The position numbers and the translations under genes were made by a program. Positions 1 through 64,000 of a stretch of 64,000 nt of DNA are shown one piece after another; position 1 is the stretch's first letter; every line of letters starts with the position of its first letter. The notes below the pieces were generated by a model. It saw only the letters and a program-made list of their open reading frames with translations, was not told the DNA's origin and did no database searches. The DNA lies in NCBI RefSeq assembly GCF_000004075.3, contig NC_026655.2, positions 124,001 to 188,000 on the forward strand. The letters are read 5' to 3'. The DNA is from Cucumis sativus. Its lineage: Eukaryota; Streptophyta; Magnoliopsida; Cucurbitales; Cucurbitaceae.

Positions 1-337
1 CAAAGTTTTTTATATATGTACACAAAAAAGAAAGTATAAATCCAAGATTTAAGGTACTTGCGTTTAGGCTTGTGGGATGTCCAGAAGCCTAACACCCAAT
101 GCCTATGGAGATGGCGCAAAACAGGGAAAGCCCTCTGACATTCTCAACTTATTTGTTAAATAAAACTTTCCACTGCCATTGATTATATAAACTCGCTTTT
201 GTGTCCCTAAAATCAAAATAATTGCACAGACTCTAATTTTAGAGCCGTAAGATTCATATTTAATATACATATATTGTCTTCGTGAAAGAGATCAGTAGAG
301 AAAAGATCAAGAGGATAGGAATAATAAAGAACTAATA
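1..337 (+). promoter_or_regulatory. Promoter and 5' leader of the phosphate carrier gene
   Basis: No gene is visible in this stretch. A TATA-like TATATAAA lies at 184-191, about 150 bp before the start codon at 338, which places a transcription start near 215-220. The rest is AT-rich upstream sequence. The TATA call rests on motif and spacing only. Confidence 0.5.
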
Positions 338-1850
338 ATGGGTGTGTCAAAAGATTGGCAACGACAATCTCTGGTGCCAAGCTTTGTGTATTCCCAAACA
401 CAAACAGCGGTTAAGAGCTTCCCAATTGAAGCTCCGAAAGAGAAGATAAAGATGTACTCACCGGCATTCTATGCAGCATGCACAACCGGGGGCATTTTGA
501 GCTGTGGACTCACCCACATGTCTGTCACCCCTCTCGATCTCGTCAAGTGCAATATGCAGGTAGCAACCTCATTCATTGCATGCCTAAATGAAGGATAACA
601 AAAATGAGGTTTACGAGTAGAATCCTGTGATATAAACAAACATTATTATGTTGTATACTTTAAAAGCAATTATTATTATTATAGATCGATCCAGCAAAGT
701 ACAAGAATATCTCGTCTGGTTTTGGAATTCTGCTAAAGGAGCAGGGAGTGAAAGGGTTCTTCCGGGGATGGGTGCCAACGTTGCTTGGTTACAGTGCTCA
801 GGGTGCCTGCAAGTTTGGATTTTACGAATTCTTCAAGAAGTACTATTCTGATATGGTTGGAGCAGAGAATGCAGTCAAGTACAAAACTTTCATATACCTT
901 GCTGGCTCAGCATCTGCAGAAGTGATTGCGGATATTGCTCTCTGCCCCATGGAGGCCGTCAAAGTTCGTGTCCAAACTCAACCTGGTTTTGCTCGAGGTT
1001 TGTCAGATGGGCTTCCAAAGTTTGTCAAGTCTGAGGGCCCTCTTGGGTATGATACGAATGCACCGTTAACCATATGCTTTTTTCTTCCTCCTAATGAGTA
1101 ATAACTTCAAAGTCTCTGCTTCTCTTCCTTCACAGGCTCTACAAAGGTCTGGTTCCTCTTTGGGGTCGTCAGATTCCATGTAAGTTAAAAGCATAAAAAT
1201 CCCATGTTTAAGCTTATGTACGGTATTGAAAATGTGAAAAATAATACAGGACAGCAATTTTAAGAGATATAAATTGGGTGAGCTTTTGCAGATACCATGA
1301 TGAAATTTGCTTCTTTCGAAACAATTGTTGAGATGCTCTACAAGTATGCCATCCCAAGGCCAAAAGAACAGTGTACCAAATCTCTGCAACTTGGAGTAAG
1401 CTTTGCCGGGGGGTATGTGGCCGGCGTCCTTTGTGCTGTGGTCTCACACCCAGCTGACAATCTTGTCTCTTTTCTAAACAATGCAAAGGGTGCAACTGCC
1501 GGGGATGTAAGTTTGGTGCCTAACCTAACTTAAGATGTACGTCTTCATGTAGATTTCTGATTCTGTACTTTGATTTTGCAGGCTGTCAGGCAGCTAGGTT
1601 TATGGGGTCTTTTCACTCGTGGCCTTCCACTTCGGATTGTTATGATTGGAACTCTTACCGGGTCTCAATGGGGAATATATGACGCATTCAAAGTTTTCGT
1701 TGGACTGTACGTATTTTTACTTGATCCTTCGTGCACCTTTCTCAGCTCCACAGTGGCATCTAACTTTTCAATACTTTATAAATATGATTTGCTTGATCTT
1801 GTAGGCCAACAACAGGTGGGGCTACACCTGCTCCTGCAGCTAGCAAGTAA
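338..1850 (+). CDS. Mitochondrial phosphate carrier (MPT/PHT3 type), 6 exons
   Basis: A carrier of the SLC25 family that moves inorganic phosphate across the inner mitochondrial membrane with protons, feeding ATP synthase. Exons: 338-559, 685-1046, 1136-1179, 1292-1506, 1582-1706, 1805-1850; phases close and give 337 residues. Three tandem carrier modules are seen, with signatures [10 protein letters not shown] (about residue 65), [10 protein letters not shown] and the degenerate third [10 protein letters not shown], as usual for phosphate carriers. The ending [14 protein letters not shown] resembles plant PHT3;1/PHT3;2. The N-terminus before the first helix is about 40 residues, shorter than the presequence of the larger Arabidopsis PHT3 proteins (recall). 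The start is the first in-frame ATG after a TATA box. It is convergent with the next gene, leaving 499 bp between stops. Which PHT3 paralogue it is cannot be settled without a tree. Confidence 0.96.
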
Positions 1851-2349
1851 AGATGTGAGACGGTTTGCGTCCCATATTTGCCAAAAGAAAATGCGGATGG
1901 TTGTAGCGCCAAGACTTGGACATTATTCTAATTCTACTTAGGATCATAAAAAGTTGAGATTTTTTTAAGCCAAAGAATCACTTCCTGTAGGATATGCTGT
2001 GCATTCGTTTGCCACTTTTGCATATCTCCTTTTTCTTCTGTATTGTATTCCTAGATACAGGCTTAAAGATTAAAAGAGAATAAAATAATATACCATTTTT
2101 CAGATGATCAACCCCCGAGTGAATCAACAACTTTTAGATGAAAAATAATCTCTTGATTATATGCGAACTATTTCCAGGTAACTTTTTGAACTTCTAGAAG
2201 ATTCTATACACGATCCAATGAATCAGACCTCTAGCTAGCAAACAAAAAGTAGTTGAAGCTTAAGATGTCCGTTACATGGAGTAAAGGACCCAAATATCGC
2301 CGTTTAGTAATTAATTATCTTGAAACTATATTCTTGGGTATGACTGAGA
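1851..2349. other. Convergent 3' intergenic spacer
   Basis: This 499-bp gap lies between two convergent stop codons and should hold both 3' UTRs and poly(A) sites. No further gene is seen. Confidence 0.6.
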
Positions 2350-5300
2350 CTAAAGAGGATAGACAGTGTCGAACACAATCCTTGCAAAGACATGACGAAG
2401 TTCTAGCAGGTTTCCAAGAGCCAGACACTCGTAATTAATCTTTCCTCGCTTTGGAACAAATCCTCTCTCTGCACCCTCTACAACGCACTCAAAAATTTTG
2501 CATACCTTCAAGTACACCACCAAGGGGATAAAAACCTGCAAAGTGAAATGTTTAGCATGTGATTGCACAAGAAATATAAAAAATTAATAATAAGAAGAAG
2601 AAGAAGAAAAATCAGTCACACGCGCATGCACTAGGTAATTAATTATATCGGGCTCCAAGCAAAATTGCTTAACAGCAAATTGTATCTCATGTCAAAAAAA
2701 ACTTATCTCATAATTTCTATTCCAGCAGAAAAAGTAGATAATTGGCACCCTTTTAATCTTGAAAAGTAAAAGAGAGATCGAAAGGAAGAAAAATTACAAG
2801 ATCCGAGGCTGGTGCTTGGGGATACGTTTCCAGGGCTAGAGACACAAAATGCTCGTCGGTCATTTTATGAAGTGCAGCCTTAACAAATGTAGTGAGATCC
2901 ATAACCTCATCAATCAAAGCTTGAACCTCCAGATTCTCAGGTTCTAACAATTCGCAAAAGTTTGCATTATGTGCTCTATTGATGCTCTTAGCAATGCTGA
3001 TTGCTTCCATCATATTTCCACCATTGTGGACTGCAAGGCCAAATGCTGCAACCACTAAAGGACTCCTAGGCTGGTCAGACAGGGCAACATGCAATGCTAA
3101 TACTGCAACCCTGTAAGAGAGAACGGTTTGAGACCGCTTCACCTCAAGAGAGAAACCAAAAATATGACTCTCCAAGTGAATAAGGTCAATCTAATTATTA
3201 AAAAAGGCGTTAGTCATTAAGATCCAAACCGAGATCTTATGTCTAATCACCTCCAATAACTCCATCATCCTGATGGCAGCTTTGAAATTCAGCCAATAAC
3301 TCAAGGAGAAAAAATAGTTCAGCTAGCCTCTAAGATAACTTAGAGATGTAGGTTCAATTTCAATAACTTGCTCTTTTATATATAAGAAATAACTTTCCTT
3401 GAGAAAAAAATGAAAGCACACCGCTAGTCATCATTTACATTGATACATTCAAATTTTTATGAATAGAACACGACTGGTCTTCATTTACATTGATACATTC
3501 AAATTTTTATGAATAGAACACGACTAGTCTACTCCACTGTGAGTCTGTGACGATGTTGAACCCTGACGATAATTACAGGCAGCATCACAGAAACAGTAGA
3601 ATGGTAACTTTGGTTATAGACAGCATCATAGCCACAGTAGAATAGTAGTTTTGGTTATCAATAACAATCTTACCATAAACTACTGTGACAAGGCCTATTG
3701 GGAGCCAAAAGTTTGTCCAAGCTTGAAAAGAGGGACTGCATTTGTACTAACCAGGTTAGTAATAACAAGTAATTGTCATTGAACAATTGTGTCCTTAATC
3801 ATAATCAGGTAGGAAAGTCATCAAATTGGTAAATCTGATGGCTTAACTTGATATGAAAATTCAGCATACATCACCAAGGGATTTATACTTCGTATATTCC
3901 AGAATGATTTTACTTCGTATACTCCAGAATAATTTCAAAGGACATGGAAAAAAGAATATACCGAAAGCGCCTTCGTGATAATTTATTCTTGAGCTATTTA
4001 AGACTCAAGGAAGTAAGGACTGGGGAGAAAACAAAACTAAGAAATTCAAAAAGTTTAAATCTATCACTAACTTTTTTATTCAAAAAGTAAATGTACAACT
4101 AACCATTTAAAGGAGCAAACCATGATTAACTTTTGGAAAAATCACCTTTTTAGTCCTCAAGCTTAGAATAATGTGTTTGATCCGTGGGATTTAAAAATGT
4201 ACTTGTTTAGTTCCAAATTTTATAAAAATAGGTTTATTTGTTTCATTTGTTGTCAAATGTAACCTTTTAGTTCTTGAGCTTTTAAAAATAGGTTTAAAAG
4301 GTCCTTGAATTTTTTTTGTTTGATTGTTAAAAAATATGATATTTAAATTAGAAAAAAATAGTTTTAGAGAGAACGTGATTATTAAAAATTATTCAGAAAG
4401 GACATGTTTTTCGAAATTCTTCTTCTAATTTAAAATGTCATATAATCACTTAGAATAAAAGTATAAAGTTATTTGAGGGGCTTTCTAAACCTATTTATAA
4501 AAACTCAGTGGCTAAAAAGGTACATTTTGAAACTCAAATAACAAATTGGTCTATTCTTATAAACATGGAGATTAAAAAGGTACAATTTTAAAACACAGGG
4601 ACCAAATGCACGTGTTCTCCAAAACTTGGGAACAAAAACGGTACTTTTTCCCTAATTTTTCCATCCACAGTTCTTATAACAAAATTTGTGGAAAACGAGC
4701 CACGTTGTGTTGCATATGTATATGTAGCTCTTCTTCCATACAGTATACCAAAAATATCGCATGCAATGTTTCATGAGATCAGTAAACTACCGTGTCTTAT
4801 ATAGTACCAAGTGAAAAATAGGTTAGGCCTTCCACCTATAATAGGAAAAATTGAAAGAAAAATAAATTCTGATAAGGACCGAAAGACAGTAACAGTAAGG
4901 AATAGGTAAGAGACAATTACCAAAAGCATATTCGACCCCTTGTCAGACCTCCGGAAACCATTGCGGATAAAATATGCTGCCTACAATATTGAACTATCTC
5001 ACTTGTTGGTGACCCAGTGGCCATAAGGCCCATAAATAAGGAAAAAAGTCAAGTGTCAATTTACCTGAATTGGAAGAAGTATTTCTAGAAGTCCATATTT
5101 CCATAACAACCTCAAAGAAGCCTCAGCAGAACCATAAGACAACAAATAGTTCATTTCCATTTGAAGCCTTGCCTGATAATTTAATGAAAGAAAATTGATT
5201 CGAATAATTATTCAAGAATATTAAAAAAGCCAAGGAAACATTATGAAGGAAATATCACAGTAATGTAAAAACCTTATTGAGAGTAAACACAAGGCAGGAC

Positions 5301-7548
5301 AAATTTTTAATAGATCCAGCAATATCCTTGGAAAAGTGGAACTGTAAACGAGCCGCAAATCTGATTGCTCGAAAAATTCGAGCTGTCAAACTAGGAGTCA
5401 GGACTTGGGACTATTACTGTCTTGGTAAACACGTGCTGCTTAAACTCACTTGGATTTCTCACCTAGACATTCAGGTCTATGGTATAATCAACATACAATA
5501 AGAAAGTTCGCAAATGAAAACTCACCAAAATCCTCTTGAAAGGAAGTGCAGGCAGGAACCACCGTTCGTACCTTTGCCCCCAAAAGGTTGTACAAAATTA
5601 GTTCACAGTGAAATATCGTGTGCACTTTTATTTACCTATTTAAATAAAAACTTGAGAGAAATGTAACCATACTTTAGCTTTTCTTATATCCTCCATTCCT
5701 CCCAAGTAGTCGTATACAACGTTGTTGTATGGATCATACATCAGCCTGCAAAAGTTGAATATTAATTGAGAATCGAAGGGTGAAAGCCATTTCTTTTATT
5801 TTCCTTTTGTGTATGTGCTTGGAGGACACAATAATTTTAAATTTTCATTTACCATAAAACTACTAGGTAACAAATATTAGAAGTTGTATCACAGAGATGT
5901 GAATTTGTATTCTCAAGATGTAAGATCTCATAAATCACCCATTAATGGTAAAGTCACGTTGCAAGCAATTCTTCCAACGGACAAAATCTATCTCTTCACA
6001 GTTCATGGGCTTTTCAATAGCAGCAGAGGTCAACTGTCTATCAAATGGCCTATTGGAAGTGCTAAAACTTGACACCTGATATTTTAAAGAAAGTAAAAGA
6101 TTGATATTAAAAGCATGAAATCATAAAATACCAAATTGATGTAATACACACCAGAAACAATTATATGAGGTCAAATCATTTACTGATAGGAAGAGAATCA
6201 AACCTCAACAATGGTACCATCGATGTGCACATGGCATATAGGAAACCTCCTCCCGACTATTTCACACCATAAAAATATTCTTGAAACCTTTAAATGGTAA
6301 GGAACAATATATATTAAAATGAGCGGTCAAACTTTTAATTATATTTATAAACTACTTACAAGTAAAAATTGAGCAAAAAAGGCAAAAAAACTTAAAGCTT
6401 CACGGTGTCAGTAGTCCCTATTGAACCTGAAACTTACAACGTATATTTATCTAGCTTCGACCTCAATAAAAGGATGCAAGATATCTGAGGCCTTTTTCCA
6501 TGAAGATTAACGTAATTCACATTCTAACTTTTGCCAAACATAAAGGATATATTCGATATCCAACTCATAATCTCCTTCGTCATATTCTACAGATTACAGC
6601 AAAACACAATTATCCATTCCGGCTTACAGACATGAAATGAGAAGTGTCTCGTAAGGATCGATGGTAGAAACGTCAACTCGCAATTCTGATTATAAAAAGT
6701 ATTGTTTTTTAATCTAACAGTTAAAAATGGAGTTTTACCTCTCCTGTTTTCCTTCTGCCTGGGTTTCCTTTCTGTTCTTCTCTAGTTGTCAAATGTATAT
6801 ATGTATCTCCTCATTACTAGACGTATTTATGTCAGCTAATAAAGTTCCCTCGATATCTACTTAAGTAAAATATTTGCATTTCGGAGGAGATAGGTAGAGA
6901 CAAACCTCCTTCAGCTGAGCTGAAGTTATTATGTCAAAATCCTTTGGTACCCTGTTCAATATTAGGTCGCGGACACAACCTCCTACCAGGTACACTTCAT
7001 AACCTAGAACGAGAAGTAATAATGACATGGTTAACTACACAAGTTAGAAAATAGTAAAATGAAGGAAGAAGGCGTCAAAGGTAGGTTTACCTGTTTTCTT
7101 GAGCCCGTTAAGAACTTTTCTGGTAGGTATGGGAATCATGGAGGTAGCGATGCCAAGGTGGTTGGAAGAAAACCTCTTCCAGTTGCGCAGCTTAGAATCA
7201 TCGTCATTGAATTCTTGAGCAACAAAAGAAAATAACAAGAGAAAGAAGAAGGTAAGAGAGGCCGTGGTTACCTGTAATCATAAACGAGAAGAAGGTAGTA
7301 AAGAAGTTCAAAACCTGGAAAATGGGTTGGGAGAGGCAGAGATTTGGACACATAAGCGTCTGCCTGTGGCAGTGTAATGGGAAGCAGGGGTAAGGTGCCT
7401 GAATGGAATGAGAGTAAGGAAGGGAAAGTTTAGGAAATGGAAATGGAAGCAAAAATACCTTGGGGACGAAACGGAAGAGTGGTATGTGAAGATGGACATA
7501 GGGTCTGTAAGTGGAAGAAGACAAGCCAGGTAATACCGATATCGCCAT
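2350..7548 (-). CDS. CCA-adding enzyme / poly(A) polymerase family protein, 13 exons
   Basis: Class II nucleotidyltransferase of the tRNA nucleotidyltransferase/bacterial-type poly(A) polymerase family. It would add CCA to tRNA or A-tails to RNA, probably in an organelle. Exons read downward: 7548-7459, 7271-7091, 7003-6906, 6287-6204, 6075-5939, 5745-5673, 5571-5526, 5382-5273, 5172-5065, 4980-4921, 3735-3674, 3110-2798, 2535-2350; all phases close to 515 residues. Motif A is LVGGCVRDLILNRVPKDFD, with catalytic D112 and D114. Motif C is RDFTIN (about 191-196). The RNA-binding neck begins ARIFRAIRFAARLQF, followed by RNGFRRSDKG. The first ~50 residues are hydrophobic and basic, so a transit peptide is plausible. 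Start chosen at MAISVLPG; an in-frame ATG 42 bp upstream also exists. Long introns 10 and 11 hold repeats. CCA-adding and poly(A) activity cannot be told apart by eye. Confidence 0.95.
3431..3530. repeat. 50-bp tandem duplication in intron 11
   Basis: Two adjacent 50-bp copies (3431-3480 and 3481-3530) differ at one base. About 50 bp further on, a second, more diverged pair of ~42-bp units sharing 'acagtagaat' occupies roughly 3577-3660. All lie inside intron 11 of the nucleotidyltransferase gene. Confidence 0.9.
4135..4652. mobile_element. Foldback (long inverted repeat) MITE-like element in intron 10
   Basis: The left arm (about 4135-4325) pairs with the reverse complement of the right arm (about 4455-4652). 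Both carry repeated 'cctttttag' plus 'ggttta' blocks, for example AAAAATCACCTTTTTAGTCC on the left against AAAAAGTACCGTTTTTGTTC read from the right. The arms have drifted by perhaps 25-30%. No coding capacity. Superfamily not assigned; the ends are too drifted to call a target duplication safely. Confidence 0.7.
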
Positions 7549-7608
7549 GGAGCGAGGAGGAAGAAGCTGTGAAAGTTGATATTTAACCATTAAATTTTAA
7601 TTAATGAA

Positions 7609-7735
7609 ATATATAGCAACATTTTAAAATAATTATAAATATAACAGATCATGTTGTAAAGATTAGTTTATCACCTATGAGTCTGTTAGATAGTTTTGTT
7701 ATATTTATAATTTTTTTAAATGTTGTTATATTTTT
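7609..7735. mobile_element. Short palindromic MITE, copy 1
   Basis: Inverted ends of about 35 bp: 'atatagcaacattttaaaat' at the left and its near complement 'ttttttaaatgttgttatat' at the right, with a variable centre containing 'tttatcacctatgagtc'. The same family recurs at 28104-28276 and 28395-28574. It sits in the divergent promoter region between the nucleotidyltransferase and bHLH genes. Confidence 0.75.
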
Positions 7736-8106
7736 AATTATTATTTTTCAAGTTAAACATAGGAGGCCTCTCTCCTTTTCATCCACCGGATGGGCTGTAC
7801 CTCAATTGGGCCGACTAACTCAAGCCTAATAGGTGCAAGTCTAGTCTACAAATAGTTTTCTTTTGACCAAAAAAAAATAGTTAATAATTTCTCCATAAAG
7901 TTGGTGTATGATTGAAGAGAGTACGTGTAAGTAATAGAAGTGGAGTTCAACTTGATTGCCGTTTTTATCCTTATGTATATAAATTAAACCAAGCTGAGGT
8001 TTGAGGTTTGTTCGGAGAGTAGTATATAGTTGTAGTTGTAGCTATTACACACACTGAAGAAGAAGAATATATAATCTTGACTCCCTTGCTGGCCTTTGCT
8101 CAAAAA
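7736..8106 (+). promoter_or_regulatory. bHLH gene promoter and leader
   Basis: TATATAAA at 7976-7983 is about 125 bp before the bHLH start codon, a normal plant core promoter spacing. The whole 7549-8106 gap is a divergent intergenic region of about 560 bp that must hold both promoters. Confidence 0.5.
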
Positions 8107-9655
8107 ATGAATAGTAATGCGTGTGGTTGGGAATTATTAGAAGAAACGGCGCCAAACTTACAAACACCCCATAATTATTATCACCACCTTCTTCCACCTC
8201 AATTCCAATCAGCAGCTGCTTCTTCCTCAAATTATCAAACTCCCCAGCACCACCACTCCCTCGCGCCTGATCATCACATATATATGCCTTCTTCCCATTC
8301 CCACCCTCCATCTGTACGTACTTACTATTTCTTATTCTCTTATATATATATTAATTATTCAACCCTTTTCAGTTTTATATTGTTGAGATTTTATTGATAA
8401 TATTAGTTCATTTCCCTGATATATATATATATGGTTTGTAATTCAATTAATGTATATGTATACAGGCCGAGGAGGAGGACCCAAATGGAAGTAAGGGGGG
8501 CGAGTGCAAGAGGAGATGTTACAACCGAGCAAAAGCAGGAGGAAGATCAGGCTGCAAGAAGAAGATGATGATCAAAACTCAACATGACCCTGCTGACCAT
8601 GTGAGAGCAAGGAGGGGCCAGGCCACAGACAGTCACAGCCTTGCAGAGAGGGTAATTGAACTTAATTTAATATAATATAAACACGTACCACACCCTTCCA
8701 CCTTCTTCCTCATCTCTCTCTCTCATCTCTACCTCTACTTTTACTAGAAACTAAAATCATTATTGGAGTTTAATTTGTCAGGTCAGAAGACAGAAAATCA
8801 GCCAAAGGATGAAGGTTTTGCAAACCCTTGTTCCTGGCTGCCACAAGGTAACCACCTAATGCTACCACTATTAAAATTTTCCTCATTCTCTCTTTACGTT
8901 CCAACAATACATAATATTCCATTTTTATTATAAATTTCAATCTCTGATCCCTATAGCTAATTGATTTCAATATTACATATAGGTAACTGGGAAGGCCTTA
9001 ATGCTGGATGAAATTATTAACTATGTTCAGTCCCTGCAAAATCAAGTTGAGGTACATAACCCCAATTCCTAATCATACCCATTTCACTCATTTAATTTTA
9101 TTTATTTACTTCAAGTACTGGCCGGTACATACAAAAGTTTGTTGAATTTTGTTATTATTCCTCCTCACGAATTAATCATTAGTTACTCTCTCTGTATGTG
9201 TACTTAGTTCCTTTCCATGAAGCTTGCTTCTCTTGACCCCGTCCTCCACGACTTTGGAATGGATTTTCCAGAAGTGTTGCTCGTCGGTACACCAGCCTCT
9301 GAGGTGCTGCTCTCTCTAAACAATTACATTATTTTTTATTAATTATCAATTATATATATTAGAGAGATCAGTATACACATTTAATTAACAGTTACCTGAA
9401 GAAGAAGAAGAAGAAAAAACTAAGTTAATTGAATTGAATTTGTTGCTTCAGATATTGAATGGGAATGGCATGGTGTCACACTCAGAGCATGCAGAATTAG
9501 CATACAATAATATGGCACCAATATACAACACATTTCAGGCTACAGGAGGCGGAGGTGGTGGTAGCCCGATCTTAACGCCCGGAAACAGCAGCTTTATCAA
9601 TCCATCTCCACTTTTCCTTGACCATGGGAATACTTCTCAGCTACATCTCTCATGA
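8107..9655 (+). CDS. bHLH transcription factor (BEE/CIB/bHLH137-like subfamily), 6 exons
   Basis: Nuclear DNA-binding regulator. Exons: 8107-8313, 8466-8651, 8782-8847, 8983-9051, 9208-9303, 9452-9655, giving 275 residues with every junction in phase 0. The N-terminal 69 residues are rich in His, Pro and Ser. A basic stretch (KRRCYNRAKAGGRSGCKKK) precedes the bHLH core [20 protein letters not shown] at about 114-133, followed by KISQRMKVLQTLVPGCHK and VTGKALMLDEIINYVQSLQ. The H-E-R residues needed to bind E-box/G-box DNA are present ([10 protein letters not shown]). The core [14 protein letters not shown] is typical of plant subfamily XII. The C-terminus is glycine/proline-rich and unstructured. 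Members of the subfamily act in growth, brassinosteroid or flowering responses, but this protein's role cannot be inferred. Start is the first in-frame ATG. Confidence 0.95.
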
Positions 9656-12600
9656 TTTCCTTATTTACACACAAAACAGAAAGAGATCAAAGACATCATA
9701 TATAATTATTAATTAAATTTGAGTGGAGAGAGAACAGTGGATATGGTTCTATATATATGTATTTACATATCAACGACTGAACTCTCTTGATCTATAAATT
9801 CATATATACTTTATATATATACGTCCCATTAATTAACTATTGCGTGAATATGTGCAAGTCTTATCACTCCGTGAATCAGTGGGTATACATTACACCTCTG
9901 CAATAGTAAGCCAACTCTTGTGGAGTTGGGAAAAAGTACTGTTGTGGGACTGCAGTTTAATTTTTGTTTGTAAACAAATCGTAAATCATATATATTTATA
10001 TATCGGTGGTTTTAATTGGCAACAATTTTCTTCTCTTAGTTTGGCTACTCATATATTGTCCAGGAATATAACAATGGGAAAGGATCGATATAGTATATGC
10101 ATATCTGAATACAGGTGAATAATAATTATTGAACAAATATATTATATTGCATACCAGCTTACGATGAGAATGAAATGCAATAGAGAACGTAAAAAAAGTG
10201 AGAAGGATGTACCTACTTTATGCATCTCTCACTCTCGTCGTTCATATTAAGAAAGAATTAAAATACTTAAATTAAACATTAAATGAAATAAGAACTATAT
10301 GATTATATTGAGGAATTTATTGGTGGGATGCACTGTTTTCCTGAGACGATGTACAAAGTGTTTTCTAAAAGTGAAGGAAGAAAGCAAAAGATAGAGGGAT
10401 GCAATGGAGTTATGGCCGGGAGATAAAGAGAGAGAAGAAAAGAAAAGACTCTAGAGTACTCTAGTTAACCAAAATGTATATCTTATTCCAAAATCAGCAG
10501 AAAAATGATATCTGCAGTATGCATATAATTCAGTAACGTAAAGGCATATCGATGGAGGAATGCAGAAACTTGGTTGTGTTTTTTGGGTATAAAGTAATGA
10601 ATCTAATGTAGTAGACACTGTGTACAAACTGTAGGTGAAATGACGTTAAGGGTAACACAATTCACTGTTTTGGGTATGGCCTCTGGGTGTATTCACACAT
10701 TACATATATATATTACTTAAAATAGTATGTACTATTAATTAATGCCTTCGTTCATGTATGGTCAACTTGAATTGTTTTTTATTATTACTCAAATCGAACT
10801 AGCTGACATATGTTCTAAGTTGAAAAAATGTTCGCATTAACCATGGATTTAATTGTAGAACTTCATTAACAGAAGGATATATATATATATATACGCACAT
10901 GGTGTGGGAAAGGTGTGTCATAGACAAACAAAAAGATGAACACCAATTGAAGACGACAAAATATTTAGGTTTTATTATTTGATGTATTCAGTCAGGTAAT
11001 AGAGTTTGATAGAGCCGAGGCATGGAGGCGGTGGGTGATGGGTAATCCACCAATGTCAGGAGGGAAAGACAATAAAGACAAATTAGACCACACGTATATA
11101 ATTGTAAGTGGTAACAGTGAATTAATAATGCCTTTTTTATTTTGTTGTAGTTGAGCTGATGGATCACTCGTACACACCCACGTGTTCTCAAACCATGCAT
11201 GGAGTAGAACTCACTTGGCATTCTTATTTTTATTGTTTAAAAATTGGTTCATCATCATCCTCCAAAAACTTATCAAAACACTGTCCACTCTCTCTCTCTC
11301 TCGGGGGTTCCTTCAATTTTAGCAAAAGCATTTTCTGATTAGACAACTCCCCCAAAAGCTGGGCCTTTTTCTGTGATTAGACTTGTGTACTCAAACTTCA
11401 TTCCATTTCCCACCACCATTAAATTACACACCAATTTCCCTTGCCACGCCTACCCTTAATTGATACCTCCCCTTACAAAGCAAAAAAGGAAAAGAAAACA
11501 AAAAAGAAGGCTCCTCGATCTCCATTGTGGTTCACATGGATTTAACCCACTCCATTCAAAATCAAACTCACCTTTTCTGAGAGTTAAATTTCAGCTCTAT
11601 AAGACTAGAGGCAGAGGCCCAGAGCAACGTGTATGTATACCCAACGCTCATTTTATGTTTAATGCACCCCATAAAATGATAGGTTTTTATCTTCTTTTTT
11701 TCTTTTAAGTGCAGTATAACAGTACTTACTTCCACAAACAACTAGCTAATGCAACGTGTGAAATTGAGACCCTAGTCTCGTTTCATTATTCCAATTCCTA
11801 GAAACTTCGCCTGCCCTTAATTAACAAAACCAATAAGGCCAACTTCTCTTGTACGTATTGACTTTATTTTTTTGCATGCATAACGATTGGACTTGGCATT
11901 ACTGATATAATACGTGGTGGTTGGATATGCATATGCCCATATGGGCCACTCTTCCCAATCACTGTATATACAGACACATCCACTTACAGGTGGCCAAAAA
12001 GCTTCTTATTGGACCAATATTCTAAACTTACGTGTCATCATCATATCTAATCCAATTATCCAACACTAATAATTCTTCTTCTTTCACAATTTTAATTATT
12101 TAATCTATCATATTTCTTTCCTAAACTATCCTCAAAATTATTATCCTTCTTTAGCAAGTGCACGAGAGTTTACAGGATACTTTTAGGCAAATTGACCTCT
12201 AATCTCTAATTACTTCCTGTTTGTAAATATTTATTACATCTAAGTTTATTATTTTAATTAGGATATGTCTGACTAGTTTAACTATGACAGTATAAATTAG
12301 ATGTCTTACAATCTTTCATAAGTTTACTATTCAACTGAAGGGATTCAACTCAAATTACTTGGCCCAATTACCAGCATGGACTAACTGGCCGTATATCCAC
12401 TCGAAACCACACCACTTTCTCCCCATTCCAGACACCTCCAAAGAATATATATCTTCTGTGGCCTTTATCAACATTCTAAGCCTTCTCATTATTTGGGGTT
12501 TTAAAGTACGCTGTAGCTAATATAGTAGGTGATGTGGAATAATATAACATTAGACTGGCAATATAAATGAGCTTTCTAAATCTACATATGTGCCAGTTAT

Positions 12601-13932
12601 TAAGTGAATTGTAACAGATACGTGAGTTTTATTATTGAACCCTCTTAAAATCATGTTTGCGTCTTATGGAGCCTTTTGAGTGGTCTTCAATCCTGTAAAT
12701 ATCGAATGCTGATATGAATGGTGATGTTCCATATAGACTAATTACAATATTGAATGTATCAAAGTTTAACCAATAATTCATTCTTCACTTACAATAATGG
12801 ATAGGGTCGGTTCATCCTCAATTCCATATGTCACATGTTAGGACAAGAGATGAATAACCATTTGGGGTATTGAATATCAACGTTTTCTCGATTGAACCGA
12901 ACAATAGGGTATTGAACCCAACACTTTGAAAATCTCATGTGATTTAGTTAATATCACATCTTTATTGTATTTCCATTTGTTTTAATTTGACAAGGTATGG
13001 TAACCACCGTTAATAACTTTTTTAAAATGTGGTTGGAAATTAGTTGTTGGATGATAGGAAAGATAGTTAATGTTTTATTTTAACTTTTTGATATTTTCAT
13101 TAATTAGGATAGAATCTCTACAAGACTATATTATGTTTTTATAGTCTTAATTTTTCTTTCACTTGTATCTTTGATCTAATAGGTATCTAATTATAATTTT
13201 CTCTTGATTGTCTAAATGAATATAAGAAGGGGTTAGTTTTTTGTTTCGAAGGTTGTTTCTACGTTAATAGCTTGGATATTTGATGGAAGATTAGAATTAG
13301 CTTATCAAATGCTCCCTAGATGCAATGGATGGAAGTTGAGTGTATGAACTAAGTTTAAAGATACATCCTCTTCTCTTTGATTTCAGTGGAGTGAAGGAAG
13401 GCTATATGGTTTTGTACTGTGCTAGAGGGTAGGGTCGACCATGAGCAAGACGTGCCTCGTTAGCTATTTTGCACGACTCGACTTGGTGTGTGATCAAAGG
13501 TAAACACATTGATTAGGACCTTGGGCCTTGAATCGAGTTAACCCTTAGCCCAAAATAAATTAGGTAATGAAGAGATAGTGGTACTTGTGTGTTGGGGCAA
13601 ATGGATGAGAACGGTCCAAAACTAGGGTTGAAAAATTACTAGATGGGATACATGACTACAAGAAGAGGAAGAGAGGAGAGAAGATATCCTGTACGAGAGG
13701 CCCAAGCTGAAGGGGCCAAATCCAATCACGAAGGAGGTATTGAGACACGCGGCAAATTCCCGGATTTACATGGCTGATGGCACCTTCTTTCTTTACCATT
13801 TCCTCCTCCTTCTTCCCTTCACCTTCTTCCCCCATTCCCATTCCTTTCCCTTCCCTTACCTTCTACTCTTTTCTTCTCTCTCCAACCCTTTCCTTCCTCC
13901 CTCATTAACACCCTCTTCTTACTTCTATCTTA
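9656..13932. other. 4.3 kb intergenic region without recognisable genes
   Basis: AT-rich DNA with many short TA runs and a (TC)n tract near 11287-11303. The short reading frames here (about 9840-10118, 10988-11221 and 11460-11708) show no family resemblance and no splice-consistent extension. The last 150 bp form the pyrimidine-rich leader of the SAM-domain gene. Long-range regulatory DNA or a noncoding transcript is possible, but nothing supports one. Confidence 0.5.
13784..13932 (+). promoter_or_regulatory. Pyrimidine-rich 5' leader of the SAM-domain gene
   Basis: About 150 bp consist almost only of C and T directly before the start codon at 13933. Such CT-rich leaders are common in plant 5' UTRs. 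An upstream ATG at 13770 opens a frame that runs past the main start to about 14000, which would reduce translation if it is transcribed. Confidence 0.5.
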
Positions 13933-14847
13933 ATGGCCGATATTCAACCCCCCGACCCCCAGATCAACGGCGCCCCTCCCCCTCTCGTCGTCTCCTCTGA
14001 AACCGTTGGATCCAAACGCCAGCGAAGGCCCAGCGTCCGATTGGGGGATATCGGCGGCGACCAACCCTACGATTCTTACCCCCGCCGCACCAATAAACCC
14101 TGGAAGTTTTCCTTGGAAAATCGTAAGGACTCCTCCGCTGCCACTGCCAAGAACTCCAAAACTCGCCCTTTGACCAACTTCAGCTCGGCCGACGCCGAAG
14201 ATAAAGAGAACAATTTGGACACCGTTGCAATTGGTAGTTGGAGATTAAAAGATTCCAAACGGAGAGGCTCCGCCGCCACCAAGAGGGCCAGAACTAATTG
14301 GGCATCCTCCAAGCACGACGAAGGCGGCGGAGGTGGGGAAGCAGATGATAAGTATAGCGCCGGCGAAGATGTGGATGAGGGGTACCGGGATTACGACATT
14401 GAAAACTCGGAAAGTCCTCTAAAAGAGCAAAGTTCAATGCATTCGCTTGAGAATTTGGCGATGGAAGGTCAGGGGAATGATAGGGAGATGCTTTATCAGG
14501 GGAATAGAAGATCTATAAGGTCTAGGGTTTCGGAGGGGAGAGACCACCAAGAGGGGCTCGAATTTTCAGGGCCTTCAGATACTGATGCTAGGAATTGGAA
14601 GTGCGGGACTAGCGGTGATAGGAATGGGAATGGTGGGAGAGGGCTGTGTGGGGAAGATGGGGTTAGAGTTTGGCTCAACGGCTTAGGGTTAGGTCGGTAT
14701 GCTCCAATTTTTGAAATTCACGAGGTGGACGATGAGGTTTTGCCAATGTTGACACTCGAGGATCTCAAGGATATGGGAATAAGTGCAGTTGGGTCGCGGA
14801 GAAAAATGTACTGCGCAATACAGAAGTTAGGGAAAGGATTTTCATGA
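13933..14847 (+). CDS. SAM (sterile alpha motif) domain protein, single exon
   Basis: A 304-residue intronless protein. The first ~235 residues are low-complexity, charged and presumably disordered; they include KRQRRPSVRLGDIGG and an Arg/Lys-rich KRRGSAATKRAR that could be a nuclear signal. The last ~65 residues form a SAM domain: VRVWLNGLGLGRYAPIFEIH, then VDDEVLPMLTLEDLKDMGIS, then a helix with GSRRKMYCAIQKL. SAM domains polymerise or bind other SAM proteins, sometimes RNA. Plant proteins of this architecture (from memory At3g48800-like) have no defined function. Start chosen at MADIQPPDPQ because it follows the CT-rich leader and the whole frame is open. Codon third positions are GC-rich at the 5' end, unlike the surroundings. 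Convergent with LCB2. Confidence 0.88.
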   Translation: MADIQPPDPQINGAPPPLVVSSETVGSKRQRRPSVRLGDIGGDQPYDSYPRRTNKPWKFSLENRKDSSAATAKNSKTRPLTNFSSADAEDKENNLDTVAIGSWRLKDSKRRGSAATKRARTNWASSKHDEGGGGGEADDKYSAGEDVDEGYRDYDIENSESPLKEQSSMHSLENLAMEGQGNDREMLYQGNRRSIRSRVSEGRDHQEGLEFSGPSDTDARNWKCGTSGDRNGNGGRGLCGEDGVRVWLNGLGLGRYAPIFEIHEVDDEVLPMLTLEDLKDMGISAVGSRRKMYCAIQKLGKGFS

Positions 14848-16262
14848 GTTCTGATCTCAAGAAGATGTATCCAAAATTTCAGCCATGGCAATGTAAGCTG
14901 CTGCATGCCTGAATTAATCTTTGAGCATTTTTGCTGCTACATTTTCTCGTATTGGACATTGTAGGTTCTTTTGTTAGTCTTTCATATTTCTGATTTTAGC
15001 AACTTACATCTTCATCTTCTTCTATACTGCAATTTTCCCCACAAATCTTTTTTCATATCATTGTGAAATCTATATGGTGAAATAAGAGTACCGATAGTGC
15101 TTGCTACAAGATACAAAAGAACCAAAATAAACCATTTATTGCCGCATTCTGGGATTTGACTGAACTCATTCCACTGCCTCTACTATAGCGTTTGACCATT
15201 CTGATTTCACAGTAATGTTTCTTGGTCTTACATGGAAAGATTCTGAATTTTGTATTCTCCTCAAAATAGTACAACTACATTAGTCATCTGACAAAGTTTT
15301 TCCACTCTGGGAACTGGAAGCTGATGGTGTTAATTGTGGTCTTAAATGTGGTGGCTCTGCTCGTGGGTTTGTTTGCCAAGGAATGCTAGCCCCCCAAGGT
15401 AGTCTCCATTTCCCAGAGATACGAAGAAATTAGTTGAGCTACAATCTATACTTCATTTTGAAGATTCAGGCCAGTTTTTGGTTTGCTGAAGATTGAAACC
15501 CACTCCTTTGGGAAGATAGTTTCATTTCCCAAATACAAATTGTTGTAGTAACTAGATGTTTGTTTGAGTTGTTGAATCTCTTCAGTATTTTTTTGGTATG
15601 TAAACGCTGTGCGCGTCTCCCTCCCTCATTCCCCCCAAATTAGTAGAGGAGAGGGAATGTGGCACTCCCAAATTAATCGATCCCCTAATTCAGCATTTTG
15701 TTGGGAACTGAATTTGGCATTCTGTTAATACAACCGTGATTTTCTATCGTATTTTGTTCTTTAAAATTACTTCAATGTAGTTCTTATAATTGAAGCTTTA
15801 GTAATCCTTCAAACTTGGTCCTAATGATTGAATTTCTACATTGCGTATACGTATGTATTGAAAAAGAAAAAATATTTGCGGCAGTAAAGAATTTTTGGTG
15901 AGATTTTTCATTTTTATGACTGATGAGAACCTTAAAAGATAGAATTGTCGATACACTGTGGATGATCAATTCTAGTTTATGATACGGATTGGAGGAAGGA
16001 GGTGTAATATGGTGACTAAAATGACAACATCGGTGCATTAATTATACCAAAATTCATGAAGATCGCATCATGTCTGTCATGTATGGGTACAGACTTAAAG
16101 TACAAGAGATACAGATTCGGAAACTTTTCCAGTATTCACACAAAACCCAATTGGACTCTACCTCCCCTGACAAGTACGTGAGAAGCTGTCTGCGACAACA
16201 AGCTCCATCTTCCAACGTTCATCACGCACAACATTAGAAACAAATTCTTTTTCCTTTACTTT
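14848..16262. other. Convergent intergenic region, SAM gene to LCB2
   Basis: Both flanking genes end here, so 3' UTRs should occupy each side. The open frame at about 15784-16038 has no recognisable product. I see nothing else. Confidence 0.5.
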
Positions 16263-22214
<5,952 letters not shown>

Positions 22215-24625
22215 TAGGAACTATATTGGCCGGGAAATTGTGATGCTCTTTCGGAAATGAATCGATCCGGAAGCTAACCCTCCGTTTGGAACCCTGGATT
22301 TAAAAGGATTTCAAATCAAAACAATTTCTGGTGTTTGGAATGAAAATTTTAAAACTATATAATTCTAAATCTTGTTTTGATCCCAAAAAAAAAAAAAAAA
22401 ATCCAAAATCGGTCGGATTTGGAAGGACTCTAAATTACAATAGCCCTAATTCCAAATTTGTCGTATTGTAAAATCTGCTGAATCGCTGAAATAAAGAACA
22501 GCAAAATAATAATAGTAGTACTAGTAGTACTTCGATTCCGGCAAGCTTCAGGATGGAGTCGCTACGGCAAAATGTGGCGGCGTGAAGTTGCAGAGAGCAA
22601 TCAAAATGTGGCTGCTGCAGGGAGAGAGTGAAGAAATAGGAAATCTGCCGGTCGTTTGGCGGCGGCGTGCGGCAGCGCCAATGAGTATAACGGGGGTGTT
22701 GGGAAAAGGAATATCGACTATGGAGAATGGTAAGAGTAGAAGGGTGTTGGGCTATAGATGTAACGCACCTCTATTGAGAACATCTATCTTCCTCTCTCCT
22801 TCACTTTTCAAAAGCATATTTTCTTTTAGACTATATGGGTTGAGTTAGTTAGTCGTATGTTGAGGGCATCTTTAGTATAAGAAGTTGAATACATAAAATT
22901 AAATATATTAATAAAAGCAAAGTTTAATATTTTGATTCTAGTTTATAAAAAATGTTTACATATTTATAAATCTTCATTTAATTGGAAATACGTTATTACT
23001 AATTCATGTATGAGTATAGTTCACGTTTAAAATTTTGTTAAATTACAATTTTAGTCCTTATGATTTGAAAACTTTAATAAAAATAGTACCAAAAATACTA
23101 AATTATATCATTTTAAAATTATAGTTACCAAAACCGTAATTTAACCTATAAATTTATATAATTATTAGTTTTATTATTATATAGTTGATAATAAAATACA
23201 TAACACATTTTATATGAATTGTATACATAATATGACATATTGTATTTCTAAATGTTTTTACATGTATTAATATAATTTTGTTTTTTAAAATATAGACTTC
23301 AAATTTTTAATATAAAGAAAACATATGAAGTTGTTTTCGGAATTTAGATTATTTCAAGCATAAAATGAATGATTGAGTGAACAAAACCGGTATAGAAACT
23401 TAATTAGTCTATTTAGTTTAATTATAAAAAGAGATCGAATATGAGTTTTTTTTATAAAAAAAATTTGTTCATTATTTAAGTTCAAAATTATCTTGGAGAA
23501 TATTTACACATCTATTGTACATTTGAAGTTTTAATAATTAATAATGTATTATTATTCGTCACACTGATTTAGTTCAACGGATCGATTCGGTTCAAAGTGA
23601 TTATGCACGAAGTAGTGTGTTATTTTACTTGTGATAAATAATTATTAGATGTTGTTTTGTGTACATATGTGTTATCAAGAGTATGGATATGATGAACTAA
23701 ATAAAACACATATATACGTATGAATGTATTATTTTAAGTTTATGCATGCAATGTAATTTAGATCGTAAATCTTAAAACGTCACAATCTAATGTTAAGATA
23801 ACTATTCAAATTAAAATGGTTATATGTTAAAATTGTGTGTTATTGAGTGATTTTGAATGTTGTTATGAAACGTCGTGTAGATATGTTTGAACGAACCATC
23901 ACATTATTTACATATAATCACTAATTTAGAATATCGATAGAAGTTTAGTAGAGTGTATCATGAGTAAAATATAAAATTTTACTATATTTTGGACAGTATT
24001 GTTATTTACAATAATTTTTTTATTTGAATATATTATAATAAAATATTTGAGTGCCGAGGCAACCACATCCCAAATTTGTTCCGAGTAAAATTTTGCTATC
24101 TATTTGTTACTGTTTGTGATATGGGAAAGGGATGCATCATGCACGATGATGCATCACTCTTAGCGGTCAATTTAGCATCTTTGAACAAATCCAGCCAAAT
24201 AAGGAGAGCCATAAAAAAATGTCATGCAGCTTTAACGGGCATATCTCCAAAGAAAAATTAAACCTCAGTTGGTGTGGTGAATTAATTTAAATAATGGAGA
24301 CTTGATCGTTGTTAGACAATTGTGTGTTCTTTTGTTCAAAGCCTCATGCATGGTTGCTGTTTGGTTGAGTAGGAAATGTGTGCAATAATTAAGTTCCAAG
24401 TTTGTTTGATTACTGTCAACCCATCGTAGGGAACTTAAAGCATGTTTGGGATGAAATACACATAATTTTGATATTAAAGCCAGCCAATGGACCTCTCTGA
24501 TACATTATATATTATACGATCAAGAGGAAACCAAAAGGTCAGTACTAGTAGTGTGCAGCTGCGAAACAGAAGGTAAATTAAAGGACAAATACAGAGAGAA
24601 CGACAGAACATGAGTAGAGGTAAGA
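22215..24625. other. LCB2 upstream region and AT-rich intergenic DNA
   Basis: The first few hundred bases hold the LCB2 promoter/leader, including an A17 run near 22384-22400. A relatively GC-rich patch at 22540-22740 contains open frames without similarity I recognise. From 22850 to 24470 the DNA is very AT-rich; around 23035-23160 it has short facing blocks ('ttagtcctt', 'accgtaattt') that resemble a decayed foldback repeat. No gene is supported. Confidence 0.5.
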
Positions 24626-25231
24626 CTAGTGGTGGGTATGGAGAGAAAGGGTGGTGAGTATGAGAAGGCAAATGACAGAGAAATAAGAAATGGCAATGGA
24701 AGCAGTAACGCGATTACAAAAGGAGGGAAAATGGTTACAGATGGGGGACCAGCCCGTGTGGGTGTTGCCGTACTTGCCGACGAAGCCGATGGCGGTGGCA
24801 GCAGAGCAACCGCTGAGCACCAATCCCATCATCAACAAGTCATGGAGACGAAAGAAGAAAAATATGTAGAAATTGAGCGGGGTACTAGTGTTGCTGCTTG
24901 GACGAGTTGATAAGAAAATTAGAAAGCAGAGGGAGAGAAAACAGAAGGCAGATGCAATAGCGTTAGCAAAAGCAAAGAACTGGAAAGCAGAGGAGTCGTT
25001 GTATCGAGCGTCAAAAGGGATACCAAAAATGAGAACGGATTGCTTGGCGGTGAGGATGATCCAGGTAGCAGCCAGTGTGGAGGCAATTGCCAAAACTCTG
25101 AGGATAATCTGGGAATAACAAAGATGGAGGTTGGTGATGGCCGTGGGGTGATCATGATCATGATCGTCAGAACCAGACTTGGGCTCCAAATCCATATCAT
25201 TGCCATTGCCATTGCCATTGCCATTGGCCAT
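24626..25231 (-). CDS. CASP-like membrane protein (CASPL, DUF588), intronless
   Basis: A 201-residue four-helix plasma-membrane protein of the CASP/MARVEL-related family, whose founding members organise the Casparian strip; CASP-like members have mostly unknown roles. After a disordered N-terminus with an Asn-Gly repeat and acidic/His tract come helix 1 (QIILRVLAIASTLAATWIIL), a conserved first loop ending SSAFQFFAFANAI, helix 2, helix 3 with RLHDLLMMGLVLSGCSAATA, and a second loop with GKYGNTHTGWSPIC and FCNRVTASIAISY leading into helix 4. The Arg and Asp typical of helices 1 and 3 are present. I chose the ATG at 25231 because it starts the conserved region; the frame stays open upstream but that part reads as leader. 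Family members usually have introns (recall), yet none is needed here. Subgroup 1F is my best guess. Confidence 0.9.
   Translation of the reverse strand: MANGNGNGNGNDMDLEPKSGSDDHDHDHPTAITNLHLCYSQIILRVLAIASTLAATWIILTAKQSVLIFGIPFDARYNDSSAFQFFAFANAIASAFCFLSLCFLIFLSTRPSSNTSTPLNFYIFFFFRLHDLLMMGLVLSGCSAATAIGFVGKYGNTHTGWSPICNHFPSFCNRVTASIAISYFSVICLLILTTLSLHTHH
25196..25228 (-). repeat. GGCAAT hexamer microsatellite coding Asn-Gly
   Basis: Four to five in-frame copies of a six-base unit encode the Asn-Gly run just after the CASPL start codon. It is likely to vary in length between individuals. Confidence 0.8.
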
Positions 25232-27675
25232 GTGATGGGATGAATTAGAAATAGAATTGTTAATTATTAGATGAAGATGAAGAAGAGTACAATATTTGGG
25301 AATGAAAAGAGGGAGATGAGAGGGAGGGGTATTAATAGTGCATGCAAGAAAAGTGAAGGGTATTTGGATGCATATGGGAATATAGTGGAATACCATACCC
25401 CAACTGCTTCCACGTTCATATTTTTGGTTAGCAACTGCAGTCTGCGACTCTCGACTTGGATCACATGCCCCCAATCATCCTCATTTTCCGCACACGTTCA
25501 CACTTAATTACTTATTCTTTTCTTCCTTTTCTTTTCTCCAATCAATAAATTATTCTTTACAACCATATCAAATATTAACGACATATATGCTCCGGAGTGA
25601 GACCCATCTCATAGTCTTATTGTACCCAATACAAATATATCGTCCCATAGACACTGTTGATGGGTTGTTTACGGGGAATTGGGCATGATTCTATAATGTA
25701 TCTAATAGCTAACGTTAATGAGACAATTCCTAAATCTTTCAAATAAATAAGATTAGGATATGTTATACACAAGATGTCTAATAATAGTAAATAAAAAGTG
25801 AAATATGCCCAATTTTCTACATGCTTTTTATTCCACCAACATTCGCCTAACCCATCAATGTTACTTAATTTCATTAATTGCCATCATCAACAAAAACATA
25901 TGGTAATGAACTAATTTAATTGACATTGACCAATTATTAAAAATAAATAAAAATCATACCACATAGTTTTTCAAAAAATAAAACCTCGAGAAAATGATAA
26001 AGGGTCTTTGGGCTAAGAAATTGGAGAGTAGAGAGTTGAAGTTACCGATACAAAATTTGCAAATTTGCAAATTCCCTTCTCATGCCAAACATACTCTAAG
26101 AAAAAGTTAAACAAGACGGTAATTAAAATCAGGAGCATTTAATTCGAATAAGTAAGCAACAAGCATTTAAATCGAATTTTTTTAAAAAAAAAGAAGAAAG
26201 AAAGAAAACATTCCTAGCTAAGACATAGAATAAACTTTTTCCCCAAAATGAATAGAATAATTTTTCTTTAATATCACAATTAATCATGGAAATCATAATG
26301 AATCAAAAACTATGTCAATTACCTATAAAAACAAAATACGTCCTAAAGAATAATTAGTCCAATACAATATGTAAATTTCTAATTTTTTAAGGGATGAATT
26401 TCTATTATGTCTCAATTTCTTTTTTTTTTTTTTTTTGATAATATGTGAGTAGAAAATCAACCAATTTAACTTAAGTGTTGATATTACAAATGTAGGAATT
26501 TTCTGGATGAATGTCAAAAAATTTGGAGAAAAAATTGTAGAAGGACCCATCTTGAAAGAATAACCAATTGTTGATGTGCAAATTCGTGTAGAATTGCCAA
26601 AATACATTAGTGCGCATGTAGAAAAGGTGTCTCATCTCACACTCTCTCTTGTCTCATTATATGTCTCACTCGATCTTTCTCAGTCTCGCATGTTTAAGTC
26701 TCACTCTTGCTTGGTTAGTATCACCCTCATTAGTTTCATTGTTGTTGCTAATTTTTACTCTTCTCTTGTCGGTGCCGCTCTCCCCCATTTTGGTCGGTGT
26801 CACTCTCACCCTCTTAGTTGGTGAAGGCTTCAACCTTCAGTATTGGAGAAGTATCCGAAGAAATGTGCCCGAGAAGAAGATGTTGTAAAAGTAGGATGTG
26901 TACGGGAAGATGATAAAAATCATGTGAACGTTGGAGAAGAAGAAGAAAATGCCAGGAAGAATAAGATCGTGGAAATATGAGAAAAAATGTACGTGCGACA
27001 GCTGGAAGGAAGATGAAAAAAACCCTAAATCAGTATTGAAAGTAACATTGCAATTTCAATTTTCAAATGTACCTATAATTTGTTGGCTACTTAGTCACGT
27101 TTAGGCAGCAACATAACATGGGCATTGATAACCATGAAATTATTGGTTTCCAAATTTAGGCCATGAAAGTTGGGAAGTAGCAAATGACATATACGAATTA
27201 GGCTTTCACCAATTACTAATCCCATGCCTAATTAATTAAGTTCATAATCTATTTAATTAAATATCAAAAAACACATCACATGACCCTCGAGGATGATGGA
27301 TAGATAGGGAGTATAGTATATGTTCAAAATTCCCAATATATATGACATTCCAACCTAAGAAAACAAGTATGAGACCCTATGGTGTTTTGGATCTTTAGGT
27401 ATCTTCCTTTTTTTTTTTTTAACCCAAATATAGATTTGAGTATAATATTTTAACAAAGTGTCCTTTCAAACTTTAAAATGTAAAAATCAAACTTCCAAAC
27501 TTCGGTAAATAATTTGAAATTTTAATCTATTTTGAGAAATTTAGGGTAATTTTAGACACGTTTGTGTTGCTACTCTATGTTACATTGCTAACTGTCAAGT
27601 GATCAAAGTTCTGGACATGCAAGTGTTTTGTCAAGGACTTCTTGAAACCCTCCAATCAATTTAAATCAGTTTCTT

Positions 27676-27747
27676 TTATATTTTGGATGCACGTCTGTTT
27701 CTTTTTTCCTTTTATATTTTGGATGCACGTCTGTTTCTTTTTTCTAT
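27676..27747. repeat. 36-bp tandem duplication
   Basis: Two adjacent copies containing 'tggatgcacgtctgtttctt' are nearly identical, which points to a recent slippage or duplication event. Confidence 0.85.
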
Positions 27748-28103
27748 GTTCATCCATCACAACGCCTTCGCTCTACCTTCCGCTTATGCTCTTGGCCATT
27801 CCCTTCCCTTCTCTTCTCCTACAGAAGTTCGTAGACTTACAATAAAATCAATTTTGCAACTAGAAATATATAAACTCCAACTATATCATTTAAAAAAACA
27901 ACGTTTTAGAAAACTCGATTTCAATAAACAACATTCTATTGGAAAACAAAAATAAACACTTAAAAAAAGAAAGATAAAATATTAAACTAGTCAAAAAGAA
28001 AAATAAAAAATAATAATAGAAATGAAGCATTAGATTTGATTTTTACATCTATGAAAAAAGAAGGATAATTATAATTGATGACCATTTGAGAAATAATATT
28101 TAA

Positions 28104-28276
28104 GGATATAATAACATTTAAAAAAATTTGCAAATATAGCAAAACTATCGCTGATAGACTCGTATGATCTATCGGTGATAGACTAATTTTTACAACATGG
28201 TCTATCAGTAATAAACTCTATTAGAATTTGATAAATTTTGTTATATTTGCAATTTTTTTAAAATGTTGCTATATAG
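28104..28276. mobile_element. Short palindromic MITE, copy 2
   Basis: Inverted ends 'ataacatttaaaaaaatttg' and 'aatttttttaaaatgttgct', with internal 'ctatcggtgatagac' palindromes. Same family as copies at 7609-7735 and 28395-28574. Confidence 0.75.
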
Positions 28277-28394
28277 TTAATTATTTTGAATTTAATTGTT
28301 AAATTTGCAACTATTCAAAAAAGAATTTGATTGGTGTAATATTTACAAGGGATAATTACAAATTTAGCAATCAAATTCATTCAAATTAATTAAG

Positions 28395-28574
28395 TATATA
28401 GCACAATTTTAAAAAAATTGTAAATGTAGTAAAATTTGTCAAATTCTATCAATGCTATAAGTTTATCATTGATAGACCATATTGCAAATATTAATCTATC
28501 ACTGATATACCATCTGAAAACTATTCGTGATAGTTTTGTTATATTTATAATTTTTTTAAAATGTTGCTATATCC
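28395..28574. mobile_element. Short palindromic MITE, copy 3
   Basis: Starts 'atatagcacaattttaaaaa' and ends 'ttttttaaaatgttgctata', inverted to each other, with internal 'tttatcattgatagacc' and 'ctatcactgatata' blocks. Lies about 120 bp from copy 2, so the two may have arrived as neighbours or by local transposition. Confidence 0.75.
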
Positions 28575-29032
28575 TTAATTATTATTTATTATTTGATCCG
28601 TTCCAATTTCTCTATTTACAAAACTTGAGGGAGTGTTTGGGCCTAACTAATAGCACACTTCTGTGATTAGGGCTCCCTTGTGTTCCCAAATCCCAACTAC
28701 TAAGATATAGGATGATTATAGTATTTTAATATTTGTTACATATTTTCTACTAACAATCTCTTCAATTAAGACCCAATAATAAATGTAGAGAGAATTGGAA
28801 GAGAGAGAGAGAGAGTGGTAGTGGGGTCGGTAGGGATGGCATAATTCTGTGAGACGGAAAGAAAGAAAGAAAGAAAGGAGAGAGTGAAAGCGAAAGGGTT
28901 TTCGCTTCTCCAATCTCCAACCTTGGCCAAAGTTTTCCTTTGGATTCGTCTTCCTTCATCACACACACTTTTAGGGTTCCTTCTCTTCTTCCCATTTGTC
29001 CGATCATCATCACTCACTCACCATCCACGAAG

Positions 29033-32249
<3,217 letters not shown>

Positions 32250-32328
32250 AGTCTCACTCCTTTGCCACCCGCCGAACATAGGAGTATATATTGATCCAAA
32301 GGGTCGTATCTATAGTATATAGCCCCTT

Positions 32329-32360
<32 letters not shown>

Positions 32361-34194
32361 TAATTTGTGTTTGTAGGTGCTATGTTCTCATTTTTAATGT
32401 GGAGGGTCTTCTTAACCTGCCCCCATCAATTCTCCCTATCATTTCTCTTCACTGATATGGCTTCAAATTCTGGTCTTATGCTGAGTTTTGATTTGCATCA
32501 ATTATTTTAGTTCATAATTTATTTTCTTAATTTGAAAAAGTACATGGATGATACTTGCCCCCAAAACTTCAATACAGAAGATATTATCACTGAAGAAAAA
32601 AAGATAGCGATACGTTTTCCTCAATTACTGTTTTCTTCCCGCTATGAAGATTGACATTATTGAACGTGTTTTGAATGAGACATTCAGCAGTAATGGGTTT
32701 CTTTTGGGTTAATTATCTTCCATTTTCAGGAAAATTACACATCTAGATAGTACTGAGAACTGTTCTTCCGTCGCAATGTAGTGTAGTTTGAGTAACCTCG
32801 GACAGTTTTCTTCTTGAAGTAGATGTTCAAAGTTTCAATCATCCTTTTGTTGAATTAAGAAAACACAGAAATTGATCTATAGTATTTCAATTGATCTTTG
32901 AAATAGTTATATCCTTCTGGAACGGTGTAGACAAAATATTGTTAAGAAAAAACTTAAAATGAATGGTACGTACGAATGAATATGGAAATATACGAATGGA
33001 GTGGAAAGAAACCAATTTTTTGAATTCACTTCGCAACGTTGGTTTGTCCAAGACATATTCACACTCGGCACACAGAGGGCGCGCGTTCAGGGTGGGGGCG
33101 TGATGATGATGATGTACAATGGAGAATGGAGATTTGATATTTTGTGATATATATAATTATTAAAAAGGCTGAACCTGAAATCACAAAATTTCTCATTTTG
33201 TTATTGAACAAATGATCAATTTTGAATTTTTGGGGTGATTTTCTTCTTTACACGGGCTGATTTCATTATTTATTTAGAATGAAGCTTCCATGGTGGAACT
33301 CAAGTCTCTCCTCTAACTATAATTAACGAGTCTCTTTGCACCTAACTTTGTTATTTTCCTTTAAATCTTATCTTAGTTCTTGAGAAATCGATTAATTATT
33401 ACACTTAAATGTTGCTAAATACATGAATCTATAGGGGTAAAATGTTCATTTTAGTGGAAGAGTAAGAAAATTGTGAAATTCCTACCATGTTATGTCACTA
33501 TATTCTTCACAATAACACAGGGCAATTGTGGAGAAAATTGTTAGAAATAGTGCAGATCAGGTTTCACCCTAAAAAGCTTGCACGTTTTTTTACGAGTAGT
33601 TCAAATCCTTTTTTTTTCAGTCCATTTCGGATGAGATGGATATCTAGCCATATTAGCTATCGAGACTTGCTAATTTTTTTTATGTAATATCTTTAAATTT
33701 TATGTTAAATCTTATCTCTCCAAAATTTTTCCAAATTCAATTGTCTTTACTAAATATTTTAACAAATTCTAACCTAATTCTTTTAAATCTTTACCGAATT
33801 TCTGTTTCACATAAATTATAGTATCAATTTCTAAATAATTTAACAGTTATTTTAATATTTTGTTGCGGATTTTTAAAATTGGAAAATATTGCATAACATT
33901 TGAATTTTTTAACCCAAATCTCGGTGCTTTATTAACTAAATATATTTAATTGGAAGTTAAGTATGATACAGTTTCTAATTAGACTATAACCATTTGGCGA
34001 TTCCTCTTCTTCCCGCTAGTTCCCAACTCGTGGGCCCAATCGGCGTCAACCCGTACGATTTATTTTAAAATGAAAAAAACTTGGCGACGAAGTTTTCCAT
34101 AACATGCTTTCTTTACTTTTATAAGTAGCAGTAGTCGTTCTTCTTTTCTGCTCTGTGTTGCATTACTAAGATTGAGATAATAGAGATTATCGAG
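32250..34194. other. Intergenic region, UBC27 to the sacsin-like gene
   Basis: Contains the UBC27 3' UTR, a T-run joined to a long A-run at about 32327-32360, and AT-rich DNA. Upstream of the next gene, 34020-34190 is presumably promoter and leader. No gene is supported. Confidence 0.5.
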
Positions 34195-37100
34195 ATGGAT
34201 TCCCCTAAACAGCACATTGAAGACATAAGGCGAAGCAAGTTTTCAATAGGAGGACCTCCAAATCCCTTAACTGAGGATCTCCATCAGGCTGTAAGGAACC
34301 TTTCTGCGGAGCTTTACACCAAGGATGTTCACTTTCTCATGGAGCTTATTCAGGTACCTACAAATAATAATTCATTTCCATGGTCGTTATTAATTCAGTA
34401 TTTGGATCTGATTATATATATACATTTCGTTCAGAATGCCGAAGACAACGAGTATTCTACCTCCGTAAAGCCGTCGTTAGAGTTCATCATAACATCTAGA
34501 GACGTCACTGGAACTGGAGCTGCTACCACACTTTTGATTTTCAACAACGAGATTGGTTTCTCTTTTAAAAACATTGACTCCATTTGCAGCGTTGGTCGCT
34601 CCACAAAAAAGAATAACAGGGAACGCGGTTATATTGGCGAGAAAGGTACATACCTCCCCGCCACACCCTATATTCTATACTATTCCATATTATTATATTA
34701 TATGCTTTGCTTCAATATTGTTTCAACCCCAATGACTAACTTTCCATTGAAGAAAAAAACAAAAAAACAAATAATACATACAAATCTTAACAAGTTTACC
34801 TTTTTGGGTTATAAACTTGTTAACATTTCAAATATTAATTATATATATTTTTTACTTTTAGTCTTGGCTTGGATTTACTTTTTACAAATTAGCACTAGTT
34901 CCAATATATTTGACTAACAATATCTAAAATATAACAAAAAAAAATTCAGATGGTATATTTACAAATTTTGGATTCTATTGTATACCATATGTGTATATAT
35001 TTGTAAAATTTGCTATTTTGAAAAATTTCCTTGTTTTTATTTATTTTTATTTTTCATGTCCTTTAATTTTGAAATTTGTTTGGAAGACTATGAATATAAA
35101 TGAAACCTACGTTTCGGTATAGTTTTTAAGTTTTTAGATACCAACATTTTGCTTTTCCTCAAATAAATAAATGAATGACTTAAAAAGAACTCAAACCCAA
35201 TGGATTCGTGGTTTGTATTTGGTTGGCTTATTATTCAATAGGTTTTGTTAGGTTTAAGAAATATAGCAGTTCAATAATTTGATTTGGTCCAAAAATGTAT
35301 CTCAATTCCATGAACATTTCTACTTATTAGACATTTCCTGAAGTTTATGTACAGAATTAGACTATTAGGAGTTTAAGCAACTTGTAATTACCTTTTATAC
35401 TAGAACCTATCGGCCACAAACCTGAAATTTGATGTTTTCTCTATAGGAAATGTTCCTTGTAGAACATGAAATTTAACAGAAAAAATGATTTTTATTTATA
35501 TAAATTCTTTCATTATTTGATTATCTACTCGTATCTATATAAAGCTCTGATCTCAATATCTTCATCAGTTCCAATATTTCAATGTGTCAATGTTACTAAG
35601 CTAAACCTGTTTGGCGTGTTAACAATTTACAACTCCCCTGAAGTTCACGAATTTGAGATGTTAACACATTTGTGCTTCTAATTCTTCGAAATTAATTGTA
35701 GTTCGTTGGTTTTGTGTGCAGGAATTGGATTCAAAAGTGTTTTTCTGATTACTTCCCAGCCATACATATTCAGCAATGGATATCAGATACGGTTCAATGA
35801 ACAGCCTTGTCCACATTGTGGGGTTGGGTTTGTTGTTCCTGAGTGGGTTGAAGAGAACCGAATTCTCTCTAACATCAAGGAAATTTACGGCCCGCAATCT
35901 ATACTCCCAACTACCACTATAGTTTTACCGTTGAAGGCTGATAAGATCAAACCTGTGAAGCAGCAACTTTCAAACATTCACCCAGAAGTGTTACTGTTTC
36001 TTTCCAAAATTAAGCAACTTTCGGTGAGGGAAGTCAATGAGGATCCCAAATCCAGTACTGTAAATGCGATTTCCATTTCAAGTGAGACAAACTTCGTTTC
36101 GAGGAAGAACATTGATGCTGAGTCCTACACTCTCCATCTCTCTTCAGAGGAAAGTGTTGGAGGAACCCAATGCTCCTATTACATGTGGAAGCAAAAGTTT
36201 CCTGTCAAGCCAGAAAACAGAGTGGAGCGGAGGATGGGAGTGGGGGAATTGGTTATCATATTAGCTTTTCCAAATGGACAACGTCTAAACGGAGGAGATA
36301 AGTCCCCTGGAGTCTACGCTTTCCTTCCCACGGAGATGATAACCGACTTTCCCTTTATAATTCAGTCTGATTTTGTTTTATCATCATCCAGAGAAACTAT
36401 TCTCCTTGATAACGAATGGAATCAAGGTATTCTCGACTGTGTTCCCTCTGCTTTTGTCAATGCTTTCGTTTCATTGGTGAAAAATACGGATGGAGCTCCT
36501 TTGTCTTCTTTGGCCCCTATGTTCAACTTCTTGCCCACCATTTCTTCTTCCTTTGATAAGTTGAATGTGGTGAGAGACTTAATCAAGGAAAACTTGCTCC
36601 AACAAAATATTGTTCCAAGTCATTCATTTTTAAAACAGAGGTTCTTCCATAAACCTCGTGAAGTGGGTAGACTTATGCCCGCCTTCTGGAATATCTTAAT
36701 TAAGGCACACACTCAAGGGGTGAGTTTGCTTAATCTATCATCCCATGGAAAGCACGTCTTAAGTTACTCCTTAGATTCGAAGGAATACGATCAGGATCTC
36801 AGTTTCCTTGACGTGAAACTAGTTGACGAGGAATGGTATGCAAAATGCCTGCAGGGTACCACCATTGTGGAGGGTGTGTCAGATGATCTTTATTTAGAGC
36901 TCCTACAATTTGTGGCAGAAAATTGGAGTTCAAGATTTCATGTTTCAAGCATGAAGAACGTGCCACTTATAAGATATGTTAATCTTGATGGGAATGTTTC
37001 CCTATGCAGTTTAAATGCGTCGACGCAGAATGGTGGAAGAAGGGTGTACCTTGCTCATCAAGGCTCTCATCTGTCTTGGCTTAGTAGATCGAACATGGAA

Positions 37101-40100
37101 TTCAAATCTGTTTCCACATGTTCTTTTATGCCCGAAAGCACACATAAATCTATCGAATCATGTCCTAGGAATAAGGACATGCTATTGCAATGGCTTCAGG
37201 ACCAGGTTAAGGTTGATACCATCACCATATTTCAATTTGCAAAGCTCCTTGTCAATTCTCTTGGGAATAACCCAGAACACATAATTACTTATTTTCACTT
37301 CCTATATCACTCATCGTCAAAGCGTTATCTGACTGATGAGGAGATTCAGTCTCTGTCTAGTGCTATGCCAGTGGTAGACAAATACGGTAGTGTTATAAAA
37401 ACTTGGAAGGGGCTTCTCATCCCAGCAGATGGTAGCAAATGGGCACAATTGCTTGATTCAAATCCTTGGCAAAATTGTGGTTATGTGGAGTTGGGAGCTG
37501 CTTACGTTTGCCCAGCCTATTTTTCAGGTGAAACGATGACTGTAGAACAGTTAATACGTTTTCTCAAGATCCATATTCGTGCATCAGATATTCCTTCTAT
37601 TTCTCCACCTAATATAGAAATTTCTGTTTTCTCTTCACCGCTTACCGTCCAAAATGCGGTTTTGCTATTGCGTTGGATTCGTAGCTTTCACACTATTCCT
37701 TCCAAGTTTTTGAAATGCATAAAGGAAGGTTGCTGGCTAAGAACTACTTTGAACGGATCTTCTAGCTATAGGCCACCATCTCAGTCTTTTGACATCTCCT
37801 CGTCATGGTCAAGTGTTTTGCAAAGTGGGTCAGTCCTGGTGGACATCCCCCAGATTGATCACAGATTCTATGGCAATGAGTTAAAAGGCTATTCTCAGGA
37901 GCTGAAAACTGTTGGTGTTATGTTTGAGTATGATGAAGTCTTAAAATTTATCGGGAATCACCTCATGTCAGTGGCGACTTTATCAAGTTTGACAAGAGAA
38001 AATGTCTTTTGCATGTTAAAATTCATCCGGTTTTTGAAAGGTAAATTTCCTGTTGATGGCTTTATTGCAAGCATAAAAGAAGGGAGATGGCTCAAGACAT
38101 GTCGTGGTTATACTTCTCCAGTTGGATCAGTATTGTACTCTGAGGTATGGTTGACGGCTTCACTTCTGAGCAACATCCCTTTTATAGACCAGGTCTACTA
38201 TGGCGATGAGATAATTTCGTTCCGGGAAGAACTTAAATTGCTTGGTGTGGTGGTTGACTTCCACAAAGTTTCTCAACTTGTTGCGAACAATTTGAAGCCA
38301 TCTTCTCAATTAACTTGTCTTGGAGCCGACGCATTTTTGTTGATTCTTTCCTTTATGTTGGAACCCAAATCAGATGATTTTCTTGTCCAGACATTCAAAA
38401 GGGTGAAATGCGTCAAAACAAATCAAGGCTACAAATCTCCTGGTGAATGTTACTTGTCGGATCCTTCATGGGGTTGCATTCTACAGGTTTTCAGTGGTTT
38501 TCCAGTAGTTGATTGTGATTTTTATGGAAGCCGCATTTTGGTTTTCAAGAGGGAGCTGAAAAACATGGGAGTGGTGATTGATTTTGAAGAAGCAGTCAAG
38601 GCATTTTCTGAAGTGTTCAGGCAAAGAGCGGCTGCGAAGTCCCTAACAGAGGAAAATGCAATATCGTTTCTGTCATGCTACAAACAGCTTAAAGATTCAA
38701 CCAAAAAGTTACCTTCAGATCTTAAGAAGTACATTCAGGAGTTGAAGTGGTTGCGGACTCGACTCGGTGATTATAGGTCTCCTAAAGATTGCATATTGTA
38801 TGGTCCAAGTTGGGAATCCATATCTGCAATTACTCTTCTACCTTTTGTCGATGATAGTAACAACTACTATGGAAGCCAAATTCATGAATACAAAAAAGAG
38901 TTGAAGAGTATGGGAGTTATTACTAATTTTGAAGATGGTGCTCATATGGTTGCTGCCGGGCTTTATCTTCCCCAAGATCCTGGTAAAATTACTTCTAAAA
39001 ATATCCATTCACTTTTGAACTGCATCCGAACTTTGCTGGAGAAGAATCCTTCCCTACCAGACGATTTCTCTGGAAAGGTATCTCGGAAATGGTTGAAGAC
39101 CTCTAAAGGTTACAGGTCTCCAAAAGAGAGTTTGCTCTTCATTCGTGAGTGGAATTCTTATCTGAAGCCGACTGATGGGCCTTTCATCGATGAACAATTC
39201 TACACATTTGACATCAAGCTGTATAAAAGGGAGCTCAAAGAAATAGGGGTTATAGTTGAATTGGAACATGGATGTCAACTAGTTTCACGTTTTCTAAACT
39301 CTCAGGACCAGTTCTCCACTATGGTACGGATATATACGTATTTGAGTGCATTCAATTGGTACCCAGACACTGAAGCTGCTGCAAGGATTTGGGTGCCTGT
39401 TGGAGATTCTAACGGACGGTGGATCAACCCGGAAAAATGTGTACTTTTTGACAAGGAGGATCTTTTTGGCTTGCAGTTAATAGTTCTTGAGAGATACTAT
39501 AAACCAGATCTAATTTTGTTCTTTTCCGTAGCCTTTAAAGTAAGATCCAATCCTTCTACTGACGATTACTGCAAACTATGGAAAAGTTGGGAAAGCAATC
39601 ATGATGGACTTTCCCATGACAAGTGCTGTAAGTTCTGGAAATATGTTACCAAGCACTTCGGTTCAAAAACTGAGCAAGCTTTTAGGGATGCCATTGTCAA
39701 GGTGCCTGCAATGTCTGGCTCAGATGGAGTTTCTTTGTTTGATAAGCGCGATGTTTTTATTGGCGATGATCTACAACTGAAGGATTTATTTGAACGGAAG
39801 TCTCCTCTTCCGATCTTTGTATGGTATCCTCAGTCAAGCTCAAATTCCTTGTCTCGGACAAGGTTGTTGGAAGTTTACAAGAAGATTGGGGTTCGAAATA
39901 TCTCCGAGTCTGTTCAGAAGGTGGAGTCAGCAATAGTTGATGGAATCAATCTCAAGCCAGTGAATCCAATAGACATTTCAATTGGAAAAGAACTGATTCG
40001 GATCATTCTTGGTTTCTTAGCAGACCCTGATAAAAAAATTGAAGCCACGAAGAGGCTTGAAATTGTTCGATGTCTCCTCAATCTTACTGTTCTTGAGACT

Positions 40101-40463
40101 GGAGAACCGGTCCTGATAAACTATGTTTTATCACTAACTTCTGGGAAGGTCATCAGCGCTAAAGCAACCCAATTGATACGTTGGGAAAGGAAGAGTTCAA
40201 AGCTGTTCACTCAGAAAATGGTAATGTCAGGTGGACATAAGGAGATGATCGAGTATGCTACCTATTTTTCTGAGGTCATATCTGAAGGTGTTCTTTGGGA
40301 GTACAATGATTATATATGTGCATTATCTGAGCTCATCAAGTTGGCATTTGTGTTGAATTTTGATGAAGGAGCTGTTAGTTTCATACTGAAATCCAAGAAT
40401 CTGGAAATCTTGGAGGAGGATGAGGACTTCCTCTCTTCTGCTTTCAGTGAGCAATCCAAGTAA
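34195..40463 (+). CDS. Giant GHKL-ATPase protein, sacsin/NO VEIN-like N-terminus, 3 exons
   Basis: A 1,703-residue protein. Exons: 34195-34353, 34435-34645, 35722-40463, phases closing exactly. The N-terminus is an HSP90-like (GHKL) ATPase fold: ATP-lid asparagine box FLMELIQNAEDNEY (about 48-60), NNEIGF (90-95), and the glycine box GEKGIGFKSVF (121-131). A CPHC motif (PCPHCGVGFVVPEWV) follows, which I have not seen explained. Residues about 770-1315 hold five diverged ~110-120-residue repeats, each with a 'W-L-(K/R)-T....Y-(R/K/T)-(S/P)-P' block and a 'FYG....(Y/F)..ELK.(M/L/I)GV' block. The family (from memory like At3g48770) is plant-conserved but of unknown role; sacsin suggests a chaperone-like function, by inference only. 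The 1.08 kb intron 2 is AT-rich. Confidence 0.92.
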
Positions 40464-40828
40464 TTTGGTGAACTTTTAATTTTGCACCTATTAATTTTCT
40501 TGTGTTTTTATGTGGAAGTTTTGTGAAGTTAAGAAAATGAAGAATTTGTGTGTATTTTTTACGGTGAATATTTGTGGTGTAATGAAAATGGTTAAATAGG
40601 AGAATATAGTTGATGTATAACAATGTTAGAAATGGTAGTTGAATGACAAGGTATTTAAACGAATTAATTAATCGTTACATTATAGCTACAAATTGTAGCT
40701 ATTTATGATGAGTTAGATCACATTGAGGGACTAATGGCCTAAAAAATCAGCATGAAACCTCCATTCCCCAACCCCTTGAGATGGAGATAGGAGGGGTACA
40801 AACTGTCCCTTCCATTGCTGGGAAAATC
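40464..40828. other. Convergent 3' spacer
   Basis: A 365-bp gap between two convergent stop codons, expected to hold both 3' UTRs. Nothing else is visible. Confidence 0.6.
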
Positions 40829-41870
40829 TTAAGCTTCGGCTTTTCTAGCTAGAAGATTGGCTCTGTCATTGCCGGAACAACTCAAATGATAGCAAGATTT
40901 AACATTCAACAAATTCTTGACACCAACGCTAACTGGTCTTTTTTTACTGACGACTCTATTGAAAGTCGTTTCCTTTTTCCCTTTCTTTATTGCCTTGTTC
41001 TCCTGGCCCTGTTCAAGTGAAATCAAATCAAATATCCATAACACCTAATCTTCTAAAGTTGGGGATGTGGTGACTGACCTCGTCACATTTTGCACTAGTG
41101 GTGCTCTCAACGCTGTCACGACTTGGCGACTTCTTGTGTGAGACATCTCCCATACCACTTGCATCTTTCATTTCAACTGCACAAAATGTACTATGTTACT
41201 GTGTTGGTCATAATATAGGAAGATTTCGAAATTTAACTTGAAAGTTTTGTTTTGTTATTGCATTTTTACCTTTTTCTTTGTCGTCTTGTGTTTCTTCAAC
41301 AAAATAAAGTCTGAAACTGGGAGATCCAGGACAAATGAAGCTTCCTCGATTCTCTTCGTTGTCAGGCCTCCCATCTTCTCCTTCTTTCTTGTTGTTTTCA
41401 TCTCCTTCTTGGATACATTTATGTTCATTCATGGTTTTATCTTGTTTAAGTTCAAGAACAGGAGTGTCATCAGGGTGGGTAGCTTTCAATTGTATGTGTG
41501 GTTGAGGCTCCTCCTCCAAGATGTGGTTGCTTTGTTCACCAGTTTTTGTTGCACTAGCATTGTTGTTGGATGGAGGAATGGTTGAAGCTGAATTATGCTC
41601 ATCTTTGGTTGCATTATTATTGTTGGTGTGTTGTTGTGAGGCCAAACATTTTGTGCTGCCACACTCATGTCTGTTATCGACATGCATAGCGTTCTCTTCT
41701 TCTGATTCTCCATCTTTCAGAAGCACTTTTTTTGACAATGCTCCATCTCTAAGATGGGTTCCATTCTTACGTTTCCTCAACTCCAAAAGTTTATTTCGTA
41801 CATGAAGTGGGCGAATCCTTGGAGGAACCAACTCTCCTCCTGGATTAAGCTTGGAGTTTCCACACCCCAT
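40829..41870 (-). CDS. Predicted N-myristoylated plant protein of unknown function, 3 exons
   Basis: Exons downward: 41870-41270, 41176-41079, 41008-40829; phases close to give 292 residues. I do not recognise a named domain. The N-terminus MGCGNSKLNPGGELVPPRIR fits an N-myristoylation signal with Cys3 available for palmitoylation, so membrane anchoring is likely. The middle is hydrophilic, rich in Asn, Glu and Lys, and presumably disordered. A short ordered-looking block FICPGSPSFRLYFVEE precedes exon 2. Exon 2 carries Ser/Lys-rich KKSPSRDSVESTTS. Exon 3 is basic and ends VGVKNLLNVKSCYHLSCSGN and DRANLLARKAEA, which looks conserved rather than random. I took MGCG rather than an in-frame ATG five codons upstream because glycine at position 2 is needed for the signal. 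Retaining intron 2 would give a shorter tail ending at 41028. From memory its place next to the NAC gene matches an Arabidopsis unknown gene (At5g50830). Confidence 0.78.
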
Positions 41871-43645
41871 TTGCCTTTGTTGCACCCCACAGACGAAAAC
41901 AAGAAAGAAACTGAAGGATGTGATATGGAAAAAGATCAGAGAAAAAACAGAGAATTTGAAAGAGAGAATTCATAACTGATTTGGAAACAAGAAAAGGAGA
42001 TGTGGCATTGTGACAATCTGTTCTATTGGTAGAAATTTAGATGCACTAAGAATAGTTAAAAATGAAGGTATGAAACTCTTGATAAGTCCTAAAAAGCTTG
42101 AAACTCCACCTCTCTTCTTCCATTTCTCCTCCTGTGACCTGTTCCCTTCTACATACTTTGTTTGTTATCTTTTCATTCTGTCTGGAAATTCCAACAACAT
42201 TTCCCCTTTTTCAATTCCAATATCCCAAAATTAGATGCCATACAACATTTCCAAACTGTCCACACCTGTCCTTACAGTTCATTTATTTATTATAAGTATA
42301 GCCTAATATTTACCACTAATTTTTATCCTAAACCTACTGCTTTTATCCTTATTCTCAGCACCAACTCTCATTCTAATGTCAAACAAAAATTCCAACTATC
42401 CACATCTGTTCTTATAAATTACTTGTATCCTTTTATATATATATATGTATGAGTTATTTTTAAATATGATCAAATATAACAAAATATAACAAAATATTTA
42501 AAGTATATGGTAAAACACGTATAGTAGTCTATTTTGGTATCTATCATAAATCAAATAATTTCTATACACACATTCAACAAATGCAACTAATCATATTATT
42601 GTTGATGATGTGTTGTAAATGAAAGTCCAAGAACCGCAAAAGGTACTACATATTTATTTATAATTGTTCAAAGTTAAAAAGGGATAAATATTGCAACACA
42701 GAGTTTGAGATGTAATTTACTATAAAATGGATAATAGAAATGTAAAAATAAGATGCACCCATTTTTATGGATATTTCTTTCATCTCTCACATCCCATGTG
42801 ACAAAATTTGATGGAATGTCACATTTGTAGATGACGTCGTATATTAATTATACTAATGAAAAAATTGATTAAAAGATCCATTATGAGAGGCATTTTTAAA
42901 ATTATAGAATTTTGATGCTTCGTGATTAAGCACTTTTGCATATCTTTTGATGCGACCAACTTGGATAAGACCATGCATTAGGTCCAGTACTGAGTCAACA
43001 CAATTAAGCAACTACGCTCGTCTTCTTCTTATTTTCTCCTGCTATTTAATTTGCATTGCAAAGCTAAGACCAAAGAGATAGAGTAAGCTACGGAGTGAGA
43101 TCATGAAAGAAACAGAGAGAGAAGAGAGTCACTTACGAACGATAAGGGAGAGAGTGTGTGCAAAGAGTGAGAAATTAAACCTTGTTTTATTTTACCAAGT
43201 GTGTGACAAATTTCCTTTTTCCTCCAAATTTGAGCCATCCATATATTATTCAACCAACCATATTAATTACAGAAAAATATATTTGGGTGCTTAGCTACTC
43301 CACTGCATCTCAAAGAGTTGCTACTAAAATATTGCTATATTGGAAGTTAATCAATGAGTATGGTATTACATATGTATTGATAATATTGAGTTTAGAAGGA
43401 CGATTAAAATTTGTATAGTGGAAGATGCATGTAGTAATAATGAATGATGTGTATTGAGTTGAATGATAATATAGTGTTAAGATTATGATTATGTAGTTGT
43501 AGCAATGAAGAAAGAAAAGAAAAGATGGGAAAAAAGGGAAGGATATATATATATAAATATATATATATGAGCATGCATATGATATAGTTATAAGAAGAGA
43601 CGACGAAAGATGGGAACAATAATGATCATAATAATGAATAATTAA
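41871..43645. other. Intergenic region without recognisable genes
   Basis: The promoter of the myristoylated-protein gene is on the left and the 3' flank of the NAC gene on the right. AT-rich, with a TA run near 42435. The open frames at 42010-42452 and 43103-43418 are low-complexity. Confidence 0.5.
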
Positions 43646-44487
43646 CTAGAAGTGGAATGTAGTAGTAGTAGCTGTAGATGTGAAATCGGTGAAGGTGGCG
43701 GATGTGGAAGAGGATGAGGCGGTGGAGGAAACAGAATCATGTTCGTCGTCGGAGAAGGCGGTGGAAGTAGTGATGTGATTCACATGCTCATCATGCTCAT
43801 CCTCATGATCCCCATTCACATCCTTTGTAGAAGAAATAGAACAATGGAGGCGGCGGCGGTGGCGGTGGGGGTGAACAATATGACTGAATAATTTATTAGT
43901 AGGAGAAAGGATGTGACAAAGAACCCATTTGTTAGTTGAAGAGTGAGAATGTGGTATTATGAGACGATACTGATGCATCACCCAACCTGTCTTCTTCATC
44001 TTCCTGATGTTGTTGGTGTAGAAATCCAGAGTGTTCTTCATACCCATTAATGCCACTCCATTCTCATTACTTACTATTTCCTTCTCCCTTCCTCTTGCCT
44101 TCCAGTATCCACTCTTACTCCATCCAATTATTCCTCCTCCTTCTCCATTATTGTTATTGTTATGTTCCTCTGCCTCCTTGCTGAATAAGTATTTCTCTTC
44201 ATCCCCACCACCTATAATAACCAATTCCAATAACATACATCTTTTAATTTTAATTAATTAAAACCACACACACACACACATATATCCCAATTCATGTATT
44301 CATAAATCATAAACTTAATTTCACCTGCAGCAGGAATATCCCAAGGATCCAAACTCCAAACGCCATTGATCTCTGGAATGATAGAAGCAGGCAAGGCTGA
44401 GGAGAAGACCTTGCATTTTAGATACTCAAACACAAGCTCTTCTTCTGTTGGCTCAAACCGAAATCCAGGTGGCAATCCTCTCATCAT
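43646..44487 (-). CDS. NAC-domain transcription factor, 2 exons
   Basis: Plant-specific DNA-binding regulator. Exons 44487-44325 and 44211-43646 give 242 residues; the intron falls inside the NAC domain. Subdomain A is LPPGFRFEPTEEELVFEYLK, B includes PEINGVWSLDPWDIPA, C is WSKSGYWKARGREKEI, D is MKNTLDFYTNNIRKMKKTGW then VMHQYRLIIP, and E is NKWVLCHILSP. Subdomain C departs from the usual GYWKATG(K/R)D, and two inserts are Asn- or Gly-rich (HNNNNNGEGGG), so DNA binding may be altered. The C-terminal tail is short, His/Arg-rich and then Ser/Thr-rich, ending TATTTTFHF, with no obvious activation motif beyond that. Two ATGs are adjacent (44487 and 44484); either could start. From memory the closest Arabidopsis relative by position is ANAC097. 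Confidence 0.93.
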
Positions 44488-45941
44488 TCCTATTTCCTAT
44501 TTCCCTATTTCTTACTTATTCTTCGTGTATATATATATATATGTGTGTGTGTATATATAAAACACTAAACACTAAGATTGTGAGTAAAGAGATAAAGCAC
44601 ACTTTTCTTTCCCCCTTCCATTTTAATAACCAAAATGGTGGCCGACGGGACGCCATTCTTTTACTTTAATAATTACTACTACCACCCATAGTTTCTTCTT
44701 CTTCTTCTTCTTCTTCTTTTTATTTATTATTTTCTTTTAACATTACTACTTAGTGTCTGAATTGAAATTTACTGAATTGGATGTTATTATGCCTCAAATT
44801 TTATCATTTTCGTTGTTGTTTTTTTTAGTGTAAGTTTTCTTCGGAGGTTGGGTTTGGTTTTGGATTATTGGGAGATATGGAGATGTGAGTGGGATTGGGT
44901 GTTGTAACGTAATTAAGGAAGAAGGGAGGCTAATTTTGGTTGAGTGGAAAGATGACACATAAAGCTCTTGTTAAGTGGGAGTGGGACTTTGGTGAATGAG
45001 CAGGAAAATCAAACACAGCCCCCTTCCCTTTCTTTCACAATGAATTATGCATTTTCAATCCCAAAAGTCAGGTCACAAAGTAAGATACACCTTCAAAGTT
45101 TTCCTTCCTTTTCTTCCCTCATCTATTTTAAATTTTCCAGACAGAAAAAAGCAGCAAAACAAAAATTAAATTGAAATAAAATACTTCTTTGAAAGGTTCC
45201 TATAAAAGTCAATTTTCATTTCTACTTTTCTTCGCCACGAAGATGTTGCCTTTTCCTCCTTTACCAATTACTATAATACAATATTCAAAGTACAGTGGTA
45301 GTAACAACTAAACACAGTACTTTAGTCTTCTATATCTCTCAACTCTTAATCAAATACAGAAAATTTGACTAAAATCAAACACACATTTTAAAATAGGATG
45401 TCTATTAGTCTGAACAAGAGCAGCAGCACAATAATGAGCGTCTATTTTCCACTTTTACCTCCATATATACCTTCTACGCCCATTTTTCATTGAATTTTTA
45501 TGCCAAACATTTCTTGTATGCAATGTCATATTAATCTAGAGGAATATCAGATTCTAAGAGATTGATCCAGTCAACTTTTGCAGCCATTTCTCCTCATTTT
45601 CTTTTTGAAATAACACTATCAGAAGAAGATGGTTTTCTTTTGGTCACCTCAAGATCACAAGATACCGCATTACCACATTTGATAAAGTTATTTTACGTAA
45701 GGTACTAATCTATATAAATCTATATCTATCTATCTATATATATGGCAGGCGGTAAAAATCTTAAAAGTAATTCAAAGACATTTGTGAAACCACATACTAC
45801 AGAATAATTAAGTAAGTGTTGCATTATTTACTGCTATGTACACAGACCAAGTGGTCGTAATCTAAAATTCTACAAAATATTCTAATACTAAATTCTTCTG
45901 CAAATCAAACAGTTCGTAGCAAAATTTTCACTAGGAGTGGT
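44488..45941. other. Intergenic region upstream of the NAC gene
   Basis: Contains the NAC promoter and leader, with TA/TG microsatellites around 44528-44558 and a CTT repeat at 44696-44718. AT-rich to 45940. I see no other gene. Confidence 0.5.
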
Positions 45942-48053
45942 TCAAATCACACAATATTGACAGAAAACCAAATCACCCTCTTTTTCTGCCATGAGGACAA
46001 AGAACTCCGAACCGAGCATTTCATGGACATCGATGTTCAGAGAAATACTTAGACTAATTGTCTCCATTATGACTTCTACTGTTATTATAAAACCTCAGAA
46101 AGACAACACTCGAATAGCATTTGCAGTTCTGCATATATTCTGCCGTGTCTCTAATGGAGTATGTACTCTTTCTTGCATTTGGTTGCCAAAGGTTCCTTCA
46201 AATTTTGAACCCTTTTGTTCAATTTTATTAACTTGATCTTCTATCATCATGTCCTGTGTAGAATCAACATGCTCCCGATCCAGATAAATCCATTGCATCC
46301 GAGTATTAAGTCAATACCATACTGCTCCAAATGATGGAAGTGTTGTTTGCGTCTCTTTACTAGATATGGTGAAACTGTTAGAAGTTGACCACGTTCAAGC
46401 TGGATACAAATACACAAATCTTATTCACAAGCCATATAGAAACAAGATGAAATGATGCCAGAAAAGTTGTTAGGAACACATGATAACCAATAACCAGTGC
46501 ATCAAAGGTATCGTATCAATACAGGTACCCTCAAATATTGTGTGTGACACAAAAAAATAATTTAAAAACTGATGCTGTCTTTACATCAACATGTAGGAGC
46601 TTAAGAACGAGGTCTTCTACCTTCCCATACTTCTGGCTTCTTGCTTGAAGGTGTAGCTCATCATGCTAAAGACCACGTACTTCTGCCTGAGAAAGGATGT
46701 GGTGATGTTATTTTTTCTAAATGGAAAATTATGCAGGAACAATTACTGATGAGAGTTGAGAGTGGTGTTTATTTATTATAGACTAGTGCACGGTAAATTT
46801 AGGCTGTAATCATTGTACAGAGATTTAGAGATTGATAGGCAAATATCTTCAGGCAACGCCTCAGAAGTTCAAAAGTCTAATTCTTCAAAAATTGAAAACT
46901 ATAGGAGAAGACCTAATATTATATGTAAGCAACGTAGGAAACCATATATTCTTTCTGACGGTTATACTTATAGGTGAAAGTAAAAGCTATAACACTTACA
47001 CAAATAACATCATTTTCTTAAAAAATGCTCTGCAATGTTGAGTTCATCAACTGCAGTTCGCCTCCTCTAGAAATAAAAATAACACAATCAATCCATAGTT
47101 ACAACAAATGCAACCACTCTTTAGAGAAAAAAAAAAAAAGGAAGAAGAGGAAGATCAGTTGAATCAAAATTGCAGTTAAATTTTCTGTAAAGTTCAACAG
47201 AAGGCATCAATGATTCACCCTCTGGTGCAACAGTATGCACCATTATTTCCATAACGAAAGGGAATTCTCTAATACCTGAAAACCATCAGGCAAGTTCATC
47301 GAAGAAAGCATCAAAACAGCATCTTGGCTAAAATGTATATCCAATCTCCAACGTTTTGGAGCAACCTGAATAAGATCCCATCAAATGATAAGAAAAAAAT
47401 GGGGTGGTGGGAGGCATTCTAACACATTTTTCCTATATAGAACATCTTAACCGTGACTCCCAAATGGAAGTATCCTGGCTATTTTACTCACCATTATTAT
47501 ATTATATTTTCATAAAACCAAAAAAACTAATAAAAAGCATTTAGCTTTACCTCTGTAACACGTCCCGCAACGATATCACCAATCTCTGGTTCATATCTAA
47601 CATCCAGTATACACAATTACATCAGAGAAGATATAATAACGATACAACGAAGAAAGGAAAACATTAAGCTATCATCCAGATAAACCAAATTACAAGATTT
47701 CATGGACAACATGGCACGTAAGGCACGTACATAGATAAGCTTATTGACTCGCTCAACCACTCCACAAATAGTGGTGACTACTTCTCCATTCAAGTCAAGA
47801 GTCCCATGTCCCCTTTATACAAATTTCAGTTATACCTCAATGCATATAATCCCCCGGCAAGTACACAACAACAAACCAAACTTTTATTATATAAGGATAG
47901 TGAGAAATTATATACTTGAGAACGCCATCCTTGTAATTGAGAGGAAGAGTGTCAGAAACTGCACCTGAAGCATCAGAATTAGCATTTGATGAGAGTCACT
48001 CAAGCGTTTTGAGTCTCCTGTGTATGATTCAAGAAAATCTGTAGACCTCTCAT
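45942..48053 (-). pseudogene. Decayed exosome cap subunit RRP4 copy
   Basis: RRP4 is an S1/KH RNA-binding cap subunit of the RNA exosome. Recognisable exon pieces in order: MRGLQIFLNHTQETQ (start at 48053), SDTLPLNYKDGVLKG (about 47930), HGTLDLNGEVVTTICGVVER (about 47800), YEPEIGDIVAGRVTE (about 47590), VAPKRWRLDIHFSQDAVLML (about 47360), RRRTAVDELN (about 47060), LQARSQKYGKVE (about 46630), PYLVKRRKQHFHHLEQYGID (about 46350), and HTPLETRQNICRTANAIRVL (about 46125). The copy cannot make RRP4: after the first 15 codons the frame shifts and a TGA interrupts LE*LSSNANSD; another shift follows GFIWIG; TGA replaces the residue after RVLSF; and the donor after YVRALRA is lost. Introns are kept, so this is a duplicated gene, not a processed copy. 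A Mutator-like element sits 79 bp beyond its start codon. Confidence 0.87.
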
Positions 48054-48131
48054 ATCTGCATTTAGGTAATTTCAAGGTTAGGATATACGGGTGCTGAAGG
48101 ATGAACAACACCAAAATAAAAGTACTATAAC

Positions 48132-48140
48132 AAGATACTT
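48132..48140. repeat. Target-site duplication, left copy
   Basis: The 9-bp AAGATACTT is repeated exactly at 54646-54654, immediately outside both ends of the Mutator-like element. A 9-bp duplication is the hallmark of that superfamily. Confidence 0.93.
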
Positions 48141-48256
48141 GGGAAATTGACAAAAATAGGCCAAAAATGGGGTATAAATAGAGTTTTAGGATTGATTGTA
48201 GAAAAGTTGAGATTTAGGATAAATTGGAGGTGAAATGACGAAAATACCCTCTTTTA
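48141..48256 (+). repeat. Left terminal inverted repeat of the MULE
   Basis: 116 bp matching the reverse complement of 54530-54645 with about two or three mismatches; both run from the target duplication inward to 'aataccctctttta'. Confidence 0.95.
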
Positions 48257-48363
48257 ATTTTAATTCACATTTGCTCTTCTCTTCTTTTCCAACCCCTCTC
48301 TCTCTCTCTTCAATGTCATTCACCTGAAGAAAAAAAACAGAATTGCGAACGCAGCCTTCTTCT

Positions 48364-48490
48364 CCTCTCCTCATAGATTACGTAAAGGGAAAAAAAAAGA
48401 AGAATCCTTCTCTTGCAGTCTCATAGATTACGTAAAGAAAAAAGAAGCATTTCTCCTCCTTCTCATAGATTATGTAAAGGAAAAAGAAAA
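48364..48490 (+). repeat. Three short subterminal repeats in the MULE
   Basis: The block 'tcatagattacgtaaag' occurs at about 48371, 48421 and 48463 (the last with one base changed), each followed by an A/G-rich run and a CTTCTC stretch. They lie between the left repeat and the transposase and may be leader or subterminal sequence. Confidence 0.8.
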
Positions 48491-49078
48491 AAGAAAAACT
48501 CATTTGCGATTCTTCTCCTCTCTCAAAAGTTTGTCAACTTTCCGCTTTACTCCGGTGTCGTTCATCATCTACTCCGGCGAACATCTCACGCATTGTGGTT
48601 TGTTTTAATTTTTAAATCCGAATCTGAATTGTGTTGTGTTATATGTATATATATTTTTGCATCTTAAATGTATAAATCAAATATTATTTTTTATTGTTTC
48701 AAGTTGATTTAGGGTTGATTTAAGGTTGCTTTATAGATGTTTCAAATGATGTTAGCAATTTATCATTATTATTATTTTATCTCGCAAACATCTGGTAGAC
48801 ATCTCGCAAACATCTCGCAGACATCTTGCAGGTTCTTAAATTGAAATGTTTAATCTGAAATGAATTGATTTAGGGTGACTTTTAGCTATTGTTTTTTGTA
48901 TCTCGCAATATCCTAAACATTTTGTAGCTGTCAAGATCGTAAACATGTAGGGTGTGACTATGCACGTTTTATTTAGTATTTACCTACTGTTTTTTAATAA
49001 ACTTTGTTTATGTGATATGTCAAATGCTAACTTCAAATCATTTTTTGCAGCAATTGAAAAGTATAAGGTGGTTTAAGG

Positions 49079-50794
49079 ATGTCACATATTCCCATGTTAG
49101 TGCGTTACGGTGGTATGTGGGATGAGAGGCGAAGAAAATACGAAGGAGGCATGTTAAAAGGCATCGTTGTCAGTAAAGAAATAACACATAAAGATTTACA
49201 GGCAGAATTATATGACCTTGCAGAAGTTGACCCTTCAAAGTTCGACGTAATGATAAGATGCATATATGAGATAAAAGTGGAACACGAAGCTCCTACATTT
49301 GAGTTAAGCAATGACCGTGATTTGAAGTTTTATCTTCTTAGTGAAAATCCATTAAAGGTCCCTTTATACGTCTCATTTGAGCCTAAAAGTAATCAAAGCA
49401 AAAAAGTGTTAAGCAAAGATTACAATTCAGTATCTGGCAGCAACCAAGCTCATAACTTAAACCCTCATCCTCCAATTGTAATGGATACATTAAATGAGAA
49501 TGAAGTCCATGTTCGTGAAGTTGAAGTTGGCTTGTGTGATAACGTGATAGGGACCACTTCGGCTATATGGGAATCATATGAGTCATATGATTCGAAAGAT
49601 GAGACTTTTACATGGGAGCCAGTAGAGATGAATAGTGAATCATTTGACATCCCACAACATAGAGATGGTCCTACAAAAGATTGCAAAGGAAAATCTAAAG
49701 TTCGTTACAGCTCTTCTAGCCAAAAGTTGAAGACAGACATGAATGATTGGTCCGAAGAAAGCTCTACAAGTGAGGAGTTTGATGTAGGACAAATATTTTT
49801 TTCCAAAAAAGATTTGTCAATGAGATTAAGTGTCTTGGCAATGAAAAAAAATTTTCAGTTTGTAGTAAAAAAGTCTACAAAAGAGGTTCTCTTTGTTAGA
49901 TGCATTGACAACAAGTGTGGTTGGAGACTGCGAGCGATGAGATTGAAGGATTCAAATATATTTAAGATTAAAAAGTATGTCAAAGTTCATTCGTGTTCTC
50001 TTGACGTTTTGAATCGTGACCATAGGCAAGCAAAATCTTGGGTTGTTGGAGAATTAATAAAGTCAAAGTTCAAGGGAGTCGGTCGTCTATACAAACCGCG
50101 TGATATCATAGAAGACATGAGGCAAGACTATGGCATAAATATGAGTTATGAAAAAGCATGGCGCGCTAGAGAAAATGCGTATGAACGAGTGCGCGGGTGT
50201 CCTGAAGAGTCATATAATCTATTGCTTAGATATGGTGAAGCTCTCAAACTTGCAAATGTAGGTACAATATTTCACATGGAACTTGAAGATAATCGTTTCT
50301 TCAAATATCTTTTTATGGCTGTTGGTCCATGTGTTCGAGGATTCTTAAACTGCATTAGACCGGTTATAGTCATGGATGGAACATTCCTTAAGAACAAATA
50401 TCGGGGTCAGTTGATAGTTGCTGTTTGCTTGGATGGTAACAATCAAATTTATCCTCTTGCCTTTGGAGTGGTGGACAGAGAAACAGATGCTTCAATACAG
50501 TGGTTCTTAGAGAAATTGAAAGGTGCAATAGGAGAGGTGCCTAATCTAGGCTTCGTGACAGATCGAAAAACATGTTTTTCTAAGTGTATTGCATCGGTTT
50601 TTCCCTCCGCATTCCATGGACTTTGTGTCCAACACTTGACTCAAAATTTGAATGATAAATACAAGAATGACACTATAGCTACTTTGTTTTACAATGCATC
50701 TAGAACATACCCTGAAGACATTCTTAGATGCTCCTCCTCTTCAGGCATCATCTCAATTACCACGTTAATTAAGAACTACAAAGTGGAAATGTAG
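49079..50794 (+). CDS. MURA-type transposase of the MULE, 3'-truncated
   Basis: An open frame of 571 codons. Regions in order: an N-terminal PB1-like part (IPMLVRYGGMWDERRRKYEG to about residue 105); an acidic linker; a Mutator DNA-binding region (about 240-330: FFSKKDLSMRLSVLAMKKNF, VRCIDNKCGWRLRAMRLKDS, VKVHSCSLDV); then the DDE core with D433 in PVIVMDGTFLKNKYRG and D495 in FVTDRKTCFSKCI, followed by FHGLCVQHLTQNL. After about residue 540 the sequence leaves the family, and the third acidic residue and SWIM zinc finger are missing, so it should be catalytically dead. An acceptor-like TTTTTTGCAG at 49041-49050 suggests a leader intron before the start. The tail residues after SRTYPED run into sequence that, read on the other strand, fits the convergent gene. 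Confidence 0.93.
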   Translation: MSHIPMLVRYGGMWDERRRKYEGGMLKGIVVSKEITHKDLQAELYDLAEVDPSKFDVMIRCIYEIKVEHEAPTFELSNDRDLKFYLLSENPLKVPLYVSFEPKSNQSKKVLSKDYNSVSGSNQAHNLNPHPPIVMDTLNENEVHVREVEVGLCDNVIGTTSAIWESYESYDSKDETFTWEPVEMNSESFDIPQHRDGPTKDCKGKSKVRYSSSSQKLKTDMNDWSEESSTSEEFDVGQIFFSKKDLSMRLSVLAMKKNFQFVVKKSTKEVLFVRCIDNKCGWRLRAMRLKDSNIFKIKKYVKVHSCSLDVLNRDHRQAKSWVVGELIKSKFKGVGRLYKPRDIIEDMRQDYGINMSYEKAWRARENAYERVRGCPEESYNLLLRYGEALKLANVGTIFHMELEDNRFFKYLFMAVGPCVRGFLNCIRPVIVMDGTFLKNKYRGQLIVAVCLDGNNQIYPLAFGVVDRETDASIQWFLEKLKGAIGEVPNLGFVTDRKTCFSKCIASVFPSAFHGLCVQHLTQNLNDKYKNDTIATLFYNASRTYPEDILRCSSSSGIISITTLIKNYKVEM

Positions 50795-50860
50795 TTAGTT
50801 AGTCAAAACATAAAGGAACAAAGTCATGCATTCGGTAAGTTACTGTTTGTTGATACTTAC

Positions 50861-51805
50861 CATTGGTGAGTCAAACACCTGCCTCTGTAGGACATGAGAC
50901 TTCGGCGATAGTTCGCACACCCACCTCAGCATTCGTGGTATTGCATCGTTGCTTACTTTATGTACACCACATTCAGTGATGGTTGGTATAGACTCATATG
51001 CCCAAACCTATTCCATGTTCAACAAAACAAGTTTAGCAAGTGTCCCAAGATATATGTATATATAAATATGTGCATAGGAAGTAAAGTAACATACCTGTAA
51101 CGCCTGCGGAAATCCCATGACAGTATATTTTGTCTTAGTTGATTTATTCTTTCCCTTGGCATGTTGCATGTCCAAGGCTCGTTTTAAGGCAGAAAGTGTA
51201 CGTCCAAAAACCAACCCTCCCCAATCGTAATTGTTAAATGTGGTCCAATCATCTGCAATCCTAAATAAAGTTCGGTCCACTTTCGTCCGCCTATCTTTTC
51301 CTAACAATGACATCTCTATAAAGTAAACTAGAGCTAATTTAACTATGTCATCGTCATCGTCATCCCCCTCGTATTCCACAAATGTGTCCTCTAAGTCACT
51401 TATATAAATACACTTTTTTTGTTCGAAGAACTTCTCCAACAACCTACTATTCCCAACCAAATCAATAGGCTCTGGTTGAGAACTCCATAGACCCGTCATC
51501 ATATTAAATTCTCTCCTTCCAAAACTGCACACGACTTCTCCTATCTTGAAACTTATGTGATCAACCCTTTCATCTTCCACCTCTCTTAACAATAAGTAGT
51601 GGATGAGCGGCCCATTAAAGATTATATTCAGATCCAAAAAGTGGCCGAACTTTGTATTTCTAAATAAGGTTAATTGATCCGGTTTCAATTTAGCCTTTAT
51701 TGTACGTGTACTGTTTTCTAAATGTGCTAAACTACTTACTATAGACTGAAAATGATGAGCAGGGTCAATCTTGTACATGGGACCGTTAGTTGATGTCGAA
51801 GCCAT
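50861..51805 (-). CDS. DUF1985 protein of the MULE (Ulp1-type gene, protease part missing)
   Basis: Exon 1 is 51805-51095 and exon 2 is 51007-50861, joined in phase 0 (MGFPQALQ then VWAYESIPTI). The first 237 residues show the DUF1985 pattern: FRNTKFGHFLDLNIIFNGPL, IHYLLLREVEDE, VVCSFGRREFNMMTGLW, then LVYFIEMSLLGKDRR and NYDWGGLVFGRTLSALKRAL. Exon 2 gives IPRMLRWVCELSPKSHVLQR. A third piece may lie around 50815-50700 (VVIEMMPEEEEHLRMSSG). In related plant elements such genes continue into a Ulp1/SENP-type cysteine protease; that catalytic part is not in this window, so the copy is truncated. The acidic run (EGDDDDDD) is unremarkable. The 178-bp satellite array lies directly upstream, in its promoter position. 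Confidence 0.85.
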
Positions 51806-51884
51806 ACTGAGACCTGCATAAAAAAAAAAAACTAATTAAATATAATTGCATAAGAGACTTACTTAACATGGATGCACTAGCATC

Positions 51885-53743
51885 TTGGGACTTCTACTCA
51901 AAATTTTGGAAGGTGAGAGATAGGTGCTGATAGGTGAGAGATGATGAAAAACTTCAAGGCAAAGTTGCTAAGTCTAATAGAATTGCTAACCCTATAGCCT
52001 TAACACCTAGTAGACTAGCTAAACATGCATTCTAAACCGTTTAGGAAGTTTACACTCTTATATTGGGACTTCTACTCAAAATTTTGGAAGGTGAGAGATA
52101 GGTGCTGATAGGTGAGAGATGATGGAAAACTTCAAGGCAAAGTTGCTAAGTCTAATACAATTGCTAACCCTATAGCCTTAACACCTAGTAGACTAGCTAA
52201 ACATGCATTCTAAACCGTTTAGGAAGTTTACACTCTTATATTGGGACTTCTACTCAAAATTTTGGAAGGTGAGAGATAGGTGCTGATAGGTGAGAGATGA
52301 TGGAAAACTTCAAGGCAAAGTTGCTAAGTCTAATACAATTGCTAACCCTATAGCCTTAACACCTAGAAGACTAGCTAAACATGCATTCTAAACGGTTTAG
52401 GAAGTTAACACTCTTATATTGGGACTTCTACTCAAAATTTTGGAAGGTGAGAGATAGGTGCTGATAGGTGAGAGATGATGGAAAACTTCAAGGCAAAGTT
52501 GCTAAGTCTAATACAATTGCTAACCCTATAGCCTTAACACCTAGTAGACTAGCTAAACATGCATTCTAAACCGTTTAGGAAGTTTACACTCTTATATTGG
52601 GACTTCTACTCAAAATTTTGGAAGGTGAGAGATAGGTGCTGATAGGTGAGAGATGATGGAAAACTTCAAGGCAAAGTTGCTAAGTCTAATACAATTGCTA
52701 ACCCTATAGCCTTAACACCTAGTAGACTAGCTAAACATGCATTCTAAACCGTTTAGGAAGTTTACACTCTTATATTGGGACTTCTACTCAAAATTTTGGA
52801 AGGTGAGAGATAGGTGCTGATAGGTGAGAGATGATGGAAAACTTCAAGGCAAAGTTGCTAAGTCTAATACAATTGCTAACCCTATAGCCTTAACACCTAG
52901 AAGACTAGCTAAACATGCATTCTAAACGGTTTAGGAAGTTAACACTCTTATATTGGGACTTCTACTCAAAATTTTGGAAGGTGAGAGATAGGTGCTGATA
53001 GGTGAGAGATGATGGAAAACTTCAAGGCAAAGTTGCTAAGTCTAATACAATTGCTAACCCTATAGCCTTAACACCTAGTAGACTAGCTAAACATGCATTC
53101 TAAACCGTTTAGGAAGTTTACACTCTTATATTGGGACTTCTACTCAAAATTTTGGAAGGTGAGAGATAGGTGCTGATAGGTGAGAGATGATGGAAAACTT
53201 CAAGGCAAAGTTGCTAAGTCTAATACAATTGCTAACCCTATAGCCTTAACACCTAGTAGACTAGCTAAACATGCATTCTAAACCGTTTAGGAAGTTTACA
53301 CTCTTATATTGGGACTTCTACTCAAAATTTTGGAAGGTGAGAGATAGGTGCTGATAGGTGAGAGATGATGGAAAACTTCAAGGCAAAGTTGCTAAGTCTA
53401 ATACAATTGCTAACCCTATAGCCTTAACACCTAGTAGACTAGCTAAACATGCATTCTAAACGGTTTAGGAAGTTTACACTCTTATATTGGGACTTCTACT
53501 CAAAATTTTGGAAGGTGAGAGATAGGTGCTGATAGGTGAGAGATGATGGAAAACTTCAAGGCAAAGTTGCTAAGTCTAATACAATTGCTAACCCTATAGC
53601 CTTAACACCTAGTAGACTAGCTAAACATGCATTCTAAACGGTTTAGGAAGTTAACACTCTTATATTGGGACTTCTACTCAAAATTTTGGAAGGTGAGAGA
53701 TAGGTGCTGATAGGTGAGAGATGATGGAAAACTTCAAGGCAAA
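51885..53743. repeat. 178-bp tandem satellite inside the MULE, 10 full units plus 79 bp
   Basis: Units start at 51885, 52063, 52241, 52419, 52597, 52775, 52953, 53131, 53309, 53487 and 53665, exactly 178 bp apart; the last is cut at 'aaggcaaag'. Units begin 'ttgggacttctactcaaaat'. They differ at a few diagnostic sites: type A has 'cctagtagac', 'aaaccgttta' and 'gaagtttaca'; type B has 'cctagaagac', 'aaacggttta' and 'gaagttaaca'. The order is A A B A A B A A, then two A/B mixtures. Unit 1 alone has two extra changes. No open frame is conserved. Confidence 0.97.
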
Positions 53744-54529
53744 GGAAATGGTCTTTCAACAATGCAGCTTATGATAATGTCTTTAGAATACAATATTTAG
53801 AATGCATGTTTAGCACATATCTATTGTACTGGTAACTTTGCAGAGTTTATATGGGATACCAAATATATGTTCGAATTCAAGTTCTAAACTCCAAGGTATG
53901 GTTTTTCTATTATTACAGTACATTGCAAAGGAAATGGTTTTTCTTCCTAAAAACAGAATGGCTCCCACGGTTCTCTATGTCTGTGTGCATATGACATGCA
54001 TTTCTTCTCCAAAATGTGCCAAAAACAAAAAACTCACATCTTAACAGACAACTTAAACAAACAAGATGGAATACTGTAATAATAAATAAGCTACAACAGA
54101 CTAACTCTAAAAAAAAAACTGAGATTTTATTACTCACTTGACTTCAAAGATGATGGATACGGCACTGCCAATGTAGAGGAGTGGATAAGAAATGGAGAGG
54201 TCCGGTGAAAACAAACCTGAAATCGAAATGGATGGAAGTGGAGAAGCGTCCGCCGGAGATGAAGTCGAAATGGAGACCCGTGCAGAAGAAATGGAGACGT
54301 TCGGTGAACAAGTTGAAATCGGAAAATATAGCGGAGAGTCGTGAAGAAGAAATGGATGGAAGTGGAGAAGAAATGGACGGAAGAGAAAAACGTTCACCGG
54401 AGGCGGGAGAGAGTTGAAGAGGGTAACTGCAGACGCGGGAGAGTTCAAATGCGAGTTTACGTTTTTCTTTTGAACGGCCTTCTGTCTTCGGGTTGAAGAA
54501 AAGGAAAAAGAAGAAAAGAGGAAGGAAAA
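53744..54529. other. MULE interior right of the satellite
   Basis: Unique-looking sequence followed, from 54180 to 54470, by a purine-rich stretch with repeated 'gaaatgga' and 'agtggagaag' blocks. The long frames on both strands here come from that simple composition. It may be leader sequence of the minus-strand DUF1985 gene, which is transcribed inward from the right end. Confidence 0.5.
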
Positions 54530-54645
54530 TAAAAGAGGGTATTTTCGTCATTTCACCTCCAATTTATCCTAAATCTCAACTTTTCTACAATCAATCCTAA
54601 AACTCTATTTCTACCCCATTTTTGGCCTATTTTTGTCAATTCCCC
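54530..54645 (-). repeat. Right terminal inverted repeat of the MULE
   Basis: Inverted copy of 48141-48256; ends in CCCC directly before the second AAGATACTT. Confidence 0.95.
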
Positions 54646-54654
54646 AAGATACTT
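54646..54654. repeat. Target-site duplication, right copy
   Basis: AAGATACTT, identical to 48132-48140. Confidence 0.93.
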
Positions 54655-56792
54655 GCAGTTAAAATGAAATAATGGTTGCCAACGTCGTATCATAATCATC
54701 TGTTGAGTTTACGCTATAAATGCATACATGTTTATAAGGTTCATTTATGCTCCTTTGCTGATCTTATTCCATCTTTATAATCTATGCATAATCCATTTTG
54801 AATTTTATCAAACGGCAGCTTATCATGAATTTATTTTAAACTCTGGATGTAAATAAATAGGAAATAAATATACAAAGCTAATATATATTAAATTTTGAAT
54901 TGTTATTAAAAATATATATTAAAATTTAAGTTCAAAATTTTTATTAAAGGTTGTATATTATGTGTTATTTAATAAATTGTTTAAAATATAACAAATTTGA
55001 AAATAGCCATTTAGTTAACATTTACCAAATTTGAATGTTTGCAAAATTATTAAAAAAGACACAATAAATTATTTTTTTAATAAAAATCAATCAAAAAAAA
55101 GTGTACAATTTGAAATATAAATTAAAATATCTATGTATTATCAGATAAATTTTTTAAAAATAATTTGAAATATAAATCCTTCCAAAATAGTGGATTAGTA
55201 CTTCCCATTAGTTTAGGATTAGATTTCACACTATTTGGAAATTTAAGAAGGAGGAACATGTGAAAATCTTTTTAACAATTTTTTAGGAAAAATATTTATT
55301 AAACATAAGTTTTATAAATTAAATAAATAAATGTTAATTAATTTGATTTGAATATTAAAAATCCAAAAAATTGTTATTAATTATAGATATGTATTTAATA
55401 GATGTTGAGAAAATATTGTCAATCTCGAAAATATCTTAATTTAGTTAATATTTTTCAAAAGTTTGCAAATACACGGTATGATATGATATTTGGTCTCATT
55501 ATTTATATCATGTAAGTACAAGTAAAATACGTATTATCTTACATAAAGAGATATAACACACATATTATACTTCTTGATTACACATGCACAACAATGATGA
55601 TTGGAAATAAAACGTCACATACAAAATAAAACATATAATTAAAATAAATATGAATATTAACGTAATTAAAAAACACAACGTGAAAAATAATTATCAGATA
55701 TAATTAGCGCGATTGTAGTGATGATAAAATTTTGTTTTTAAATTATTATTAACCATATGTACTATGTATTATTGACAATTTTCTTTAAATAGCTTGAAAT
55801 ATAAATAATACGAAATGCTCAATTTATGTTTGTCATTAAGGATATGATGCAATATTTGAAATCAGAATATTATGAAATATAATGATTTGGGAATGGTTGA
55901 AATTCTCGTAACAATTTTTTTTATTAACCATAGGTTCTATGTGTTATGAAAATAATGAAGTAGTGATTGTCATTGTTTTAGGGATTAGATTTTAGAATAT
56001 TTTGAATTCAAATATTATGAAATCTAATGAATGAGGAATGGTTGAAATTCGATTAGCAATTTTGTAGGAAAAATCTTTATTAAACGTGAATTAAATAAAT
56101 AAATGTTAATTAATTTGATTTAAATACTAAAAATGTGAAATTTTGTGATGAATTATAAATTTATATTTAGGGGATATAGGAAAATTTTGTTAATATTTTT
56201 TAAAACTAAGTAGTTTACAAATACACTGTGTTATTTGACAAATACATTTATGTGAAAACACGTATTATTCAAAAAAAAATTGTAACCACCCGCGAAATTC
56301 TTAATATTTTTTGGATTTGGTGAAGTTTGTTATACTAAATTTTCTTATTCATCTCTTTTTTTACTCATTGACTGCCTGCCCAGTCCAGCCCAAATTCCAC
56401 CTGGCTCCTCTTCAGCCTCTTAAGAAAAATGGGCCTCATGCAAGCAATTTGGCCCACTAAAGCTTAACTTGTTCGCCCATGGTCACACCTCTTTGCTTCT
56501 GATGAGAGGTGATTAGGGTTAGGGTTTACCATCCCACTCAATTTGAGATTTTCCTCGCTTCTTTCTTTGACCGATTGACTCCCTGCCTCCCTCAGGTTTC
56601 TTCCTCGTTGCCATTCTTTGATCTCTTCACGGAACTTCATCTGTTGACACTTTGTTTACCCTGCCTTTTGTCGCCCATCATACGGAGCTACACTTTTTCT
56701 GTTAAGATTTTGTTAGGGTTTTGCAGTCGGTCTCTACGTACAGCTGGTCAGATTCACGGGCTTTAACGTCTCTTCAACCTTTCTAAGTTTCC
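54655..56792. other. Very AT-rich intergenic region with a diverged direct repeat
   Basis: From about 54840 to 56280 the DNA is extremely AT-rich. A block of roughly 300 bp at about 55200-55500 recurs in diverged form at about 55975-56260; both contain 'aaataaataaatgttaatta' followed by 'atttgattt'. The last 300 bp before TIM8 are less AT-rich and form its promoter and leader. Confidence 0.6.
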
Positions 56793-58032
56793 ATGGATTC
56801 CTCGTCTCTTAACTCCCCGGAGCTGATGAATTTTATCAATGTGAGTTCATTTTCGTGGTTTTTAATTGTCACTTCTTGGCTATGATTCATTCTGGATCGA
56901 GTATGAAAAATGAAATGACGGTAATCATTTGTGGTATTTGAAATAGGAAAAAAGACAAGATCTTTAATTTCCTCTCCCATGAATATGCTATTGGGTTGCT
57001 TTTTATCGCCTTTATGCATTACCTATTTAGTTCGTAGAATATCCGAGAATGGTAAAATTGATATCAGTCATGATTATTTCTTGTCAACTCTGCTACTTAG
57101 TGTCTAATAGGACATAATGTGTTTGCAAGAAACTATTTTTTAGAAGCAATGACAGAGCCCTTGAGACTGAGACCTACACTGACCCTGTCTAAAGATAAGT
57201 CTTAAGAAATGCTTTGTTGTCATCAGAACTCCTTACTCACCAGATAGTACGCTCTTGAAATTAGAATATTATGTCTACAGCAGATTTGAGTTTGTCTCTA
57301 AATCGGAAATGAATTATATTTTTATCACAGTTTGACTTTGGTCCGAAAACTTCAGAGACGTCACTTGATGATTGTACTGCTATGTGGAATATCAATGAAT
57401 ACAAATCTGGAAACAATACATGCTCTGACTTCTTTTTGTTTCTTTTTCTTGAAAACAGAAACAAACATTTTTTTCCGATAAGCGTATTCAATGAGTTTAT
57501 CAGCCATGCAAGTAATTATAGGCTATGGAATTCCATGGGTTCATATCACTTAAAAAGATCAGAGTTTGTCTGAACTTGGGGGTTACAGTTATATGTCTTT
57601 AAGTATGATTTTGTTTATGTAAGATGTTCAATTTTATTTGCCAACAAACCATAGGTGGCAATCAGTTGACTACTCATTGTGTGTTGTCTACTCTTCACCA
57701 CGCACCCTCCATCGTTTTTCATTTCTGGATTTCAACCTTCCTCCCTGTTCAGTTTAGACAGAAGATGCTTTGTTTTGTGACTTCTATTTGTTGCAGTGAC
57801 AAAATTTAAATGCTATTGGTCAATTATTTGATCATTTGTTAAACAGGAAGAGAAGCAAAGAGCTATGGTTGCTGAGATGGTGGCTAAGCTTACCAGTGTC
57901 TGTTGGGACAAGTGCATAACTGGAACACCAGGGAGTAAGTTCAGCTCCAGTGAATCCAACTGTCTATCCAACTGTGCCCAGCGCTATATGGATATGAGCA
58001 TCATCATTATGAAACGATTTCAAAATAGTTAA
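56793..58032 (+). CDS. TIM8: Mitochondrial import chaperone TIM8, 2 exons
   Basis: Small TIM of the intermembrane space which, with TIM13, escorts hydrophobic precursors to the inner-membrane TIM22 route. Exons 56793-56840 and 57847-58032, phase 0, give 77 residues, the family's length. The twin CX3C motifs that form two disulphides are at C35/C39 (CWDKC) and C55/C59 (CLSNC), spaced as usual. The Leu/Met-rich flanking helices AMVAEMVAKLTSV and RYMDMSIIIMKRFQ are present. No presequence is expected, since small TIMs are trapped by disulphide formation. The single 1 kb intron contains no recognised element. The start ATG is the first in frame. Confidence 0.97.
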
Positions 58033-60239
58033 AAGGATCTCAACGTGAGGCTTGCTTTTCCAGTTACAAGACAATGTATTTTCTTGGGTATATTGTTCAA
58101 TTCAAACCGATAGGCAAAAGGTTATGAATTTCTGGAAATACTGTTCATTTTTTTGAAGTTGTTGCTGCATTCCCTAAATCAAATTATTTTACATTACATC
58201 TTGATGAGAAGAGTAATGAACTGATATGGGGTATTCTGTTTCTTTCAGAGAAAAAAGAGAACGAAAATTAGGGGCATTCTGTTTTTTCTTTTTAATTTTG
58301 GCATATCAATATGTAGTTTGGAGTAATTGGAATGTGCTTTCGTTCGGGCAACCTGCTGCCTGCTTCTTTGTCATCCCAAGAGGAAGTCGCTCGACGTGGA
58401 GCACTGCCTCATATGTGTGGATGAAGATAGGCGGCAGGCGTTCCAATTTTCATGTAAGTGGCTACATGGAATAGTTTTTCCTTTCGTGAATCTTAATAAG
58501 ATGACATGTCACGTTTGCACCAAGTGAATCATTTTAACACTTGGATCTGCTTCCAGCCTAAAGAAACCAATATCATCGACTTTCAGCCATCTTTATCTCT
58601 TTAAAGACTGCTATAGTTTAAGACCAATAAGATTTAAGGGTTGTGAATATTGAAGTAGCTTTGGACGTTTGAGCATACTTTTTACAATTCATGAGTTATG
58701 TCAACAGTGTAATTATTGTAGCATGAATAATATTTTATAGATAAAAAAAAAAATTAAAGGATAAAACGTTATATTATTTTCTTTGCCGTAAAAGTCATCT
58801 TTCATTAGCCTTTCCACTTCGTTTCCAATTTACCTCAATTCCCCACTATAATATCAGCTTCCAATTGATCTGATAATGACATATTGAAATTTGATTAGTA
58901 GAAGCAGACCAACCCACGACGAGGTTTAAATAATATAAACTAAAAGGGGAAGGGGTTAGAAAAGAGTAGAGATGAATATAAAGTAATAAAGAGAGATATT
59001 AGCATTTAGATGTGAAGAGTTTATAGGAATTGCGTATGGAGTTGCTTGCAAGAGCATATCTGCCATTTGGAGTCTCTTCTGTGTAGCATTCTAAATGTTG
59101 GGCTTTCTTATCTAGTCACACACGGAAACCGAATATAGCCATTTTTGTGTTCACAAGCCAACATTTAATAACAACATTTAATTATAAGTAGGAAGTCATA
59201 TATACTATATCTATCTATTGTGGTTAGTTTCTTTTGGGATAACCTTATGAGTGGAGTGTCACCTTTTAGATGTAATATGAATAGATCAAATCAAAATGAA
59301 TCATAACAGAAAATAAGGGACGAGTCAAGTTGTGTTCTTGTGCGAATATGTTGGGTATTATTGTCTACACCTTCAACATAACAATAACTCCATTACTGGA
59401 AGGAAAAAAAAAACATACTAATAGCTACCTGTATTTGGACTACTCCCACATTAAAGTTGCATACGAAATCACCTGATGAATATCTTTGGGTGTAGTTTAT
59501 ATTATAAACATTTTGAGTGATTAGTGGTGATTATTTTATAATGTCTAAATGTTCATAAAATCGAATCTCATAAGAAAACAAATTGTAAATCTTATCTTTT
59601 AAAGGTGTAATCGTTCCTGAACTGTACACCTGGCAAACCCAACTAATAAGCCCCTCTTTACCTGCTAACCAAGACTAATCAAAACCTCATCAACTTATAA
59701 TTAATATCTCTTGCCTTTCTTCCTTTTAATGAAAGAAGGTTATTAAATAATTATTAAAGTAAACAAACATTTCTTATACATATTATTAGTAGTATTATTC
59801 TAATGTTTGTGGAGGTTGGATGCATATAGTTTTCATCAGTTTACATGGTGACACCTTGCACAGAGAAGACTTTGAACTCTTTGTATCACACGCGTGAGTT
59901 CCAAAAGCTTTCTAAGATAGAACGCAATAACTGCAACCAAAAAACAATTAAGCCTTCTCCTTCTTCTTTTTTTCCATTCAATATCCTATTAATATTATAT
60001 CTAAAACGACCTTGGGTGGATTTCATTTCATGTCTGTTTTAATCTTTAAAATTTCTGCATTGCTGCATCTGCATGAATTATAAAGTTGAAAGACCTTAAT
60101 TGTACGGCACATGGAACATTTTTGTGGTCGGCTTTTGGGCCTTTTCAAGGGCTCCTTTTGTAAAATGCATAAATTAAACATTATATACATATATCTGTGT
60201 GTGTGTGTGTACTGTCATGTAAATATACATAAAAAGTTT

Positions 60240-60266
60240 GGGGGGGGGGGGGGGGGGGGGGGGGGG
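60240..60266 (+). repeat. 27-base G homopolymer in the SWEET promoter
   Basis: An uninterrupted run of 27 G followed by AGG, about 320 bp before the SWEET start codon. Such a run can fold into G-quadruplexes. Long G runs are rare in AT-rich plant DNA, and their length is often wrong in assemblies. Confidence 0.9.
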
Positions 60267-60459
60267 AGGTGAAGTGGATTTTGGGTAGGAAGGCTTTAAT
60301 GCGGAGGATATCATAAAAATGTAGTATGGAAAAGGTGGAGTTTAAGCACTTTTAAAAGATAATAAAGTAATGATGGTTTTGAATAATTATTAATTATTCA
60401 TAATTATAATGGTTGTTCATGCAAAAGCACATAATAACACATATGATCACATTGAGTAG

Positions 60460-60467
60460 TATAAATA
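60460..60467 (+). promoter_or_regulatory. TATA box of the SWEET gene
   Basis: TATAAATA, 120 bp before the start codon and followed by a CT-rich leader, a typical plant arrangement. Confidence 0.6.
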
Positions 60468-60587
60468 AGCGTCCTCCTCCAAACTGATATGGCAGCAAGA
60501 TTTGAGGTTGCATACAGAGAGATAACTCAACTCCTCTGCCTTCTACCTCTCTCCTCTTGCTCCTTTTAAATTACTAACATAACAATA

Positions 60588-61947
60588 ATGGCCCTTAGTT
60601 TTATGAATCACAACCCTTGGATTTTTGCTTTTGGTCTTCTAGGTATACATATATATATTCTCATTATTTCTTCTTCCAAATTTAATTAATTACCTCTTTA
60701 ATTTCTCATATATATATATATATGTACGAACTAATATACTGTTCAATTGGAATAACTTTGTAGGTAACATTTTCTCGTTCATCGTATTTCTGGCCCCAGT
60801 GTAAGTTGAATCGTTACTATACTGATTATATATTTATGTATAGGAAGTGAATAGGCATTATTTTGATTTTTTTGATGAGATAAAATTAATATTATCTATT
60901 ATAATTGGATGCAGGCCTACATTTATAAGGGTGTGTAGAAAGAAATCAACGGAAGGATTTCAATCAATTCCCTACGTGGTTGCGCTGTTCAGTGCTCTGT
61001 TATTGATATACTATTCCACACTGAATGCGGATGAGTTCTTTCTTATGACCATCAACTCTGTTGGCTGTTTCATTGAGACCATTTACATCGCTTTATACAT
61101 TGCCTATGCTCCCAAGAAGGCTCGGGTCAGTTTTTGTTTTTTTTAATTTTAATACCTTCGATCGCTATATGTATATATACATAATATATAATATAAGTTC
61201 ATATATATGTATATATATATGCAGATATTCACTGTGAGGTTTGTTCTGCTGTTGGACGTTGTTGGGTTTTGTTCTATTCTGGTAGTGACCCAATTTCTAG
61301 TGAAGAGGGCTTACAGAGCCCGCGTGATTGGTTTCATTTGTGGAGGTCTCTCCGTCAGCGTTTTTGCAGCTCCTCTCAGCATCATGAAGAGAGTTATCCG
61401 TACAAGAAGCGTCGAGTACATGCCTTTCTCTCTCTCTTTTTTCCTCACACTCAGCGCTGTCATGTGGCTCTGCTATGGTTTGTTCCTCAAGGATTTATAC
61501 GTTGCGGTAATAATAACACAACAATATAAATTCTTCAAATCTCAATTATTATTACACCTATATATATATATATATATATAACTTTACCTACCTATAACCT
61601 TTCATATTAATTATTAATTACAGCTTCCAAACACATTGGGATTCACATTCGGGATGGCTCAGATGATTCTGTACGCCATCTACAGAAACGCCAAGCCGTT
61701 GCCTTCCGAGGAAAAGCTCCCCCAACACAAAGCCGATATCGAAACTCAAATTGTAATAACGGCCACCCCTACTAATCCTGATGACCATCAGGGCGATGAG
61801 CATCAAAATCAAGATCAAGTTATTAATGTTCCTCCACCACCTCCTCAATCCAACACCAACCATGCACCATCAGTATGCAACAATAATGACAAATATTGCA
61901 TGGACAATAACATGGCCCCGCCGCCCATGGTCAAATGTGAGGCTTGA
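60588..61947 (+). CDS. SWEET sugar transporter, clade III (sucrose type), 5 exons
   Basis: Uniporter that lets sugars, in clade III mainly sucrose, leave cells across the plasma membrane, for phloem loading, nectar or seed filling. Exons: 60588-60642, 60764-60800, 60915-61125, 61225-61506, 61624-61947, giving 302 residues. Seven helices form two MtN3/saliva triple-helix units joined by a linker helix. Unit 1 has [19 protein letters not shown] and [20 protein letters not shown]; unit 2 has [20 protein letters not shown] and [20 protein letters not shown]. Both conserved helix prolines and the TRSVEYMPF motif are present. The ~75-residue cytosolic tail is Pro/Asn/His-rich. Exon 4 (282 bp) equals the usual 162- and 120-bp SWEET exons fused, so one intron appears lost (recalled gene structure). 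From memory its position matches SWEET10/13 of Arabidopsis. Confidence 0.96.
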
Positions 61948-64000
61948 GTTTTTCATGCATGTATCATCATCATCATCCACCAATCTCCTCCCTGCAATCA
62001 CTTGTATTATTGTATAATGTCTTCTTTTTCTTCTTGTTATTGTTGTTGTTGTTAGAGTAACTTTAATTTATGTATTTCTAAACTCGGGAGAGAGGTTCCA
62101 TATCCATGTACAATTTATATATTTATATATATATGCTTTTAATTTAATCATATCCTATAACTAACCAACAAAATTTATTTATGTATATATATATATCCAT
62201 TTTTTATTACTTTCATTTCATATTTAATCTAATTCAATATAATTGTCACAATAATATATTTAATTGCATTAGTTATATATATTTGGTCAAAATAGCCTAA
62301 CTCATTAACACATTATATTAAAATTAACAATTAACTCAATTTAGACTTTCTTTTAAACTATATATGTATATGATCTATAGACCATTCTTGTTGGTTTAGT
62401 CAACAATATTTATTATAATAATACTAAATAAATAAATTTAGAGAGAAAGGGTCCAATCCATATTATCCACCTACCTAGCATTAGTTTAATTAATATATTT
62501 TATTTAAAAAATTTAATTTTCTTGGTAACTAATTGTTGTAAGATCACATGGGAACCTAATTAAATTTGTAGAGGAACTTGCAATTGGTCATTTTCACTAA
62601 AATGTGAGGAGGTGATCAAATGTGGTACAATAAGGAATTAAATTAGTTAAAACTTAAAGATGCTTTCTCGGTCTTTGTCCATTGTGATCATTCACTAATA
62701 AATAAATTATATAGCCTCGGGAATGTATCTTAATTAGGAACACTATATATATTCTGTTATATATATTCATGATTAATTATCTTCATATTATAATCATTGA
62801 TTTAATTAGACTCCACCAATCTTATGTACGCTTTATCCAATACTTGGTGTGTATAGATATGCATACATATATGTCCAAGGAAAGGCATAAAGTTCACATA
62901 CGAGATTGAAATGAGGCATTGGAAGCCAACCTATATTCCAAAAAGAAAATCTCAATGCCTTGAGATTTGGACCAACCAAACTCGGTCGGATCGATAAATA
63001 TATATCAATCAACCATAAACCAAAAAATTCGAACATACATATCTTGGCTACCTTGAGCACTAGAAATGTCGACACAGTGTGTTACAGATGCAATCGAAGA
63101 CATATATTTATAATGACAAACTTATAAATAATCGCATTTGACCACTCTACGAGGAAGAGATCTGACGACTTGTATTTCATTTTTATTTAGTTGAATTAGT
63201 ACTAATTTAGGTATCAAATTGTAAAACTAATCTCTTACCTACTGTAACTTTAGAGCATCTTAAGACTAGACTTGGAAGAAGTAAAGTTGAATTACGTCAA
63301 AGGCCAATGCAAACCTGCAACGAATCCCAATGGTAACGATATCATGCAAAGCACCGATAATAATGTCAATTCGAAATCCAATGCATCCAACGTATACTAA
63401 TGGTGTGTTGGATATATATGCCAAATTAATTTGGTATCAATAATAGTGAAGATTTCAAGAGTTGTCCTGTAGTATACTAATGTGCTGACAATCAAGCCTA
63501 AGCTAGTAATAATTAAACCCAACCAGCTACAAAAGTTGGCCATACGTCTCCATATATACTCTTTAGATTTTCACGATCGACTCCTATAATAAATATGATG
63601 ATCATTTGATCCATCACGTGAGTGATGTCATACCGTACCTCTTATGGTTGACCATATAGATTAATGTAACCTCTCATTTAAAAATTTAATATTATATTAT
63701 CTAACATTAGTCAAATATAACTAAACTTCTTTTGCCTCTATAGGACATTAATTAGCACAAAAGAGTAAATGCAAAAAGAAAAGATCTAGTAATAGTTAGA
63801 GGTTAATTAAAAATGCAAAATTTGAAACTAGAGACTAATTAAATTGAACTAAGTAGAATTATAATATTTTGAAATGAATAGTAAAATAGGTAGGTAGGGA
63901 AGAAAAATACATAAGAAAAAGAAAATTAATGATGATCTAATTCAGCTATATGGTTATGATTATAGTTCTCACCAACTTTTAGAGGTTTTCATTTTAAAAT
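61948..64000. other. Downstream AT-rich intergenic DNA
   Basis: The first ~120 bp are the SWEET 3' UTR. The rest is AT-rich with many TA runs and no reading frame or repeat that I can support. The window ends without another gene. Confidence 0.5.

Follow-up and report, generated by a model that had tools for sequence, protein, structure and literature searches.

Internal tandem repeats of DNA transposons and the cucumber element

Internal tandem repeats are already known in DNA transposons, including Tetris (PMC4079207), Cg_HINE (PMC7492417) and cucumber Mutator elements (PMC12395194). Tetris, from Drosophila virilis, carries internal tandem repeats of about 220 bp whose number varies, and unequal crossing-over was proposed for them; it is a foldback element with the repeats inside its terminal inverted repeats (TIRs), and kilobase-size satellite arrays exist outside it (PMC4079207). 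The Cg_HINE elements of the oyster likewise disperse short satellite-like arrays, with units mostly of 140 to 180 bp, but these are Helentrons, not MULEs, and some of their repeats are also classical satellites (PMC7492417). In the cucumber Tokiwa, Mutator and CACTA elements often hold internal tandem repeats and one Mutator-like element was drawn; as far as the accessible part of that report goes, the Mutator repeats are described without unit sequence, family, per-copy unit numbers or origin (PMC12395194). Elements of the KI-MULE / CUMULE type combine a MULE transposase with an Ulp1 protease domain in the opposite orientation, those of Arabidopsis (KI-MULEs) being described as non-TIR, and no mention of internal arrays was found in the accessible part of their description (PMC2528002). 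Finally, CsMULE, of 6,994 bp, sits in the second intron of CsMYB60, distally on chromosome 4, with a 9-bp duplication, TIRs of 117 and 115 bp and a MuRA-like transposase, and 9930 is listed as a carrier (PMC6305189). In the portions of the open-access literature that our search covered, no description was found of the particular 178-bp array reported here.

The window is the whole 64,000-bp stretch of cucumber DNA that was analysed (C1:124001-188000). It contains a 6,505-bp Mutator-like element (48141-54645) whose ends form inverted repeats of about 120 bp and which is bordered by a perfect 9-bp duplication of the target. Its features, in window coordinates, and two regions at a further copy discussed below are:

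48132-48140, no strand: left target-site duplication AAGATACTT (sequence; end placed by hand)
48141-48261, plus strand: left terminal inverted repeat (inverted-repeat match; end placed by hand)
48779-48905, plus strand: left subterminal short repeats with four ATCTCGCA (repeat finding and motif count)
49079-50794, plus strand: MULE transposase ORF, shortened by an internal deletion (Pfam MULE, 1.6e-20; DBD_Tnp_Mut, 6.6e-10)
51008-51805, minus strand: DUF1985 ORF, the 5' part of a DUF1985-Ulp1 gene (Pfam DUF1985, 8.8e-16)
51885-53744, no strand: tandem array of ten 178-bp units and an 80-bp partial unit (TRF and direct reading of units)
52241-52418, no strand: unit 3, type B (unit-by-unit reading)
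52775-52952, no strand: unit 6, type B (unit-by-unit reading)
53309-53664, no strand: units 9 and 10, A/B mixtures (unit-by-unit reading)
53784-53814, minus strand: relic, in inverted orientation, of the former array end; found in the young lineage only (comparison with older copies)
54526-54645, minus strand: right terminal inverted repeat (inverted-repeat match; end placed by hand)
54646-54654, no strand: right target-site duplication AAGATACTT (sequence)
C4:635900-636830 and 643760-644600: regions L075/L076 at the chromosome 4 copy, which has 2.44 units and lies beside a MYB-domain ORF

With the right end at 54645, AAGATACTT flanks the element on both sides (9/9), and the TIRs are 96% identical over 132 bp, flank included. 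The element thus has a MULE-type transposase, long TIRs and a target duplication which, at 9 bp, lies within the 8-11 bp of MULEs. Compared with the copy L015, the window copy lacks 4,074 bp (deletion junction 50710/50711); a 22-bp repeat at this junction, suggested by BLAST overlap, proved to be just 2 bp on inspection. The Ulp1 part is absent from the window copy and present in L015 (Peptidase_C48, 6.9e-26, minus strand), opposite to the transposase as in the KI-MULE / CUMULE type, although the TIRs of about 120 bp set the cucumber family apart from the Arabidopsis elements. A 734-aa transposase ORF with a SWIM finger was found in L009, and the SWIM part also in L015.

Perfect 9/9 target duplications were observed for the window element, nine fetched end pairs and the chromosome 4 copy. 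Nine of the ten distinct duplications of these copies end in TT and six in CTT, hinting at a target-site preference of the family. A hairpin beside the array, a 31-nt inverted match, was set aside: it equals the array end itself in the older copies L031, L032 and L034, compared with which the young lineage has this old array-end piece in inverted orientation. Outside the element, window positions 30514-31068 hold a 277-bp direct duplication with two copies 97% alike.

TRF reported the array with a period of 178, 10.4 copies, 99% matches and a score of 3643. About 80 bp separate its start from the downstream ATG of the DUF1985 ORF, and it lies about 900 bp from the right end of the element. Its claimed position within a MULE and 5' of the DUF1985 gene is supported. 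Read singly, units 2, 4, 5, 7 and 8 are of type A, unit 1 is A with two private changes (63A and 96G), and units 3 and 6 are of type B (127A, 154G and 167A); unit 9 has 154G only and unit 10 has 154G and 167A, after which the partial unit ends the array. This is the string that the sequence-only reading had given, A A B A A B A A and after these the mixtures of A and B. In the window copy alone, unit types agree at lag 3 in 5 of 7 cases (p = 0.015, unit order shuffled), which gives the A-A-B period in this copy modest statistical support. Site 154 may fall in a MYB3R-like AACGG core. The array was rejected as coding sequence: across six frames of four joined units there are 18-25 stops per frame, and the longest open stretch is 33 aa.

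The array family across the genome

The cucumber 9930 v3 assembly (226.6 Mb, 88 contigs) was searched with a 716-bp array query, giving 136 matches from 40 scored of 98 candidates, which were grouped into 40 loci. Sequence of the same MULE family adjoins the array in all 40 scored loci, as judged from fetched sequence (25), the right flank (4), adjacency to right-flank matches (10) or both junction patterns (1). The position of the array is constant in the family, about 80 bp upstream of the DUF1985(-Ulp1) gene in the window and fuller copies. Genome-wide there are 404 unit heads (42 nt, at most 3 mismatches), 268 of them within fetched MULE loci and many of the remainder at other MULE loci, while some units may lie outside MULEs; the left junction pattern occurs at 56 places and the young right junction at 38. 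Confinement of the unit to the window locus is excluded, since it is present at many loci. Long free-standing arrays, as expected of a classical satellite, were not seen at the 40 scored loci, all of which are in the element, and the longest array seen has 20 units (L029).

Several loci have an unusual arrangement. At L028 (C1:8000-17000), two halves of the element, each with an array, are arranged head to head, and their outer extremities share a perfect 9-bp duplication, which would fit either joint transposition of a composite or the insertion and rearrangement of a single element. L021 (C81) and L023 (C1:20.36 Mb) have the identical target duplication ATTCAACTT and similar arrays, and because of this they probably represent one insertion present twice in the assembly. 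L030 (C5:15490000-15493500) has two arrays in opposite orientation, facing each other, through inversion or double insertion. Equal piecewise scores with the array query were obtained for C5:8022388 and C5:8775755, and for C4:10049807 and C2:13816988, as if each pair were a recent duplicate.

One copy connects the family to a known allele. C4:636794-643788 is 6,995 bp long, has AAGAAACTT on both sides and 2.44 units, and adjoins a MYB-domain ORF (2.5e-9). Matched by size, place and features, it very probably corresponds to the insertion published as CsMULE in CsMYB60; the array family and CsMULE are alike in the 9-bp duplication, TIRs of about 120 bp, transposase, size and MYB neighbour, whereas the 2.44 units found here have no counterpart in the accessible part of the published description, which does not mention a tandem array (PMC6305189). 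Note that a table in the same paper gives five black-spined lines without the change and two black-spined lines with CsMULE. Because black-spined lines differ in carrying it, the insertion is polymorphic and the family has moved recently.

The number of units varies from 1 to 20 across the family, and from 2.44 to 15.44 at the 33 loci with both junctions, seven of which have 2.44 units. The array tails at these 33 loci measure 0.41-0.52 unit in 25 and 0.13-0.14 unit in 8. Among 14 young copies (the comparison omitted the 2.44-unit copies and L021, L023, L024, L026 and L028b, in which the left part of the array is missing), 36 of the 91 pairs are free of substitutions in the 823-bp right part, and in 32 of the 36 the two copies have different unit numbers. 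Whole-unit differences are also seen in the sizes taken by hand from the end coordinates of a subset of copies: three 2.44-unit copies are 9.16 kb each, and five others (10.03, 10.05, 10.39, 10.77 and 11.29 kb) match 9.16 kb plus extra units. Copies of 9.97 kb (C5:19.17 Mb), 9.36 kb (C3:39.18 Mb) and 8.75 kb (C6:13.73 Mb), together with three 2.44-unit copies, two of 7.87 kb and the one on chromosome 4 of 7.0 kb, are off this series; because their sizes do not fit 9.16 kb plus units, these copies, judged by length, must carry further deletions.

Origin and reworking of the array

Nineteen young arrays were read (the window, L009-L024, L026 and L028b), five of them without their left part. Fifteen of the 19 have a common end, consisting of A, A, 154G, 154G+167A and the partial unit; the string A' A B A opens nine of the arrays. 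The unit string of L012 is that of the window, L009, L010, L011 and L020 deviate in some units, and in L018 the common end is preceded by A B A B A B A B A A B A A. No constant multi-unit period runs through these arrays: the window and L012 show A-A-B, L018 shows dimers, and mixtures occur elsewhere. The A-A-B trimer is thus a state common by descent that is being reworked by conversion or exchange, and not a fixed higher-order repeat; its recurrence in other copies is likewise by descent, and therefore lends no independent support. Of the proposed history, amplification of a 534-bp trimer followed by unequal exchange, the exchange between units is borne out, while a single founding amplification of the trimer is possible without being required by so plastic a pattern, as L018 illustrates.

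The older members place these young arrays in a longer series. The right-flank tree is ladder-like, with L047-L049, which are 69-75% identical to the window, at one end and the young copies at the other; support is low among the latter. Older members have 1, 2, 3, 6-9 or 20 units, and in the single-unit copies the left flank continues unbroken into the unit. The unit measures about 155 bp in L044 and L046, 166 bp in L041 and 178 bp in the young lineage, and the added length sits around the AGGTGCGAGAT segment. The oldest copies, L047-L049, have broken units and other periods (145, 284), and because these periods differ, arrays may have formed more than once at the same place. Single-unit members are scattered over the tree and may therefore be contractions rather than the ancestral state. 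The units of one array diverge by 0.006-0.011 in the young copies and by 0.012-0.073 in the older copies, which is concerted evolution within arrays.

We put at about 85% the probability that the array is an internal tandem repeat, variable in length, that is native to a cucumber MULE family with a DUF1985-Ulp1 gene. The unbroken flank-unit junction of the single-unit copies and the differing unit lengths argue that the unit was made within the element, and the length of 178 bp appears to have arisen there by extension of shorter units, of about 155 and 166 bp. The sequence-only reading had left open whether the satellite was born or captured in a mobile element: birth agrees with this native piece and the shorter older units, and capture found no support.

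We infer the following order of events and route of expansion. A segment just 5' of the gene, of about 155 or 166 bp in some older members, would have been lengthened to 178 bp, and the lengthened segment would then have multiplied in tandem. Gene conversion or unequal exchange would have homogenised each array, producing the A/B patterns, A-A-B included. Transposing copies take the array along, and unit number shifts fast, by whole units, most likely through slippage, unequal recombination or gap repair after excision. The existence of the array can be explained in this way without any function.

Alternative readings and significance

That the array could nevertheless have a function is suggested by the persistence of repeats at one place across deep divergence. 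It might be a working cis-element kept by selection, either a promoter or enhancer, tunable by its length, for the DUF1985-Ulp1 gene, about 80 bp away on its 5' side, or a subterminal transposase-binding block. Short subterminal tandem repeats have precedent among MULEs (Muta1, PMC5225508). The motif ATCTCGCA occurs four times in the left subterminal region and nowhere else in the window on either strand, and its inverted form occurs twice in the units of L029 and L034; an equally repetitive shared 8-mer arose in 7 of 2000 simulations. The left region also matched the reverse-complemented units of L041 and L046 above all 200 shuffles in 5 of 8 tests, but with three other units shuffles attained the score in 11 of 12 tests, and the young, recently spread units have lost ATCTCGCA and read TGAGAGAT instead. 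We treat the shared motif as a lead and not as a result. Against maintenance stands the divergence of the unit, which tracks that of the flank with no sign of constraint: between lineages, unit and flank distances (unit consensus) were 0.037 and 0.037, 0.071 and 0.064, 0.082 and 0.091, and 0.123 and 0.128, in a comparison that omitted L047-L051 and also L030 and L045, the last two because their right-flank sequence was not extracted. Selection on the unit was rejected on this parallel. Moreover, because one-unit copies and seven 2.44-unit copies exist, a long array is unnecessary for spread. We consider a selected cis-element unlikely, and we hold equally doubtful its fuller version, a maintained length-tunable subterminal control region that shares with the left end its descent from one ancient inverted subterminal sequence (the mirrored ATCTCGCA), in which unit number would alter Ulp1-gene expression or transposition.

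The remaining alternatives are far less probable than these. A captured satellite, centromeric or other, or an array that seeded the 177-bp centromere satellite, is invited by length, at 178 versus 177 bp for CentCs (PMC11220175) and 534 bp for the trimer versus the 531-bp units of long cucumber arrays (PMC12395194, table 3). However, there are 404 unit heads against 4,292 CentCs copies reported in the same 9930 v3 assembly (PMC11220175), and the older members have units of about 155 and 166 bp. Two of the 56 left-junction loci do fall within the CENH3 regions given in table 3 of PMC11220175, a number that does not amount to enrichment (P = 0.19). The 177-bp repeat was not found in 26 samples, comprising 12 of unplaced contigs, four of CENH3 regions and 10 more. 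Near identity of the unit and CentCs, compared here by length and number and not by sequence, is hard to square with the copy numbers. The suggested link to centromeric satellites thus gained no support, and no satellite seeded by the MULE was seen in the assembly, from which most cucumber satellite DNA is absent (PMC6582320), so that very large arrays of the unit may lie outside it. We give this origin very little credence, and as little the idea that unit numbers and patterns are assembly artefacts. In L014, L016, L017, L022 and L028, scattered one-base indels do resemble long-read errors; the arrays, however, are of 0.4-3.6 kb and shorter than the reads (sub-read N50 10.8 kb; PMC6582320), and for the chromosome 4 copy the assembly gives 6,995 bp, where CsMULE has 6,994 bp in print (PMC6305189).

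A native internal repeat of the MULE family, the reading we prefer, also differs from the Tetris repeats, as the cucumber array is internal and one-sided and no array was seen outside the element. The case calls for caution before a repeat with a period near 178 bp is called centromeric. If the control-region reading were true, array length would be a dial on element activity. The MULE family offers a natural series for the formation and turnover of a satellite-like array within a mobile element, spanning near-identical copies that have between 2 and 15 units and older relatives in which the number goes from 1 to 20, at separate loci. The family very probably includes the CsMULE insertion allele of the fruit-spine colour gene CsMYB60, and array length could be tracked across cucumber lines.
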